The notes below the pieces were generated by a model, which made no database searches, was not told the origin of the DNA, and saw only the letters and a program-made list of their open reading frames with translations. Of a stretch of 64,000 nucleotides of DNA, positions 1 to 64,000 are shown one piece after another. A program made the position numbers and the translations under genes. The DNA is from Fibrobacterota bacterium (GTDB lineage Bacteria; Fibrobacterota; Fibrobacteria; UBA11236): positions 130,688 to 194,687 of the forward strand of contig JAQBPO010000033.1 in assembly GCA_028287465.1 (NCBI GenBank). The letters are read 5' to 3'. Positions within the stretch are counted from its first letter, which is position 1. Every line of letters starts with the position of its first letter.

Positions 1-1
1 C

Positions 2-1120
2 CTGACCGCTCACTACCAATCGCTTACATCCATTCCCCAGGGGGCGGCGGTACTTTCCCTCGGGGCCATGTTCGCCTCCTTGCCCTGGTTGCTCGCCATG
101 GATATCACCGTTATCGAAGGCCGGCCCGGCATCTATGCGAGCGTGGCAGTGGCGAGCGCCTTGGTCTCCTCATCGTGCAACCTGATCGGCCTTTACGTGC
201 TGCACTTGGGGCTCCTCTCCCTATTCGCCTCCGCGCTAGCGGGCAGCCTGGTGAACGGCATCGGGGGCCTGATCGTGCTGAAACCCTACCTTCGAATCTC
301 GATCAGCCGGCGATGGATGAAGGAAATCTTCCGCGTCGGGCCGGTGTCCTCGGCAGGCAACTTCGCGGAGACCATGCAGATCGCGGCCGAACGGTCCTTG
401 TTATCGGTCCATGTGGGACTTGGGGTTCTGGGCCTTTACAACTTTTCCCAACAATTCCGGCAGATGGTCTTCATCGGCGTAAAGGCCGTAACCCGCAGCA
501 TTTGGCCGGTAACGCTGGCGGAAGGAAAGGATCCGGAGTCAGGATTCCAGCGGACCGCGAATGTCTGGTCCCTGGTGCATGTGGGCATCGCCATGGCGGG
601 CGTCCTGTTCGCATTGCTGGGCGAAGAGATCACCACCTATCTGACCCATGGGAAATTCACCGCTGCCTATCCCTACATTTCCCTCTGGATGATCTATCTC
701 CTGGTGAAGCATACCGGTCGCGCCGAACTCGGCTTCCTGACGGTCACCAAGCAAAGCGGCTTCCTGGCCACCTTGATGTTCGGAGCGGTGGGCGTCAGCG
801 TTCTGCTGCTTTTCCTGCTCATCCCGCGTTTCGGCATGGTCGGGGCCTTCAGCGCCCTTTTCGCCCAGGACCTTTTCTATCGAATCGGGGTGAGGGTGCG
901 CGCGCACCAGACCCGGCCGGTTCCATTTCAGGATTATTGGGCCGTTATCGGCTGCATAGGCGTTTCCTCGATTCTGGCCTTCGTCCATTTCGGACATCCG
1001 GGGCTGCCGCAACGCGCAGTATTGTTTTTCGTAACGGAAGCGATGCTGGTGTTCGCCCTCTTCAAAAATGCGATTAATGGAGGTCATGTCCCCTTTTTGA
1101 GGCGGACAGGTGCAACCTGA
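2..1120 (+). CDS. Polysaccharide flippase (Wzx-like, MOP superfamily), 5'-truncated by the window edge
   Basis: An integral membrane protein predicted to flip lipid-linked sugar repeat units across the inner membrane. The frame is open from base 2 with no stop, so the true start lies before the window; the first in-window ATG at 68 falls in the middle of hydrophobic sequence and is unlikely to be the start. About 370 residues are visible, a chain of roughly ten hydrophobic segments (for example MFASLPWLLAMDI and VGVSVLLLFLLIPRFGMVGA) with short charged loops, as in the C-terminal two thirds of Wzx/MVF-type transporters of 400-500 residues. It sits directly upstream of a sugar-polymer gene cluster. 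The family call rests on topology and context rather than a signature motif. A MurJ-like role is possible but less likely here. Confidence 0.7.
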   Translation: MTAHYQSLTSIPQGAAVLSLGAMFASLPWLLAMDITVIEGRPGIYASVAVASALVSSSCNLIGLYVLHLGLLSLFASALAGSLVNGIGGLIVLKPYLRISISRRWMKEIFRVGPVSSAGNFAETMQIAAERSLLSVHVGLGVLGLYNFSQQFRQMVFIGVKAVTRSIWPVTLAEGKDPESGFQRTANVWSLVHVGIAMAGVLFALLGEEITTYLTHGKFTAAYPYISLWMIYLLVKHTGRAELGFLTVTKQSGFLATLMFGAVGVSVLLLFLLIPRFGMVGAFSALFAQDLFYRIGVRVRAHQTRPVPFQDYWAVIGCIGVSSILAFVHFGHPGLPQRAVLFFVTEAMLVFALFKNAINGGHVPFLRRTGAT

Positions 1121-1323
1121 ATCCCTAAGCAAGGACGCCCATTTTCGCCAGGTTTGCCCCCTCCTGGGCGACTTCAGGCCCGCAAATCATGCTATATTTC
1201 ATCTTCATGCAGCCCGAAAGGGTTCCGGTTTCCAAACCCGCTGGGGTACGCATTACAATGCCTTTACCGGGGAAGGCGCCGCTACAGGCCTTTCCTGCCT
1301 GAACCCATCCTGAAAAAGGGACT
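1121..1323 (+). other. Intergenic region with TATATT box and a possible 31-codon ORF
   Basis: Between the flippase stop and the methyltransferase. A TATATT hexamer lies at 1193-1198. Eight bases later an ATG at 1207 opens a 31-codon frame ending at TGA 1300-1302. No matching -35 box is visible at normal spacing. The downstream methyltransferase start at 1324 has AAAGGG three bases before it. The short frame could be a leader peptide or chance. Confidence 0.2.
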
Positions 1324-2238
1324 ATGCCGTTTCTTGACTCCATAATCGAGCGAGGAAAAAGCTGGATTGAAGGAAAGCCGCTCGCTCCCAAGGAGACGGG
1401 GGTACCCTGCATGAATTGCGGTTGTCGCGAGGCCTTCCTGGTGGGAACCAAGGTCCACCCCGATTTCGACACTTCGGTCACCCTGCCCCCGGATCTGCAT
1501 CGCGCCTTTATGGATCGGATGGACGGAATCTGCGTGAACTGCGGCCTGTATCAGGCCTATAAGCGCTTTACTCCCGATCAGGTCCGCCAGATCAACTCCT
1601 ACGGGAAAGACATCACTACAAAGGAAAAGGCATTCCATGCCTATCCGGTTCCGGCCGACTTCGTCGCGTTGATCGACAAGAGTTACTTCGGACTCCGGCT
1701 CAGGAGGTGGGGGCAGTATTTGGACGCCCATCCGATCCGTCCCGAAAACTGCCTTTTCCTGAGGCCGTACTTCGGCGCGGCCCCTAAATTCATCCAGGAC
1801 CGGTTTGGGAGCCGGGTGGGTGGGTTGGACATGTCGGACTCGTGCATACGGACCACCTGCGACAGGATCCCGGGATTCCGGTCGATGGGGGGCATCATTA
1901 ACGGCATGCTCGAGGGCGAATTCCTCGATCAGGGGCCTTACGATGCCATCTTCGTCTTCCATACCCTCATCCATTCGATTGATGTCCATGAGATGCTTTC
2001 GCGGTTGAGACGCATCCTGAAGCCGGGGGGATTCGCCCTGTTTTCCCATGAGGTCACCCGGAAGCCGGCCAACCCCTTCCATATGGTGCACCTCAGCGAG
2101 CCGCAATTGCTCATGCTGCTGTCGGCCCATTTCGGCCGGGTCGACAGGATTGACGACTGCGACGAAAATCCTCCTGCGTTCATTACGCGATTCTCAAGCA
2201 AATGCGACAGCCCGGATTTCGTGGCTTGGGCGCTGTGA
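1324..2238 (+). CDS. Class I SAM methyltransferase-like protein with N-terminal four-Cys zinc ribbon
   Basis: A 304-residue cytoplasmic protein. Two CxxC pairs, C29/C32 (CMNCGC) and C70/C73 (CVNCG), look like a zinc ribbon of the kind that precedes sugar C-methyltransferase domains. The rest resembles a degraded Rossmann methyltransferase: a short strand giving GGLDMSDSC (usual SAM-acidic loop), YDAIFVFHTLIHSID (motif II position) and LSRLRRILKPGGFALFSHE (typical post-motif III LKPGG). The glycine-rich SAM loop is not obvious, so activity is uncertain. It stands 10 bases before neuB in the same direction, suggesting it modifies a sugar or sugar nucleotide in the same polymer. Start: ATG with AAAGGG just upstream. 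Confidence 0.6.
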   Translation: MPFLDSIIERGKSWIEGKPLAPKETGVPCMNCGCREAFLVGTKVHPDFDTSVTLPPDLHRAFMDRMDGICVNCGLYQAYKRFTPDQVRQINSYGKDITTKEKAFHAYPVPADFVALIDKSYFGLRLRRWGQYLDAHPIRPENCLFLRPYFGAAPKFIQDRFGSRVGGLDMSDSCIRTTCDRIPGFRSMGGIINGMLEGEFLDQGPYDAIFVFHTLIHSIDVHEMLSRLRRILKPGGFALFSHEVTRKPANPFHMVHLSEPQLLMLLSAHFGRVDRIDDCDENPPAFITRFSSKCDSPDFVAWAL

Positions 2239-2248
2239 GGTAGACCAG

Positions 2249-3244
2249 ATGACCAGAACATTCATCATCGCCGAAATCGGATCCGTCCATGACGGCAGTT
2301 TCGGGAACGCCACCCGATTGATCGATGTCGCGAAAGCCTGCGGCGCCGATGCCGCCAAGTTCCAGACCCATATTTCCGAGGCCGAGACCTTGCGCAACGC
2401 CCCCGCGCCGGCGTACTTCAAGAGCGAACCGCGCTGGGAGTACTTCCGGAGGACGGGGTTCACCCTGGAACAATGGAAGGCTCTCAAGGCCCATTGCGAC
2501 GGGATCGGAATCGAGTTCATGTCGTCGCCGTTCTCCGTCGAGGCCGTGGATCTCCTGATGCAGGTCGGCATGCGCCGGTGGAAGATACCCTCCGGGGAGA
2601 TCACCAACCTCCCGTATCTTCGCGCGGTCGCGGCCACGAAGGTGCCCGTGATCCTGTCCTCCGGAATGAGCACTTGGGCGGAATTGGACGCGGCCGTGGA
2701 AGCGGTGCGCGGCCAAGGCACCCTTGAAGCCGTGCTCCAATGCACGTCCGAATACCCTTGCCCCGACGAAAAGGTCGGCCTGAACGTCATGAGGGAGATC
2801 GCCTCCCGGTACGGCGTCGCCTGCGGGCTTTCCGATCATACCCTGGAGATTTTCGCCCCCATCGTGGCGGTGGCTTCCGGCGCGACCGTCATCGAGAAGC
2901 ATTTGACCTTCAGCCGCTCCATGTACGGAAGCGACGCCAAGCACAGCCTGGAACCCCGGGATTTCCAAACCATGGTCCAGGGCATCCGCGCCGCGGAGAC
3001 CATGCTCGCCTCCAAGGTGGACAAGGATAACGTTTCCGCCTTCCGCGACATGAAGTCGATTTTCGAGAAGAGCCTGGTGAGCCTGGTGGAAATCCCCCAG
3101 GGGACGAAGGTGACCGAGGCCATGATCGGTTGCAAGAAGCCCGGAACGGGGATCCCCGCCGCCCGCCTCGGCAGCATGATCGGACGCATCGCCGCCAAAG
3201 GCATCACCGCCGACTCCCTCCTCGCCGAGGACGATTTCATTTGA
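2249..3244 (+). CDS. neuB: N-acetylneuraminate synthase family protein (NeuB-like)
   Basis: Condenses N-acetylmannosamine (or a related hexosamine) with phosphoenolpyruvate to form a nine-carbon nonulosonic acid. 331 residues, normal for the family. The TIM-barrel domain opens with IIAEIGSVHDGS and contains AAKFQTH, KIPSGEITNLPYL, VILSSGMST, GLSDHT, EKHLTF and KHSLEP, all standard NeuB signatures including metal- and PEP-site residues. The last ~60 residues form the SAF/antifreeze-like domain (EIPQGTKVT ... KKPGTGIPA). Start chosen at ATG 2249, with GAGG at 2237-2240 as ribosome site; upstream codons in frame overlap the methyltransferase. Its stop overlaps the start of the next gene, implying translational coupling. 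NeuB, LegI and PseI cannot be told apart by eye; neighbouring neuC and neuA favour a sialic-type product. Confidence 0.88.
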   Translation: MTRTFIIAEIGSVHDGSFGNATRLIDVAKACGADAAKFQTHISEAETLRNAPAPAYFKSEPRWEYFRRTGFTLEQWKALKAHCDGIGIEFMSSPFSVEAVDLLMQVGMRRWKIPSGEITNLPYLRAVAATKVPVILSSGMSTWAELDAAVEAVRGQGTLEAVLQCTSEYPCPDEKVGLNVMREIASRYGVACGLSDHTLEIFAPIVAVASGATVIEKHLTFSRSMYGSDAKHSLEPRDFQTMVQGIRAAETMLASKVDKDNVSAFRDMKSIFEKSLVSLVEIPQGTKVTEAMIGCKKPGTGIPAARLGSMIGRIAAKGITADSLLAEDDFI

Positions 3245-4905
3245 TTTTCCTCGAAAAGTACCGTTCACGGCTTGCGCCCCTGAAATCGCTCCTGAAGCCC
3301 GGCCTATGGAAAGGGAAGCGGGAGGAAGACGCCCTCATTTCCGCCGATCTCGCCAAGATCGCGCCGTTCTACGCGCAGCAGGCCAAACCGGCTTCGATCG
3401 GAAAGACCGTATTCTTCGCGAGTACGGTCCCCCTCCCGTTCGCCTTGAAGTTCGAGGGTCTTTTCTCGCGCATGTTCGCCTTGCGCGGATGGGACAGCTT
3501 CTGCGTCATGGATATCCACCAAAGCGCCTTCACGCGCAGGTATCATGGGGAGCTGTTCGGGAATCCGCTTTTGCGGATAACGGATTTCATCAACGGGAGG
3601 GAAACCTCCCGGATAGAATCGCTCGTGGACGAAGCCCTTTCGCGGGGTCCGGAAGCGGTTTCGGCCTTCACCTACAACGGTTCGATGGCCGGGGTAAGCG
3701 CGCTCTCTTCGGTTTCCACCGGGGACGGTACCGGATCGGTGGACCTGGGCAATCCGGTGCATGCCGCCAAGGTGCGCACCTTGTTGATCCGTTCGTGCCT
3801 GTATACGGACGCCTGCAGCCGCATGATCCTCAAGCACCGCCCCAACCTGGTGATGACCATCGAAAAGGGAGGCGTAGGCCTGAGCGAACTCTTCTTCCAG
3901 TGCGTAAGGCACGGAATCGATTTCGTGCAATGGTCCGGCTGCCACGATCCCGAGTCGCTCATGTACAAACGGTATACGGGCAAGAACCTCAGGAGCCATC
4001 CGTTCTCGGTATCCAAGGCCACCTGGTCGCATATGATTGCCAAGCCCTGGGACGAAACCTATCGCGAGACCGTGCTGCGCCAATTCGAAGATGGCTACGG
4101 CAACAACAAGTGGTTCCAATACAAGAAGCTCACCGACAGCTCCAAAATGGCCGAGAAGGAGGAGATGGTCGCCCGCCTGGGCCTTGATCCCTCCAAGAAG
4201 ATCGCCGTCATCTTTTCCCATATCCTGAACGATGCGAACCTGTTCTACGGCGAGGACTTGTTCAAGGGCGGGTTCCGGGAATGGCTGGTGGAGACCGTGC
4301 GCGCAGCCGCCGGCAACCCCAACGTCAATTGGCTGGTCAAGCTCCATCCCGCCAACACCTACCGGCGCGCGAACATGGGGTATACCGGGGAGTTCGGCGA
4401 AATCCTGGCCATCAAGGCGGCACTGGGCTCCATACCGGCGAATCTCAAGATCATCTATCCCGACGATCCGGCCAATCCCCTTTCCTGGTTCAGGGCCCTG
4501 GATTATGCGATTACGGTGCGCGGCACCGTCGGGGCCGAGATCCCGTGCTTCGGCAAGCGGATGCTCACCGCGGGTACGGGCCGGTATTCCGGACTCGGGT
4601 TCACGGACGATTCTTCCAGCATAGACGACTACCTCGCGAAAATCCGCGGCATCGAAAGCCTCCCGCCCATAAGCGAGGAACAGATAAGGATGGCCCTCAG
4701 GCACGCCTACCTGTTCTTCAAGGTGAGGCCCACTCCCTACCGTACCTATGCGAACGACGCGTATGAATTCCCGCAAGGCCACCCGTACAACCGGGACGTG
4801 GTATTCAAGGTCCCGCACTACGGTCAATTGACGAAGGACGCTCCGCTTTCCTCCCTGATGGATTGGCTTACAGAGTCCGACGACGAAGATTTCCTGAGCT
4901 GGTGA
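3241..4905 (+). CDS. Capsular polysaccharide synthesis-like transferase
   Basis: About 554 residues, no signal peptide. The C-terminal half has the layout of capsule-synthesis/poly-transferase proteins with a GT-B fold: KIAVIFSHILNDANLF, NVNWLVKLHPANTY and ALDYAITVRGTVGAEIPCFGKRM, where the glycine-rich loop normally recognises a sugar nucleotide. Placed between neuB and neuA and translationally coupled to neuB, it is a good candidate for the glycosyltransferase that uses the CMP-nonulosonate made here; this is inference from position. The start is taken as TTG 3241, overlapping the neuB stop by four bases (TTGA), with GAGGA about 9 bases upstream inside neuB. The first downstream ATG (3306) is out of frame. 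Confidence 0.6.
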   Translation: MIFLEKYRSRLAPLKSLLKPGLWKGKREEDALISADLAKIAPFYAQQAKPASIGKTVFFASTVPLPFALKFEGLFSRMFALRGWDSFCVMDIHQSAFTRRYHGELFGNPLLRITDFINGRETSRIESLVDEALSRGPEAVSAFTYNGSMAGVSALSSVSTGDGTGSVDLGNPVHAAKVRTLLIRSCLYTDACSRMILKHRPNLVMTIEKGGVGLSELFFQCVRHGIDFVQWSGCHDPESLMYKRYTGKNLRSHPFSVSKATWSHMIAKPWDETYRETVLRQFEDGYGNNKWFQYKKLTDSSKMAEKEEMVARLGLDPSKKIAVIFSHILNDANLFYGEDLFKGGFREWLVETVRAAAGNPNVNWLVKLHPANTYRRANMGYTGEFGEILAIKAALGSIPANLKIIYPDDPANPLSWFRALDYAITVRGTVGAEIPCFGKRMLTAGTGRYSGLGFTDDSSSIDDYLAKIRGIESLPPISEEQIRMALRHAYLFFKVRPTPYRTYANDAYEFPQGHPYNRDVVFKVPHYGQLTKDAPLSSLMDWLTESDDEDFLSW

Positions 4906-4906
4906 T

Positions 4907-5656
4907 ATGGGATCCTTGAAGGTACTCGGCTTGATTCCCGCGCGCGGGGGCTCCAAAGGCATACCGGGGAAGAATATCCGTCCCATCGCGGGGAAACCCT
5001 TGATCGCGTGGACGATCGAAGCCGCCCGGGCCAGCGGACTGGATCGCGTCATCCTCTCATCGGACGACCCGGAAATCATCGCGACGGCCAAGTCCCTGGG
5101 CCTGGAGGTTCCCTTCACCAGGCCCGCGGAGCTGGCTCTGGACGCCACGCCCGGCATCGATGTGGTGTTCCACGCCGTCGAGCACATGGAGCGGGTGGAA
5201 GGCTACCGTCCGGACGCGGTCATGCTGCTGCAGCCGACCTCTCCCCTCCGAACCACGGCGCACATCGATGCCGCCCTTGAGCTGTTCGGGAATCGGCCGG
5301 AGGCGGATTCCCTGGTGAGCGTCGTCAAGGCGCCGCACAACATGATACCCGAAACCTTGATGAAGGCCGCCCCGGGCGGATTCCTGGAGTCCGTCGCGGC
5401 ATGGGACGAGAGGAAGAACCTCCGGCAGGCCAAGCCCGCGTACTTTGCCCGCAACGGCGCGGCGATCTACCTTGTCAGGACCGGCTGCCTGATCTCCAAA
5501 AGGTCGCTTTACGGGGATAAGATCCTCCCATTGGAAATGGATAAATCCGAATCGCTCGATATCGATGATTTTTTCGATTTCGAGATGTGTGAATACATTT
5601 TGAAGAAAAGAACGGCATATCCGGATGGTTCCGGGCGCCTTCCCCACAAGGATTGA
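4907..5656 (+). CDS. neuA: Acylneuraminate cytidylyltransferase (CMP-nonulosonate synthetase)
   Basis: Activates the nonulosonic acid with CTP to give the CMP-sugar donor. 249 residues with the family signature at the N-terminus (IPARGGSKGIPGKN, CTP-binding), then VILSSDDPEI, LLQPTSPLR, SLVSVVKAPHNM, YFARNGAAIYLVR and a C-terminal DIDDFFDFEMCEYIL, which carries the aspartates that bind magnesium in family structures. Starts one base after the preceding stop; its own stop overlaps an alternative TTG start of neuC. Substrate (Neu5Ac versus legionaminic acid and others) cannot be fixed from sequence. Confidence 0.88.
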   Translation: MGSLKVLGLIPARGGSKGIPGKNIRPIAGKPLIAWTIEAARASGLDRVILSSDDPEIIATAKSLGLEVPFTRPAELALDATPGIDVVFHAVEHMERVEGYRPDAVMLLQPTSPLRTTAHIDAALELFGNRPEADSLVSVVKAPHNMIPETLMKAAPGGFLESVAAWDERKNLRQAKPAYFARNGAAIYLVRTGCLISKRSLYGDKILPLEMDKSESLDIDDFFDFEMCEYILKKRTAYPDGSGRLPHKD

Positions 5657-5658
5657 AT

Positions 5659-6831
5659 ATGAAGAAGATATGCGTGTTCGTAGGTAGCAGGGCGAATTAC
5701 TCCAGCTGTAAATCCATCATGAAGGCGATCAACGCGCATCCCGACCTTGAGCTCCAGACGGTATTGGGGGGCGCCGCCGTACTCGACCGTTTCGGGAACA
5801 TCGAAAAACTGCTGGAACAGGACGGCTTCACGGTAACCGCCAAGTTCTACATGATCGTCGAGGGCGAAAATCCCACCACCATGTCCAAATCCACGGGCTT
5901 GGGCATCATCGAACTGTCGATGGTCTTTTCCAACCTCAAGCCGGATCTGGTCCTGGTGGTCGGAGACCGGTTCGACATCATGGCTCCGGTCATCGCGGCG
6001 ACCTTCATGAACATACCCTTGGCCCACACCATGGGCGGCGAGGTCTCCGGAACCATCGACGAAAGCATCCGGCACGCCGTGACCAAAATGGCCCACGTGC
6101 ACTTCCCCGCCAACGAGGATGCCCGCCAACGGATCATCAAGCTGGGAGAGGATCCGGCCATGGTATTCAATGTGGGGTGCCCGCGTATCGACACGGTAAA
6201 GCATTACCTCGATGACCACCGCACGGGCGGGCGGATCAATCAGGAGGAATTCTTCGGCAAGTACAAGGGCGTGGGCGGAATGTTCAATATCGAGAAGGAG
6301 AAATTCCTCCTCGTCTCCCAACACCCGGTGACGACGGAGTACGGCGACAACCGGGCGCATATAGAAGAGACGCTCCAGGCCCTCAAGGAACTGGCCATGC
6401 CCACCATCATGATCTGGCCCAATGCGGATGCCGGATCGGACGAGATCTCCAAGGGCATACGCCATTTCCGGGAAAAGGAGAAGCCGGAATGGCTCCATCT
6501 CTTCATCAACCTCCCGGTCGAGGTGTACGTCAAACTGATGGACCTCAGCGCGTGCATGATCGGCAATTCCAGCAGCTCCGTCCGGGAAGGCGCCTACATC
6601 GGCTCCCCGGCGGTGAACGTGGGAACCCGCCAGCAGGTCCGGGTACGGGGGAAGAACCTCACCGACGTCGAATACGACCGCAAGGAGATAGTGAAGGCGG
6701 TGAGGCATTGGCTCAAGGCGCCGCGCCCGGAATCGGAGGCCATCTACGGGAACGGCGAGGCTGGCGCGCGCATCGCTTCCATCCTGGCCGGCCTTAAGCA
6801 CGTGCCGATCCAGAAATGCATCCAATATTGA
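5659..6831 (+). CDS. neuC: UDP-N-acetylglucosamine 2-epimerase, hydrolysing (NeuC/LegG-like)
   Basis: Releases UDP and inverts C2 of UDP-GlcNAc (or a UDP-diacetamido sugar) to supply the N-acetylhexosamine for NeuB. 390 residues, two Rossmann domains. Visible: ICVFVGSRANYSS at the N-terminus, LVVGDRFD, LAHTMGGEVSGTIDESIRH, SQHPVTTEYGDN, IMIWPNADAGSDE and MIGNSSSSVREGAY with a following VGTRQ. These match the hydrolysing subclass (HTMGGE rather than the WecB pattern). ATG 5659 is preferred; TTG 5653 is in frame and overlaps the neuA stop. No LegB/LegC or PseB/PseC partner lies nearby, so the simple Neu5Ac route (NeuC-NeuB-NeuA) is the most economical reading. Confidence 0.85.
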   Translation: MKKICVFVGSRANYSSCKSIMKAINAHPDLELQTVLGGAAVLDRFGNIEKLLEQDGFTVTAKFYMIVEGENPTTMSKSTGLGIIELSMVFSNLKPDLVLVVGDRFDIMAPVIAATFMNIPLAHTMGGEVSGTIDESIRHAVTKMAHVHFPANEDARQRIIKLGEDPAMVFNVGCPRIDTVKHYLDDHRTGGRINQEEFFGKYKGVGGMFNIEKEKFLLVSQHPVTTEYGDNRAHIEETLQALKELAMPTIMIWPNADAGSDEISKGIRHFREKEKPEWLHLFINLPVEVYVKLMDLSACMIGNSSSSVREGAYIGSPAVNVGTRQQVRVRGKNLTDVEYDRKEIVKAVRHWLKAPRPESEAIYGNGEAGARIASILAGLKHVPIQKCIQY

Positions 6832-6886
6832 ATGTTGAGTCCGACCACCGTTGAACGACCACGGCCGGACGCCGAGAAAGGTACCG

Positions 6887-7618
6887 ATGATCGAAACCAG
6901 GATGCTCGAATGGACCCCTGAGAGGGTCGCCAAGTTCTGGGACTATTGTTCCAGGTTTCCGGAGGAATATTTCACCAGGCAATTCGGCGACGTTATGGTC
7001 GATCGGTTGGGAGCGCACCTGAAAGGCCGCCGCTCCACCTTGGACTACGGCTGCGGGACCGGCTTCATGACCGAGCACCTGCTCGACAAGGGCTATAAGG
7101 TCACCGGACTCGATTTCTCCCGGGAATCCGTGCGGGGCGTCGACCAGAAGTTCAAGGGCCGCGACGGATTCGAGGGGGCCTTTTTCGTGGACGATGTCCT
7201 GGCGCAGAAGAAGCGCTTCGACGCAATCCTCATTTTCGAGGTCATCGAGCATCTGACCGATGAACAGCTGGAAGTGACCATGCGGAATCTGAAGACCCTC
7301 CTCGAACCGGGCGGCGTGGTGATTATGACCACCCCCAACGATGAACGCCTTTCGGATCTCAACATTTTCTGCCCGGGATGCGATTCGGTATTCCATCGTT
7401 GGCAGCATGTCCGGAGCTGGAGCGTCCAATCCTTGTCCGCGTTGATGAAAGGGAACGGTTTCCAGGTGGAACGCGCGTTCACGACCAATTTCTCGCTATC
7501 GTACCGGCGATCGTTCCGCGCCACCCTCAAGGCATCCATCCGCAAGGCCCTGGGCCGGCCCTATAAGGATCCGCATTTGGCATGCGTATGCACCCTGGCC
7601 CCCGCCGGAAAAGGCTAG
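6887..7618 (+). CDS. SAM-dependent methyltransferase (UbiG-like class I)
   Basis: 243 residues. Clear motif I TLDYGCGTGFMTEHL, acidic loop VTGLDFS, motif II-like FDAILIFEVIEHL and post-motif LLEPGGVVIMTTPN. The C-terminal third carries a Cys pair (CPGC) and a basic tail typical of methyltransferases in polysaccharide clusters. ATG 6887 is chosen because GAAAGG precedes it by 6 bases; the TTG at 6851 has no ribosome site. Followed 3 bases after its stop by the asparagine-synthase gene, so it is in the neu operon. Likely O- or N-methylates a sugar; substrate unknown. Confidence 0.78.
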   Translation: MIETRMLEWTPERVAKFWDYCSRFPEEYFTRQFGDVMVDRLGAHLKGRRSTLDYGCGTGFMTEHLLDKGYKVTGLDFSRESVRGVDQKFKGRDGFEGAFFVDDVLAQKKRFDAILIFEVIEHLTDEQLEVTMRNLKTLLEPGGVVIMTTPNDERLSDLNIFCPGCDSVFHRWQHVRSWSVQSLSALMKGNGFQVERAFTTNFSLSYRRSFRATLKASIRKALGRPYKDPHLACVCTLAPAGKG

Positions 7619-7621
7619 CCC

Positions 7622-9502
7622 GTGTGCGGAATAGTGGGCATCACGGGAAGCGCGAACCTCGATCGCATCCCTTCGATGCTCGAAACCATGGTCCACCGGG
7701 GGCCGGACGATTCCGGCGCCTATATCGACCGTGAAAGGGGCGTGGCCCTCGCGATGCGGAGGCTCAGCATCATCGATCTTTCCGGCGGCCATCAGCCCAT
7801 GTCCAATGAGGACGATACCGTATGGGTGGTCTGCAACGGCGAGATCTTCAATTCCCCCGTCATCCGCAAGCGCCTGGAAGCCGGTGGCCGCCACCGCTTC
7901 AAGACGGCCAACTCGGACGTCGAGGTGCTGCTGCACCTGTACGAGGATAAGGGCATCGGGATGCTCCAGGAACTCAACGGCATGTTCGCCTTCGTAATCT
8001 ACGACAAAGTCCGCAACCTGCTCTTCGGCGCGCGCGACCGCATGGGCATCAAGCCCCTCTATTATACCCGGAAGGGGGGCGATCTCGCCTTCGCGTCCGA
8101 GCTCAAGAACCTCATGGACCTGCCGTGGGTATCGCGCGACATCGAACCCTCCAGCCTCCGTCATTACGTCTCGATGCAATTCGTCCCCGGACCGGAAAGC
8201 ATCTTCAAGGACGTAAGCAAACTGCCCGCCGGGTGCCATTTCCAATTCGACCTGGGCTCCAGGAAACTGGAGATCCGGCGCTACTGGGATCTGGATTTCA
8301 CCCGTGCCGCGCCTCCCGAGGCGGACCGGCCCGCCGACCTCGCGCGCCTGGTCAGGAGCCGCTTCGAAGAGGCGCTGGAACGCTGGACCCTCAGCGATGT
8401 CCCCATAGCCTGTTCCCTTTCCGGCGGCATCGACTCTTCGGCCGTCGTGGGCCTCTTGGCCAAAAAGGGCGTAGGGAAAATCAAGACCTATTCCCTGGGG
8501 TTTTCCGGACCCGGCGCGGCCGAGCATGACGAACTCGACCTGGCCCGGAAGGTAGCGGAAAAATGGGGCACCGAGCACCATGAGCTGATCCTCGAACCGG
8601 AAAAGCTTCTCTCGGATCTGGAGCGCATGGTATGGCATCTGGACGAGCCGTATGGCGGCGGCCTTCCTTCCTGGTATGTCTATGAGTTCATCGCCAAGGA
8701 TTGCAAAGTCGCGATGACGGGATCGGGCGGCGATGAATTGTTCGGCAATTACCAGAAGTGGGGCATCCAGGAGCGGCCCTTCCCCGTCCGGCTCGTGCGC
8801 TCCTTGCGGCATGGGTTGGGGTTGTCCTCGCCCTTGACCGAGGTGCGCAACGCCTTCAGGAACCCCAACGGCCACTTCTACCATCGCTACCTGTCGGACG
8901 CGGCCAAGGATCTGCTTTTCACGGTCCCCGGTTCCGGCAGGGGCTCGGAAGGCCTCATCCAGTCCCTCTGGGATCAGGCCAAGGCCCATGGACCGCGAAA
9001 TGCCACGGCTTTCGTGGATTTCCGCCTGCAACTCCCGGAAGAGTTCCTGCTCGCCACCGATCGGTTCTCCATGGCGCATGCGGTGGAAGCGCGTGTACCC
9101 TTCCTCGACCATGAATTCGTCGAGTTCGCCATGTCCATCCCTTCAAGCATCCGGACCCGGCGCGGGGATCTGAAATATGTCCTCAAGGAAGCCATGCGGG
9201 ACGTGCTTCCGCCCGAACTGCTGGGAGCGCGCAAAAAAGGCTTCGTACTGCCGCTCCGCGAATGGACCCGCGGACGCCTCAAGGAGTCCATCCGGGCGCA
9301 GCTGGAACCCGGCCGGCTCAAGAGCCAAGGCCTGTTCTCCCCTTCGCTTTGGGAGAACATGGTCAAGCCGCACCTGGAAGGATCCCGGGACTTTACCCAA
9401 CAGGTATGGACCTTCTACATGTTCCAGCTTTGGCATTCCCTGTACGCCTCGGGGGGATCGACCCGGGTAGAGACGGCCTTTTCCGCGGCCAGCAGCCGAT
9501 GA
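7622..9502 (+). CDS. asnB: Asparagine synthase-like glutamine amidotransferase (AsnB family)
   Basis: 626 residues, full length. GTG start followed by CGIVGITG exposes the catalytic Cys2 of the Ntn glutaminase domain after Met removal; RGPDDSG and NGEIFN are the glutamine-site motifs. The synthetase domain has the ATP pyrophosphatase loop CSLSGGIDSSAV at about residue 260, then MTGSGGDELFGNY and RVPFLDHEFVEFAM. Family members in exopolysaccharide clusters probably amidate a sugar acid rather than make free asparagine, and the position between a methyltransferase and a glycosyltransferase favours that (for example amidation of a uronic or nonulosonic carboxylate). True asparagine synthetase activity remains possible. 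Its stop overlaps the next start (ATGA). Confidence 0.85.
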   Translation: MCGIVGITGSANLDRIPSMLETMVHRGPDDSGAYIDRERGVALAMRRLSIIDLSGGHQPMSNEDDTVWVVCNGEIFNSPVIRKRLEAGGRHRFKTANSDVEVLLHLYEDKGIGMLQELNGMFAFVIYDKVRNLLFGARDRMGIKPLYYTRKGGDLAFASELKNLMDLPWVSRDIEPSSLRHYVSMQFVPGPESIFKDVSKLPAGCHFQFDLGSRKLEIRRYWDLDFTRAAPPEADRPADLARLVRSRFEEALERWTLSDVPIACSLSGGIDSSAVVGLLAKKGVGKIKTYSLGFSGPGAAEHDELDLARKVAEKWGTEHHELILEPEKLLSDLERMVWHLDEPYGGGLPSWYVYEFIAKDCKVAMTGSGGDELFGNYQKWGIQERPFPVRLVRSLRHGLGLSSPLTEVRNAFRNPNGHFYHRYLSDAAKDLLFTVPGSGRGSEGLIQSLWDQAKAHGPRNATAFVDFRLQLPEEFLLATDRFSMAHAVEARVPFLDHEFVEFAMSIPSSIRTRRGDLKYVLKEAMRDVLPPELLGARKKGFVLPLREWTRGRLKESIRAQLEPGRLKSQGLFSPSLWENMVKPHLEGSRDFTQQVWTFYMFQLWHSLYASGGSTRVETAFSAASSR

Positions 9503-10758
9503 CGACGGTGAAAAGGCTGTCCGTCCTGCACGTCAGCCTTTACGACAACCGGGGCGGCTCGGCGAAATCGGCTTATAAGATCCACCGCGGCTTGAAAGCC
9601 CTGGGCGTCCAATCCCGGATGATGGTGAGCCAGAAATTCACGTCCGATGCGGATGTGGATACCATCGCCAAGGGCGCATGGAAGGGGGCCGACCGGGTCA
9701 TAGGGCGCGGGCTGGACAAGCTCAACCTCCAATACCTGCTCTATCCGTCCACCTTCAATTTCCTCCGGCATCCCTGGTTCCGGGAGGCGGACATCATCCA
9801 GCTTTACAACATCCACTCCGGATACTTCAGCCATTCCCTGCTGCCCCTGATTTCCTCGCGCAAGAAAATCGTATGGAGGCTCTCGGACATGTGGCCATTG
9901 ACCGGACACTGCGCGTACTCCGGCGACTGCGGGAAATGGATGACCGGATGCAAAGGGTGCCCGGACCTGGCCACCTATCCCTCACTCGGGGCGGATACCG
10001 CGGCCCTCCTCTTCAAATGGAAGCGGTTGCTGTACAGCCGGACCGACATGCAAGTGGTGGCCCCTTCGAAATGGATCAAGGAGATCGCCGAGCAAAGTCC
10101 TCTGCTCGGCAAGTATCCCGTTTCCTACATCCCGAACGGCCTCGACACGGAAATCTTCCGGCCCCTGCCCCGTTCCGCCTGCCGCTCCATCCTCGGCATA
10201 GACGAGACGAAGAAGGTCGCGCTATTCCTCGCGCACGCCCTCGATGATCCCAAGAAGGGAGGCGATTCCTTCGTCGAAGCCATGAACGCCCTATGGGATT
10301 CAGGGCGCACGGACATCATGGCCATGGCCGTGGGAGAGAACGGCCATGCCTGGGAAGGCAAATTGAAGTGCCCGGTCTGGAAGCGCGACTACGTAGGCGA
10401 GGACGAGTTGCTGGCGATGGTCTACGGAGCCGCGGACGTGTTCGTCCATTGCGCCATCCGGGAGAATTTCCCCAACACCACCATGGAGGCTTTGGCATGC
10501 GGGGTTCCCGTTGTCGCTTTCGATTCGGGCGGGGTTCGGGAACTCGTAATCCCGGGCGTCACGGGCATCCTGGCGCGGCCGGGAAGCGCGGCGTCCCTTT
10601 CCGAAGGAATCCGATCGCTCCTGGACGATGAATCGGCGCGCACGCGGATGGCCAAAAGCGGGCGGGAACGGATCGAAGGGACCTTTACCCTCAAGATCCA
10701 GGCCACGGCCCTGCGCGACATGTACCTATCCTTACTGGGAACGGAAGCCCCGCGATGA
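9499..10758 (+). CDS. GT4-family glycosyltransferase
   Basis: 419 residues, cytoplasmic GT-B enzyme. The N-terminus LHVSLYDNRGGSAKSAYKI is the acceptor-side signature of this class; a Cys cluster (CAYSGDCGKWMTGCKGC) in the first domain is common in these transferases. The donor domain shows KKVALFLAHALDDPKKGGD and ENFPNTTMEALACGVPVVAF, the E-x7-E nucleotide-sugar motif. ATG 9499 overlaps the asnB stop (ATGA), so it is coupled to that gene and closes the neu operon. It converges on the following minus-strand gene with a 22-base gap and no visible terminator. Sugar specificity unknown. Confidence 0.85.
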   Translation: MTTVKRLSVLHVSLYDNRGGSAKSAYKIHRGLKALGVQSRMMVSQKFTSDADVDTIAKGAWKGADRVIGRGLDKLNLQYLLYPSTFNFLRHPWFREADIIQLYNIHSGYFSHSLLPLISSRKKIVWRLSDMWPLTGHCAYSGDCGKWMTGCKGCPDLATYPSLGADTAALLFKWKRLLYSRTDMQVVAPSKWIKEIAEQSPLLGKYPVSYIPNGLDTEIFRPLPRSACRSILGIDETKKVALFLAHALDDPKKGGDSFVEAMNALWDSGRTDIMAMAVGENGHAWEGKLKCPVWKRDYVGEDELLAMVYGAADVFVHCAIRENFPNTTMEALACGVPVVAFDSGGVRELVIPGVTGILARPGSAASLSEGIRSLLDDESARTRMAKSGRERIEGTFTLKIQATALRDMYLSLLGTEAPR

Positions 10759-10780
10759 TGGCGCGTCCCTTGTACCGGCG

Positions 10781-13700
10781 CTAGGGCAAGCTTTCGATGG
10801 GCGCGGCGGGAACCATGCTGGCGCGCAGGTACAACCATGAGCCGCGGATACCGTCCAAGGCGACCGCCCGAGGGCCCAATTGAACGCGGATCTCTCCGTG
10901 TTGATCCGAGACCATGGAATCCATCCTGCCGAACCCCGCGGAACCGCTGCCTCCGGCCGCGACCTCCGTCATCCGCCAGGCTTGATCGGTTGAATCGAAC
11001 GGCCGGTACGCGGCCGAAGCCAATCCATCGAATACCGCCACCAGTTCGTAGCGCTGTCCTGGGGCCAGGCCGGAAAGGAGAAGTACGGGCAGCGGGTCCC
11101 CATCCATACCAACGGAATCCGCCTGATCCAGGGACAACGCCGATCTGCCGTCGGATAATCGATCCTTCGAGAAACCGCCCGCCGGGCCGGCGCCCAGAGA
11201 TTCCGGGTTGGCAAGGGCATCGACGACGCGGGCGCAATGGAACGTCCGTCCATGGACCGCCCCTCCCCTGCGGCAGGCGAGGTAATGCAAGTAATCCTGG
11301 AGGTCGTATTCGTGCGCCAAAGGGGTGGGAGCCTCGCTCATGCCATCACCGTCCACGTCGTCCCCGTGGATTTCCACGGATCCGAACCAGGGAGCGATGC
11401 GCGGGATCAAATCGTAAATCAAACCCGCTTTGGAAAGATCCCCTTCCCCCGAGTTCTGGGTGAACACCACGTCCGTGCCTCTCTGGGCGCCGATCAAAGC
11501 CAGATCGGCCAATTGCACCTGGGCGACTATCGAATCGGCGGAGCTCCGCATATCGTTATCCTCGGGCATCCAGGCGGACCTGGCGAAGCCGGCCAGATAA
11601 GCCGTTTCCAGCCGGCACGAGTGGAGCGCCAGGAAATGATACAGCCGCTCCGCCCCCCCCGATATGCCGATGGCATCGACCCTTTTGAACCCCATCAGCA
11701 GGGCGCGTTCCACGATGAGAAGATCCTCGAGGGTGTGGATGACTCCATCGCGTTCGTGGTTATTGGACCAGCTTTCTCCCAGATTCCCGGCGGGAATGAG
11801 GTTGTTGCGGCTGTCGTCATAGGTGATGATCGGAATCCCTTTTATCGCGAGCTTCCCCACCGCGGCTCCCCCATATCCGCCACGCTCGTCCAATCCGATT
11901 GCGCTGCGTGAAGGCGAATCGCCGAAATGGCCGTTGATCTGGAATACGATTGATTGCCCCGACGCCGAGTCCTTATCGTAGTTGAGGTGGTATGCGCAAA
12001 TCTTGCGCATGTTGCCGGAGTCGGGCGCAAGCGCCGTTATGATAATCCGTTTGGCCTTTACCGCAACCGGTTCCGCATTTCCGAAATACCCCGCCGGATA
12101 ACGGTATTCGAATTTTTCCTCCTTAATCGAAACGATGGCGAACGAGGATATCTTCGATGCGACATTGCGGTCGTAATTGGATTTGAGGGCCGCGGCCGTC
12201 GCGGCCAGACTGGTTTCCAGGGTGTCGTAGAGGGTATCGGCTTCCGAATAGGCGGCGTAAGCCTGACTGTAACGATCGCTTTGCATTCTGGAAAGCCCGG
12301 ACTCGGCCGTATTGGAGGGCCAATACGTCCAATCACGCACGGTGTTGGGAGGCCCCGGAACATCGATGGAAAGCACGGAATCTTCCGGCAATGGGGGATG
12401 GCCCAAGGAATCCACCGCGACCGTGTCACCCACTGGAGGCAGGGAATCCACCGCGACCGTGTCCGGCTTGGGCGGGATTTCCACCTTCACGACCGTATCC
12501 GGCTTGGGCGGAATCTCAACCTTCACCACCGTATCCGGCATGAGCGGAATCTCAACCTTCACCACCGTATCCGGCATGGGCGGGATCTCAACCTTCACCA
12601 CCGTATCCGGCATGGGGGAGATCACCACCTTCGCGACCGTATCCGGCATGGGCGGGATCTCCACCGTCACCACCGTATCCGGCTTGGGGGGGATCACAAC
12701 CTTCACCACCGTATCCGGCATGGGGGAGATCACCACCTTCGCGACCGTGTCCGGCTTGGGCGAGATCTCAACCTTCACCACCGTATCCGGCTTGGGTGGA
12801 ATCACCACCTTCGCGACCGTGTCCGGCTTGGGTAGAATCACCACCTTCACCACCGTGTCCGGCTTGGGCGAGATCACAACCTTTACGACCGTATCCGGCT
12901 TGGGGGGGATCACCACCTTCGCGACCGTATCCGGCTTGGGGGGGATCACAACCTTCACCACCGTATCCGGCTTGTGGGGAATCACAACCTTCACCACCGT
13001 ATCCGGCTTGGGTGGGATCTCCACTTTCACGACCGTATCCGGCTTGGGCGGAATCTCCACTTTCACGACCGTATCCGGCTTGGGCGGGATCTCCACCTTC
13101 GCGACCGTGTCCGGCTTGGGCGAGATCTCAACCTTCACCACCGTATCCGGCTTGGGTGGAATCACCACCTTCGCGACCGTGTCCGGCTTGGGTGGAATCA
13201 CCACCTTCGCGACCGTGTCCGGCTTGGGTAGAATCACCACCTTCACCACCGTGTCCGGCTTGGGGGGGATGGGAATCGTCGAAGCCGCATATGGCTTCGG
13301 TGGGTTCGGTATCGCCGCAACCAAGTAAGGCTTCGGTGGGTTGGGTATCGTCAGAGTCACATATGGCTTCGGTGGGTTCGGTATCGCCGCGACGATGTAA
13401 GACTTTGGCGCGACATTAACCGTTGTAATCCTGTACTGCGCCGGTAAGGCATTTGCCGTCGCAGACCTGAAGGTCGTTGGAGGGGCCTCCAGGGTCACGG
13501 CCGCCTCGGGCGTATTCGCGATGGATACCGGTGCCCCGATGTCTTGAGGTGATGGGATGGAGGCGACCTCATCCGGCTCCGGCAAGGGGAGGATAGTGGC
13601 CGTCGTACCCATAAAAGGCGTTAGAGGAGCGGATGCCGTCGTACCCGTGGCCACCTTATGCGGGCTGGATTCCGCCGTGAAAGCCTCGGGGTTTTTGGGG

Positions 13701-14005
13701 TCGACTTGGGTGGACTCATGGCCGGGAACCGGCCCGGAGGCCAGCTTCAACCGTTTCTTCGCCCCGCTTCCCGGCGCTTTTTTCCCCTTGATGACGATTT
13801 GGGCTTTTGAATACGCCTTAGGCGGCTTGGGAGCGGTCGAATCCCGTCCGGAAACGCTCCTGATGGCGGCGGACCCGTTTCTTTGCGATAAATACCCTGC
13901 ATCCCGGACGACCGCCGGCCCGTGACCGGGCGGAATGGCACCGGGCGAAAAGGATTGGCCCGCTCCGGATCCGATCGCCATTAAGCCCAGCGCGAAGGCT
14001 GCCAA
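10781..14005 (-). CDS. Secreted alpha/beta-hydrolase with PKPDTV tandem-repeat region
   Basis: About 1074 residues. Layout: signal-peptide-like start (KKALAAFALGLMAIGSGAGQ), low-complexity Pro/Ala/Thr region to about residue 200, a tandem-repeat region (about 202-531, units IPPKPDTVVKVV), then a globular domain (about 545-960) with SIVFQINGHFGD and the nucleophile elbow GISGG near residue 780, and a C-terminal beta-rich tail. The GxSxG-type elbow and later DGDGMSEAP/H residues suggest an esterase or deacylase; family not identified. The only conventional start is TTG 14005, inside the signal peptide. An AGGAG at 14026-14030 sits 8 bases before an ATC codon at 14015-14017 that would give a perfect signal peptide. 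Divergent from an O-acetyltransferase gene, so a role on acetylated surface sugar is conceivable. Confidence 0.6.
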   Translation of the reverse strand: MAAFALGLMAIGSGAGQSFSPGAIPPGHGPAVVRDAGYLSQRNGSAAIRSVSGRDSTAPKPPKAYSKAQIVIKGKKAPGSGAKKRLKLASGPVPGHESTQVDPKNPEAFTAESSPHKVATGTTASAPLTPFMGTTATILPLPEPDEVASIPSPQDIGAPVSIANTPEAAVTLEAPPTTFRSATANALPAQYRITTVNVAPKSYIVAAIPNPPKPYVTLTIPNPPKPYLVAAIPNPPKPYAASTIPIPPKPDTVVKVVILPKPDTVAKVVIPPKPDTVAKVVIPPKPDTVVKVEISPKPDTVAKVEIPPKPDTVVKVEIPPKPDTVVKVEIPPKPDTVVKVVIPHKPDTVVKVVIPPKPDTVAKVVIPPKPDTVVKVVISPKPDTVVKVVILPKPDTVAKVVIPPKPDTVVKVEISPKPDTVAKVVISPMPDTVVKVVIPPKPDTVVTVEIPPMPDTVAKVVISPMPDTVVKVEIPPMPDTVVKVEIPLMPDTVVKVEIPPKPDTVVKVEIPPKPDTVAVDSLPPVGDTVAVDSLGHPPLPEDSVLSIDVPGPPNTVRDWTYWPSNTAESGLSRMQSDRYSQAYAAYSEADTLYDTLETSLAATAAALKSNYDRNVASKISSFAIVSIKEEKFEYRYPAGYFGNAEPVAVKAKRIIITALAPDSGNMRKICAYHLNYDKDSASGQSIVFQINGHFGDSPSRSAIGLDERGGYGGAAVGKLAIKGIPIITYDDSRNNLIPAGNLGESWSNNHERDGVIHTLEDLLIVERALLMGFKRVDAIGISGGAERLYHFLALHSCRLETAYLAGFARSAWMPEDNDMRSSADSIVAQVQLADLALIGAQRGTDVVFTQNSGEGDLSKAGLIYDLIPRIAPWFGSVEIHGDDVDGDGMSEAPTPLAHEYDLQDYLHYLACRRGGAVHGRTFHCARVVDALANPESLGAGPAGGFSKDRLSDGRSALSLDQADSVGMDGDPLPVLLLSGLAPGQRYELVAVFDGLASAAYRPFDSTDQAWRMTEVAAGGSGSAGFGRMDSMVSDQHGEIRVQLGPRAVALDGIRGSWLYLRASMVPAAPIESLP
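12413..13400. repeat. 36-bp tandem repeats (about 23 units) plus flanking degenerate units
   Basis: From about 12413 to 13269 the DNA repeats with a 36-bp period, each unit carrying the core ACCGT(A/G)TCCGGC on the plus strand and encoding twelve residues (I-P/S/L-P-K/M-P-D-T-V-V/A-K/T-V-V/E) on the minus strand. I count about 23 units. A degenerate block (13283-13400) encodes IPNPPKPY-type units. Because 36 is a multiple of 3 every frame stays open, producing long false frames on the plus strand. Units differ at a few fixed positions, consistent with slippage plus drift. Confidence 0.92.
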
Positions 14006-14146
14006 TGCCTTTTTGATAACCGTTACTCCTAGATGGGCATTCCAGACATTATGATTATCGGATCCGGCGCTTCAGAACTTCAAATTTTCCCTTATAACTT
14101 CCCCCTCCCGTTCTTATCTGACCATTCTTTGACCACCCCCAATTTC

Positions 14147-14152
14147 TAAATT
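14147..14152 (+). promoter_or_regulatory. Candidate -10 box (TAAATT) for the MBOAT operon
   Basis: TAAATT ends six bases before ATG 14159 and no Shine-Dalgarno is present, so transcription would begin at or within a base or two of the start codon. A TTGACC at 14129-14134 is only 12 bases upstream, too close for a normal -35. Confidence 0.3.
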
Positions 14153-14158
14153 CCGTGT

Positions 14159-15592
14159 ATGTCTTTCGTTTCTTTCGAATTCGCCATCCTCTATGTGCTC
14201 ACGGTGCCGCTGTTCTATCTGCTTCCCCATAGGTACCGTTGGCTTCTCATCCTGATCGCCAGCTACGCCTTCTACATGTCCTGGCGATGGAACTACATCT
14301 TCCTCATAGTACTGACGACCACCTTCGATTACTTCGTGGCGCGCGGCATCCACGCTTCGAAAGAGGCATGGCGGCGAAAAGCTTTGCTCGGACTCAGCAT
14401 AACCTTGAATTTCGGGCTCCTGTTCACCTACAAGTATTTGGATTTCCTCTCCTCGTCCCTGACCCATTTGCTTGGAGCCCTCGGCCATCCCCATCAAATC
14501 CCTGCTCTCCATCTGCTTCTACCCATCGGGATTTCATTCTACACCTTCCAGGAGGTGGCCTATGTCATCGATGTATACCGGGGGGTACTGCCTCCGGAGC
14601 GGCGCTTCGGCATTTTCGCCTCCTTCATATCCTTTTTCCCCCAGCTTGTAGCCGGTCCCATCTCCAGGGCGAAGCAATTGCTTCCCCAATTCCACAATGA
14701 GATCCGGTTCAATGCGGCCCAGGTCGTGGAAGGCTTCCAACTCATGCTCTGGGGCGCCTTCAAAAAGGTCGTCATAGCCGATCGCCTCGCCGCCTACGTC
14801 AATGAAGTTTACGGGCATCCCAAGGATTTTTCCGGATTCACCGTCCTGCTCGCCACGTTTTTCTTCGCCTTCCAGATTTATTGCGATTTCTCCGGCTACT
14901 CCGACATCGCGGTGGGCGTGGCCAGGACCATGGGATTCAATCTCATGTCCAATTTCCGTCAGCCCTACTTCGCCCGTTCGATCAAGGATTTCTGGCAACG
15001 CTGGCACATTTCCCTTTCCACCTGGTTCAAGGATTACCTGTACTTCCCCCTTGGGGGAAGCAGGGTGGGGCCGGTACGTTGGAGGTTCAACCTCGCCATG
15101 GTCTTCCTGGTCAGCGGCCTTTGGCACGGGGCCGCGTGGACCTTCGTGATATGGGGGGGGCTCCATGCCGTCTACATGGTCGCGGAAACCATGATCATGC
15201 CCGCATTGCCGAAGCAAGCCACAGGCCCGCTCGCCAGAGCCATGGGCTTCGGAGGGATCTTGCTGACCTTCTCCATGGTCTGCCTGGCATGGATCTTCTT
15301 CAGGGCCGGAAGCCTGACCGATGCCTGGCATATCGTCACCGGCATCACCCAATTGACGCCGAACAGGACCGAGATCGCCATGGCCTTCGGCACCAAGCAG
15401 GAATTGGCGGTTTCCCTGGGGTTGATCGGAATCCTCCTTGGAGTCGATTGGCAATTGGAAACCCAGAATCTCGGATCCCTCTTCGGAAGATTATCACCCA
15501 AGCTGCGTTGGGCCTTCTATTATGGAGGCATGGCCGCCATCCTCCTGATGGGTCGGTGGGGCTCGCAGGAGTTCATCTATTTCCAATTCTGA
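14159..15592 (+). CDS. MBOAT-family O-acetyltransferase (AlgI/PatA-like)
   Basis: 477 residues, about ten membrane segments. Moves acetyl groups across the inner membrane for O-acetylation of a polysaccharide. Family hallmarks: N-terminal SFEFAILYVL, YKYLDFL, LPIGISFYTFQ, SFFPQLVAGPI, FAFQIYCDFSGYSDIA, NFRQPYFARSIKDFWQRWHIS and the catalytic-histidine segment GLWHGAAWTFVIWGGLH near residue 330. Length equals AlgI (about 480-520). The next gene, 4 bases after the stop, encodes the SGNH-like partner typical of these two-component acetylation systems. Start ATG 14159 matches the conserved N-terminus; the spacing to a TAAATT box suggests a leaderless message. Confidence 0.9.
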   Translation: MSFVSFEFAILYVLTVPLFYLLPHRYRWLLILIASYAFYMSWRWNYIFLIVLTTTFDYFVARGIHASKEAWRRKALLGLSITLNFGLLFTYKYLDFLSSSLTHLLGALGHPHQIPALHLLLPIGISFYTFQEVAYVIDVYRGVLPPERRFGIFASFISFFPQLVAGPISRAKQLLPQFHNEIRFNAAQVVEGFQLMLWGAFKKVVIADRLAAYVNEVYGHPKDFSGFTVLLATFFFAFQIYCDFSGYSDIAVGVARTMGFNLMSNFRQPYFARSIKDFWQRWHISLSTWFKDYLYFPLGGSRVGPVRWRFNLAMVFLVSGLWHGAAWTFVIWGGLHAVYMVAETMIMPALPKQATGPLARAMGFGGILLTFSMVCLAWIFFRAGSLTDAWHIVTGITQLTPNRTEIAMAFGTKQELAVSLGLIGILLGVDWQLETQNLGSLFGRLSPKLRWAFYYGGMAAILLMGRWGSQEFIYFQF

Positions 15593-15596
15593 AACC

Positions 15597-16775
15597 ATGA
15601 CGCAAAAGCGCAATATGTTCTGGATCAAGCTGGCCGCCTTCCTCTTGCCGGCCTTGGCTTACCTTGCCGCGACGATGGGGATCGGGTTCATCGGAGGGGA
15701 GTTCACCAACATCCGGAAAGTGGCGGAGATGCAAGCGCAAGGGAAAGCCCTTATCTACGGCCGCGCTTATCGGGACAATTACTTCGCGTACAAACTCATC
15801 TCCAGCCAGGTGCGCAAGCCGGAGCTTTTGATCCTGGGCTCCTCGAGGACCATGCAGTTCCGGTCGCAACTGGCCGACCTCAGGCCCGGCGCGTTCTACA
15901 ACGCCGGCGGCGCGGTACAGTCCATTTTCGAAGTCCTCCCGTTTCTCCACGCCCTGGAAGAAACCGGGAGCCTCCCCAAGGCGCTGATTCTCGGCCTCGA
16001 TCAGCCTTGGTTCAATGCTTCAGCCCCATCCTTGAACATACGCCGGCGCGTTCGCGAGCAGATGGACGAGGAAAAGTCCACCCCGCTCAACCGGGCCCTG
16101 AACGTCAGTAAACTGATATTCATGGATATGGCTGCAGGGAAGGTAAGCCCGGTCCGGATCCTCGATCGGTTGGATCCCGTTACCGGGCAACCCGCCCTGG
16201 GAATCGCCGCGATCATGAGGGGAAGCGGTTTCCGCAATGACGGCAGTTATCAATACCCGATCCTGAAAAATCCCCCGCCCGTGGATGAACGATTAGCCGA
16301 GGGCTACCAGCGAATCAAGGATAACATCAGCCACTTCGCGGCGGGCGCCGAGGCGAACGGATCATCCCTCAGGGAAATGGAATCCGTACTCGCATACTGC
16401 AAGAAGCACGGGATCTTCGTCGCCGGGTTTTCGCCTCCCTTCGCCCCCGGCGCTTATGCCGCCATGCAAGCGGGCGGAAAGCACGCCTACCTGGCGAAGT
16501 CCGCCGATTCCCTTTCCCGGGTCTTTCTCATCTCCGGATTCCCATATCGGGACTTCGGCAATGCCGCATGGGTGGAGGGGGAAGACGAGGATATGGTGGA
16601 CGCGTTCCATGGATCCGAATTCGTCTATCTCCGCATCTACCAGGAACTCCTGGCCCTCGCCCCCGCGTACCTGGGGCCATTCTCGAATGCGCAGGCTCTT
16701 GCTTCCGCCGCCTCGATGCCCAGGTCCCACCGGTTGATCGTCTTCGAGGATCCGGAACCGCCTAAGCAGCGCTGA
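15597..16775 (+). CDS. SGNH-like periplasmic partner of the O-acetyltransferase (AlgJ/AlgX-type role)
   Basis: 392 residues with an N-terminal membrane anchor (IKLAAFLLPALAYLAATMGIG). LLILGSSRTMQF at about residue 80 matches the Ser-containing block I of SGNH hydrolase-like proteins, followed by FYNAGGAVQS (block II region) and ALILGLDQPWF. Near the C-terminus DAFHGSEFVYLRI resembles the DxxH catalytic block (D and H present). Likely accepts the acetyl group from the MBOAT protein and places it on the polymer in the periplasm, as AlgJ/AlgX do. Gene spacing of 4 bases indicates one operon. Confidence 0.68.
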   Translation: MTQKRNMFWIKLAAFLLPALAYLAATMGIGFIGGEFTNIRKVAEMQAQGKALIYGRAYRDNYFAYKLISSQVRKPELLILGSSRTMQFRSQLADLRPGAFYNAGGAVQSIFEVLPFLHALEETGSLPKALILGLDQPWFNASAPSLNIRRRVREQMDEEKSTPLNRALNVSKLIFMDMAAGKVSPVRILDRLDPVTGQPALGIAAIMRGSGFRNDGSYQYPILKNPPPVDERLAEGYQRIKDNISHFAAGAEANGSSLREMESVLAYCKKHGIFVAGFSPPFAPGAYAAMQAGGKHAYLAKSADSLSRVFLISGFPYRDFGNAAWVEGEDEDMVDAFHGSEFVYLRIYQELLALAPAYLGPFSNAQALASAASMPRSHRLIVFEDPEPPKQR

Positions 16776-16782
16776 TCGCGGC

Positions 16783-16811
16783 TTGGGGAGCCCTGGAACG
16801 ATTGCTATTTT
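16783..16811 (+). promoter_or_regulatory. Sigma70-type promoter for the GT2 gene
   Basis: TTGGGG at 16783-16788, 17-base spacer, TATTTT at 16806-16811. The start codon ATG is at 16821, nine bases after the -10 box, and no ribosome-binding site lies between, so the transcript is probably leaderless or nearly so. Confidence 0.5.
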
Positions 16812-16820
16812 AGCGGGCGC

Positions 16821-17729
16821 ATGACAAAGCCCCCCCTCGGAATCGCCATCGTCACCCCTTCCTACAACCAGGCCGAATTCCTCGAGGAAACCATCCTTTC
16901 GGTATTGGGGCAGAACTATCCCAGGCTGGAATACGCCGTCATCGACGGCGGCTCGACCGATGGTTCAAGGGAAATCATCGAGAAGTACGCGGACCGGCTG
17001 GTGCACTGGGTGAGCGAGAAGGACAAGGGAACCTACGACGCGGTGAACAAGGGTTTCGCCCATACCAAGGGCGAGATCATGGCCTGGATCAACAGCGATG
17101 ATAAGTTCCCGCCTTGGACCTTCGCCTTGGTGGCCGAGCTGTTCACCCGGTTCCCGCAAATCGAATGGATGACCAGCGCCTATCCGATGCACTGGGATAA
17201 AGGCGGATTGGCCACCAACATCAGCTTCGTCGGCGGGTTCAACGGGAAATCCTTCCTCCTGGGCGCCAATCTGCCCGCGGGGAAATTCCACGTGGGTTCC
17301 TGGATCCAACAGGAGTCCACCTTCTGGCGCCGCTCGTTATGGGAAAAGGCCGGTGGCGCCGTGGACATCAAATCCATCTCCGGGGATTTCGACCTGTGGG
17401 CCAAGTTCTTCCAGCATGCCGAACTTTACTCCGTGACCGCGCCCCTGGGCGGTTTCCGGCGCCATGGCGAGCAGATCTCGGTCAAGCGCTTGTCCGAATA
17501 CGTGGCGCATGGCGAGCAAAGGCTGAAGGAGTACGGCGGAGGCCGCGCCGGCCTGCCGCGCAGGCTGATCCGCTTCGCCTTGCACAAGGCCTTCGGGGGA
17601 CGGCCCCTGCACCGGGTGCCCGGATTCCTTACCGCTCCGATGGCGGCCATGGGGCTGCTCTTCCCGGTCCCGCTGGTTTCCTGGGATCATCCCGGCGGCT
17701 GGAAGATCGTCCGCAATTACGTTTTCTGA
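16821..17729 (+). CDS. GT2-family glycosyltransferase
   Basis: 302 residues, GT-A fold. IAIVTPSYNQAEFLEETILSV opens the nucleotide-binding domain, YAVIDGGSTDGS binds UDP, EIMAWINSDDK provides the metal-binding DxD-type site, and GDFDLWAKFF resembles the catalytic-base (ED/GD) segment. The C-terminal ~70 residues are basic with a hydrophobic stretch (FLTAPMAAMGLLFPVPLVS) that may associate with the membrane. Transcribed alone, 45 bases after the SGNH gene, with its own promoter. Sugar specificity unknown. Confidence 0.85.
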   Translation: MTKPPLGIAIVTPSYNQAEFLEETILSVLGQNYPRLEYAVIDGGSTDGSREIIEKYADRLVHWVSEKDKGTYDAVNKGFAHTKGEIMAWINSDDKFPPWTFALVAELFTRFPQIEWMTSAYPMHWDKGGLATNISFVGGFNGKSFLLGANLPAGKFHVGSWIQQESTFWRRSLWEKAGGAVDIKSISGDFDLWAKFFQHAELYSVTAPLGGFRRHGEQISVKRLSEYVAHGEQRLKEYGGGRAGLPRRLIRFALHKAFGGRPLHRVPGFLTAPMAAMGLLFPVPLVSWDHPGGWKIVRNYVF

Positions 17730-18029
17730 TGCACAGGACATCAATCGCGCCTCGCGACGGCCTCAGCGTCCCAGCTTTTACTTCGAAGCGGTAACGATGG
17801 TATTCCCCGTACCATGGGAAAACGACCCACGGCAAAGGATCCGCGCCTGGAAAGAAAATCCCGTTAGGATATCGCCCATGCGCCGACCTTGTCATCGCGA
17901 CATGGCGTATCCGCCGCATCGCGAATCCTAAGGCCGGTGCCGGCCGAACAAAGGCCAGGCTTCCGACCCCGATTCGGGTCGGCCTAAGGCATCATGGAAT
18001 TCATAAATGAGCACGGGAGGAATGGCTAA
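17730..18029. other. Convergent intergenic region, no feature recognised
   Basis: About 300 bases between two convergent genes. A six-base inverted repeat (ATGGTA/TACCAT around 17796-17814) is present, too weak to call a terminator. No gene or RNA is supported. Confidence 0.5.
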
Positions 18030-20681
18030 TCAGCGATCCCGTCGCGCCCGCACCGCCCGGAACCCCATTTCCGGCCAAGCTCCTGCCTTGGCGAAACGCG
18101 GCGCCGCGTCCTTGGATAAATCCCGGAATCGACTCTTTCCACCGGTGGCCGTGTACGAGCCCCCTAGGGCCTCCGCCTCAGGGGATCCCGGCAACGAGTC
18201 GCTCCAAACCCACTCCCGGACGTTACCCGCCATATCATACGCGCCCCAGGCATTGGGATGCTTTTCGCCTACCGGGTGGGATTGGGCGCTGTCCGCCACC
18301 GCCAAGCCGGTCACGGCGTGATATCCGTAACCGGAATTCTCCGCCGACCAGGCGTATTCGCCCGCGCGCGCGCCCAGGGAATCCTCTCCCCAGAAAAAGT
18401 CCGTGGCGGAACCGGCGCCATAGGCAAGTCGCCACTCACGGGCCGTCGGCAACCTGTATCCCGTCGCATGCCAATCGGCTTCCAAGTCCGCGAGCCCGAC
18501 GCAGCGCTTACCCTCGAATTTCCGGGAGGAAAAGGAATAGGCGGGCTTCAGTCCGGCCCTTCCGCTGCGCAGATTGCAATACAGGATGGCATCGAACCAT
18601 GTCGCGGATTCAACGGGCAGATCGGGATCCTTGCGCCGGGAAGGATTGTACCCTCCCATTAGCGCGCCGAAATCCCGCTGCGTCACTTCGGTTTCGTCCA
18701 TGTCCAATGGAGGAACGGACGGAACGCGCACGGGATGCCTGCTCGCCGGCGCGCTATTGAAGGAAGGAATGAAGGTCCCGTAATCCCGGCCCGAGTAATA
18801 GTCGCTGCGGTCGATCACGTCCACATCGCGCACTGTCCTGGACAACCCCTCGTGGAAGTCGAGGATCTGCTTCTTGAACCGGTATCCCGGCGAGGCGGGT
18901 ATGTCCGCATGGCTCAAGGAGAGCGTGGAGCCGTCGTTGACGAAGATGGGGAGGGAGGGCACGGGCAGGCCCCTGTAGCAACGGGAGACGCCGCCGTAGA
19001 TTTCCGTCCTCCCGCCGCCCTTGGTCAGCACCAGGGTGCGATCCTTCTCGTGCTTGAGGCCCAGTACCCATATGTCCGCGCCGTCGTTCACGATATTGGT
19101 CCGCCGCGCGCCTTCCACGTTGAATTGCCGGGCCCATACCCGCTGCCCCTTGCCGAAGAACCAGCCTCCCGCGCCGGCATGGCATCCCACGTCCTCGATG
19201 AAAAGATCCCCGGCGGCATCCTGGCGGTAGGCCTGGGCCGATTGGTCCCACAAGGTGATTCCTGAAAGGGTCAGCGCCGCCTTCGACCGATGGTGTATGA
19301 AAACGAGGTCGGGATTGTCCAGCTGCCAATTGCCCAGGATGATATGGCTGATGCGCAGGTCCGGGGCGGTTACGTCGATGATGAGCAGGGTCTTCAACGG
19401 GCCGATCGGCTCCACTTGCGTGCCCGTTCCCAGTAGATGCCGTAGGCCTCCGTAAAGGCGCAGCGGGACCCCCGTCCTGTATCCGCCCTTGCGGAACCAT
19501 ACGGTCGTTTTGCCCAAGGCGGCCGCGTTGTCCAAGGCGCGATTGAGGGCCGGCCCATCGTCCCCTCCCCCGGGTGGAGGCAAGGCCATCCAATGGGACG
19601 TGTCCGCGTCGAAATAATCCGGCGTCTCCCGCACGGGAAGATCCGGGGAACGGGCGCCTCCGGGATTGGACGGCCGGGAGGAGGTGAATTCCGCGTGGTA
19701 GCGTCCCGGGATCGGGCTGCCCCGGTTCTCAACGGCCCTTTCGAATCCCGATACCGCAATGTTACGCAGGCGGAGATGTCCCCGGGAAACGATGGCCGCC
19801 TGGCCGTACTTTCGGGACCCTCCCAGGTCCGCGTCTATCAGGCTTACCAGGCCGGCCGGGTCGGAATTGAGGAGCGCCACCGGGGCATTGCGAGTGACCA
19901 ATCCGTGGAGGGTGGAAATCTGCTTGTGGTTGAAAAAGGCCGCCTTGTTCTGATCCTCCAACCGCAGGTTCTCGAAGGTGAGGCTTACGGTCTGCGGCAA
20001 GCTGCTCTCTTGCGCATAGATGCCATAGTCGAATCCACGTACGGTGATGTTCTTGAAGAACGCGGGCCCCACCGTCGGCCGGGAAAGGGATAGACCGGCA
20101 TAGCCCGCCCCTGAGCGCGAGACGATGGCCACGTCCCGCACGCCGCCGGAATTGTTGCCGATGAAATCGATGCCGACGGCGCCGGGATTCCCCTCGCCGA
20201 CATCGACCGTCAGATTCTCGATGAAATTGAGGAAACCGTTCCCCAGGTTTTCCGCCCCGTTCCCGGCGGCGGTGCCGCCCATTCCATCAGCCGTGACCAG
20301 CACGGCGGAGGTCCGCTGGGGATCGCGGAAACCCGGGCACCGGTCCATGAGCTTCAGGATGACCTTGTCGCGACCGTGTCCCACCAGGGAAAGGCCCTTG
20401 GACCAGTTTCCGGCGGCGGTTTTCCATTCCAGCGGCCCGTCCAGGAGATAGGTGCCCTCCGGCAGGTAGAGGTAACCTCCGAAATACGGGGAGATGGCGG
20501 CGTGGATGGCTTTTTGGAGGCTCGCCCGATCGGAGGTCTTCCCATCGCCTTTGGCCCCGTACGCCTTGGCATCGATAACGGCCCCGGCAGGGAAGGAGAT
20601 ATCCTTGGCGCGGGATTCGGTAAGGAAGAGCGCCGAAAGCCCGATGGCGCTCGCGATCCCCACCCGGCGGAAAAACGCCAT
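18030..20681 (-). CDS. Secreted double beta-helix (pectate-lyase-3-like) protein fused to FGE/sulfatase-modifying-factor-like domain
   Basis: About 883 residues with signal peptide MAFFRRVGIASAIGLSALFL. Residues about 35-330 form a pectate-lyase-3-type right-handed beta-helix (DAKAYGAKGDGKTSD, YLYLPEGTYLLDGPL); a second begins near residue 370 (GGDDGPALNRALDNAA, TTVWFRKGGYRT). From about residue 660 to the end is an FGE-type domain (DMDETEVTQRDFGAL, GYRLPTAREWRLAYG, AYDMAGNVREWVW, MGFRAVRA). The Cys pair used for formylglycine formation is not seen in the C-terminal segment (GKSRFRDLSKDAAPRF), so this domain is probably binding or structural. Last gene of the Wzz/Wzy operon, 17 bases after wzy, suggesting a lyase or trimming role on the exported polymer. 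ATG 20681 is chosen for the signal peptide. Confidence 0.75.
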   Translation of the reverse strand: MAFFRRVGIASAIGLSALFLTESRAKDISFPAGAVIDAKAYGAKGDGKTSDRASLQKAIHAAISPYFGGYLYLPEGTYLLDGPLEWKTAAGNWSKGLSLVGHGRDKVILKLMDRCPGFRDPQRTSAVLVTADGMGGTAAGNGAENLGNGFLNFIENLTVDVGEGNPGAVGIDFIGNNSGGVRDVAIVSRSGAGYAGLSLSRPTVGPAFFKNITVRGFDYGIYAQESSLPQTVSLTFENLRLEDQNKAAFFNHKQISTLHGLVTRNAPVALLNSDPAGLVSLIDADLGGSRKYGQAAIVSRGHLRLRNIAVSGFERAVENRGSPIPGRYHAEFTSSRPSNPGGARSPDLPVRETPDYFDADTSHWMALPPPGGGDDGPALNRALDNAAALGKTTVWFRKGGYRTGVPLRLYGGLRHLLGTGTQVEPIGPLKTLLIIDVTAPDLRISHIILGNWQLDNPDLVFIHHRSKAALTLSGITLWDQSAQAYRQDAAGDLFIEDVGCHAGAGGWFFGKGQRVWARQFNVEGARRTNIVNDGADIWVLGLKHEKDRTLVLTKGGGRTEIYGGVSRCYRGLPVPSLPIFVNDGSTLSLSHADIPASPGYRFKKQILDFHEGLSRTVRDVDVIDRSDYYSGRDYGTFIPSFNSAPASRHPVRVPSVPPLDMDETEVTQRDFGALMGGYNPSRRKDPDLPVESATWFDAILYCNLRSGRAGLKPAYSFSSRKFEGKRCVGLADLEADWHATGYRLPTAREWRLAYGAGSATDFFWGEDSLGARAGEYAWSAENSGYGYHAVTGLAVADSAQSHPVGEKHPNAWGAYDMAGNVREWVWSDSLPGSPEAEALGGSYTATGGKSRFRDLSKDAAPRFAKAGAWPEMGFRAVRARRDR

Positions 20682-20698
20682 AACCGCGACTCCTTCGA

Positions 20699-22051
20699 TC
20701 AGGCCGGTGCGGTCGAGGAAGCCGCTCGGTCCCTGCGCGCCGATTTCGGATGGGCCAGCCGGAAAAGGCAAGCGGATACCACCACGAAAGGGCCTATCAC
20801 TTCGGGATAATCCAGGTAGCACTCGAACATCAGGTTGAACGCGAGGAACAGGAAAAGCAGAGGCGCCATGGAGACGATTTTCCGGGAAGGCAGGAACTTG
20901 CTCAGCCAAGGCCAGCCTACCCAGGCGATCAGGACCGTTCCCAGGATTCCCCACTCCCCAATCAACGCCATCACTCCGCTCCAGGGAGTTGAGACGATGG
21001 AGGAACCAATGATGCCGGCGGACTCGAGATTATACCGATCGACCAGATTCAAGGCGGTTGGCGGGCTGGCGAAGAGGGCGGAAATGGCCTCCTTCATCGG
21101 GAAATGCGAGAACCCCGAATAGTTCGTCAGAATCGCGAAGCGGTTGCCGAAATTGCCGATTCCGTATCCGAGCCATGGCAGGATCGGATCCTGGAAGATC
21201 AGGGTCCCGAAATAATGGTTATAAATATCGAGCTTCGGTATCCATCGCGTGTTCAGGGACGCCGCGAATTCGAAAACGCTGGTGGTGTCCCTGAACACGG
21301 CGCGGTTGATGGTATTGGCCAAAAAGGCCACGCCCGCTCCCAACGACCCGAAGACCAGGGTTTTCCTGAGATCCAGGCTCATCAGCAAGAAGATCCCCGC
21401 CGCGGCGATCGCCGAAAAAATGGTCGTCATCGAAGTCGCGAGCAACAGGACGCATGCGTTGAAGACGAGCGAAACGCGAGTGAGCAGGCGATACCGGGAA
21501 TCCCCATTCGCCATGCAGAGGATGATATAAAAGCCCGCGCGGATGGAGTTCGTGCGGTTTTGCGAAAGCGCATCGGCGATCAGGATCCCGGAGAATCCCT
21601 GCACGAAATCCCCGGGTCCCTTGGTCGCAAGCTGGAAGGCCACCGCGGGCATGTTCAGCACGAGGTCCGAAACCATGAGAATGGCGATGAAATGGCCGAA
21701 GGCGGCTTGATTGAGGTTCAATACCTTACGCGTCGTGAGGATGCCGACCATGACCACCAAGCTGAGGTAAAGGACATAGAAGGCTTCCAATCCGAAATTG
21801 GTGCCCCCGAAAAAGACCCGGATGAGCCCCGCGAAGGCGACCAGGGCGACCATGCCCAAAAAGTTCGCAGTGGGACGATATGGGACGGGTTGGAGGATAC
21901 AGGCCGCCATACCGACCATGCTGAACAAGATGAGGGCCGCGAAGGAGCCGAAGGGAAGGAAGGAGATGAGCATCAATCCCAGCGGCAACCAATCATCCCC
22001 CGTGGGCAGGGGAAGGCGAAGCCGTAAGGGCACGGTCATCGCAAGACGCAT
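20699..22051 (-). CDS. O-antigen/exopolysaccharide polymerase or ligase (Wzy/WaaL-like)
   Basis: 450 residues with about eleven hydrophobic segments and a large loop in the second half (about residues 235-350: FEFAASLNTRWIPKLDIYNHYFG onward), the usual layout of Wzy polymerases and O-antigen ligases. The loop includes PWLGYGIGNFGNRF, resembling the G-x-G-x-x-x-F loop seen in this family. ATG 22051 overlaps the wzz stop (ATGA), so it is translated together with the chain-length regulator, which favours polymerase over ligase. Calls for this class rest mainly on topology and neighbours. Confidence 0.75.
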   Translation of the reverse strand: MRLAMTVPLRLRLPLPTGDDWLPLGLMLISFLPFGSFAALILFSMVGMAACILQPVPYRPTANFLGMVALVAFAGLIRVFFGGTNFGLEAFYVLYLSLVVMVGILTTRKVLNLNQAAFGHFIAILMVSDLVLNMPAVAFQLATKGPGDFVQGFSGILIADALSQNRTNSIRAGFYIILCMANGDSRYRLLTRVSLVFNACVLLLATSMTTIFSAIAAAGIFLLMSLDLRKTLVFGSLGAGVAFLANTINRAVFRDTTSVFEFAASLNTRWIPKLDIYNHYFGTLIFQDPILPWLGYGIGNFGNRFAILTNYSGFSHFPMKEAISALFASPPTALNLVDRYNLESAGIIGSSIVSTPWSGVMALIGEWGILGTVLIAWVGWPWLSKFLPSRKIVSMAPLLFLFLAFNLMFECYLDYPEVIGPFVVVSACLFRLAHPKSARRDRAASSTAPA

Positions 22052-23001
22052 CAGCCGGGGGTTTCCCTGCCCAGTATCCAGGAGCTCTGCGTCCAAATAC
22101 CGATCGCGGCGATTGTCGCAAAGGCGGCCAGGAGCGCGCCCAGGGCCATGAATTTCGATGGCTTCGGGAAAATCGATGCGGGATCGAAATAGGGCTTATC
22201 GATCAGGACCAGGTTCTCCTCTTGCTTTTCCAATTGGATTTTCGCCGCTTCATTTTCCTTTACGGTGAGAATGTATTTCTCTTCGGCAAGCTTGAGATTC
22301 AGCATCAGGCCCTGCCTGATCCTCATCAGGTTGGGGCTGGATGCGTCGTGATTATTCTCCTGGAACTGGCGCAGCTCGTCCGACCTGATTTCCATTTCAC
22401 GTCTGGTTTCCGCGGCCAACTTCTGGATGAATTTGAGATTGTCGGCCGCCGATTGCATCCTCGTCGATTTCAACTTTTTGTCGAAAGCATCGAATGCGGC
22501 CTGGGACAGCAAGAAGCTCAATCTGGGATCGGGTGTGACAACCTCGATGATGAAGAGCTCCTTCTCCTTCACGGGCTTGATCAGACCGGAAGCCGTACCG
22601 TAGAATACGGAATCGGAAGAGGTCACTCCCGCTCCGTAGAATCGGCTCAACATTCCCGTCAGGACGGTGTCCCCCTGGATATCCCCGCGCATTTCCCCGA
22701 GGAAATTGCGGGTCTTCAGGAAGTCCTCGAAATGCGACAGGAAAGGCGGTTCCGAGGCATCGCTGGAAATGCCCAGCTTGCCGGTAAGCATTCCCAAGGC
22801 CTGGAGATTCTGGTTCATCCCACCGCCCCCTCCAGGTACGAAGACCACCCTGGCCTTGTACTTCGGGCTCATGAGCTTGGCCGCCCCGTATCCGGCCGCT
22901 ATGCCTATGGCAACCGCTCCGGCAATCCAGGCCCATCGCCGCACGAGTATCCTGATCAATACGGCGAAATCTATCACCAACTCTTTTGCGTCTGAGGTCA
23001 T
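22051..23001 (-). CDS. Polysaccharide chain-length determinant (Wzz-like)
   Basis: 316 residues. First membrane helix at about 26-46 (WAWIAGAVAIGIAAGYGAAKL), periplasmic domain with coiled-coil segments (DELRQFQENN, LAEEKYILTVKENEAAKIQL), and a proline-rich approach to the second helix (FDPASIFPKPSKFMALGALLA) near the C-terminus, as in Wzz/FepE. No cytoplasmic tyrosine kinase domain follows. Works with the Wzy product of the next gene to set polymer length at the inner membrane. Start overlaps the upstream GT2 stop (ATGA). Confidence 0.85.
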   Translation of the reverse strand: MTSDAKELVIDFAVLIRILVRRWAWIAGAVAIGIAAGYGAAKLMSPKYKARVVFVPGGGGGMNQNLQALGMLTGKLGISSDASEPPFLSHFEDFLKTRNFLGEMRGDIQGDTVLTGMLSRFYGAGVTSSDSVFYGTASGLIKPVKEKELFIIEVVTPDPRLSFLLSQAAFDAFDKKLKSTRMQSAADNLKFIQKLAAETRREMEIRSDELRQFQENNHDASSPNLMRIRQGLMLNLKLAEEKYILTVKENEAAKIQLEKQEENLVLIDKPYFDPASIFPKPSKFMALGALLAAFATIAAIGIWTQSSWILGRETPG

Positions 23002-23831
23002 TCAGCTTCCTTTACCGGCCGGCCGGCTTTCAGTCTCCGCTCATGGGACTTGGACAAAACGTTATGAAGCGCCGCTTTAAGCCAGCCGGCGGTTCCCCAT
23101 GCGATTTCGAATGGGTTCCCGTGGCTGGCGATCATGCGAAAGTACTCTTTTTTGGAAGCGAAGAATTTCTGATAGGAATACCCGGAAGGATCATAATTGA
23201 CTACGGGGAAATCAAGAAACGATAGTTTATAGTTTCGGCCGGATGCGAAAAGGCGCATGAGCCATTCCCGATCCGCATACACCCTGAAAGAGTCGTCATA
23301 AGGCCCGATTTCGGCAAAGATCCTTTTCGAAATCACCGTCGACTGATGGCAGGGGATTTTCCCGTAGAAAATGTCCCATCTGCCCCTGATTGCCATCCCC
23401 CGGGTACGGCTTGGGAATCCGCCTCCCGCCATTATCACGGCCTTCCCGTAAGCCATGTCGGCCGGGGCCCGATTCAACCCTTCGCATATGCGGCTTACGA
23501 CGGAGGAGTCGCAAAACGTGTCGCCGGCGTTCAAGTACAAGAAGTACTCGGTTTGCACCAGGCCTGCCGCCTTGTTCATCGCATCGTAAATGGACTTGTC
23601 TTTGCCCGAAACGAACCGGACGGCGGATGGGCCCAATCCTTGCAGCCAATCAAGGGTTCCGTCCGTGGAAACCCCGTCGACGACCAACCAACGGAAATCG
23701 CGTTCGGTCTGAGCCTCCAGGCTCCCATGGGTCAGTTGCAGGTGCCGCAGTGCGTTTTTCACCACGGTCACGACGGTCAACCGAGCCCCGGTTCCGGTCC
23801 CGCCCGGATTCGTTTTCGATTCAATCGCCAT
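22998..23831 (-). CDS. GT2-family glycosyltransferase
   Basis: 277 residues. LTVVTVVKNALRHLQLTHGSL, WLVVDGVSTDGTLDWL and KDKSIYDAMNKAA, then EYFLYLNAGDTF (DxD position replaced by N-A-G-D) and VYADREWLMRLF mark a GT-A enzyme of the group that resembles colanic-acid WcaE-type transferases. ATG 23831 overlaps the preceding stop (ATGA); longer frames upstream lie inside the previous gene. Adds one sugar to the repeat unit; donor unknown. Confidence 0.85.
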   Translation of the reverse strand: MAIESKTNPGGTGTGARLTVVTVVKNALRHLQLTHGSLEAQTERDFRWLVVDGVSTDGTLDWLQGLGPSAVRFVSGKDKSIYDAMNKAAGLVQTEYFLYLNAGDTFCDSSVVSRICEGLNRAPADMAYGKAVIMAGGGFPSRTRGMAIRGRWDIFYGKIPCHQSTVISKRIFAEIGPYDDSFRVYADREWLMRLFASGRNYKLSFLDFPVVNYDPSGYSYQKFFASKKEYFRMIASHGNPFEIAWGTAGWLKAALHNVLSKSHERRLKAGRPVKEAE

Positions 23832-25051
23832 CAATGCCCCGAAGAAAGTTCCGGTGACCCATTTTGCCTCGCGATCGCCGATTCGTAAATCTCCATCAGA
23901 CGGGAGTAATTCCGGTCGGCGGTGAACTCTTCTTCGAATTTCCGGCGGGCTTTTTTGCCCATCGCCACGCACTTCGAAGGCGTATCGTCCAGGATTTCCA
24001 AGGCCTGCCGCAATTCCGCGCTATCACCGGGACTGAACAAAAGGCCGTTGTCCTCCTGCTTGATCAAGTCGGGAATGGCGCCAATGCGGGCCCCCACTAC
24101 CGGAACGCCGCAAGCGAAGCTCTCGATGATGCTCACTCCGAAGGTTTCGAAGCATTCCGAAGGGACGATGGAAAATCGCCCTCGTTTGAGGATGAGCAAC
24201 CGCTCAACCCCTCCCATGAAGCCCAAGAGATCCACATTGGCCATGCTTTCGCGCTCGATGAAAGCCTGCACCGCCCGCATCGACTCCCCGTCCCCGATGA
24301 TCTTCAATCGCAGACCGTTCGCAAGGGGCTTCTTGAATGCCTCCAGAAGGGTGAAGATCCCCTTATGCGGGGCGATGGCGCCCATGAAGACGCAGTAATT
24401 CTCCTGTTCATAATCCGGGAGGCCCGGATCCTCTTGGACGAAATGCGGTTTCATCATAAGCTTATGCTCGGGGAATCCGATCGCGAGCAACTTGTCCCGC
24501 ATGTAGTCGTTGAACACGATCCCCACGGTCAGGTTTTTGGCGAGATTCCCGCTATACTTGTTGAATGCGACGGCCGCCGAGTAAATCGCGCTGATGGGCA
24601 GGCTTCCGCGCACACAGGAGTGACGGACGGCATGCAGGTAGTTCCCGTTATGGCACAAGGTGCATCTCTTGCCTTCCCGGAATGCATTCGCCTGGGGACA
24701 GAGCATGGCCAATCGATGATCATGGAAGGACTGGATGGACGGGATGCCAAGGCGCCTCAGCAGGGGATAGACGCCAATGGAAATGAGCGGGTAGATATTG
24801 TGCAGATGGGCGACATCAGGCCTATTGGCCCGTATCAGGGCTTCGAGTTCCCGCAAATGGGTCCGGTGATGCAGCACATTGGGGAAAAAAGCCATCTTCT
24901 CCCGTAATCCGAAATCATCCACCGCCATGTTGGACCTTTCGAAGATGGTCACATCATGGCCCTTTTGGGATAATATCTCCCGTTCGCTCAGAGCTACGCG
25001 ATCCGTACCGCCGAAAAACTTGTATTGGTTATGTATCTGAAGAATTTTCAT
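23831..25051 (-). CDS. GT4-family glycosyltransferase
   Basis: 406 residues, GT-B fold. ILQIHNQYKFFGGTDRVALSE at the N-terminus is the acceptor-domain glycine loop; VAHLHNIYPLIS follows. A Cys triad (CPQANAF, CTLCHNG, HSCVRG) lies in the first domain. Donor domain: YCVFMGAIAPHKG, LKIIGDGE, and ECFETFGVSIIESFACGVPVVGA with the E-x7-E motif. First gene of the minus-strand operon GT4-GT2-wzz-wzy-beta-helix/FGE. No Shine-Dalgarno is seen before its ATG (the upstream bases are pyrimidine-rich). Confidence 0.87.
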   Translation of the reverse strand: MKILQIHNQYKFFGGTDRVALSEREILSQKGHDVTIFERSNMAVDDFGLREKMAFFPNVLHHRTHLRELEALIRANRPDVAHLHNIYPLISIGVYPLLRRLGIPSIQSFHDHRLAMLCPQANAFREGKRCTLCHNGNYLHAVRHSCVRGSLPISAIYSAAVAFNKYSGNLAKNLTVGIVFNDYMRDKLLAIGFPEHKLMMKPHFVQEDPGLPDYEQENYCVFMGAIAPHKGIFTLLEAFKKPLANGLRLKIIGDGESMRAVQAFIERESMANVDLLGFMGGVERLLILKRGRFSIVPSECFETFGVSIIESFACGVPVVGARIGAIPDLIKQEDNGLLFSPGDSAELRQALEILDDTPSKCVAMGKKARRKFEEEFTADRNYSRLMEIYESAIARQNGSPELSSGH

Positions 25052-25220
25052 GGAGGAAACGGAAGTGGAGAAAATGGGAGCTGCGGTTCCCGGGACGGCG
25101 CGCCATCTCCGATCCGCACACTAAGTCCAAGGAAACTAATAAATTCGGGCCCTTTTAGCCAGACTGGCCCAATTCACCGGTATCATGGGAGGTTAACGGG
25201 ACGGATTTCTCAAAGCTTCC

Positions 25221-25226
25221 TATTTT
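25221..25226 (+). promoter_or_regulatory. Candidate -10 box (TATTTT) for the epimerase gene
   Basis: TATTTT ends ten bases before ATG 25237. No convincing -35 at 16-18 bases and no Shine-Dalgarno. Fits the recurring short-leader pattern of this window. Confidence 0.3.
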
Positions 25227-25236
25227 ACCGTGTCCT

Positions 25237-26268
25237 ATGACTGAATCCAAGCCCCATGCCCAGGTCCTGATTACAGGTGCGTCTGGATTCATCGGAACCA
25301 ATCTGATCGAAGCCATTTCCGATGCGTATCCGGACATCGTGAACATGGATATCCAATCCCCCATGAATCCTTCGCAAGGGAAATACCTGGTTCACGGCGA
25401 CATCCTCAATGAAGGGCAGACCCTGGAGGTCTTCCGGAAGGTGCGACCCACCCATGTCATTCATCTGGCGGCCCGTTGCGATTGCGATGAGAATACGACG
25501 GTCAAGGACGGGTACAAAGCGAATACGGTGGGAACCGAAAACGTTCTGAAAGCGGTCAAGGCCGTGGGCACCGTTCGCCGCCTGGTGGTCACCTCAACGC
25601 AGTTCGTGTTCAACAAGAAGGAAAAGCTCCCCGAGAGCGACCGGGACTACGCTCCCAAGACGGTATACGGGCAGAGCAAGATCATCACCGAACAGCTGAC
25701 GAGGGACGCGGGCCTGGGCTGTTGCTGGACCCTGATACGGCCAACCAACGTTTGGGGCCCTTGGCATATCCGGCATACGAAACAGTTCTTCAGGATCCTC
25801 CGGGCGGGCCTGTATTTCCATCCCGGCCGGGAACCCGTCATGAGATCCTACGCTTACGTCGGAAACGTGGTCGATCAGATCGTCAAGATCCTGGAAGCGG
25901 ATGAATCCAAGGTGAACGGCAAGGCGATCTACGTCGGGGACGCGCCCTTGGACCTATACGATTGGGTGAACGGGTTTTCCAAGTCCCTTCTCGGGAAGCC
26001 CGTCCGAGTCGTCCCGCGACCCCTGCTTCGAACCATAGCCGGATTCGGCGATGTCGTGTCCAAGGCCACCGGCAAGGATTTCTTCATCACCTCATCGAGG
26101 TTCCGCAGCATGACCGATCCCTACCTGACTCCGATGGAACCGACCTTCGAGGCCTTGGGTCCTCCCCGCTACAGCATGGCGGACGGCATCCGGCTCACTA
26201 CCAAATGGCTCCGCGAATTCGAATCTTCGGGGTTGAAGATCGATGGTAACCGGCCCATGACCGCCTAG
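25237..26268 (+). CDS. NAD-dependent epimerase/dehydratase (extended SDR)
   Basis: 343 residues. VLITGASGFIGTNLIEA carries the GxxGxxG dinucleotide loop, VIHLAARCDCDE and VVTSTQFVF the central strands, and TVYGQSKIITEQL the YxxxK catalytic pair. IRPTNVWGPWHIR precedes a substrate-binding C-terminal part. Best matches the sugar-nucleotide epimerase/dehydratase group; exact sugar unknown. Likely prepares a nucleotide sugar for the surrounding glycosyltransferases. Followed by a second SDR gene after 50 bases. Confidence 0.82.
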   Translation: MTESKPHAQVLITGASGFIGTNLIEAISDAYPDIVNMDIQSPMNPSQGKYLVHGDILNEGQTLEVFRKVRPTHVIHLAARCDCDENTTVKDGYKANTVGTENVLKAVKAVGTVRRLVVTSTQFVFNKKEKLPESDRDYAPKTVYGQSKIITEQLTRDAGLGCCWTLIRPTNVWGPWHIRHTKQFFRILRAGLYFHPGREPVMRSYAYVGNVVDQIVKILEADESKVNGKAIYVGDAPLDLYDWVNGFSKSLLGKPVRVVPRPLLRTIAGFGDVVSKATGKDFFITSSRFRSMTDPYLTPMEPTFEALGPPRYSMADGIRLTTKWLREFESSGLKIDGNRPMTA

Positions 26269-26318
26269 CTTAAGGCCGGTCCACGCAAAGTATCACTCAA
26301 TAGCATCAGAGGACTTAA

Positions 26319-27389
26319 ATGAGCGTAGCCATCATCACCGGTTCAGCTGGCCTTATCGGTTCCGAAGCGGTCCGTTTCTTCGCCGGTCGCGGCCTTCAGA
26401 TTGTCGGGATCGACAACGACATGCGCAAGTTCTTCTTCGGCGCCGAGGCCTCCACGGCCTGGAATCTGCAGCGGTTGGAGGCCGAGGTAAAAGGCTATAC
26501 CCACCATAACCTGGATATCCGGGACAATGACGGCATCCGGGCGGTATTCGCCCGCTACGGCAAGGACATTTCCTTAATCATCCATACCGCCGCCCAGCCC
26601 TCCCATGATTGGGCCGCCAAGGATCCCCAGTCCGACTTTACCGTAAACGCCAATGGCACCCTGAACATGCTCCAGGCGGCTCGGGACTATTGCCCGGAGG
26701 CCACCTTCCTGTTCACCTCGACCAACAAGGTCTACGGCGATATCCCCAACGCGCTCCCCTTGGTGGAACTGGAAAAGCGCTGGGAGATCGATTCCAAGCA
26801 CGTCTACCATCCCGGCATCGCCGAGGACATGAGCATCGACCAGTGCAAGCATTCGCTCTTCGGGGCGTCCAAGGTGGCCGCGGACGTCCTGGTGCAGGAA
26901 TACGGGCGCTATTTCGGCATGAAGACGGCGGTGTTCCGCGGCGGGTGCCTCACGGGACCCAACCATTCCGGAACCGCCCTGCACGGCTTCCTGGCCTATC
27001 TCATGAAGTGCGCCGCCACGGGCAATGCCTATACCATTTTCGGGTACAAGGGCAAGCAGGTGCGCGACAACATCCACTCATCGGATCTCATTTCGGCTTT
27101 CGACGCCGTGTTTCGGGACCCGGTTTCCGCCGAAGTCTACAACATGGGCGGCGGGCGCGAGAGCAATTGCTCCATGATCGAAGCCATCGACCTTTGCGAG
27201 AAAATCACCGGCCGCAAGATGAACTACACCTATTCCGAAGACAACCGCAGCGGCGATCACATCTGGTACATCAGCGACCTGCGAAAGTTCAAGCAGCGTT
27301 ACCCCGCCTGGGGCATCCGCTACGATGTGCCCCGCATCCTGCAGGAAATCTACGAGTTCAACCGGGAACGCTGGTCCAAGGCAGCGTGA
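26319..27389 (+). CDS. NAD-dependent epimerase, CDP-paratose 2-epimerase-like, with Phe at the catalytic Tyr position
   Basis: 356 residues. [16 protein letters not shown] is the NAD loop; [14 protein letters not shown] and [13 protein letters not shown] follow the CDP-tyvelose/paratose epimerase pattern. The catalytic YxxxK is F181-GAS-K185 ([12 protein letters not shown]), so the usual Tyr is Phe; I recall this HSLFGASK form from a wider subfamily, so it is probably not a sequencing error. [11 protein letters not shown] and [15 protein letters not shown] line the substrate pocket. Start ATG has AGAGGA six bases upstream. Its stop overlaps the next start (GTGA), coupling it to the WecG/TagA gene. 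Confidence 0.78.
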
Positions 27390-28192
27390 TCAACCTCGGC
27401 AAGTTCCCCATCCTCGGCGTGAACGTCCACGCCGTGGATTATGGCTACGCCGTCTCCGCCATCGTCGAGGCCGCGTCCCAGGGCCGCCCCTGCTCGGTCA
27501 GCGCCTTGGCCGTGCACGGCGTCATGACCGGCTTCCAGGACCCCATCCACTCCCGCCGCCTCAACGGCCTCGACCTGGTGGTTCCGGACGGCCAGCCCGT
27601 CCGCTGGGCCCTGAAATGGCTGCACGGCAAATCCCTGCCCGATCGCGTCTACGGCCCCAACCTCACCCTGTATACCGCCAAGGCGATGGCGGAAAAGGGG
27701 CTCGGGATCTATCTCTACGGCAGCACCGCGAAAGTGCTCGCCAAGTTTTCCGAGAACCTCAAGGTCAAATTTCCGGGGTTGATCATCTCCGGCAGCGAAC
27801 CCTCGAAGTTCCGGCGCCTTATTGAGAAGGAACGCGCGGAGGTGATCGAACGGGTGAAAGCCTCGGGAGCCAAGGCCGTCTTTGTGGGGCTTGGATGCCC
27901 GCGCCAGGAGGTCTGGGCCTTCGAGTACCGCGAGGCCTTGGGCATGCCGATCCTGGCCGTGGGCGCCGCATTCGATTTTCACGCCGGTACCTTGCCCCAG
28001 GCGCCTCGCTTCATGCAGGACCGGGGCCTGGAGTGGCTGTTCCGGCTGGTGCAGGAGCCCAAGCGGTTGTGGAGGCGCTATGTCATCCTCAATCCGCTCT
28101 ACCTGCTCAATGTCGCTTTGCAGAAACTCTCGATCCGCGTCCCCGTTACGGCTTATCCCGAAGGCTCGGAGCCGAATCAGTCCTTCGGCTGA
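27386..28192 (+). CDS. WecG/TagA/CpsF-family glycosyltransferase (GT26)
   Basis: 268 residues. Transfers an N-acetylhexosaminyl/uronyl residue to a lipid-linked acceptor at the inner membrane. [11 protein letters not shown] at the start, [47 protein letters not shown] and [17 protein letters not shown] are the family signatures, followed by a basic C-terminal region ([15 protein letters not shown]) that binds membrane. GTG 27386 overlaps the epimerase stop and places the conserved N-terminus correctly. Confidence 0.88.
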
Positions 28193-28207
28193 ACCTCCAC
28201 CGACCCC

Positions 28208-29767
28208 CTACCAGGCGAACCGGAGTTCCGAAACCAACCGGCTTTCCGGCCCATCAGCGAGGTCCGTGGACCACGCCAGGCTTCCCGAAAGGAATTGGCC
28301 GTACAGAAAGCGCGCCGAGGTCTCCAGGCTCCTGGTGGAACGGACCGGGCCGCTCAGAAGTTCCTTGGTCAGGCCGTCCAGGCTGTCCTCATGGATGGCA
28401 CCCAGGGTCCCCGATCGGCCGAGGCCCTTGTCGTACCACGCGAACCGTTCGCGCAATTCCAGCCACTTCACGGGCCGATAGGAAATCTGCGTATCCCACG
28501 TCCGCGAGTCCGGTCCCAAGCGGCTCGCGCTCGGCACGTTGAAATGCTTGAAGCTGGTCTGGGCCTGCCTGCCATTGTATGTCCAAGGTTCCACGCGCCC
28601 GTATTCCATCACCAGGTCCGCGTCCAGCCAGGGTACCGGAGAGGTTACCTGGAAACCCGCCAGGGCCGCCCAGCGGTTTTCCCAGAAGTCGTCGAAGAAG
28701 GATGCCGGGCCCAGGAGGTCGTCGATGAAGAGTTCGCCCCAGACCGTGAGGTTCCGGATCCCGCCGTACAGGAAATCGAATCCCATGGCAGAATTGTCCG
28801 GACCACCCATATCCGATTCGGTGAAGGTGATGGGGACCAAGGGCAACGCGTAGCGCAGATCGGGATTCCGGTCCTGGTAGATGACGATGTCCTGGAAGGC
28901 CAGGCTCAAGGAGCGCATGGGCCGGAACTCGAACCGGTGCAGGTTGGCGTATTTGTCGATATCATGCCGGGTATCCGTCATCCGAAGCAGGTAATCGTCG
29001 AGACTGAGCCAACTCGCGAAGTCGAAGCGGGCCTCGAGCATATAGTAGGGCGGGGTGTCCTGAGTGGCCATCAGGGATGAGAAGTAACCCGGACCCAAGT
29101 GTACGCGATCCCGTCCCGCTTTCAGGGTGACCCAGGGGAGGTCCGCGAGCAGGTAGCATTCGAAGCGGTTGTAGGTTCTATCCTTGAGCAGGGAATCGCC
29201 CGCGCCTTTTTCCACCGAATAGGTTTCCCCGGATTCCGGGCTGAATTGATGGCTGAATTGCGCCTTGTCCGTGAATTCGGTATAGACGGTGGCATGGCTG
29301 TAAAAGGACAACCGGGGGAACAGGGCTCCGTAAAGACGGCCACCCATCCCCACCAATCGGGCATCTCCATCGGGATCGTCGCCGGAAGCGATGCGCCAGC
29401 CCGTTTCCAAGATGGGTGATATGAAAAGGGAATGCCCCCGTACGCTATCGGACCATTCGACCAGGGGCCGCCGGAAATCCGGCAAATGGGCGCGGAGCGA
29501 AGCGGAGTCGAAACCGGTCAAGGTCCCATGTTCCAGGAAGCCTTCCATCCCGCGCTCCACCTGGGGATAGGCCTGGGATGGGTATAAGGAGTCGGAGCGG
29601 GTCTGGATGCGGCGGAGGGTTTCGAAAGCGGGCGTGTCGGCGGAGATGTCGAGCAGGGGGCGGGCGGTTTCACCGCGGCCGTAGCCGACCGCATACAGCA
29701 AAACCAGGGTCAGGGAGGACCAGGCAGGGAATCGAGACGGCTTTCCGGCCTTCAAAAGCGCGGCCAT
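28208..29767 (-). CDS. Capsule assembly Wzi-like outer-membrane protein
   Basis: 519 residues with N-terminal signal sequence (SSLTLVLLYAVGYG) and a C-terminal aromatic end (ELRFAW) expected of an outer-membrane beta-barrel. VTLKAGRDRVHLGPGYFSSL is the Wzi family hallmark; alternating strands such as LSLAFQDIVIYQD and WDTQISYRPVKWLEL run to the end. Wzi proteins bind exported polysaccharide at the cell surface. Position next to WecG/TagA and Gmd supports this. A TAATCT box ends eight bases before the ATG. Converges with the WecG gene with 15 bases between stops. Confidence 0.78.
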   Translation of the reverse strand: MAALLKAGKPSRFPAWSSLTLVLLYAVGYGRGETARPLLDISADTPAFETLRRIQTRSDSLYPSQAYPQVERGMEGFLEHGTLTGFDSASLRAHLPDFRRPLVEWSDSVRGHSLFISPILETGWRIASGDDPDGDARLVGMGGRLYGALFPRLSFYSHATVYTEFTDKAQFSHQFSPESGETYSVEKGAGDSLLKDRTYNRFECYLLADLPWVTLKAGRDRVHLGPGYFSSLMATQDTPPYYMLEARFDFASWLSLDDYLLRMTDTRHDIDKYANLHRFEFRPMRSLSLAFQDIVIYQDRNPDLRYALPLVPITFTESDMGGPDNSAMGFDFLYGGIRNLTVWGELFIDDLLGPASFFDDFWENRWAALAGFQVTSPVPWLDADLVMEYGRVEPWTYNGRQAQTSFKHFNVPSASRLGPDSRTWDTQISYRPVKWLELRERFAWYDKGLGRSGTLGAIHEDSLDGLTKELLSGPVRSTRSLETSARFLYGQFLSGSLAWSTDLADGPESRLVSELRFAW

Positions 29768-29807
29768 GGATGAAAAGATTAAGCGCCGTTGGCGGGCGTC
29801 CGCCGGT

Positions 29808-30842
29808 TCATGAGAATGCCTTGAGGTCGGCCTTCATCATGATTTCCACCAGCTGCTCGAACTTGACCTTGGGCGTCCAGCCCAGCTTGGCCTTGGCCTT
29901 GGAGGGATCGCCGAGCAGCAACTCCACTTCCGAGGGACGGAAGAATTTGGGATCCACCTCGACGAGGAGCTTCCCCGTTTTACGGTCGCGTCCGACTTCC
30001 TTCACGCCTTCGCCTTCCCAGACGATTTCATAGCCGGCATAGGGGGCGGCCTTCTCGATGAACTCACGGATGGTATGGGTTTCACCCGTGGCCGCCACGT
30101 AGTCGTCCGGCTCCGGCTGTTGGAGCATGATCCACATCATTTCGACGTAATCCTTGGCATAACCCCAATCGCGCTTCGCGTCCAGGTTGCCCATGCGCAT
30201 GGTATCCTGGGTGCCGGCCTTGATCTTGGCGAAGGAAAGCGTCACCTTGCGCGTCACGAAATTCTCGCCTCGACGGGGGGATTCGTGGTTGAAAAGGATC
30301 CCGTTGCTGGCATGCATATTGTAAGATTCGCGGTAATTCTTGACTATCCAGAAGGCATACAACTTGGCGACGCCATAAGGGGATCGGGGATAGAAGGGCG
30401 TATTTTCGGTCTGCGGGGTCTCCATGACCTTACCGTAGAGTTCCGAGGTTGAAGCCTGGTAAATGCGGCTTTGCAGCTTGTTGCTGCGAACAGCCTCCAT
30501 CAACCGGAGCACGCCGGTGGCGTCCACGTCAGCGGTGAATTCCGGGGAGTCGAAGGAAACCTGTACGTGGCTCTGCGCGGCCAGGTTGTAGATCTCATCC
30601 GGACGGGTGGCCGCAACGATGCGGTTCAGGCTGCTGGAATCGCCCATATCGCCATAGTGCAGGTCGTATACCATCCCGGCTTTCTTGGCATTGCTGCGGG
30701 CGTCTTCGATCCGGTCACGGTTGAAAAGCGAGGTGCGGCGGATGATGCCGTGGACATCATAGCCCTTTTCCAGGAGAAACTCCGCCAGGTAGGATCCGTC
30801 CTGACCGGTGATGCCGGTGACCAGTGCAACTTTCTTAGCCAT
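29808..30842 (-). CDS. gmd: GDP-mannose 4,6-dehydratase
   Basis: 344 residues. Converts GDP-D-mannose to GDP-4-keto-6-deoxymannose, precursor of GDP-fucose, GDP-rhamnose or GDP-perosamine. [23 protein letters not shown] (NADP loop), [55 protein letters not shown] (YxxxK), [18 protein letters not shown] and [14 protein letters not shown] are diagnostic and leave little doubt. GAGGA nine bases before the ATG. No reductase (fcl/rmd) or aminotransferase (per) partner lies in the window, so the end product is unknown. Confidence 0.96.
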
Positions 30843-31006
30843 TTTTCCGATTCCTCATTCCATTTTCAACACAATTGGGCCGGATAGAGCCTCGAAAATA
30901 GAAAATTACTCGTATTCTTATCACCTTTTTGGCCGGACCGCCCCGCTGCGATTCAGGAAAAGCCGGATTTTGTTCCGTACAAAGGAGCGCTATTCCGGGT
31001 CGACTC

Positions 31007-31035
31007 TTCGGCCCACCGCAGTCCTAAGGTACTTT
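31007..31035 (+). promoter_or_regulatory. Candidate promoter for the kelch lipoprotein
   Basis: TTCGGC at 31007-31012, 17-base spacer, TACTTT at 31030-31035, six bases before ATG 31042. Weak -35 match; no ribosome site. Confidence 0.3.
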
Positions 31036-31041
31036 AGGGCC

Positions 31042-33465
31042 ATGCAAACCCGATTTTTCCCCAAATACCGTTGGTGCGCGCTCCTTTTTTGGGCGACCCT
31101 CTCGGTTTCCTGTCTTTTCGATCACCAGGCAAAACGCGATTCCGAAATGGAAAACGAGGTCAGGGTGGGTACCCTTTTCCTGGAGCAGGGCGGCCCGGCC
31201 GTCCACGCCCGTGTCCGCGTCTATGAGGTGAGCCATATCCCGGACTCGGCGGGGACGCCCAGGGATTCCTCGGCAAACGACTTCATCTACTCCACCACGA
31301 CCGATGCCAATGGCAGGTACCAGGTAGTGGCCCTGCCCAAAGGGGAATACAACTTGCTCGCGGATCTGGACGGGAATGTTTCCTACCGGGATTCGGTCCT
31401 GATTTCCGATCGGACCGGCATTCTCGCGAACGATACCCTCGACCGACCCGGGTCTTTGCGCGGCGTGATCCGCCTCCAGCCCGATCACGATCCCCGGTCC
31501 GCAACGGTACAGGTGCTTGGAACCGACCACTATGCGAACGTGGATGCCGAAGGCCGTTTCCGGCTCCGAGGTCTCGCCCGGGGGGTTTATTCCCTGCGCA
31601 TCCTGGTGAATCGGCCGGAGTACACGGCCCTTTTCACCTCGGCCCGGGTAAGGACGGGATCGGACGATACCTTGCCCGATACCCTGAGCCCGGCCTATAC
31701 GGGAATCCCGGTAGTGACCGGGATGAACGCCTCGTACGACACCCTGCGCGGCGTGGTCCGCCTGACCTGGAGACCGGTCGAGTACCGGGATCTTTCCGAC
31801 TACCTGGTCTACCGGGATCCGAGCCTTTCCCTGGACCCCTCCGCCACTCCCATCGGCAAGGCCTCGGACACGGTCTTCCTCGACACGCTTTACCTGCCCT
31901 CCCGAACCGGACTCTTCGATCCCGAGGACGGCCTGGATCGGGTGATGTCCTATCGCGTGAGGGTGCGCAATAAATCGGTCCAGGTCGGCTTGGCGTATGG
32001 ATCCAGGGATGTCGACATCGCCGCGCCGGCCAAGGTCAGGACATCCATGGAATTCCGCACCGGGAAATCCAGGTGGGACTCCTCCAAGCTCGGGGACTCG
32101 GTAACCGTTATGGTGAAGCTGGGCAATCCCGGCCGCGGCCTTACCCGGATTGCCTGGTTCATCGGAGATTCCCTGAACCCGGGACCGGTCCGTGACCTGG
32201 CCGCGGACAAAACGGTATCGGATTCGATCCGGTTCCTTTGGACACGGGAAGGCCCATATCGGGTCCATGCCCGGGTGCGCGACGAGGCGGGAACCGAGTG
32301 GAAGGACTCCGTGGCCCTTCCGGGCAATACCGCACCCGAACTAGGCGGAACCCCGATCGCCAAAGCGCCCGCCAACGTGCCCTATCTCTTCAAGCCGACC
32401 GTACTCGAACCCGATGGCGACCCGTTGGTCTTTTCCATCGCCAACCGGCCCGCATGGGCCCATTTCGATTCCTCGACTGGCCAGCTAACGGGAATTCCCG
32501 CCAACTCCGATGCGGGTTCGACCAAGGGCATCGTCATCCGCGTTTTGGATGGCCGCCGATCGGATTCCCTGCCGGGATTCGATTTGCTCGTCGAGTCCAA
32601 TGCCTGGATCATCCGGAAAAACCTGGCCAAGAATTTCGAGTCGGGTTTTTCCGGATCCCTGGATGGCAAGATCTACCTCTTCCGCGACTGGTACAATCCG
32701 GATCAATCCGTGGATCGCTACGATCCCGCGACGGACTCGGTTTCCAGGGCCATCAGTCTCCAGGAGAACTGGATCCTGCACGGCGCCCATCGGATCGGCG
32801 GGAAGTTCTACGTCATCACCACGCCTAACGTGAACCCTCCTTCCGGATTCCACATGCGCCTCTACGACCCGGTCGCGAACTCCTGGGAGGACAAGGGTCC
32901 CTTGGCCTTGGAACGCTCCGCGTTCACCAGCGCGGCATACGGCGGCAGGATTTATTTCTTCGGGGCCGGGAATGCCTTGGTGGAAGAGTACGATCCGGCC
33001 GCCAATTCCCTGACCGTGAAAAAACCGGCCCCAAGGGCGCCGGCGGGAAACGTACGGGCGGTAACGGTGAAGGACCGGATTTACCTGGTCGGCGACATTA
33101 CCGGCGCATCCTCGGGAACCTTGGACTCGATGCAAGTCTACCTTCCCGTGGCGGATGCCTGGGTCCGCAACCAGCCGATGAAAACCCCCAGGTCGCTTGT
33201 CGCGGCCTGCGCCTTGGACGATCGGCTTTATACCCTGGGAGGATTCCTGGAACCGGATAATCGGACCCCGGTGGGTACGGTCGAGGAGTTCGATCCGGCC
33301 ACCCTCCAATGGACGATACGAGGCCCAATGCCCACCCCAAGGACAGGGGCGACCTGTAGCGAGGCCGGAGGCAGGCTTTACGTGTTCGGCGGCATGGGGG
33401 GATTCGACGGTTCACCCTCCGTTCCCCTCGCGGTGGAAGCCTACGAAGCGGCGCAGGATCGCTGA
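31042..33465 (+). CDS. Lipoprotein with carboxypeptidase-regulatory-like, Ig-like and kelch-repeat domains
   Basis: 807 residues. Lipoprotein signal FFPKYRWCALLFWATLSVSC with Cys about residue 24. Residues about 35-215: beta-sandwich repeats of the carboxypeptidase-regulatory type (TDANGRYQVVALPKGEYNL, DAEGRFRLRGLARGVYSL). About 220-430: fibronectin-like segments. About 430-520: putative Ig/cadherin-like domain (LEPDGDPLVFSIANRPAW, STGQLTGIPA). About 520-807: five or so kelch blades (KIYLFRDWYN, RIYFFGAGN, RIYLVGDITG, RLYTLGGFLE, RLYVFGGMGG). Likely a surface or periplasmic protein-binding scaffold. ATG 31042 chosen because the lipobox follows at the right distance. Function unknown. Confidence 0.78.
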   Translation: MQTRFFPKYRWCALLFWATLSVSCLFDHQAKRDSEMENEVRVGTLFLEQGGPAVHARVRVYEVSHIPDSAGTPRDSSANDFIYSTTTDANGRYQVVALPKGEYNLLADLDGNVSYRDSVLISDRTGILANDTLDRPGSLRGVIRLQPDHDPRSATVQVLGTDHYANVDAEGRFRLRGLARGVYSLRILVNRPEYTALFTSARVRTGSDDTLPDTLSPAYTGIPVVTGMNASYDTLRGVVRLTWRPVEYRDLSDYLVYRDPSLSLDPSATPIGKASDTVFLDTLYLPSRTGLFDPEDGLDRVMSYRVRVRNKSVQVGLAYGSRDVDIAAPAKVRTSMEFRTGKSRWDSSKLGDSVTVMVKLGNPGRGLTRIAWFIGDSLNPGPVRDLAADKTVSDSIRFLWTREGPYRVHARVRDEAGTEWKDSVALPGNTAPELGGTPIAKAPANVPYLFKPTVLEPDGDPLVFSIANRPAWAHFDSSTGQLTGIPANSDAGSTKGIVIRVLDGRRSDSLPGFDLLVESNAWIIRKNLAKNFESGFSGSLDGKIYLFRDWYNPDQSVDRYDPATDSVSRAISLQENWILHGAHRIGGKFYVITTPNVNPPSGFHMRLYDPVANSWEDKGPLALERSAFTSAAYGGRIYFFGAGNALVEEYDPAANSLTVKKPAPRAPAGNVRAVTVKDRIYLVGDITGASSGTLDSMQVYLPVADAWVRNQPMKTPRSLVAACALDDRLYTLGGFLEPDNRTPVGTVEEFDPATLQWTIRGPMPTPRTGATCSEAGGRLYVFGGMGGFDGSPSVPLAVEAYEAAQDR

Positions 33466-33495
33466 AAAAAGGAGTTTCTTGCTAACTTTCCCGGG

Positions 33496-34791
33496 ATGAA
33501 GATACGCATTGGAATTATCGGCCTGGGCACGGTAGGCTCAGGGGTCCTGGACCTCCTCGAATTGCACCGTGATTTCTTCACCCGTGACCTGGGCTTCGAT
33601 TTCGAGGTCACGGCCCTTTGTTCCCGATCCCAGGCGCGCCTGGACCGCTTCGCCGCCAAAGCGCCCTTCCTCACGAACAAGCCCCTGGACCTGGTGTCCC
33701 GTCCGGACGTGGACGTGGTCCTGGAACTGGCCGGCGGCGAGGAACAGCCCCGGGCCTGGGTCGAAGCCGCCTTCGCCGCGGGCAAGCACGTGATTACGGC
33801 CAACAAGGCCCTCCTGGCCAAGCACGGCAAGGATCTCTTCCCCCTCGCGGAAAAGACCGGCCGGTTCCTGTTGTTCGAAGCCGCGGTGGGCGGGGGCATC
33901 CCCATCATCCGCACCCTGCAGGAAGCCTTCATCGCCAACGACATCCACGGCCTGGCATGCATCATCAACGGCACCTGCAATTACATCCTTTCGGAAATGA
34001 CCCAGAAAAAGGTCTCTTTCGCCTCCGCCCTCAAGAACGCCCAGGAACTCGGTTACGCGGAAGCGGACCCCTCCTTCGATATCGAAGGGACCGATTCCGC
34101 CCATAAGGTCGCCCTCCTGGCCTCCCTCTGCTACGGCAAGTACGTGGACTTCGCGAGCATGACCGTCGAAGGCATCACGTCCATTTCGGATGTGGACATC
34201 TCGATGGCGGAGGAGATGGGATTCGCCATCAAGCTGCTCGGCATCGTCTCCCAGGATCGCGAAGGGAACATCCAGGCCAACGTCTATCCGGCCCTGCTGG
34301 AAAAGAAGCATCAGCTGGCCACGGTGGACGGAGTATTGAACGCCGTGTTCCTCAAGACCTCGGCCGTGGGGCCCATCCTCCTGACCGGCGCGGGGGCGGG
34401 CATGCTGCCGACCGCCAGTTCGGTCATCTCCGATCTGGTCTCCCTGGCGCGCCAGCTCGCCACCGGGAATCCCAAGGCCCAGCCCATGTCCTTCTTCTCG
34501 ACGCGCAACCGCGCGGACCTGATCCCGATAGACGAGCTGGAAACGGAATTCTACCTGCGCCTCACCGCCGTGGACAAGCCCGGCGTCCTGGCCAAGGTCA
34601 CGTCCATCCTCGGCGAAGAAGGCATTTCCATCCGCGCCCTGGTGCAGAAGCCGGAGCACGATCCCGAGCACGTGCCGGTCATCTTCCTGACCCATTCGAC
34701 GCGGAACTCCAACGTGAGCAAGGCCCTGCGGCGCATCGACGCCCTGGATATCATCCAGGCGCCCACCCAGGTGCTCCGCTTCTACAAGTAG
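33496..34791 (+). CDS. hom: Homoserine dehydrogenase
   Basis: 431 residues. Reduces aspartate semialdehyde to homoserine for threonine and methionine synthesis. RIGIIGLGTVGSGVLDLL is the NAD(P) loop, VITANKALLAKHG and the G-T-C-N segment CIINGTCNYILSEMT mark the catalytic domain, with AQELGYAEADPSFDIEGTDSAHK following. An ACT domain occupies about residues 355-431 (EFYLRLTAVDKPGVLAKVTSIL), implying feedback control by threonine, as in the family. TAACTT lies seven bases before the ATG with no Shine-Dalgarno. A housekeeping gene amid polysaccharide genes. Confidence 0.96.
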   Translation: MKIRIGIIGLGTVGSGVLDLLELHRDFFTRDLGFDFEVTALCSRSQARLDRFAAKAPFLTNKPLDLVSRPDVDVVLELAGGEEQPRAWVEAAFAAGKHVITANKALLAKHGKDLFPLAEKTGRFLLFEAAVGGGIPIIRTLQEAFIANDIHGLACIINGTCNYILSEMTQKKVSFASALKNAQELGYAEADPSFDIEGTDSAHKVALLASLCYGKYVDFASMTVEGITSISDVDISMAEEMGFAIKLLGIVSQDREGNIQANVYPALLEKKHQLATVDGVLNAVFLKTSAVGPILLTGAGAGMLPTASSVISDLVSLARQLATGNPKAQPMSFFSTRNRADLIPIDELETEFYLRLTAVDKPGVLAKVTSILGEEGISIRALVQKPEHDPEHVPVIFLTHSTRNSNVSKALRRIDALDIIQAPTQVLRFYK

Positions 34792-34957
34792 AGCCGCGGC
34801 CATCCCTGGAACACCTCAAAGCCTCCCGACCCGACTCGTGCGCATCCAACCGGGCCCGATGGCCCGCACGTCCAATCCGTCATGCTTGTGTCACGATTGC
34901 GCCACCCTTGGGATGCGGCGGGCTTTCCGGGGCCAACCCGCCCGGTTTCCGCTTCGC

Positions 34958-34979
34958 ACCGGGCCGTCCAAGGCCCGGT
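34958..34979 (+). terminator. GC-rich stem-loop between hom and the sugar-phosphate transferase
   Basis: ACCGGGCC, loop GTCCAA, GGCCCGGT: a perfect eight-base stem 167 bases after hom. No T-run follows, so it may be a weak terminator or simply a hairpin before the next promoter (TAAATT at 35010-35015). The rest of the 34792-35044 gap shows nothing else. Confidence 0.25.
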
Positions 34980-35044
34980 CCTTCCGGGTGCCGGGATGCC
35001 GTAACCTTGTAAATTACCCGCATTCTCAGCCGATGGAAGCCTAG

Positions 35045-36487
35045 ATGCTCGCCAGAAAATTCGAGAAATACCTCATTTTCGTTTCCGACGTCGTCTCGAT
35101 CAATCTCGCTTTCGCGCTCATTTTCTGGATGCGGTACAAGAGCGGTCTCTTCTCCGAGTCCTTCGATCCCGACCGCAATTTCGGCCACTTCACGCGCGTG
35201 GCCTTCATCCTGTCCCTCATCTGGATCGCCTACTTCTTCATCAGCGGCCTGTACCGCGATTGGTACCTGCAATCGCGCGCCGTACAGCTCCTGGTCGTCT
35301 CCAAGGAGATAACCACCGGCTGCCTGATCATCTTCGCGGTCACCACGGGTTCGGATATCCTCGAACAGATCTACGAGCATAACCTCGACCACGTGTTCAC
35401 CTGGTCGCGCCTGGCCTCCTTCAGTTCCTATTGGGGCACCTTCCTCATCGCCGTCAACGGGTTCCGCATGGTGGCCCAATCGCTCGTCCGGCGCATGCTC
35501 CGGAAGGGCATCGGCCTGGATCGCGTGCTGATCCTGGGCGCCACCGAGGCGGGCGCGCGGTTGCAGAAGGAGCTGCAGGACGTGCCGGAAATGGGATGGC
35601 AACTCTTCGGTTACGTGGACGAGAACGCATCGCTCAAGGGCAAGTCCTTCCAAGGCGTCCCCGTGCTGGGCAAATACGCCGACCTGCCCGAGATCATCCC
35701 GCGGGACCATATCGGCGGGATCATCATCAGCCATGAATCGGCCTCGCACAACGAGATCATCCGCGTGCTCTCCCATGTGGCCGAATTCCCGCTCTCCATC
35801 TTCATCGTGCCCGATCTGTACGACGTGGCCAGCGGCCATTTCAAGACCAGCGCCGTCCACGGCATCACCTTGAAGGTCCTGTTCCCGGAGCACATGCCCG
35901 CTTGGGAAGCCAAGATCAAGCGCCTCATGGATATCGTCTTCTCGGCCACGGTCCTGGTCCTGGGCTTTCCGCTCATGGCCATCACGGCCCTGCTCATCAA
36001 GTTCGATTCCCGCGGCCCGGTCTTCTACAGCCAGGAACGCATCGGCCAGTACGGCAAGCGCATCCATGTGCACAAATTCCGCACCATGCGGACCGATGCG
36101 GAGAGCCAGGGGCCGCAATGGGCCACCGCCGGGGACAGCCGCGTGACCCGCCTGGGACGGTTCCTTCGCCGCTCCCGCATCGACGAGTTGCCTCAGCTCT
36201 GGTGCATCCTGATCGGGGACATGAGCCTGGTGGGGCCCAGGCCCGAGCGCCAGCACTTCATCAATCAGCTCAAGCACGAGGTGCCGCTTTACCTCCGCCG
36301 CCTGAAGATGAAGCCGGGCCTGACGGGTTGGGCCCAGGTGAAGCACCGGTACGATACCAGCATCGAGGACGTGAAGACCAAGGTGATGTTCGACCTGTGG
36401 TATTTCGAAAACATGTCTTTGTCTCTGGATGTGCTGATCCTTGTGCGTACGGTGTGGGTGGTTATCACCGGGCATGGCGCTCAGTAA
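35045..36487 (+). CDS. Polyprenyl-phosphate sugar-1-phosphate transferase (WbaP/WcaJ type)
   Basis: 480 residues. Starts repeat-unit synthesis by moving a sugar-1-phosphate onto undecaprenyl phosphate. N-terminal half: four membrane helices and a CoA-binding-like Rossmann domain (RVLILGATEAGARLQKEL). C-terminal half is the catalytic bacterial sugar transferase domain: KRLMDIVFSATVLVLGFPLM (membrane re-entrant helix), GPVFYSQERIGQYGK, HKFRTMRTDAE, LRRSRIDELPQLW, GDMSLVGPRPE and KPGLTGWAQV. All catalytic elements are present. Probably the initiating enzyme for the polymer assembled by the 1-30 kb genes. The first copy of an inverted repeat begins just after its stop. Confidence 0.93.
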   Translation: MLARKFEKYLIFVSDVVSINLAFALIFWMRYKSGLFSESFDPDRNFGHFTRVAFILSLIWIAYFFISGLYRDWYLQSRAVQLLVVSKEITTGCLIIFAVTTGSDILEQIYEHNLDHVFTWSRLASFSSYWGTFLIAVNGFRMVAQSLVRRMLRKGIGLDRVLILGATEAGARLQKELQDVPEMGWQLFGYVDENASLKGKSFQGVPVLGKYADLPEIIPRDHIGGIIISHESASHNEIIRVLSHVAEFPLSIFIVPDLYDVASGHFKTSAVHGITLKVLFPEHMPAWEAKIKRLMDIVFSATVLVLGFPLMAITALLIKFDSRGPVFYSQERIGQYGKRIHVHKFRTMRTDAESQGPQWATAGDSRVTRLGRFLRRSRIDELPQLWCILIGDMSLVGPRPERQHFINQLKHEVPLYLRRLKMKPGLTGWAQVKHRYDTSIEDVKTKVMFDLWYFENMSLSLDVLILVRTVWVVITGHGAQ

Positions 36488-36499
36488 GGTCTCTCGGGC

Positions 36500-36975
36500 T
36501 CGTCTGCAGGGGCCCGGTCGTGCCCGGGCCGCGGTCCGGTGCGGGGCAGCTTCGGGCTCGGCTGTTCCTTAGTTGATGCCGACGGCCGGGCGGGTCGGTT
36601 TCCCTGGTTCTCGATATCTCCGTAACGCGCGTTGGACGCCGCTCGCACGCGGGGTCGCGCAAGGCGCTGTTCTGCGTTCCCGCCCGGCCAGGCCTCGCCC
36701 TGCGCTGATCCGCCCCGGACCGCGGCCCGGGCCCGACCGGTCGCACGGAGTCGGTCCGCAGCGGGCGATCGGACGGCGCGCCATGCCACGGTTGTTTTGC
36801 GGGTGGTGGGGCGCGGGAGGAGGAGCCATCCTTCAGGTCATCGGGTCGGTGGGGTCTCGCGGCGGGGCGCCCGGGAGTGGGTCTTGGAGGCGGCGGGGAG
36901 GTGGGTCGTGTGAGTTGGGGGCCGCGATGGCGGAGCGGACTAAGCGGTGGAATGCGCGCGGCGGTTGGGCTGGAA
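36500..36975 (+). repeat. Structured intergenic repeat, copy A
   Basis: About 475 non-coding bases. Three blocks are shared with copy B (40040-40385, opposite strand): block 1 at 36618-36670 (CTCCGTAACGCGCGTTGGA ... GGCGCTGT), block 2 from 36852 (GGGTCTCGCGGCGGGGCGCC) and block 3 at 36949-36966 (GGAATGCGCGCGGCGGTT). Block 1 is enclosed by a 24-base inverted repeat with one mismatch: left arm 36516-36539, right arm 36715-36738, containing GGCCGCGGTCC and GGACCGCGGCC. An insertion partly duplicating GTGGGTC lies after block 2. No reading frame is conserved between copies. Confidence 0.8.
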
Positions 36976-36996
36976 CATCCGCTCCCGGTTGGCTGG

Positions 36997-37998
36997 CTAG
37001 AGGAGCGGTCCGGTTCCTTCGCGCTCGGGGCCGGATTCCCCGAAAATGGCCTTGTATACGCCTTGGTTGCCCGGCTCGGGGTAACGCAGACGTACCCTCT
37101 CCCGGAGGGCGCGCGTATGGCCGGGCGCGTACTCGCGCGCGGCCGCGGCCTCCCTGAGGGGGTCGCTGCCGGTGGGTGGCAGGCCGGATCCGGCCGAGAA
37201 TACCAGCAAGCCGAATTTGCCCAGCTTCACCTTCCAGGCCTTGCGCTTCCCGGCGGGAAAGGCCTTGGCGGAAGCCAGGACGCCTTCGGCGAAGGATCCG
37301 GGAACCGCGGTCGAAAAGGTCCCGTCCGCGGAAGGCGCAGGTCCGTCCGGCCAGTCCATGACGGGCCAACCGTTGTCCTTGGCCAGGCGTCGGAGCTTGG
37401 CGGTGGGCCGGGTGCAGATGGGGAATTCGGCGAAGCGCAGAAGGAACCGGTCGTGCTGATGATCGGAGTAGGCGAAGGAGAACGGTCCCGCTTCGCCATA
37501 GCCCAGGGCCTTGAGGCGGATGATCTTGTTCTCGCCGCGCAGGTTACCGTCCCGGTAACGGGGGAGGCCGAAGCCGCCTTTGGGCCAGATGAGTTCCGTG
37601 CCCTGGATGTCCGCCATGGGAAGGAAGGCCTTGAGGTGGCGGAGGTAGAAGGTGCCGCTGGCGGAGAGGATGACCACCTTATGGCCCAGCAGATGGTGGG
37701 TCCAGAGCCTTTGCAATACCGGGACGTGGAAGCGCGCGCTCAGATCCTCGCGCACGAAATCCGCGGCCAGGAGATCCAGGTCCGCAGGGGATTCCAGGCC
37801 CATGGGCATCAGGAAGATGCGCTTGAGGGCATGGCTGTCGATGAGTCGCAGGGCGAAGAGGATCAGGCCGGCCCAGTTGGCCAATTGGAAGACGCGGCGC
37901 GCGGGGCGGCGCCGGTAATAGTAGCGGAGCCAATACAGGATGCTGTCACCGCTCAGGAGGGTGTCGTCGAAATCGAAAAAGGCATGGACCCGGGGCAC
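36997..37998 (-). CDS. HAD-superfamily phosphatase (HAD-IB-like) with C-terminal extension
   Basis: 333 residues. HAFFDFDDTLLSGDS is the DxDxT nucleophile motif I; VVILSASGTFYLRHL is motif II (Ser); GENKIIRLKAL and FSFAYSDHQHDRFLL supply motifs III/IV (Lys and Asp). The core of about 220 residues matches SerB-like or membrane-associated HAD-IB phosphatases; RRVFQLANWAGLILFALRLI is a cap helix. The last ~110 residues are Arg/Pro-rich, low-complexity and close to repeat copy A, possibly because the repeat disrupted the original 3' end. GTG start; TATTTT (38005-38010 complement) ends six bases before it. Divergent from DUF4954. Substrate unknown. Confidence 0.78.
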   Translation of the reverse strand: MPRVHAFFDFDDTLLSGDSILYWLRYYYRRRPARRVFQLANWAGLILFALRLIDSHALKRIFLMPMGLESPADLDLLAADFVREDLSARFHVPVLQRLWTHHLLGHKVVILSASGTFYLRHLKAFLPMADIQGTELIWPKGGFGLPRYRDGNLRGENKIIRLKALGYGEAGPFSFAYSDHQHDRFLLRFAEFPICTRPTAKLRRLAKDNGWPVMDWPDGPAPSADGTFSTAVPGSFAEGVLASAKAFPAGKRKAWKVKLGKFGLLVFSAGSGLPPTGSDPLREAAAAREYAPGHTRALRERVRLRYPEPGNQGVYKAIFGESGPEREGTGPLL

Positions 37999-38015
37999 CT
38001 TGCGAAAATAGAATA

Positions 38016-38044
38016 TTAAGAGGGGGCGGCAAAAAATCTATCTT
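38016..38044 (+). promoter_or_regulatory. Promoter for the DUF4954 gene
   Basis: TTAAGA at 38016-38021, 17-base spacer, TATCTT at 38039-38044, 38 bases before ATG 38083. It overlaps the divergent TTGCCG/TATTTT pair serving the HAD gene (complement of 38005-38032), so the two genes share an 84-base control region. Confidence 0.4.
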
Positions 38045-38082
38045 GTCGACGGGACCTCGGACCCTCTCTCAAAACGGGCATC

Positions 38083-39990
38083 ATGAGCGGAAAAAACGTG
38101 CAAGGAATCCTGGAAGACCTGTCGGCCAAGTTCGACAAGGTCCTGGCCACGTCCGAACTCGTCGCCGGCCTGAGGAGATTGACCCAGACCGATCGCCGCC
38201 TCTCGTCGGGACGTCCCCTCAGTTACGGCGAACGCCTTTGCCTCGAGAGCCAGGGCAACATCTGCGCCGACTGGGCGCGCGTGCGCATCGAAAGCGATGC
38301 GGGCATGGAAACCATCCGCAACAACTGGTTCGAGGGCGATGTCCTCATCGCCGGATTCCGCGGCGAATGGAAAGGCCCCGATGGCCGCGCCTGGCCGGCC
38401 GGCATGGCCAACTGCCGCGTGCTCGACGCCGTCATCGGCAATGCCTGCCTGTACCATATCGCACGCCTGGAACGCCAGGTGATCGAAGACGGAGCGGTCC
38501 TGGTAGGCCTCGGCGAAATCGACTGCCCCTCGCCCACCCTGTTCAGCCTGGGCACGGCCATCCATCCCGGCACGGAAGCGGGAACCCGCAGCGTGTGGAT
38601 CTGGGATTCGCTCACCCTGGACGATTGCATGGACGCCATCTCCCTCACGGCCGACGCGCAAAAGACCTTCCAACAAAAACTGGACGCCGTCCTCGCCCCG
38701 CTCCGTTCCAGGTTCGGTTACGTCGGCAAGGGTGCGGCCGTATCGCATGCGCGCCATATCCACTCCTCCTTCATCGGCCCGGGCACCCTCATCACGGGCG
38801 CCTCCCTGATCCGCGAAGCCGCCTTCCTCTCGACGCCGGACGAACGTTGCGTGGTGGCCGAGGAGGCCTGGATCGAACACTCCCTCCTGCAGCCGGGCGC
38901 GCGCGTGGAATCGTCCGGCAAGGTCTCCAGCAGCGTCCTGCTCGAGCATTCCTCCGTGGCCTGGGGCGGCATGGTCTTCCAAAGCGTGGTCGGGCCCAAC
39001 ACCCAGGTGAACAAGGGCGAGATGAGCACCTCCATAGTGGGCCCCTTCGTCGGCTTCCACCACCAGTCCCTGCTCATCTCCGCCATCTGGCCCGAAGGCC
39101 GCGGCAACATCGCCTACGGAGCCAACGTCGGCAGCAATCATACCGGCAAGAAGCCGGACCAGGAAATCCGCCCCGGTGAAGGGAACTTCTTCGGCCTGGG
39201 TTGTTCCATCAAGTTCCCGGCCAATTACGAGGACTCGCCCTACTCGATCATCGCGACGGGCGTATCGACCCTGCCCCAGCGCTTGGCCTTCCCGTTCTCG
39301 CTCATCAATCAACCCTTGTCCAGCTTTCCCGAACTGGGCCCCGCCATCAACGAGATCGTTCCAGGCTGGATGTGGTCCGACAACTCCTATTCCCTGGTGC
39401 GCCGCAGCTACAAGTTCGAAGGCTCCAACGAAGCCCGCCGCCACGACTTCACCATGGACAAGACATCCTCCTGGAAGACCGGCTTCTTCGCCGGCCGCAT
39501 TTTCGCTTCCGCCCTGGCCCGCAAGGTGCTCAAGGCACGGCAATCCCTCCGCGCCGCGCCCGCCGATCGTCCCTATCACCTTGAGAGCGAAATCCCCGGC
39601 CTCGGGAAGAATTTCGTGCGCAACAAGGTCCGGGAACGCGCCGTAGCCGCCTATGAAGACTACCTCGTCTTCTTCCTGATGCGCACCTTCACCGATCGCC
39701 CCCAGGAAGCCTGGGACCCGCAACTGCACGAGCTGATCGCCGCCATCGCCAAGGAACTCTCCATCGGCGCGGACACCAAGGCCTACCTCGCCGCCCAACG
39801 TTCCCGCCTCCCCGTACTCAGGGACAATATCCTGACCTCCCTCCAAAGGGATGACAAGCGCGGCCGCCAGATCTTCGACGACTACGGCGACTTCCACTCC
39901 CCTCCCGAAGAAGACGCCGCCATCGCCCGCCTCGACAAGGACCTGAAAGAACTCGGCCAACGCCTGGAAACCTTCCTGAAACCCCGCTAA
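38083..39990 (+). CDS. DUF4954-family protein (left-handed beta-helix)
   Basis: 635 residues, cytoplasmic. Middle portion (about 55-400) has the irregular hexapeptide pattern of a left-handed parallel beta-helix as in sugar-nucleotide acyl- and nucleotidyltransferases: VLIAGFRGEW, VIGNACLYHI, VIEDGAVLVGL, SSFIGPGTLITGASLI, SVVGPNTQVNKGEM, SIVGPFVGFHHQSL, YGANVGSNHTG. The last 200 residues are helical. This matches the DUF4954 family I know from Bacteroidota, Spirochaetota and Fibrobacterota. The NHTG/GEGNFFGLGC segment is strongly conserved-looking and may be the active site. Activity is unknown; a role in sugar-nucleotide or envelope metabolism is plausible. Lies between two inverted structured repeats. 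Confidence 0.82.
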   Translation: MSGKNVQGILEDLSAKFDKVLATSELVAGLRRLTQTDRRLSSGRPLSYGERLCLESQGNICADWARVRIESDAGMETIRNNWFEGDVLIAGFRGEWKGPDGRAWPAGMANCRVLDAVIGNACLYHIARLERQVIEDGAVLVGLGEIDCPSPTLFSLGTAIHPGTEAGTRSVWIWDSLTLDDCMDAISLTADAQKTFQQKLDAVLAPLRSRFGYVGKGAAVSHARHIHSSFIGPGTLITGASLIREAAFLSTPDERCVVAEEAWIEHSLLQPGARVESSGKVSSSVLLEHSSVAWGGMVFQSVVGPNTQVNKGEMSTSIVGPFVGFHHQSLLISAIWPEGRGNIAYGANVGSNHTGKKPDQEIRPGEGNFFGLGCSIKFPANYEDSPYSIIATGVSTLPQRLAFPFSLINQPLSSFPELGPAINEIVPGWMWSDNSYSLVRRSYKFEGSNEARRHDFTMDKTSSWKTGFFAGRIFASALARKVLKARQSLRAAPADRPYHLESEIPGLGKNFVRNKVRERAVAAYEDYLVFFLMRTFTDRPQEAWDPQLHELIAAIAKELSIGADTKAYLAAQRSRLPVLRDNILTSLQRDDKRGRQIFDDYGDFHSPPEEDAAIARLDKDLKELGQRLETFLKPR

Positions 39991-40039
39991 GGCTTCAACC
40001 CTTCTCCTCTCTCTCCTCTCTCTTTCTCCCGGCTCCCCC

Positions 40040-40385
40040 GCAGCCAAAACCGCCGCGCGCATTCCGAAGCGTAGCCCCACCGCCGTCGCGGCCCCGACTC
40101 ACGCGACCCACTCCCCGGGCGCCCCGCCGCGAGACCCACCACCCCGCCGCGCGAATAGCCGGGGGAAGGCTACGGTCCCGGGCTATTCGGCGGAGGTCGA
40201 AGGCATGGCCAAGCGGGCAACCCTACAGCGCCTTGCGTGACCCGCGTGCGAGCGGCCTCCAACGCGCGTTACGGAGGACTTTCGACCCACCGCCCCGCCC
40301 CGCTTGGCCGGCAGACCCGGAGCCCCGAATAGCCGAGGCCGCAGCCGTCAGCCCGGGACCGTAGCCTTCCCCGGGCCTCCCGTGC
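40040..40385 (-). repeat. Structured intergenic repeat, copy B (inverted relative to copy A)
   Basis: About 345 non-coding bases. Contains block 1 (complement of 40225-40276), block 2 (complement of about 40115-40137) and block 3 (complement of 40048-40065) of copy A in the same order. Block 1 is enclosed by a perfect 23-base inverted repeat, 40162-40184 and 40350-40372. In the helix core copy A pairs GGCCGCGGTCC with GGACCGCGGCC, while copy B pairs GGCTACGGTCC with GGACCGTAGCC: two base pairs changed on both sides. A second motif, CGAATAGCC (40152-40160, 40326-40334) can pair with GGCTATTCG (40181-40189) in either of two ways. Confidence 0.8.
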
Positions 40386-40403
40386 GATAATGGGAAGGAC
40401 AAG

Positions 40404-42227
40404 ATGCCCTCCGTCCCCATAAACGTCCTCACCAACCTCCGCCTCCCCCCCGCGGACGGCTTCCTCCTGCGCACCTTCGGCGACTACCTCCCCGGCGGCC
40501 CCGATCCCTCCTGGCGCGCCGAAAAGGAGCGCCGGGACCTGGCCGATATCCTCCCTCTCATTCCCGCCGCCGAAAAGCCGGATATCCTGGTCATCACCAG
40601 CCCGGAATACCTTCCCATCCCCACCGACCTGTCCTCTTTTCCCGGAACCAAGATCCTCCTCATCACGGATTGGAACGTATGCCTGCGGTTCCTCCCGGAT
40701 CTATGCCCGCTCTTCGACTTCTGTTATACGGATTGGCCCGGATACCGCCTCCTGCGCAAGGCCGGGATCGCGAACGTGCATCATCAACCCCTTTTCGGCC
40801 ATGACCCCGAAGCCTTCCGCTTCCAGGGGAAGCAGCGTAACCTGGATGTTTCCTTCTGCGGCAACCTGAACGCCGGGCTCCATAGCGAACGCAACCGGCT
40901 CCTGGCCCGCCTGGTCCGATGGGGGCGAGAACGGCCTCTCCACCTCGGGCAGGCGTTCAACGAGGCCTACTTCGACATCCTGAACCGGAGCCGCCTCGTC
41001 TTCAATTACTCCATCCGGGGCGAGGCCAACATGAGGCTTTACGAGGCCATGGCCTGCGGGGCCGTTCCCCTGGTGGAATCGTCCAACCAGGAGGTCGGCA
41101 TCCTCTTCCAGGAAGGCCTGCATTTCTTCCGCTACGAACCCGATCGGCTCGAGGAAAACCTGGATGCCCTGCTTGCCGATCCCGCGCGCATCGAGGCCGT
41201 GTCCCTGGCGGCCCGCGCCGCCGTGGCGCGCAATACCAAATCGGAACAGATCCGCGCCTTGCTCAGCCATGTCGGACGGGAAAGCGCGATTAGCGCCTTC
41301 AGGGGCCCGGGCTCCGCCGGATCCGCTACGGCCCCCGCCGCGGATGCCGCGTCCCTGAAGGCTCTCGTCAAGCTCAGGGTATTGGGCTCGGGCTATACCA
41401 TGCCGGAGGCCCTTTCCGAATTGCGGGCCCGCGAGCAGGGGCTGCCGGGCTTGTATGCGGAAACCCTGCCCGCATGCCTTTTGACCCTGATGGAAAGCCA
41501 TCCCGGGGAGGCCATGGTCTCGGCCAATAATGTCCTGGAGGCGATGTTGCGGGAGGGAGGCCGTCCCGAACCCGTTCGCGCCTTGTTACGCATGGGGCTT
41601 TTCTCCCTGCATGGCCGCTGGCCGGAAGTCCTCGAGGAATCGCAGGCGTGCCTAAAGGCCCTGGAGCGGGTGGAATCGGACGCATCGGGCCAGGGTGGAT
41701 ACGCGTCGGCCGGAACCATGGATCGGTCCGGTTTCCTGACCCTCTACGCGCACTTCTACGCCCCGGTGGATCTGGGCAAGGGCGTCACCTCCGATCTCAA
41801 TCGGGCCTACCGCCAGGACATCGCCGAGGGGTCACCGAGGGGTTACCTGGGGCTGATGCGGGCGCATTGCCTGGCCGCGCAGGCCGTCGCCCTGCTCGCC
41901 CTGGATCGCCCGCGGGAGGCCCTCGAACGCGCGGAACGCATACCCGCCGGAAGGTTCGCCTCCCTGGAGCCCAATGGCTTGATCACGGATGCCTGCCGCC
42001 GCCTCGGCGACATCCCCAGGATGCGGGAGGTGCTCCGCGCCTGGTTCCGGGAGAAACCCCTGGACACCGAGGTTTGGAACCGGATGGTTGCGGGACTGGG
42101 CGAAGGGGAAGGGGAAAAGGCGGAGTTGATCGCGTTCCTGGAACAGATCCTCGGCCTCTCGCGGTTTTTCCTGAACCGGGACCAGGCGGAAAAGGTGCGG
42201 GAGCTTTTGGAGAGCCGGCGGGTTTGA
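40404..42227 (+). CDS. CgeB-like glycosyltransferase with helical (TPR-like) C-terminal half
   Basis: 607 residues. First ~300 residues form a GT-B transferase of the CgeB/Glyco_trans_1_2 type: ILLITDWNVCLRF, FDFCYTDWPGYRLLRKAGI, LDVSFCGNLNAGLHSERN and the donor motif NMRLYEAMACGAVPLVESSN. Residues about 320-607 are alpha-helical with TPR-like helix pairs (LLRMGLFSLHGRWPEVLEESQACLKALE, ALLALDRPREALERAERIP). Comparable transferase plus TPR combinations occur in protein O-glycosylation systems. GGGAAGG seven bases before the ATG is a good ribosome site; GATAAT at 40386-40391 is a candidate -10, so its -35 would fall in the arm of repeat copy B. Confidence 0.72.
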   Translation: MPSVPINVLTNLRLPPADGFLLRTFGDYLPGGPDPSWRAEKERRDLADILPLIPAAEKPDILVITSPEYLPIPTDLSSFPGTKILLITDWNVCLRFLPDLCPLFDFCYTDWPGYRLLRKAGIANVHHQPLFGHDPEAFRFQGKQRNLDVSFCGNLNAGLHSERNRLLARLVRWGRERPLHLGQAFNEAYFDILNRSRLVFNYSIRGEANMRLYEAMACGAVPLVESSNQEVGILFQEGLHFFRYEPDRLEENLDALLADPARIEAVSLAARAAVARNTKSEQIRALLSHVGRESAISAFRGPGSAGSATAPAADAASLKALVKLRVLGSGYTMPEALSELRAREQGLPGLYAETLPACLLTLMESHPGEAMVSANNVLEAMLREGGRPEPVRALLRMGLFSLHGRWPEVLEESQACLKALERVESDASGQGGYASAGTMDRSGFLTLYAHFYAPVDLGKGVTSDLNRAYRQDIAEGSPRGYLGLMRAHCLAAQAVALLALDRPREALERAERIPAGRFASLEPNGLITDACRRLGDIPRMREVLRAWFREKPLDTEVWNRMVAGLGEGEGEKAELIAFLEQILGLSRFFLNRDQAEKVRELLESRRV

Positions 42228-42277
42228 CGCCGTGGATCGCGAGGTCCTGGACCTATGCCCGGGAAATCAGGGCCTGA

Positions 42278-42922
42278 TCAAGGCGTGATATCGATTTGGG
42301 TGTCCGGGCCCTTTTCCGGGGAGGAATCGGCCAGGATGAAATAGCCGCCCGCGGCCGCACCGGCCACCGCCAGCCCGCCGATCCACCAAAGGGCCGCATG
42401 GCCTTTCCCCGAAGCGATCTTTTCCGGCTCGGGATCCTTGCGCGTAGGAAAGGCCTCCTGCCTCGGTTTCGGTTCGGGCGAGGAAAGCCGGTCTTCGCGT
42501 CGCCCTCCGGGAAAACCGTCCTGGCCCATCAACTCATCCAGGGTATTCTTGAAGATGTCCTGCACCACGATGCTCACGTACATGTCCAGGATCTTCGCCT
42601 CGGGATCGATCTTGAGCAGCTTGTAGAAGTAGCTCTTCCCCTTTTCCCGGGTGCCCTGGTCCGCGCAATACATCACCCCCAGGTACTTGTAGACCATGAG
42701 GCTTTCCTCGCGGGTGTACCCGGAATGGGTCTTCTGGAATTCCTCGAGGATGGCGATGGCGGGATCGAAATCCCCCTCGCTGTAGTACTTCTTCACCATG
42801 GCCTGATCCAGGGACTTGGTGACGGGCCGGGCCGTCGGCTTCGGCGATGCGGGCTTGTCCGCCGCGCCCTGGGAAAGGGTAACCAGCATGAGACAGGAAA
42901 AAAGCAGCATCGGATTTTTCAC
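42278..42922 (-). CDS. Hypothetical exported protein, TPR-like, C-terminal membrane helix
   Basis: 214 residues, not recognised. GTG start followed by a signal peptide (MLLFSCLMLVTLSQGAA). Residues about 35-120 form two to three helix pairs of TPR type (AMVKKYYSEGDFDPAIAILEEF, VYKYLGVMYCADQGTREKGKSYFYKLLKIDP). A charged linker leads to a membrane helix (LWWIGGLAVAGAAAGGYFILA) near 180-200 and a short acidic tail. The layout suggests an envelope adaptor protein. Converges with the CgeB-like gene, 50 bases away. Function unknown. Confidence 0.6.
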   Translation of the reverse strand: MKNPMLLFSCLMLVTLSQGAADKPASPKPTARPVTKSLDQAMVKKYYSEGDFDPAIAILEEFQKTHSGYTREESLMVYKYLGVMYCADQGTREKGKSYFYKLLKIDPEAKILDMYVSIVVQDIFKNTLDELMGQDGFPGGRREDRLSSPEPKPRQEAFPTRKDPEPEKIASGKGHAALWWIGGLAVAGAAAGGYFILADSSPEKGPDTQIDITP

Positions 42923-42966
42923 GGGTCGCGCCCTGCAGCTAAAGGAATCGACCTGGAAAACTAATT

Positions 42967-42993
42967 AAAAGCCCCCGGAGCAAGAATCTCGGG
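42967..42993 (-). terminator. Candidate rho-independent terminator
   Basis: On the minus strand CCCGAG pairs with CTCCGGG (one bulge) around a seven-base loop, followed by GGCTTTTAATT. Lies downstream of the 43060-43761 gene and upstream of the 42278-42922 gene. Confidence 0.4.
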
Positions 42994-43059
42994 AAATGCC
43001 CCAGGGGTGGGGGGATCCGGCATAGAGGGGATCCTGGGAAATCACCCTTAAATCAGCCC

Positions 43060-43761
43060 TCAGCGGGGAGATGCAAGAGTGGCGATGTGGGCCCTATCAC
43101 GCATTCCCGAGGGCACCCGTTTGCCGTCCACGCTATGCAGGTCCGTCCCGGCCCGAGCCGTCCGGCCGTGCCGGATTTTCGCCCGCGGGACGATGGCATC
43201 CCCGCCCGGGAATCCCAAATCCATGCTCGCGGATTCCGGACCGTTCCCCAGATCCACGCTCCCGTCCAGGATCAGGGACTCGCCGTTCATGCTGGTTCCG
43301 TCCACTTCCAGGAGCCCATTTCCCGAAACGGGATCCGTATAAATCCCCTTCAGGGAAACCGCCGCGACCATGCGGCCCGAGGCCGGTCCCGTTTCGATGG
43401 CCTTGAGGATTTCCTGATCGCCCTGCTCCGTCCTCAGGACCACGTCCACGGTATCCGGCTTGGCCGGATCGAGGGTGTCGCATTCCACGATCACGAGGAA
43501 GCGGGGATCGTCGGCGAAGGATATTTGCGCGGTATCCACGTCATTGGCGTACCACATGAGCAATGAGGCTTGCGCCCGCGGAGAAAAAGCCGAAGCGGAT
43601 CGGTCCGATGCGGGATGGGATGCGATTGTAGACGCGGAGACGGAATGGGCGCCGGAGAACGCGAGCGCGGCCGATCCGGCAATGGCGGCGGATCCGATGG
43701 CGGCCCGGAGGGAATTCACGGAAGTCCGCGTGCGTAAGGATGGAATGGGTTTAGCCTGCAT
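43060..43761 (-). CDS. Hypothetical secreted protein
   Basis: 233 residues, not recognised. N-terminal export signal (SLRAAIGSAAIAGSAALAFSG). The mature part is a predicted beta-sandwich: FLVIVECDTLDPAKPDTVDVVL, RMVAAVSLKGIYTDP, NGLLEVDGTSM, ESLILDGSVDLG. No Cys pair or catalytic motif stands out. GGGGGTCA precedes the ATG. Upstream on the minus strand a TTTAAT-type AT-rich stretch lies about 30 bases from the start and an AACCG/CGGTT inverted repeat (43777-43788). Single gene with its own terminator. Confidence 0.5.
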   Translation of the reverse strand: MQAKPIPSLRTRTSVNSLRAAIGSAAIAGSAALAFSGAHSVSASTIASHPASDRSASAFSPRAQASLLMWYANDVDTAQISFADDPRFLVIVECDTLDPAKPDTVDVVLRTEQGDQEILKAIETGPASGRMVAAVSLKGIYTDPVSGNGLLEVDGTSMNGESLILDGSVDLGNGPESASMDLGFPGGDAIVPRAKIRHGRTARAGTDLHSVDGKRVPSGMRDRAHIATLASPR

Positions 43762-43836
43762 CTTGACCCCCGGGTAACCGAACGGTTTACCGATTAAACC
43801 ACGGTTGGAGACGGGGTGTCAATGGGCGGAACCGCC

Positions 43837-44703
43837 CTAAACCTCGCCCTTGAACCGCTGCAGCAGGTAATCCTTGTACGGCGACTTCGGCATCCGCTCC
43901 ACCGTATCCTTGAACTTGTCCAAGGTGATGAATTTCCGCAGATAGGCGATTTCCTCGAGGCAGGCGATCTTAAGCCCCTGCCGGGCTTCAAGCGTATAGA
44001 TGAAGGTGCTCGCCTCCAGCATGCTCGCATGGGTTCCCGTATCCAGCCAGGCGATGCCTCGCCCCAGCAATTGCACGGACAGCTTGCCCTGTTTCAGGTA
44101 GGCCAGGTTGAGATCCGTGATCTCGAGCTCGCCGCGCGGGGAGGGCTTGATGTTCCGCGCCATGGCCACCACGTCGTTGTCGTAGATGTACAGGCCCGGG
44201 ACCGCGTAGTTGGACTTCGGGATCGTGGGCTTCTCTTCCAGGCCCACGACATGGTGCTCCTTGTCGAATTCCACGACTCCATAGCGCTCCGGATCCTTGA
44301 CGTAATAGCCGAAGACCTTGGCGCCGGATTTGAAACCGCGGAGGGTCTCGTCCAGTTTCATGGCGCCGTAGAAGAGATTGTCTCCCAGGATCAGGGTGAC
44401 CGGATCCTTGCCGATGAATTTTTCGCCGATGAGGAAGGCCTTGGCGATGCCGTCCGGCTTCTCCTGCACCGCGTATTGGATGCTGATCCCCCAGGGGCTG
44501 CCGTCCCCCAGCAAGGCCTGGAACCGGGGCGTGTCCTCGGGAGTCGAGATGAGCAGGTATTCCTTGATGCCGCCCAGCATCAGGGTCGCAAGGGGATAGA
44601 AGATAAGGGGCTTGTCATAGATGGGCAGCAATTGCTTGCTGGCCACCGAGGTCAGGGGGTAGAGACGGGTGCCTGCACCGCCCGCCAGGATAATGCCTTT
44701 CAT
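43837..44703 (-). CDS. rmlA: Glucose-1-phosphate thymidylyltransferase
   Basis: 288 residues, usual length. Makes dTDP-glucose, first step toward dTDP-rhamnose and other deoxysugars. [17 protein letters not shown] (nucleotide-binding G-x-G-T-R), [29 protein letters not shown] (metal-binding Asp), [23 protein letters not shown] and [18 protein letters not shown] are diagnostic. No rmlB, rmlC or rmlD lies in the window. A good promoter is upstream. Confidence 0.96.
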
Positions 44704-44722
44704 TGGGACGCCCTTTTCTCGG

Positions 44723-44751
44723 ATTGTATCATCCGCATCGCTCCGCTACAA
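44723..44751 (-). promoter_or_regulatory. Sigma70-type promoter for rmlA
   Basis: Reading the minus strand: TTGTAG (44751-44746), 17-base spacer, TACAAT (44728-44723), 19 bases before the rmlA ATG. AAAGGG between -10 and ATG serves as ribosome site. The best conventional promoter seen in the window. Confidence 0.6.
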
Positions 44752-44784
44752 GGCCGGGCCTCCCGGGCGTTGGTCCCGTGCCGG

Positions 44785-45471
44785 TTACTCGGAAGCTTCG
44801 GTGCTCAGGGTATTCGAATTCATCGGCTTCGGCTGGGCCGGGAGCCCGAGGGACTTGCGGATTTCCTCGAACACTTCGGGGATGGACTTGGTCGCGTCGA
44901 CGCTGTGGAGGATATTGATGCGGCGGAAGAAGGTCAGCATGGGCTCGGTCTTGGCGTGGTAATCGTCGATCCGCTTCTTGATGGCCTCGGGATGATCGTC
45001 CGAGCGCTGGAGCAGTTTGCCGCCGCATACGTCGCAGATGCCTTCGACCTTGGGCCGGTGCCCGATCAGGTTGTAATCCAGGCCGCACTTGGAGCAGACC
45101 CGGCGCGCCATCACCCGTTCGGTGACCAGGCTGTCCGGCGCGTCCATGTGGATCACGGCGTTGATGTTGTAGCTCTCGAAGAGGAACTCGGCCTGGGCGA
45201 AATTGCGGGGGAAACCATCCAGCACGAAACCGTAGTTCCAGTTGTGCCAGGTCATGCGCTCGGAAACGACCTTGGCCACCAAATCGTCGCCCACCATCTG
45301 GCCTTTGCTGATGATGCGGTTGATTTTCGCCGCCAGCTTGGTGTGGTTGGCGATATGCCAGCGGAAGATATCCCCGATGGAGATATGGGTGAAGTCGTAT
45401 TTATCGCAGAGCAGCTTGGCCTGAGTGCCCTTGCCGCAGCCCTGGATGCCCATGATGATGTACTTGTACAT
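44785..45471 (-). CDS. adk: Adenylate kinase, zinc-lid form
   Basis: 228 residues. Interconverts ATP + AMP and 2 ADP. P-loop IMGIQGCGKGTQAKLL (Ile-Gln in place of the usual Pro-Pro), HISIGDIFRW (AMP site), GFVLDGFPRNFAQAEFL, and a structural-zinc lid C-x2-C-x16-C-x2-C (CSKCG ... CDVCGG), then RSDDHPEAIKKRIDDYHAKT. Slightly longer than the usual 214-220, with a 15-residue polar tail. Start ATG 45471 fits the conserved N-terminus; no strong ribosome site is seen (CTCCAACAC). TAAATT about 29 bases upstream may be the -10. Confidence 0.95.
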   Translation of the reverse strand: MYKYIIMGIQGCGKGTQAKLLCDKYDFTHISIGDIFRWHIANHTKLAAKINRIISKGQMVGDDLVAKVVSERMTWHNWNYGFVLDGFPRNFAQAEFLFESYNINAVIHMDAPDSLVTERVMARRVCSKCGLDYNLIGHRPKVEGICDVCGGKLLQRSDDHPEAIKKRIDDYHAKTEPMLTFFRRINILHSVDATKSIPEVFEEIRKSLGLPAQPKPMNSNTLSTEASE

Positions 45472-45539
45472 GTGTTGGAGTCGTTCCTTGGTTCGGAACT
45501 AATTTAAAAAACCATCCCCATTTTACGATGATGGCCGGG

Positions 45540-45566
45540 GCAAATCCCCTCCCTATTTGGATTTGC
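45540..45566 (-). terminator. Stem-loop downstream of the M6-like gene
   Basis: GCAAATCC and GGATTTGC (plus-strand 45540-45547 and 45559-45566) form a perfect eight-base stem about 60 bases after the large gene's stop. No T-run, so it is a weak terminator candidate. Confidence 0.25.
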
Positions 45567-45627
45567 GGGGGATTCCGGACCGTATCCAGGGGATCACGCC
45601 GAATCGGGCGCTTCGGCCTGCCGATAT

Positions 45628-48600
45628 TTACTTGATAACCCCGAAGCGGACCCATTTCTTCTGCTTTCCGCCGGGGAACCAGACCTCGACCTGGGCGGAA
45701 TAGACGTCCGGGGCGACATTGCGCAGGTCCAGCACTTGGTTGAAGGCCTGGAGGCCCTCGGTCAGGTTCTCCCATTTCACATCCCGCACCACCACCCCGG
45801 CGATGTCATAGACCCGGATTCGGGCTTTTTGGGCCGCGGCCCCGATCCTGAGGTGGACCGTTGCCGTGGGCCCGCGCACCGGGCTCGGGAAAAGGTGGAA
45901 CTCCTGGATGGACTCGGCGGTTCCGGCCGCCGGAGCCGCCGACCAGCCGCTCACGTCCAGGAAGTTCCGGCGGGCGGCATCGCCGCCGGGCATGGTCCAG
46001 GATTGGCCCTGGGGAGTGGCGCTCTGCTTGAGGGTCCAGGCATTGAGACTGCCGCTGCCGCTTTGGGCCAGCAGCTCCAGGTTCCCGTCCGCGTCCAGGT
46101 CCACGGCGGAGAGGTGGATATAAGGGTTGTCGTTGGAGTCCAAGGTGAGGCCGCCCATGGTCAGGGGCCAATCGGCCACGTCCGAGGCCAGGATGCCGCC
46201 GCGCCGGTTCCGGGAGGCCTCGAAGGAGGAGGAGCGCACCCTTTTGCCCAGGCTGTCCACCGCCAGGATCAGGCCGTCCGGGGATCCGATCAGGACGGTG
46301 GCATGGCCGCCCAGGGAAAGCGCCAGGGGGGAGGACCGCACCGCGGTCTCCGGATGCAGGGGATTGCCGTAGGCGAAGCCCACGTTCTGGCGATCCTCCA
46401 GCAGGAAAGGCCAGCCCTTGAGGACGGCCCCATGGTAATCGATGGCGAACACGGAATTGGTGGCCGAGAACAGGATGTCCGGATGCCGGTCGCCGTCCAG
46501 GTCCGCCAGGGCCGGGGCGCTCGCGTCGTCGCTGTTGAAGTCGATGATCCTGGAAAGCTTGCGCGCGCCGTTCTTGGTCTCATAGAGCGTATCCAGGAAA
46601 TGCACGCTGCGGGGAAAGCGTTGGGGGAACCCGGCGAAGACCTGGACCGCCGCGCCACCGCCGATCTTGAACAGGGTGGCGGCGCCCTTCGACCCCAGCA
46701 GGAAGAGATCCACCGCGCCGTCGCGATCGAAATCGGCCGCGGACACCGTGAAGCTTTCATCCTTGCCCGGTGCTTCGTTGCCCCAGGCTTTTTCCAGCCG
46801 TATCGCCAGGCGGGCATCCGCGTTGATGAGGACGACCGCGCCGCCCTTGGCCGCCGCCGCCAAGCTCATGGGCTTACCGCTTCCCGCGCCGTTAGGGAAA
46901 GCCGCCAAACCCTGGTATTCCAGGTCGGGCAGGTCGATGCTGTCCACGGGGGCTCCGGCCGGCGTGAAGGCCACGGCGCGATGGGCGCGCGTGAGGATCC
47001 ATACCCTATCCCCCGCGACGATCGGACCGGCCTGTCCCGGCGCGGCGATGGAGACCGTTTCGGCGGAGGAATCCCTGGAGCGCGCGGCCAGGCCGGCGGG
47101 GCGCAATTTCAGGAAGGTGATCCTGTCGGCGGTCAGCACGGCCATGACGCTGTCGCCCGATGCGGCGCTCCCGAGCGGGCCGCCCAGCCTTCCGGCCAGG
47201 GAGGTGATGGGGACGGTGGAGGTATCGCGCGTGAGACCGCTGGGCAGCAGGGTCCTCACCGAGTCGTACCCGGGCTTGCCCTTGAAGGTCGTGTCCGGGT
47301 CCATGGCCGTCGTCCCTTCCGCGGTGAAGGTCTGGGCATAGCCGCGATCGCTGAGGGCCACCACGTAACGCCCGCCGCCCGGGCTCTTCAGGACATTGAG
47401 GGACTGGGGGTGGCCGCCCGGATCGAGCTTGACCGGCCAGGCCCATTTCGGATCCTGGCTCACGGTCTTGTTGTCCGGCCATACCACGCGCAGGGTGAGG
47501 ACCGAATCCCGGACATTGTAGATGGAATCGCCGCTGAAGGAACTCATGCCCGGTTCCAGCCTGGGATTGGACGGGACCACGGCTTCGAGGCGGAGATGGG
47601 TGCGTCCGTCGTTCCAGGCATTGGTGTTCGCCGCGCCGTAGGGACCGATCGCGTCCAGGGTGTCCCGGGTTTTCGACCACGAAGTGTCCTTGGGCGGGTT
47701 CACGCGCTTGACGCGCACGTGCGGCAGCATGTCCGATCCGGAACCGTAGTCGAAGGCGGGCTGGCCCAGCTGATCCTTGAACTCCTTGCCGATGCTGAGG
47801 GAGCCGTCGGCCTCCACCAGTTCCAGGCCCTTGTACTGGCTCTTAAGGGTGTCCCCGAGATAGGCGTTGACCGCGCCTTCCTTCAGGAACTGGGAGATGA
47901 ACCATTCGTTCACGTGCCAGACCAGCATGCCGGAGGAGGGGAGGCCCAGGTCATAGCTGCTCGCTCCCGTAATGACGCCGTTGGGTTTGAGGGGATTGAC
48001 CATCATCTTCCGGGGCTTGGAATCGGGCTTGGAGGGATCCGGAATGGAATCCAGGAAGATGGAGTCCACTTGGGAGAATTTGACCGTCTTTGAGCCGTTC
48101 TTGGTGAACGCCAGGTCGCCGTCTCCGGCCCGTTCGCTATAGTAGATGGTCACCGTGGTATCTCCCGCCGCCCGCTGCCGGTTCTCCACCAGGAAGTATT
48201 CCCGGTCATTGATGGGAATCTTGACCGTGGTCGCCCTGCCCGCCTCCGGCCGCGCCGTGGGGCTCCACAACTTGTATTCGCTGAACGGGCCCGTTCCCGC
48301 CTTGGCCACCACCGGCTCGTCCCAACCCATGTAAGCGCGCACCCAGGCCGATGGATATACGGGCAGGAACCCGTTCAGGGTATTGTACCCGGCGAAATCC
48401 ATCACGTCGAAGAAGCCGAGTTGGGAGATGCCCTTGACCACGTCGAACATGTCCGGCATGCCCATCTGCCGGGCCAGCTGGTTGATGAGGATGCCGTTGA
48501 TGCCCCAGTTGACCTTGTCCTGGCTCGCGGCTTCGGACAGCATCATGATATTGTCGACCGTATCCCCCGTGCTGACCTTGACGCCCTTGGCGGCCGCGCG

Positions 48601-49446
48601 CTTGTCCACGTCCGGAGTCCCGCCCTTCTTCGCGTTGGTCGTAGCGCTGTCCAGCAGGCTGAAATCGTCCTTGGTCACGTAGAAGTCGGTGAAATCATTG
48701 GGCGTATTCGCGCCGAAGGCCCCCAACTGCCCGCCGTCGAGCAACCGCGAGTGGCCGGCGTGGAAGATGAGGTAACACCGGTGTTTCTTCTTGTTCAGCG
48801 GGTCCGCCAGGGAATCCTCGTGGGCCGTCCTGAAAGGGTTCTGGGACTTGTCCTCGGACTTGTCCGCCGCCTTGATGCTTTCCACCACGAAAGCCATCAG
48901 CCGTTGGCCGCGCTCCTCGTTGAAATCGCTGATCTTCTGCTTGGAGTCCCGATCCAATTCGGACGGGTTGTATTTCTTCATGCGCCCGGAAAGGGTATAC
49001 GGTTCGACCTTACCAGAGGCGTTCGGGGTGGGGAATATCCTGGGGACCACGGTCACGCGGCCGTTGGAGACCCGTTCGAAATAATTACGGGCGAACTCGA
49101 AATGCTTTTCGAGATAGAACCGGTGGGAGCGCAGGATTCCGTTCGGGTCCAGGGTATAGGCCTGCTTCTTGTCGGGATCGCCCTTGCCGGATCCGGCCGT
49201 TCCGAAGTGTCCGGTGCCCGTTGTGCTCGGATCATCTTCGAGATCGGTCTCGTCCGCGAAGTTGACGTAGAGGCAGAAGACTTCCAGGGTATCCGGGGCT
49301 TCCGCGGCGGCGCGCGCCAAGGAGGCCGGGGCCGAGGTTTTGAAGAGGGGTTGGCGCTGGGATTTCCCGAAAGCCGGACTTGAAGCCGTCCCGATACCCA
49401 GGACGAGACCCAGGGCAAGACCCAGTTTCGCGCGATTCGCCGTCAT
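45628..49446 (-). CDS. Giant secreted M6-metallopeptidase-like protein without HExxH; FG-GAP repeats and FlgD/sorting-like C-terminus
   Basis: 1272 residues with signal peptide (LGLALGLVLGIGTASSPAFG). About 50-420: immune-inhibitor-A/M6-like domain (LEVFCLYVNFADETD, FEFARNYFERVSNGRV, CYLIFHAGHS, FFDVMDFAGYN). At residues 322-335 the zinc motif HExxHxxGxxD aligns with NQLARQMGMPD: His, Glu and His become Asn, Gln and Arg, while the Gly and Asp are kept. About 700-1170: propeller-type FG-GAP/VCBS repeats (SAADFDRDGAVDLFLL, ALADLDGDRHPDILFS, SAVDLDADGNLELLAQ). Last ~90 residues: FlgD-like/type IX sorting-like beta-sandwich (FHLFPSPVRGPTATVHL, RVYDIAGVVVRDV). Probably a surface binding protein derived from a peptidase. 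Confidence 0.75.
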   Translation of the reverse strand: MTANRAKLGLALGLVLGIGTASSPAFGKSQRQPLFKTSAPASLARAAAEAPDTLEVFCLYVNFADETDLEDDPSTTGTGHFGTAGSGKGDPDKKQAYTLDPNGILRSHRFYLEKHFEFARNYFERVSNGRVTVVPRIFPTPNASGKVEPYTLSGRMKKYNPSELDRDSKQKISDFNEERGQRLMAFVVESIKAADKSEDKSQNPFRTAHEDSLADPLNKKKHRCYLIFHAGHSRLLDGGQLGAFGANTPNDFTDFYVTKDDFSLLDSATTNAKKGGTPDVDKRAAAKGVKVSTGDTVDNIMMLSEAASQDKVNWGINGILINQLARQMGMPDMFDVVKGISQLGFFDVMDFAGYNTLNGFLPVYPSAWVRAYMGWDEPVVAKAGTGPFSEYKLWSPTARPEAGRATTVKIPINDREYFLVENRQRAAGDTTVTIYYSERAGDGDLAFTKNGSKTVKFSQVDSIFLDSIPDPSKPDSKPRKMMVNPLKPNGVITGASSYDLGLPSSGMLVWHVNEWFISQFLKEGAVNAYLGDTLKSQYKGLELVEADGSLSIGKEFKDQLGQPAFDYGSGSDMLPHVRVKRVNPPKDTSWSKTRDTLDAIGPYGAANTNAWNDGRTHLRLEAVVPSNPRLEPGMSSFSGDSIYNVRDSVLTLRVVWPDNKTVSQDPKWAWPVKLDPGGHPQSLNVLKSPGGGRYVVALSDRGYAQTFTAEGTTAMDPDTTFKGKPGYDSVRTLLPSGLTRDTSTVPITSLAGRLGGPLGSAASGDSVMAVLTADRITFLKLRPAGLAARSRDSSAETVSIAAPGQAGPIVAGDRVWILTRAHRAVAFTPAGAPVDSIDLPDLEYQGLAAFPNGAGSGKPMSLAAAAKGGAVVLINADARLAIRLEKAWGNEAPGKDESFTVSAADFDRDGAVDLFLLGSKGAATLFKIGGGAAVQVFAGFPQRFPRSVHFLDTLYETKNGARKLSRIIDFNSDDASAPALADLDGDRHPDILFSATNSVFAIDYHGAVLKGWPFLLEDRQNVGFAYGNPLHPETAVRSSPLALSLGGHATVLIGSPDGLILAVDSLGKRVRSSSFEASRNRRGGILASDVADWPLTMGGLTLDSNDNPYIHLSAVDLDADGNLELLAQSGSGSLNAWTLKQSATPQGQSWTMPGGDAARRNFLDVSGWSAAPAAGTAESIQEFHLFPSPVRGPTATVHLRIGAAAQKARIRVYDIAGVVVRDVKWENLTEGLQAFNQVLDLRNVAPDVYSAQVEVWFPGGKQKKWVRFGVIK

Positions 49447-49516
49447 TTGCCCGCTTTCGGTTGGAGGGACAAAAGTACAAACTCGCCGGAATCCGGGGTA
49501 GGTTGGGCGGTAATGC

Positions 49517-50317
49517 CTAGACTCGGCGGAAGCCTTTGGGGACTTTGACGAAGAACGGATCGCGGCGCCAATGGGGATCGTCCTCCAGGGACTTCACCCG
49601 GATTTCCAGGACCTGCTCGCGATAGCGATAGAGGCGGACCCGGCGCGGCACCGGCCGTCCCTTCTTCTCCAGGGCCCCGCCGCTTACGCCTTGATAGTCG
49701 GAGAAGGCCAGGCGGAAGGCCGAATCCTCCCGGGAGGCTTCTCTCACGAAGCCCGTCTTCGCGTCCAGGCTCACCCGCCATGCAACTCCCTGGGCGGAAT
49801 AGGTGAACACGCCTTCGCCCGCGGAAGTCAGGCCCTCAGGAGTGCCCGACGCCCCCGCGCCCCCCGCGGCGGGAATATCGCCGGGGAAGAAATCCCCCCA
49901 CAGAAAGGAGAAGACATCATGGACCGAGACCTCTTTGAGGCCCAGATTGCCTATTTCCACGTGCTCGCCCGCGCCTTCCGTGAACTGATCGCGATCGAAC
50001 AGGACCAGGGTCCATTTGTCCGGCGTCCAGAGGAAGCTCCCGGCAACCATGCCCGGCAAGCCGAAGAGATCCAGCTTGTACGCCAGTCGGGGCCTGGCCG
50101 AGAACGCGGCGGACACGGAGGATTTGCGCCCGTCCGCGAAGGCGGTCAGTTCCAGTTCCGTGCGGAGGGAATCCGGGGCGGGGGGAAACACCGGTGTTTC
50201 CCCCTTGAGTATTGCCTGGCCCGCCGGGAACCGGTGCGAGGCGGCGCAGCCCGCCAGGAGCAGGGCGATCAGGAGGAAATGGGATGAGGTCGGGGAAGCG
50301 GAAGGGCGGGCGCGCAT
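49517..50317 (-). CDS. Outer-membrane lipoprotein, LolB/DUF4292-like
   Basis: 266 residues. Lipoprotein signal with lipobox LLLAGC at about residue 24. The mature part is an antiparallel beta-structure reminiscent of LolB-type half-barrels: ELELTAFADGRKSSVSAAFSARPRLAYKLDLFGLPGMVAGSFLW, KWTLVLFDRDQFTEG, RVRLYRYREQVLEIRVKSL. Family assignment is tentative. A TTGATT-N18-TAGATT pair on the minus strand (50356-50327) leads to the ATG with nine bases between. Follows the TPR lipoprotein gene in the same direction with a 35-base gap. Confidence 0.5.
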   Translation of the reverse strand: MRARPSASPTSSHFLLIALLLAGCAASHRFPAGQAILKGETPVFPPAPDSLRTELELTAFADGRKSSVSAAFSARPRLAYKLDLFGLPGMVAGSFLWTPDKWTLVLFDRDQFTEGAGEHVEIGNLGLKEVSVHDVFSFLWGDFFPGDIPAAGGAGASGTPEGLTSAGEGVFTYSAQGVAWRVSLDAKTGFVREASREDSAFRLAFSDYQGVSGGALEKKGRPVPRRVRLYRYREQVLEIRVKSLEDDPHWRRDPFFVKVPKGFRRV

Positions 50318-50352
50318 GGCGCCCTAAATCTAGATGAAAAATCGGCCCGCAA

Positions 50353-52176
50353 TCAATTCAGTTTGCGATGCGCCAATTCATGGGCCGGATCCAATTTGAG
50401 GATTTGGCGCCACTTCTCCATGGCCAGGTCCGAGAGGCCCATCTTTTCCAGGATCAAGGCGTAATGCTCCAGGATGGTCGTGTCCTGAGGGATATGGTTG
50501 ACGGCCATCTCGATGAACTTCTTGGCCTTGGGGAAGTCCTGCTTGCGGTAGAACAGCCAGCCCTTCGAATCCAGGAAGGCCCCGTTCTCGGGCTCGAAGT
50601 TGAGGGCGCGCTCGATGAGGTTGCCCGCATAGTCCAGTTCCCGGCCCTCTTCCACCAGCATGTAGCCCAGGTAATTGAGGATGGTGGCGTCGCTGGAATC
50701 CAGCTTCACCAGCTTCTTCATCACCTCGATGGATTCGGCCCGCTTGCCTATCTGTTCCAGGGCCACGCCCAGTTCGAAGAGCACCCGGCGGTTGTTGCCT
50801 TCCAGCTCCAGGGCCTTGCGGAAATAGTCCACGCCCTTTTCGCGGAAACGGCGCGTCTGGGAGGTCATGCCGGTATCCCGCGAGGCTGACGGCCTGGCTT
50901 TTCCCGTCGAGTCCGGCTTCTGATCCGTTTCCAGCTTCTTGGCCACCTGGGTGAAGACGATGCCCTGGATATAGCAGGCGTACCAGTCCTTGCCCTCGCC
51001 CATCTTCTCCAGCAGGTCCAGGGCCTTCTGCTCCTGCCCTTCCCGGATATGGAAGGAGGCGAGCTTGGCCCAATACTCCGGTACCTTCCCGTCCAGGTCG
51101 ATCGCCTTCTTCAGTTCGCCCTCGGCCAAGGCGCGGTCGCGCAGCTCCATGCCGATGGATCCCAGGAAGAAATGGTAGATGGGGTTCTCGGGCTGGCTCT
51201 TGATCAGCTTCTGGAAGATTTCCTTGGCTTCCGCGTACTTGCCGCGCTCGAAAAGCAGGGTCGCGTAGGGGGACAGGAACTCGCGCTCTTCCGGGCTGCG
51301 CTTGATGAGGGCCTCATAGGAGGCCATGGCCGAATCCGGCTTGCCGGCCAGGATCTGGGCGCGCGCCTTCTGCAGTTCGTAATGGAGGTTCTCGGGATTC
51401 TCCAGGGCCAGCTTGCGCAATACGTCCAGCAGGCTGGAGTACATTTCCTGGTCCTCGTAGAAGGAGGCCAGCTTTTCGCCGAAAAGGGGGTTGGCCGTCT
51501 TGTCCCAGGAAGTGCGGTACAGCTTGGCCACCGCGTCCACGCGGCCCAGCAAGCGATAGTTCTGGCCTTGCTTCTCCACCAGGCGCACCGGGTATTCGAT
51601 GCGGGGCAGGAGCTTTTCCATCACGGCCACGTGCTTGGGGATGTCCTTCAGGCTCTCGTACAGGGTCGCCAGGGTATACAGGAGATCCTTGTCCTGATCG
51701 TCCAGCTCCACGGCCTTGTTGTAATAGGCGAGGGCGGACTGCACGTCCCCTTTGCGGAGGTGGATTTCCGCCACGGCCTGGAACTCGCGGCTGTCGGGCT
51801 TACCCTTCAGGTCCAGGCAGCGGAGACCGGTCACCAGGGCCGAATCCATCTTGCCCGCGGCCTTGAGCTTTTCGGTCAGCAGGAAGCAGAGGTCCCGGCT
51901 CTCCGGATCGTATTCATAGGCGATCTGGAAATAGGAAAGGGCGACCGCGTCGTTGCCTTCCATCTCCTGCTGGCGGGCGCGCAGGAAGAATTCATGCGCG
52001 ATGAAGGCGCGCTGTTCATTGTGGATTTCCTGCTTTTTCGCGCTTTCGGCGGCGTCGGCCTTGACGGGACCGGCCTTGCGCGTAGGCGCGCAGGCGCCCA
52101 GGAGCAAGGCCATGCCCGTCAGGGAAAGGACCGCAAGGGTTGGAGCGCCGTACGGGCGGGCCGGGTTTCGAATCAT
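50353..52176 (-). CDS. TPR-repeat lipoprotein
   Basis: 607 residues. Lipoprotein signal (LAVLSLTGMALLLGAC) with Cys near residue 29, then TPR units almost to the C-terminus: DAVALSYFQIAYEYDPESRDLCF, GDVQSALAYYNKAVELDDQDKDLLYTLA, AEAKEIFQKLIKSQPENPIYHFFLG, YFRKALELEGNNRRVLFELG, AGNLIERALNFEPENGAFLDSKGWLFYRK. At least eleven units are visible, with a Ser/Thr-rich break near residue 430. Probably a periplasmic or outer-membrane assembly scaffold. AAAGGA six bases before the ATG. Runs with the LolB-like gene downstream and the PASTA gene upstream (gap 34 bases). Confidence 0.85.
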   Translation of the reverse strand: MIRNPARPYGAPTLAVLSLTGMALLLGACAPTRKAGPVKADAAESAKKQEIHNEQRAFIAHEFFLRARQQEMEGNDAVALSYFQIAYEYDPESRDLCFLLTEKLKAAGKMDSALVTGLRCLDLKGKPDSREFQAVAEIHLRKGDVQSALAYYNKAVELDDQDKDLLYTLATLYESLKDIPKHVAVMEKLLPRIEYPVRLVEKQGQNYRLLGRVDAVAKLYRTSWDKTANPLFGEKLASFYEDQEMYSSLLDVLRKLALENPENLHYELQKARAQILAGKPDSAMASYEALIKRSPEEREFLSPYATLLFERGKYAEAKEIFQKLIKSQPENPIYHFFLGSIGMELRDRALAEGELKKAIDLDGKVPEYWAKLASFHIREGQEQKALDLLEKMGEGKDWYACYIQGIVFTQVAKKLETDQKPDSTGKARPSASRDTGMTSQTRRFREKGVDYFRKALELEGNNRRVLFELGVALEQIGKRAESIEVMKKLVKLDSSDATILNYLGYMLVEEGRELDYAGNLIERALNFEPENGAFLDSKGWLFYRKQDFPKAKKFIEMAVNHIPQDTTILEHYALILEKMGLSDLAMEKWRQILKLDPAHELAHRKLN

Positions 52177-52210
52177 GCGGTTCCTTTGAACGATGGACGT
52201 CCGGCGCGGC

Positions 52211-52981
52211 TTACTTGGTGACGACCAAGTCCACGCTGTGTCCTTTGGTTTCCCCGCCCGCGGATGGGGATTGTGAAAGAACGGTATTGGGAAGGCTTTT
52301 CGGATCCTTCTTGAAAGTAATCTTGCCCAGGGAGAGGCCCCGTTTCCGGACCTCCTCCTTGGCCTGGCTCAGGGACATTCCGGTCAGGGAAGGCATTCCC
52401 TCCGATTCCGAGTCCTTGCCCATGGACAATTCGATATTCACTTCGCGGCCCTTTTCGAGGGTGGCTTTGGCGGCGGGCGAGGTCCCGATCACGGCTCCGG
52501 CGGGGATTAGGGTATTCCTCACCTCCCGGACCCGGCCCACTTTCAGACCCAATTGCTGCAAGGTGATCTCCGCCTGGCGCAGGGACAATCCCCGCAAGGC
52601 CGGCATTTCCACGCTTTTGAAGCCTTTGCTGATCTTGACCCATATACGGCGGCCTTTTTTCACCTCCGTACCCGTTTCCGGGTATTGGGTGAGGATTTTC
52701 CCCGCGGCCACGTCGGTGCTGTAATCGCCGGTCGAATCCAGCATGTAAATGAGATCGTTCTTGACCAGTATAGCCTTAGCCTGCTCGGGGGGCAAGCTCA
52801 CCAGGGCGGGTACCTTGACCGTGCCCTTGAATTTGCCCGCCACATAGGGCATGGCCACCATATTGATGAGCATATAAAGGATGGCCGCCGTGAGGAACCA
52901 CAGGAACAGGGCCAGGAAGAAAGGTCGGGATAGAAAACGGGACAACACCGATTGGATTTCCCTCTCAGGTTTTGAGTTCAT
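52211..52981 (-). CDS. Membrane-anchored protein with three PASTA domains (no kinase)
   Basis: 256 residues. One membrane helix at about 20-43 (FFLALFLWFLTAAILYMLINMVAM), then three PASTA domains: about 50-120 (VKVPALVSLPPEQAKAIL), 121-187 (VEMPALRGLSLRQAEITLQQLGL) and 190-256 (GMPSLTGMSLSQAKEEVRKRGL). PASTA domains normally bind muropeptides as sensors on Ser/Thr kinases or penicillin-binding proteins; here nothing else is attached. ATG 52981 lies inside the end of the CRP-family gene, a 17-base overlap that couples the two. Likely a cell-wall-binding adaptor; function inferred from domain only. Confidence 0.82.
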   Translation of the reverse strand: MNSKPEREIQSVLSRFLSRPFFLALFLWFLTAAILYMLINMVAMPYVAGKFKGTVKVPALVSLPPEQAKAILVKNDLIYMLDSTGDYSTDVAAGKILTQYPETGTEVKKGRRIWVKISKGFKSVEMPALRGLSLRQAEITLQQLGLKVGRVREVRNTLIPAGAVIGTSPAAKATLEKGREVNIELSMGKDSESEGMPSLTGMSLSQAKEEVRKRGLSLGKITFKKDPKSLPNTVLSQSPSAGGETKGHSVDLVVTK

Positions 52982-53657
52982 CCTCCTGCAAGATGAGGAG
53001 GTCTTTTCCGTCCAGCACAATATACCCTTTTTTCTGGAAGAAATTCAGCACCCGCGACACGGTCTCCCGGGTGGTACCCGACATATCCGCGATGAATTGC
53101 TGGGTGGGGCGGTCCTTGACCACGATCATGCTTTTCCCGTCCTTGGTCTTGGAACGGATGCCGCGCTCCTCCATGAGCTGGAGCAAGGTGGCGGCCACGC
53201 GCCCGTAGACGCGCATCAGGGCCAGGGAGGAAATCTGCCGGTTGGATTTGCGCAGGCGGCCGGACATTTCCGAAAGCAGGGTGAGGGCGAGATCCGGCTG
53301 TTTTTTCATGGCCAGGAGGAAGTCCTCCCGGCGGATGGTCAGCAGCCGGGACTCCTCGACGGCCCGGACCGTGGCCGAGCGGGGTTCCCCGTCCAACAGG
53401 GACATTTCCCCGAAGAAATCCCCCTCTTTCAAGGATGCGAGGATGGCTTCGCGGCCGTCTTCGGCGGTCAGGACCACCTTGACCTCGCCCTTGGCGATGA
53501 TGAACAGGCTCTGGTTGCTGTCATCCTCTTCCATAAGGATGATGTCGCCCTTGCGGTAGGTCTTCTCGATGAGCATCTGCGCGATGGTATCGAGCTGGGC
53601 ATCGTCCAGGGCGGAAAAGAGGTCTACGCCCTTGAGCAAATCGTTCTTCAGGCCCAT
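52965..53657 (-). CDS. CRP/FNR-family transcription regulator
   Basis: 230 residues. N-terminal cyclic-nucleotide-binding-type beta-roll (about 15-125): GDIILMEEDDSNQSLFIIAKGEVKVV, GDFFGEMSLLDGEPRSATVRA (phosphate-binding cassette with R-S-A). Central dimer helix, then winged helix at about 165-230 with recognition segment TQQFIADMSGTTRETVSRVL. No N-terminal FNR cysteines. The effector could be cAMP or another nucleotide; many FCB members bind none. GGGGAG precedes ATG 53657. Upstream purA ends 38 bases away, and the PASTA gene overlaps its 3' end. Confidence 0.9.
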   Translation of the reverse strand: MGLKNDLLKGVDLFSALDDAQLDTIAQMLIEKTYRKGDIILMEEDDSNQSLFIIAKGEVKVVLTAEDGREAILASLKEGDFFGEMSLLDGEPRSATVRAVEESRLLTIRREDFLLAMKKQPDLALTLLSEMSGRLRKSNRQISSLALMRVYGRVAATLLQLMEERGIRSKTKDGKSMIVVKDRPTQQFIADMSGTTRETVSRVLNFFQKKGYIVLDGKDLLILQEDELKT

Positions 53658-53695
53658 TGATTCTCCCCTTGCACGCCCCTGAGGGATGGCTTGTT

Positions 53696-54976
53696 TCACA
53701 TTTCCAATTGGATGGTCTGGTGCCGCTTGGGCCCCAGGGAGATGATGCCGATGGGCACTTCCAACAGATCGGCGATGCGCGTAAGGTATTTGCGCGCATT
53801 CTCGGGAAGGTCCTTCCACTCGCGCACTTCCACGGTCGGGGACTTCCAGCCCGGCATGGTCTCGTAGATGGGTTTCACCCTCTCCACGGCCGAGATCTGG
53901 GACGGGAACTGGTCCAGGCGGCGGCCGTCCAGTTCGTAATGGGTGCAGACCTGGATCTCGTCGAAAGCGTCCATCACGTCCATCTTGGTGATGGCCAGGT
54001 GGGTGAGGCCGTTGACCATGGCGGCGCGGCGCACCAGCACGGCGTCGAACCAGCCGCAACGGCGCTCGCGCCCGGTGGTGGCCCCGTATTCATGGCCGAC
54101 CAGGCGCAATTCCTTGCCGATGGCGCCGAGCTCCTCGGTCGGGAAGGGGCCGTTGCCCACCCGCGTCGTATACGCCTTGACCACGCCGATCACCTGTTGG
54201 ATGGCGGTGGGCCCGACGCCCGAGCCCACGCAGGCCGCGGCGGCCACGGTGTTGGAGGAGGTCACGAAAGGATAGGTGCCGTGATCCACGTCCAGGACCG
54301 TGCCCTGGGCGCCCTCGAAGATGAGGCGCTTGCCCTGCTTGAGGGCGGAGTTGATGATGGCGACGGTATCCGCCACGTAAGGGGCGATGCGCCGTCCCAG
54401 TTCGCGGTATTCGGCGAAGATGGCGTCGGCCGAGAGGGGCTCGCCTCCGTACATCTTCTGGATGGTCTCATTATGCGAGGCCACGTGGCGGGTGAGCTTC
54501 TCCCTGAGGGAGGCCTCTTCCAGCAAGTCCCCCACGCGGATGCCGGTGCGGTTCACCTTGTCGTAGTACGCAGGCCCGATGCCGCGGCCGGTGGTGCCGA
54601 TGGCGGCCTTGCCCGCGGCCTTTTCCTTCAACTGGTCGAGCACCTTGTGGTACGGGAGCACGACCTGGGCGTTCTCGGCGATCCAGAGCCGGCCGTCGAG
54701 ATCGAATCCCTTGGACCGGACCTCGTCGATTTCGTTCAGGACCTGGGCGGGGTCCAGGACCACGCCGTTACCGATGACGCACTGCTTGCCCGGATGCATG
54801 ATGCCGGCGGGAATCAGGTGGAAGATGAATTTCTGGTCCCCCACTTCCACGGTATGGCCCGCGTTTGCGCCTCCCTGGAAACGGATCACCAGGTCGGCTT
54901 CCTCGGTGAGGAAGTCCACGATTTTGGCTTTACCTTCATCGCCCCATTGGGCGCCCACTACGACTCGATTCGGCAT
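53696..54976 (-). CDS. purA: Adenylosuccinate synthetase
   Basis: 426 residues. Joins IMP and aspartate using GTP in AMP synthesis. VVVGAQWGDEGKAKIVDFL holds the GTP loop and catalytic Asp; GGANAGHTV, the catalytic His; GTTGRGIGPAYYDK, EGAQGTVLDVDHGTYPFVT, GNGPFPTE, RRCGWFDAV and the C-terminal IISLGPKRHQTI complete the set. ATG 54976 is chosen because it places MPNRVVVGAQWGDEGK at the N-terminus. Confidence 0.96.
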   Translation of the reverse strand: MPNRVVVGAQWGDEGKAKIVDFLTEEADLVIRFQGGANAGHTVEVGDQKFIFHLIPAGIMHPGKQCVIGNGVVLDPAQVLNEIDEVRSKGFDLDGRLWIAENAQVVLPYHKVLDQLKEKAAGKAAIGTTGRGIGPAYYDKVNRTGIRVGDLLEEASLREKLTRHVASHNETIQKMYGGEPLSADAIFAEYRELGRRIAPYVADTVAIINSALKQGKRLIFEGAQGTVLDVDHGTYPFVTSSNTVAAAACVGSGVGPTAIQQVIGVVKAYTTRVGNGPFPTEELGAIGKELRLVGHEYGATTGRERRCGWFDAVLVRRAAMVNGLTHLAITKMDVMDAFDEIQVCTHYELDGRRLDQFPSQISAVERVKPIYETMPGWKSPTVEVREWKDLPENARKYLTRIADLLEVPIGIISLGPKRHQTIQLEM

Positions 54977-55106
54977 TCTACTTCCCGCACCCCGGAACCC
55001 GGGGAGAACACAATGCGCCCACACGGGCCAAGGGCCCGAAAAGGCCAAGGGGCGAAAGGTAAAAACAAGGTTTAGCCCCCGCAATGCCCCACCGGCGCGG
55101 TTTTAA

Positions 55107-55136
55107 ACGAAAAAGCCCGCCTTGATGGGCGGGCTT
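55107..55136 (-). terminator. Rho-independent terminator after the Cys-motif gene
   Basis: On the minus strand AAGCCCGCC and GGCGGGCTT form a nine-base stem with a six-base loop, followed by TTTTTCGTTT. Located 91 bases after the stop of the 55228-55698 gene and before purA. A short A-run on the other side makes it nearly symmetrical. Confidence 0.8.
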
Positions 55137-55227
55137 CCATTCCAAGAGCCGAAAGTCCGGCGGGGTGGGGCTCCAGGCCTTCCTACCGGTTGCTTCAGGC
55201 TTGGCTTGATCGGGCTCTAATCGGCTT

Positions 55228-55698
55228 TCAATCGTCCTCTTCCTGGGCGAAAAGCGCGGACCAGGAGGGATTGATGCCGGCCTGCTCCACGGCCACGCGC
55301 CATTCGTTCCCCAGGACTTCCCGGGCCACGGAGCAATGGGCGAGCTGGAAGCAGGATTCGCAGGCGCTGTCGCATCCGTCGATATGGGTGATTTTGAAGG
55401 AGGAGGCGTTCACTTCCAGGGGCGAGTCCAGGAGTTGCAGGATCCCGCGATACGCAACGCGGGCGGGCAGGGTATCCAGGAAGTCGACGCGCACGCGGTT
55501 CTGCATCAGGTCGAATTCGATTTCGTTGAGCAGGCTGATGATGGCCGTTTCCGGGAGACTCCCCGCTTCCGGAAGCTCGCGCGGTAGCAGCATCTGCCGG
55601 AGGGTGGTGAACGCCGGAGCCACGCGTTCGCGCGTCTCTCCGAAGGTCCAATCGTAATGGTGTCTCGTGAGGTCTTCGTCGGAATGGCGCTTTATCAT
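55228..55698 (-). CDS. Hypothetical protein with C-x3-C-x2-C-x5-C motif
   Basis: 156 residues, not recognised. Mostly alpha-helical. Near the C-terminus C109, C113, C116 and C122 (GCDSACESCFQLAHC) form a compact cluster that could hold zinc or an iron-sulfur centre. The N-terminal part is acidic and helical (EIEFDLMQNRVRVDFL). No signal peptide, so cytoplasmic. ATG start; AGGGGAA lies about five bases upstream on the minus strand. Stands alone with a strong terminator. Confidence 0.55.
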   Translation of the reverse strand: MIKRHSDEDLTRHHYDWTFGETRERVAPAFTTLRQMLLPRELPEAGSLPETAIISLLNEIEFDLMQNRVRVDFLDTLPARVAYRGILQLLDSPLEVNASSFKITHIDGCDSACESCFQLAHCSVAREVLGNEWRVAVEQAGINPSWSALFAQEEDD

Positions 55699-56028
55699 AT
55701 TCCCCTGTATGTGGTATGCGATGGCAAGGACTATTCTACCAGGGCCGAAATCGCGCGATCCAGAATAAAATCAATGGGTTAGGCCACAAAAACCCAAGCT
55801 GCTCAAAGAGGCTGGAGAAGCTTCAAAAGCGTAATGGCATTTGAGATTTCGTTGACTTGCGGTCTATCCGGAGTAATGGGGATCCCAAGTCCAGGCGCCG
55901 CCTGATCTTCCATGGCGAGCGCCCGGAGGGAAGCCTGTTTTGACGGAGCCCCGATGCAATCCAAGAGGACTGGCCTCATTCAAGCGATGAGTGTGGAGTT
56001 TGCTCCCCAAACTCCGGAACGAATCGCC
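55699..56028. other. Intergenic region without a recognised gene
   Basis: About 330 bases between two minus-strand genes. Contains one eight-base stem-loop, GGAGTTTG (55995-56002) with CAAACTCC (56008-56015), 14 bases after the stop of the outer-membrane protein gene; no T-run follows on the minus strand. Nothing else recognised. Confidence 0.5.
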
Positions 56029-57327
56029 TTAAAAGGCCCAACCCACATCCAAACCGTAGATCATGCTGAGATCCCGGTTGAAGTTCCCCTTCCGCACGCC
56101 CAGGCCATCGAGGAAATGCAAATCGTAGAAGACGGCGCCCAGATGCGCGCCGACCAGGACATGCTCCGCCACCTTGGCCTGCAGGGTCATGCGCGAATGG
56201 CTGATCCAGCCGATGGATTCATGGTCCGAAGTGCCGTTCAGGAATTCCAGGCTGAAGGACCAGGGGTCATTGTCCCCGAAGCGCAACATCGGGCCGGCCA
56301 ACAGATACCCGCCCTTGAAGTCGAAGGTCGTGGAGGGATCGGCCAGGGACCGCAGGAACACGTCGATATAGCCCCCCTCCACCGTGATCCCGAGATCCAT
56401 TCCCGGACGATCGAAACCCATGGCGAAACGCAGTCCGCCCAGGTAGGCGTCCCGGTAGAGCGCCCCGCTCCCGTTGGGATCCTCGAAGGCCTTGCCTGAA
56501 TAGGAGAGCCGCAGTCCCGCTTCGAAGAATAAGGGGGCGTCCTCCTGGTTGATAGCCAGTTCGGCGATGGCCTGGATCCCGTAGATCACGAAGGCGCCCA
56601 CCACCACCACGCCTATCACCACGTAAATGATGGCCGCCCAATCATCCCCGCTCCAACCGCCGCCGCCATGGCCGTGGCCGTCCTCGCGATCGGTCAGATC
56701 CACGAACAGGTTGAGGAACCAGTTCGTCCGCACCGCCCCCTCTTCCGTGTCCAGGTGGTCCGCCTCGGCGCCTCTTCCGGGATCCGTTCCGAGCACGATG
56801 GTGTCGCGGCCTGCGGGCTCCTCCTCCTCATGGATCCGGGCAGGTTGCGGTTGGACCCGGCGCGATCCATAGCGCATCACGGAGTCGCGATGCAGGGAAT
56901 CCCGGCAAGGCTTTCGCGCCTTGGGAAGGAGGGAATCGCAGAAAGCGCCGGGCTCCGGCTTGACCGACCGATCACGCGCCGGGTCGTTCCCGCCGATGGC
57001 CGCCGCCAACGCCGGCCCCGTAAGCCGGCGGCCTTGGCCGGAGTGGAGGCTTACGTACCGGTTGAAGGTGATGGGATCGACCTTTTTCGCGGCGGCGCCC
57101 GGAAAGGCCGCCTTGAATTCCGTGACCGTGGGCCCCCCCAGGTCCAGGGCGGCCGGCGGCGATGACGGGGAATGAAAAGAGGAGAGGGATGCGGAGGGTA
57201 ACATCGATGAGGACGACGCGGGCGGGGTTACGGAACGGGTGGGCTCCGCGAATCCGGGCAAGGCCGCCTGCAAGGCCAGGGCGAATATGAGGGCATAGGC
57301 CAAGGACGGCCCTAAATGCCGGGCCAT
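56029..57327 (-). CDS. Hypothetical outer-membrane beta-barrel protein
   Basis: About 432 residues. Signal peptide (LGPSLAYALIFALALQAALPGFA). Residues about 30-200 are low-complexity Ser/Pro-rich, then charged. A membrane-like segment IIYVVIGVVVVGAFVIYGIQ lies at about 236-256 after a His/Gly-rich patch (DREDGHGHGGGGW). The last ~170 residues alternate as amphipathic strands (LFFEAGLRLSYSG, LGGLRFAMGFD, GMDLGITVEGGYIDVF, SFSLEFLNGTS, MIYGLDVGWAF) and end in Phe, as outer-membrane barrels do. Start uncertain: ATG 57327 gives a clean signal peptide; ATG 57366 is 13 codons upstream in the same frame. Function unknown. Confidence 0.5.
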   Translation of the reverse strand: MARHLGPSLAYALIFALALQAALPGFAEPTRSVTPPASSSSMLPSASLSSFHSPSSPPAALDLGGPTVTEFKAAFPGAAAKKVDPITFNRYVSLHSGQGRRLTGPALAAAIGGNDPARDRSVKPEPGAFCDSLLPKARKPCRDSLHRDSVMRYGSRRVQPQPARIHEEEEPAGRDTIVLGTDPGRGAEADHLDTEEGAVRTNWFLNLFVDLTDREDGHGHGGGGWSGDDWAAIIYVVIGVVVVGAFVIYGIQAIAELAINQEDAPLFFEAGLRLSYSGKAFEDPNGSGALYRDAYLGGLRFAMGFDRPGMDLGITVEGGYIDVFLRSLADPSTTFDFKGGYLLAGPMLRFGDNDPWSFSLEFLNGTSDHESIGWISHSRMTLQAKVAEHVLVGAHLGAVFYDLHFLDGLGVRKGNFNRDLSMIYGLDVGWAF

Positions 57328-57462
57328 CTTCGCGATGCCGACTTTTGGATTTGGAATGCCGTGCCGCATGGTTACCGCCCCAGCATTAACGTACAACTTA
57401 CCCGAAAGCGCTATGGCGGGAAAAAGGTTTTGGGAACGGACCGGAGTGCCGCGTTTCCAGGG

Positions 57463-58767
57463 TCAAAACGGGATCGAATGGGGCTCGACCTGGGGAAGCG
57501 GTATCAAGACCCCGTCCACCCGAAAGCGCGGCTGTCCGACCCTGCCGGCTCCGGCCGATTCTTGTAGGAATCCCCCCAGGGTCCAATCGAACCTTTTCGA
57601 TTCCGGTTCCGGGCGCGATTGGACCCGAGAGCCCGCCGGGAGAAGACCGGTCGTTGGTTGGTAATTCCCCAACCAGGCGATGGCCCAGGCCCTGAAGGCT
57701 TCCGTCGACGGGATCTTTCCGGTCCTGGACTTCTGATCGGCGACATAGGCCTTGCCCTGGGCCAGGAAACCCTCCAAGGTGTGATACAAGGGCTGCTTTT
57801 CGTTCTTGTCGTCGATCAACCAGAATCCCCGTTGCGACCCGTTCGCGATTTCATTGTTGTACATCTCCCAATACAGGATGTAGGGGCACCCCCATTTCAG
57901 GAATTTGATCATGATCTCCCGATTGGCCTTTTCATGCCCGTACCCGTCGAAGGCGACCTCAGCGGCCGGGATCCCGAACTCCCCGATGAAGACGCGCTTT
58001 CCCGCCAGGCCCGCCTTGGGGGGAAGCTTGGATGCTACGTAGTCCAAGGTCGAATCCAGGGCCCCCTGCCCGAGCCGCATCGCGTCATAGGACGAATAGG
58101 AGACGAAGTCCACGTTCGTCCGCGGCAGCACCGCGTTCACGATCCGCTGCTTTCCGTCCACCATGGCGTCGCGCACCCGGTTCACCTCCGCGTATTGCCA
58201 GACCTCCACGTTCTTGTGGGGCGTATCCCTCTTGGCCTCGTCGATGCCCTGCTGCCGGGCATTGTACCAATCCACCATGCCCTGGATGGCCGCGGCCGGC
58301 GGTTCCTTGAAGGTTACGGTACCTCCCAACAACTGCCAATCCCCCTCCCAATGCCCGAGGAAGAAGGAACGACCGGTCCCATCGTAACGGACCAGCAGGG
58401 ATTTGGTCCGGGCATAGGCAGCGTCGCGGATGGCGGTTCTTTCCTGGGGGGTGACGCCGTCCGTCCAGGGGAATTTCTTATCGTCTTCATACCAGGAAAA
58501 GGTGGTCCGGAACGAAAGGGCAAGCAGGTCCTCCCGCGAATCCGCTCCCAGGGCCTTGATCATGGAGGAGCCCATGGACTTGATGGCGCGGGCGCTTTCG
58601 ACCACGGCATCTTCCGAGGTGAAATGATAGGAGGGGCCGAAGGTTTGCGAGCCCAGGATATACTCGAACCCGGCGATCTCCGGATCCTCCTGGGCTTGAA
58701 GGTCCGGCGGAAGCAGAACCCAAATCAATCCCCAGAACAACCCGAATGATAAACCTTGTCCCGGCAT
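57463..58767 (-). CDS. Secreted glycoside-hydrolase-like protein (TIM-barrel)
   Basis: 434 residues. Signal peptide GLSFGLFWGLIWVLLPPDLQA. The pattern of beta/alpha repeats fits a clan-A-like barrel: VWQYAEVNRVRDAM could hold an acid/base Glu, VDFVSYSSYDAM the strand 6 Tyr, KRVFIGEFGIPAAE a nucleophile Glu, and CPYILYWEMYNNE the strand 8 Trp. No named family is recognised; a cellulase or mannanase-like role is inference. The last ~80 residues (Pro/Arg-rich) look disordered. GGGGGG precedes the ATG. Its stop is 135 bases before the outer-membrane protein gene. Confidence 0.55.
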   Translation of the reverse strand: MPGQGLSFGLFWGLIWVLLPPDLQAQEDPEIAGFEYILGSQTFGPSYHFTSEDAVVESARAIKSMGSSMIKALGADSREDLLALSFRTTFSWYEDDKKFPWTDGVTPQERTAIRDAAYARTKSLLVRYDGTGRSFFLGHWEGDWQLLGGTVTFKEPPAAAIQGMVDWYNARQQGIDEAKRDTPHKNVEVWQYAEVNRVRDAMVDGKQRIVNAVLPRTNVDFVSYSSYDAMRLGQGALDSTLDYVASKLPPKAGLAGKRVFIGEFGIPAAEVAFDGYGHEKANREIMIKFLKWGCPYILYWEMYNNEIANGSQRGFWLIDDKNEKQPLYHTLEGFLAQGKAYVADQKSRTGKIPSTEAFRAWAIAWLGNYQPTTGLLPAGSRVQSRPEPESKRFDWTLGGFLQESAGAGRVGQPRFRVDGVLIPLPQVEPHSIPF

Positions 58768-59132
58768 GGTCCCCCCACCAAGGGAGAGAACCGCGTCCTA
58801 ACGCGCAATCAGCCCCCTAGCCCCTAGTATAGGGCATGATGGATGAGTATGCCTGGAGCTGCCGGATAATCCGCTTCCAGGTCGAAAACGAAGGTGGAAT
58901 CCGGAGGAATTGGAAGAGCGAGGGGTATTGCGAAACGCGAATTCCTGGAATCGGCCCTACCGATGCACCTACCGCCCCATGCGCCACGCGAAGGAACGAA
59001 GCGACGAGCCGGTGGACCTATGAAAGCGAGGAAGCGTCGAGTTCGCAACGCGAACTCGGTAGCGACGAACCGGCAGTCACTATCAAGTGAGGAGCGTCGA
59101 GTTCGCAACGCGAACTCGGTAGCGACGAACCA
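58768..59132. other. Intergenic region after gyrB with tandem hairpin repeats
   Basis: No gene is supported. The distal part (59034-59132) holds tandem hairpins; a related degenerate stretch (CGAAGCGACGAGCC, about 58997-59010) precedes them. Lies between the gyrB stop and the glycoside-hydrolase-like start. Confidence 0.6.
59034..59132. repeat. Two tandem copies (60-base period) of a 39-base hairpin-bearing repeat
   Basis: The 39-base unit at 59034-59072 recurs at 59094-59132 with one or no changes. Each contains CGAGTTCGC-AAC-GCGAACTCG, a perfect nine-base stem with a three-base loop, followed by GTAGCGACGAACC. The second copy abuts the gyrB stop codon, and the gyrB 3' end (CGTCGAGTTC) matches the start of the unit. 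No T-run follows, so these are repeat hairpins rather than standard terminators. Confidence 0.85.
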
Positions 59133-61094
<1,962 letters not shown>

Positions 61095-61140
61095 TCAGAA
61101 CCGAATCGACCGACTTGTACCGGATCCCGGACCTTGGGCC

Positions 61141-61440
61141 CTAGACCAATTGGATTTCCTTGACGAGATCCGCGCCCAAAATCTCGTTGGCGCGCTTACG
61201 GATGGCTTCCCGCTGGAAATGCAGCTCGTTGCGCCAAGTGGCGCTTTCCACCCGCACCCTCAGGGTCCACCCCTTCAGGCTTTCCAGCTTGGCGATACCC
61301 GAGGCCTTGGGGCCCATCAGGGCCGCCCAGTTCCCGCGCAGCTTTTCCTCGTAAATCAGGTGCCCCAGGCCGGCGCGATCCAGCATGCCGCCCAGGACCT
61401 GGGAGATGCCCGACAAATGTCTTCCTGAGCCTTTTGCCAT
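61141..61440 (-). CDS. dciA: DciA-like protein (DUF721), replicative helicase loader/associate
   Basis: 99 residues. Matches the KH-like DUF721 core: LRGNWAALMGPKASGIAKLESLKGWTLRVRVESATWRNEL, then a C-terminal helix ending KRANEILGADLVKEIQLV. DciA proteins work with the DnaB helicase in bacteria lacking DnaC and often lie by recF and gyrB, as here. ATG 61440; a TATAAG (complement of 61479-61484) 38 bases upstream is a possible -10. Small size makes the call rest on pattern and position. Confidence 0.8.
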   Translation of the reverse strand: MAKGSGRHLSGISQVLGGMLDRAGLGHLIYEEKLRGNWAALMGPKASGIAKLESLKGWTLRVRVESATWRNELHFQREAIRKRANEILGADLVKEIQLV

Positions 61441-61618
61441 CGCTTGTATCGGCAGGGTTTCCGTACGTGTTTTTCAGCCTTATAAAGCTAGAAAAAATGC
61501 CTTTTCCGGGCTATGCCGGAGGGGGGTCCAAGGGGAGGCTGAACGGGTCTGGAAGGCCCGGAAAACGGGCTGTGGGAGCAAGTCCGGCGCGGGCGGCGGG
61601 GAGCGGCCCGGATCGGCC

Positions 61619-62707
61619 TCAGATCGCCCGGCCGCGTTGCAGGGAAATGACCTTGTCCGCCTCGAAGGGGAGGTCCGCGGCGCCGGGGTTGGCGATGAAC
61701 ACCTGGCCCTTGCCCCGGATCATTCCGGCGATGCGGCGCCGGCGTTGTTCGTCCAGTTCCGCGAAGACATCGTCGAGCAGGAGGATGGGCGGCCTTTCGT
61801 TCTTCGCTTCCAGGAGCTTGGCCGATGCCAGTTTCACCGACAGGGCAACCGAGCGTTTCTGGCCTTGGGAACCGAAGTCGCGCACGGCCTTGCCGGCCAG
61901 GAAGAAACCCAGATCCTCCCGGTGGGGCCCCGCCAGGGTGAGGCCCGCCTCGCGTTCGGCGCCCCGCAGGGACGCCAGCTTGCGCCGGAAGTCCTCCCTC
62001 ATGGCCTCCTCTTCCCCCGCCTCCGACACGCAGCCGGACAGTCCCAGGGTCAAGGCTTCGCCTCCGTCCGAGATGTCATGGTATCCGGCGGAGGCCAAGG
62101 GGCCCAGCTCATCCAGGGCGCGCCGCCGCATGAGGGTGATGCGCGAGCCGGCCTCGATCAGGGCCGAATCGTAGGCCGCCAGCACCTCCGCGTCGAAGTC
62201 GCCCATCTGCTTCAGCAGGCTGTTGCGTTGCTTGAGGGCCTGATTATAGCGGCGCAGGGTGTCCAGGTAATCGAGGGAGAACTGGCAGAGCAGGATGTCC
62301 AGGAAACGCCGCCGGATTTGGGGCCCTGAGCGGATGAGATCCAGATCTTCCGGGCTGAAGGAGACCACGGAGAAATGGCCGATCAAATCGGAAAGACGCT
62401 TGCTCTCCCGCCCATCGACCTTCACCCGCTTGGCCCCGGTTTCGGTGTATTCCACCGACTGGGCATGTTCCTGATCCCCTATCCGCCCGCGGATCCGGAG
62501 CACGAAGGAAGCCTCGTTCCATTCTATGAGCTCCTTGTCCTTGCGCGTGCGTTGGGAATGCGCCAGGCACGTATAATGCAAGGCCTCCAGCAGGTTGGTC
62601 TTGCCGTGGCCGTTGGGCCCCGAAAGGAGGTTCAGGCCGGGGCTGAATCCGATCTCCTCGGAACGGTAATTGCGGAAATGGGTGAGGGCGACGGATTCGA
62701 TATGCAT
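61619..62707 (-). CDS. recF: DNA replication and repair protein RecF
   Basis: 362 residues. ATPase of the SMC/RecF group that helps load RecA at gaps. VALTHFRNYRSEEIGFSPGLNLLSGPNGHGKTNLLEAL carries Walker A near residue 30; QGQKRSVALSVKLA is the signature helix; PPILLLDDVFAELDEQRR is Walker B with the D-loop. FSPEDLDLIRSGPQIRRRFLDILL is a recF-specific segment. ATG 62707 overlaps the preceding lipoprotein stop (ATGA). dnaN and dnaA, the usual neighbours, are not upstream. Confidence 0.95.
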   Translation of the reverse strand: MHIESVALTHFRNYRSEEIGFSPGLNLLSGPNGHGKTNLLEALHYTCLAHSQRTRKDKELIEWNEASFVLRIRGRIGDQEHAQSVEYTETGAKRVKVDGRESKRLSDLIGHFSVVSFSPEDLDLIRSGPQIRRRFLDILLCQFSLDYLDTLRRYNQALKQRNSLLKQMGDFDAEVLAAYDSALIEAGSRITLMRRRALDELGPLASAGYHDISDGGEALTLGLSGCVSEAGEEEAMREDFRRKLASLRGAEREAGLTLAGPHREDLGFFLAGKAVRDFGSQGQKRSVALSVKLASAKLLEAKNERPPILLLDDVFAELDEQRRRRIAGMIRGKGQVFIANPGAADLPFEADKVISLQRGRAI

Positions 62708-63426
62708 CAATGGCCCGCGGATCCTTCCCAGGTGACCTTGACATTGCAGACCCCGTCCTCGCTCATCTCCAGGGTTTCCCGGCCGGCCGGCCCCGTAAGG
62801 ATGCCCGCGGAGGGAGGACCCCAGAGTTCCTTCCATCGGCCGGGTTCCCCGCCCAGGCGCAGGTCCACGGTCATGCCGGCATCCAGGCCGCGGAACCGGA
62901 AGTCGCGCTGAAGGGCATTGTCGCCGTAGTGATCGTCCCAGGAGGGCTCCTCGTCCACCAGGATGCTTTTCCCGCCCGGCAGATCCAGGGCGTAACGGAA
63001 GAGGGCGTATCCGGTGGAGTCCTCGGCGAACCCGATGAACCGGGCCCGGGCATCCAGGGTATCCTGGCCGTTACGGACGGTCCATACGCGCGGAACCGCT
63101 CCGGGAAGGCGGTGGTAAAGCGGACCTTGGGGCGGATAGGAGGAGCCGTCGGCGCCCAAGGCGAAACCCACCACCGGGCCCTTCCAGGCCGCGACCAGGC
63201 CGCAAAGGACCGTATCGTAGGCCACGGTGAGGGCGGTGTCGGAGGCGGCGAAGAATAGGACCCCCTGACGGCCTTCCAGGCTGCCGCGGTAGACGCGTCT
63301 GCCGATGCGTTCCGGCGGGTTGTCCTGGACCTGGTACCTTTCGGCGTCGAAGACGCAGGCGCCGACCAGAAGGGCCAGGAAGGCCAGGCCAGGGCGCATC
63401 GAAAGTTTTGGCCACCGCATCGTCAT
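62707..63426 (-). CDS. Hypothetical lipoprotein
   Basis: 239 residues, not recognised. Signal sequence ends in a lipobox (FLALLVGAC) with Cys near residue 24. The mature part is beta-rich: GRRVYRGSLEGRQGVLFFAASDTALTVAYDTV, ARFIGFAEDSTGYALFRYALDL, MTVDLRLGGEPGRWKELW. No catalytic motif is apparent. Start ATG 63426 overlaps the ThuA-like stop, and its own stop overlaps the recF start (both ATGA), so all three are translated as a unit. Confidence 0.6.
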   Translation of the reverse strand: MTMRWPKLSMRPGLAFLALLVGACVFDAERYQVQDNPPERIGRRVYRGSLEGRQGVLFFAASDTALTVAYDTVLCGLVAAWKGPVVGFALGADGSSYPPQGPLYHRLPGAVPRVWTVRNGQDTLDARARFIGFAEDSTGYALFRYALDLPGGKSILVDEEPSWDDHYGDNALQRDFRFRGLDAGMTVDLRLGGEPGRWKELWGPPSAGILTGPAGRETLEMSEDGVCNVKVTWEGSAGH

Positions 63427-64000
63427 GCCCGGGGATCCCCGGTTCCGGCCGCATCGAGGGACATCGCGTAGAGCAATCCTCCGGCCAGGTGCCCCAGGTA
63501 GAGCGGATCCGAAAAGCTGCGTTTGGTATGCCCGCAGCCCGTATACCAGGAGCGGCCGCCCGCGTTCTCGTGGCACCAGACGATGGGGTGGTCTTGGCCC
63601 ATCTTCCCGCCGCGGTAGGTCTTCTCGTCCAGGGTCGCCAGGACGCGCACCTTGCCCCGGGGATTCGCCTTGAAATCGTACCATTCGTCCCAGCGGGGCC
63701 ATGCCGTAGGCAGGGATCGGGTGGAGGGATGCCCGGGATCCTCGATGCGGACCACGGCCTTCTGCTGCAAGGGATGGCTCATGAACCAGGCGCCGACCAA
63801 GGTCTCGTACCAGGGCCAATCGTACCCCGTATCGCAGGCGGCATGGATGCCGGCGAACCCGCCGCCCCGTTCCATGAAGGCCTGAAGGGCGCTCCGCCCC
63901 TGCCCATCCAGAACGTTTCCCGAGGTGTTGAGAAAGGCGACGGCGGTGAAGTTCTCCAGGAAACCGGGACGGATGCGTTCAGGGTCCTCGGTCGCCACCA
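63423..64000 (-). CDS. ThuA-like domain protein, 5'-truncated by the window edge
   Basis: About 192 residues are visible; the frame runs off the window, so the N-terminus is missing. Features of the ThuA/trehalose-utilisation fold (class I glutamine-amidotransferase-like): AVAFLNTSGNVLD, GGGFAGIHAACDTGYDWPWYETLVGAWF, HPIVWCHENAGGRSWYTGCGHTKRSF. A signal peptide cannot be judged. Members occur with sugar metabolism genes and their reaction is mostly unknown. Coupled to the lipoprotein and recF genes. Confidence 0.8.
   Translation of the reverse strand, partial: VATEDPERIRPGFLENFTAVAFLNTSGNVLDGQGRSALQAFMERGGGFAGIHAACDTGYDWPWYETLVGAWFMSHPLQQKAVVRIEDPGHPSTRSLPTAWPRWDEWYDFKANPRGKVRVLATLDEKTYRGGKMGQDHPIVWCHENAGGRSWYTGCGHTKRSFSDPLYLGHLAGGLLYAMSLDAAGTGDPRA

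Follow-up and report, generated by a model that had tools for sequence, protein, structure and literature searches.

The two inverted copies, A and B, in the 64,000-nucleotide stretch of Fibrobacterota DNA analyzed here (the window) belong to a genus-specific family of non-coding fold-back elements, which are approximately 230 bp long and located mostly on the 3′ side of ordinary genes. The arms of the elements evolve by paired changes without wobble intermediates, and we infer that copying of DNA between the arms is the main cause of their complementarity. We propose, with a probability of about one half, that the arms of this genus-specific family are maintained by template switching, that the elements may have a role at 3′ ends, and that they spread by insertion. 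The family is new, and its geometry, its placement, and the evolution of its arms by paired changes are directly observed. A cmscan search of Rfam with the window region and 18 other loci returned no credible match, in agreement with the original prediction, made from the letters of the window alone, that the class is not a known one.

Copy A is located on the plus strand, between the genes of a bacterial sugar transferase (PF02397; 35045–36487, plus strand) and of a HAD hydrolase (PF12710; 36997–37998, minus strand), which is convergent to it. The 5′ (left) arm of copy A (36514–36539) begins 26 nt past the stop codon of the sugar transferase, in the same direction as the gene, and pairs with the 3′ (right) arm (36715–36740) at 25 of 26 positions. 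The arms enclose an inner helix P2, with its 5′ side at 36584–36594 and its 3′ side at 36679–36689 (the coordinates of the 5′ side were read off the sequence), and a conserved core at 36618–36670, which is defined by its similarity to copy B. A G-rich tail (36741–36996) stretches from the right arm to the HAD gene.

On the minus strand, copy B occupies the interval between a DUF4954 gene upstream of it (PF16314; 38083–39990, plus strand) and a glycosyltransferase gene (PF13524; 40404–42227, plus strand), the start of which abuts the left arm. The left arm (40350–40376, minus strand) is 27 nt from the glycosyltransferase start codon and pairs with the right arm (40158–40184) at 26 of 27 positions. 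The two sides of P2 are at 40299–40309 (5′) and 40207–40217 (3′), the conserved core similar to that of copy A is at 40225–40276, and the G-rich tail (39991–40157) is antisense to the DUF4954 gene and downstream of it, all on the minus strand. The folding energy of single-stranded DNA is far below that of dinucleotide shuffles for both copies (z of −6.8 for A and −4.0 for B).

Both copies are present where the original prediction placed them. Its inverted repeats around the first shared block were refound, and the spacings from the left arm to this block and from the block to the right arm agree between the copies as it had described. The three blocks that it reported as shared by each copy divide into two groups: block 1, which matches between A and B at 97% over 36 bp and at 95% over a further 19 bp, forms the core within the hairpin, but blocks 2 and 3 are outside of the hairpin, in the G-rich tail. 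The inner covarying helix P2, which had not been listed, is present in both copies.

Further copies, for which a search of related genomes had been suggested, extend the family to at least 38 arm-bearing elements in five of the six species of one uncultured Fibrobacterota genus, with one genome compared per species. This number combines 36 counted elements with L177 and L210 of species G005, which were recovered without a covariance model, the former by an inverted-repeat scan of 200 kb and the latter by orthology at ftsK. The two richest species contain approximately 15–20 elements per genome. The arms are approximately 21–36 bp long (mostly 26–32 bp), nearly all perfect and ungapped, and usually separated by 166–176 nt; between them is a core that is loosely conserved and contains one covarying inner helix. 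The arm sequences are almost unrelated from copy to copy, with near-perfect complementarity inside each copy. The elements therefore lack the conserved terminal repeats of an ordinary transposon, as had been argued from A and B, and in this they differ from MITEs and other derivatives of insertion sequences. The spacing of 166–176 nt is retained even in copies that have almost no sequence similarity left above background, and thus selection likely acts on the overall geometry. Copy 5B and some other copies are degenerate.

In the genome of the window, a DNA search identified partial matches; in two sister species, it identified complete copies. The site of copy B is also occupied in G005 and G004. 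Beside the sugar-transferase gene, G005 has a second copy, positioned after an inserted epimerase gene, and G004 has the tail repeats only. A covariance model built from 11 loops matches, at E ≤ 1, 16 loci in the genome of the window, 16 in G005, six in G002, five in G004, three in G001, and weak ones only in G003; the weakest of these matches are not all real, and most of the fetched loci do show arms. The neighboring genes are ordinary and include secDF, ftsK, an rseP-like M50 protease, a DegP-like protease, polyA polymerase/cca, and purD (identified from its sequence, not by a family search).

The covariance model (R1) has no match, under strict filters, in the 145 genomes outside the genus among the 151 genomes of the phylum searched, and the portions of other genomes scanned for inverted repeats contain no similar element. 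Phages and plasmids gave no match, and an origin from either was rejected; 12 viral contigs that contain a core motif have model scores only at chance level. Chance formation in GC-rich DNA was rejected as well, as 400 kb of shuffled sequence contain no inverted repeat past the same threshold. The arms do not appear to be guides to other loci: a 21-mer from the arm of copy B matches, genome-wide, only its own two arms. Our search of the literature on such repeats in Fibrobacteres found nothing relevant. Within the same order, a genome of another family has a different inverted repeat, the arms of which are conserved (TCACCGCAAAG..) and approximately 144–156 nt apart (L251:1828-2029, L251:13449-13649, and L252:2787-3012).

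The inner arm positions of the 36 elements comprise 930 Watson–Crick pairs, 8 G-U, 9 A-C, 31 pyrimidine-pyrimidine, and 9 purine-purine combinations; the surplus of pyrimidine-pyrimidine over purine-purine mismatches, observed on the plus strand of the element, is without explanation. The equality of G-U and A-C does not arise from the way the arms were found, because the arm finder scores both alike. One subfamily of eight copies could be aligned over the stem and inner helix. In this alignment, two-sided changes occupy 40 cells and one-sided changes 3, and 23 of the 37 pairs have a two-sided change. The covariation exceeds that of shuffled and slid controls, as none of 500 shuffles reaches the covariation score and the number of two-sided changes is larger than in all 500. 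Between orthologs or nearest copies, 49 compensated changes are of the transversion type and 35 of the transition type, and 25 changed positions are unpaired; some of the compared pairs have a member in common, and the alignment of some arms is uncertain. In the safest comparisons, those of G000 rseP with G005, of B with 4B, and of 5A with 4B, compensation accompanies nearly every change. We assigned the subfamilies and chose the ortholog pairs ourselves.

Compensation mediated by G-U pairs in RNA favors transitions and leaves wobble pairs behind, whereas arm-to-arm copying would do neither. Copying of DNA is the preferred explanation because G-U is no more frequent than A-C, one-sided states are nearly missing, and double transversions are as common as double transitions. 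The original prediction that the arms covary between copies is borne out, but a step from this covariation alone to a selected RNA structure is not. In the proposed mechanism, the nascent strand would fold back and the 5′ arm would be copied into the 3′ arm by intrastrand template switching, and a single mutation would thereby alter both arms at once. The classic cases of template switching at short quasipalindromes have a shorter range than arms approximately 170 nt apart, which counts against the mechanism.

The structure first proposed could be a transcribed RNA, either a processed non-coding RNA or a 3′-UTR element, with its stem under purifying and compensatory selection. Such an RNA would agree with covariation beyond that of the controls, which includes the inner helix, with the constant geometry of highly diverged copies, and with the sense orientation after stop codons. 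We nevertheless consider it unlikely, given that G-U is no more frequent than A-C in the arms, that one-sided states are nearly missing, and that double transversions are numerous. Furthermore, four elements contain a terminator-like hairpin with a T-run in the loop, before the right arm, and the RNA stem would thus often remain unformed.

The arms have a pronounced asymmetry. Read from the 5′ arm, the pairs are G-C (495), C-G (311), T-A (101), and A-T (23), and in the 5′ arm T outnumbers A in all 31 informative copies and G outnumbers C in 30 of 33. The excess of T over A holds for elements co-oriented with or opposed to their neighbor genes, and the corresponding skew is 0.57 in the arms versus 0.05 in nearby coding sequence. 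By itself, the excess of G over C carries little weight, as a similar skew is present in the coding sequence nearby. Intrastrand template switching predicts an excess of G-C and U-A pairs, as read from the 5′ base, if the nascent strand fixes the 3′ arm from the 5′ arm (Monttinen and Loytynoja 2022, PMC8794818). The same asymmetry was noted in functional RNA stems generally (PMC8794818), which is compatible also with the structured RNA discussed above; the asymmetry therefore supports copying without proving it. Alternatively, a DNA cruciform or hairpin could itself be under selection as a site that binds proteins or structures the chromosome, with the arms kept by selection on DNA pairing. 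The strand-symmetric counts of G-U and A-C mismatches and the stable folds of single-stranded DNA are consistent with such a site. However, the strand asymmetry of arm composition in the orientation of the element, together with a placement 3′ of genes that is unexpected for a general chromosome site, makes it very improbable.

Approximately 28 of the 36 elements begin 0–36 nt past the stop codon of a co-oriented gene, as counted with our own codon-bias gene caller, where small overlaps stem from extended arms. Eight of the 36 are not directly past a co-oriented stop codon; in most of the remaining copies, including B, a divergent gene starts next to the left arm. L177, found by the inverted-repeat scan alone, is positioned 27 nt past a stop codon in the orientation of the gene. 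In the convergent gene pairs at L051, L081, L130, and L138, each gene has its own inward-facing element. The elements probably function in the formation of mRNA 3′ ends, or else are mobile repeats that target such sites, and both may apply together.

At the secDF site, G000 and G005 have an element and G004 a degenerate one, whereas G001, G002, and G003 have an ordinary terminator, a hairpin with a T-run, instead. Among the 36 elements, a hairpin with a T-run is found between the stop codon and the left arm in none, beside the right arm in one, and inside the loop in four. No U-tract lies 3′ of the right arm, and the element is therefore not a standard terminator, which counts against the reading that we favor. 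At L081:7263-7536, L120, L121, and L128, a CCGGCC..GGCCGG hairpin in the loop is followed by a T-rich run and resembles an intrinsic terminator.

The tails contain a G-quadruplex-like motif on the sense strand in 24 of 36 elements, versus 2 of 42 intergenic regions used as controls. On the 3′ side of elements there is a short G-rich repeat around GGAATGCGCGCGGCGG (L052:4585-4725, L054:4092-4351, L053, L055, and L058). In places the repeat is in tandem at a spacing of approximately 73–90 nt, and it occurs without a hairpin at the G004 sugar-transferase site and elsewhere in the genome of the window. It is possible, albeit doubtful, that the elements are a lineage-specific 3′-end device that replaces intrinsic terminators at some genes. 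The device would combine a long stem free in sequence, a structured loop of 170 nt, and a G-rich, quadruplex-prone tail. Its stem would be self-repaired by DNA template switching and could drift freely in sequence without loss of function. In the reading that we favor, in which template switching maintains the arms, the element may take over the formation or protection of mRNA 3′ ends at its sites and may have spread as a small non-autonomous insertion; these two steps are less certain than the copying.

Many elements are old, since they are kept at the same gene in different species (secDF, DegP-like, HDOD, ftsK, rseP, and others). The rseP sites of G000 and G002 are occupied by different subfamilies, and those of G001 and G003 have no element. 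The G002 copies at ftsK and the sugar transferase have decayed by the loss of their right halves. In the rseP–purD interval, the copies of G005 and G004, together with their tails, have the opposite orientation to that of G000 (L083, L120, and L126). Simple flipping of the loop was not seen; wherever an element is reversed, so is its tail. Half-element copies, which consist of the left arm or left half only, are in tandem with a complete element at L049:12240-12345 and, 3′ of the right arm, in L126. Copies 5A and 5B, and three copies of G002, resemble each other within their genomes. This turnover is typical of dispersed repeats, and the elements probably spread by insertion or conversion.

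The elements could also be non-autonomous and mobile, inserting beside stop codons or into terminators, with the hairpin as a substrate of an enzyme acting in trans and with no role for the host. Their presence and absence between species, the subfamily differences at one gene, the decay, the half copies, the similarity within genomes, and the terminators at the three empty secDF sites could all be explained in this way. We regard this explanation as improbable, because the ends are not conserved, no linked gene was seen and none was seen inside the elements, and many copies are old and orthologous. Target duplication is not evident by eye, in flanks too diverged between species for alignment of the junctions.

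Covariation is usually regarded as the best evidence of a selected RNA, but the strong covariation pattern of this family points to DNA copying. The family could be a caution for covariation-based RNA discovery and could provide natural cases on which to test template switching. Its placement after stop codons raises the question of how transcripts end in this uncultured Fibrobacterota genus.

Integron attC sites follow stop codons in the orientation of the gene, and their structure is kept while the sequence varies. The elements share this position and the precedence of structure over sequence. However, an attC site has a short imperfect stem with R and L boxes and extrahelical bases, whereas the arms of the elements are longer, ungapped, and near-perfect over 21–36 bp, and the elements are located at dispersed housekeeping genes such as secDF, ftsK, and rseP instead of cassette arrays; identity with attC was rejected on these features of arms and neighbors. 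Intrinsic terminators occupy the same place after the stop codon, and the sibling species have one at the secDF site. The elements differ from them not only in the missing U-tract but also in a stem that is several times longer and in the structured loop of 170 nt. Identity with intrinsic terminators was rejected, as a T-run directly after the hairpin was not found as a rule in the 36 elements.

Like ERIC (RU-1), RU-2, RU-3, REPIN/BIME, and the stem-loop families (Cozzuto et al. 2008, PMC2267715), the elements are short, non-coding, dispersed, intergenic, and foldable. Sequence conservation defines those families, whereas here the arms are unconstrained in sequence and retain only their complementarity and spacing. 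The described hairpins maintained by template switching are those in miRNA and rRNA (PMC8794818), whereas here the hairpin is a repeated bacterial element with arms of approximately 28 bp, approximately 170 nt apart, in which no spacer inversion was seen. Nevertheless, the elements resemble these hairpins (PMC8794818) and the products of quasipalindrome mutation in E. coli in their multi-base compensatory changes, which go beyond wobble-reachable transitions, in a surplus of G-C and T-A pairs as seen from the 5′ arm, and in their perfect stems.
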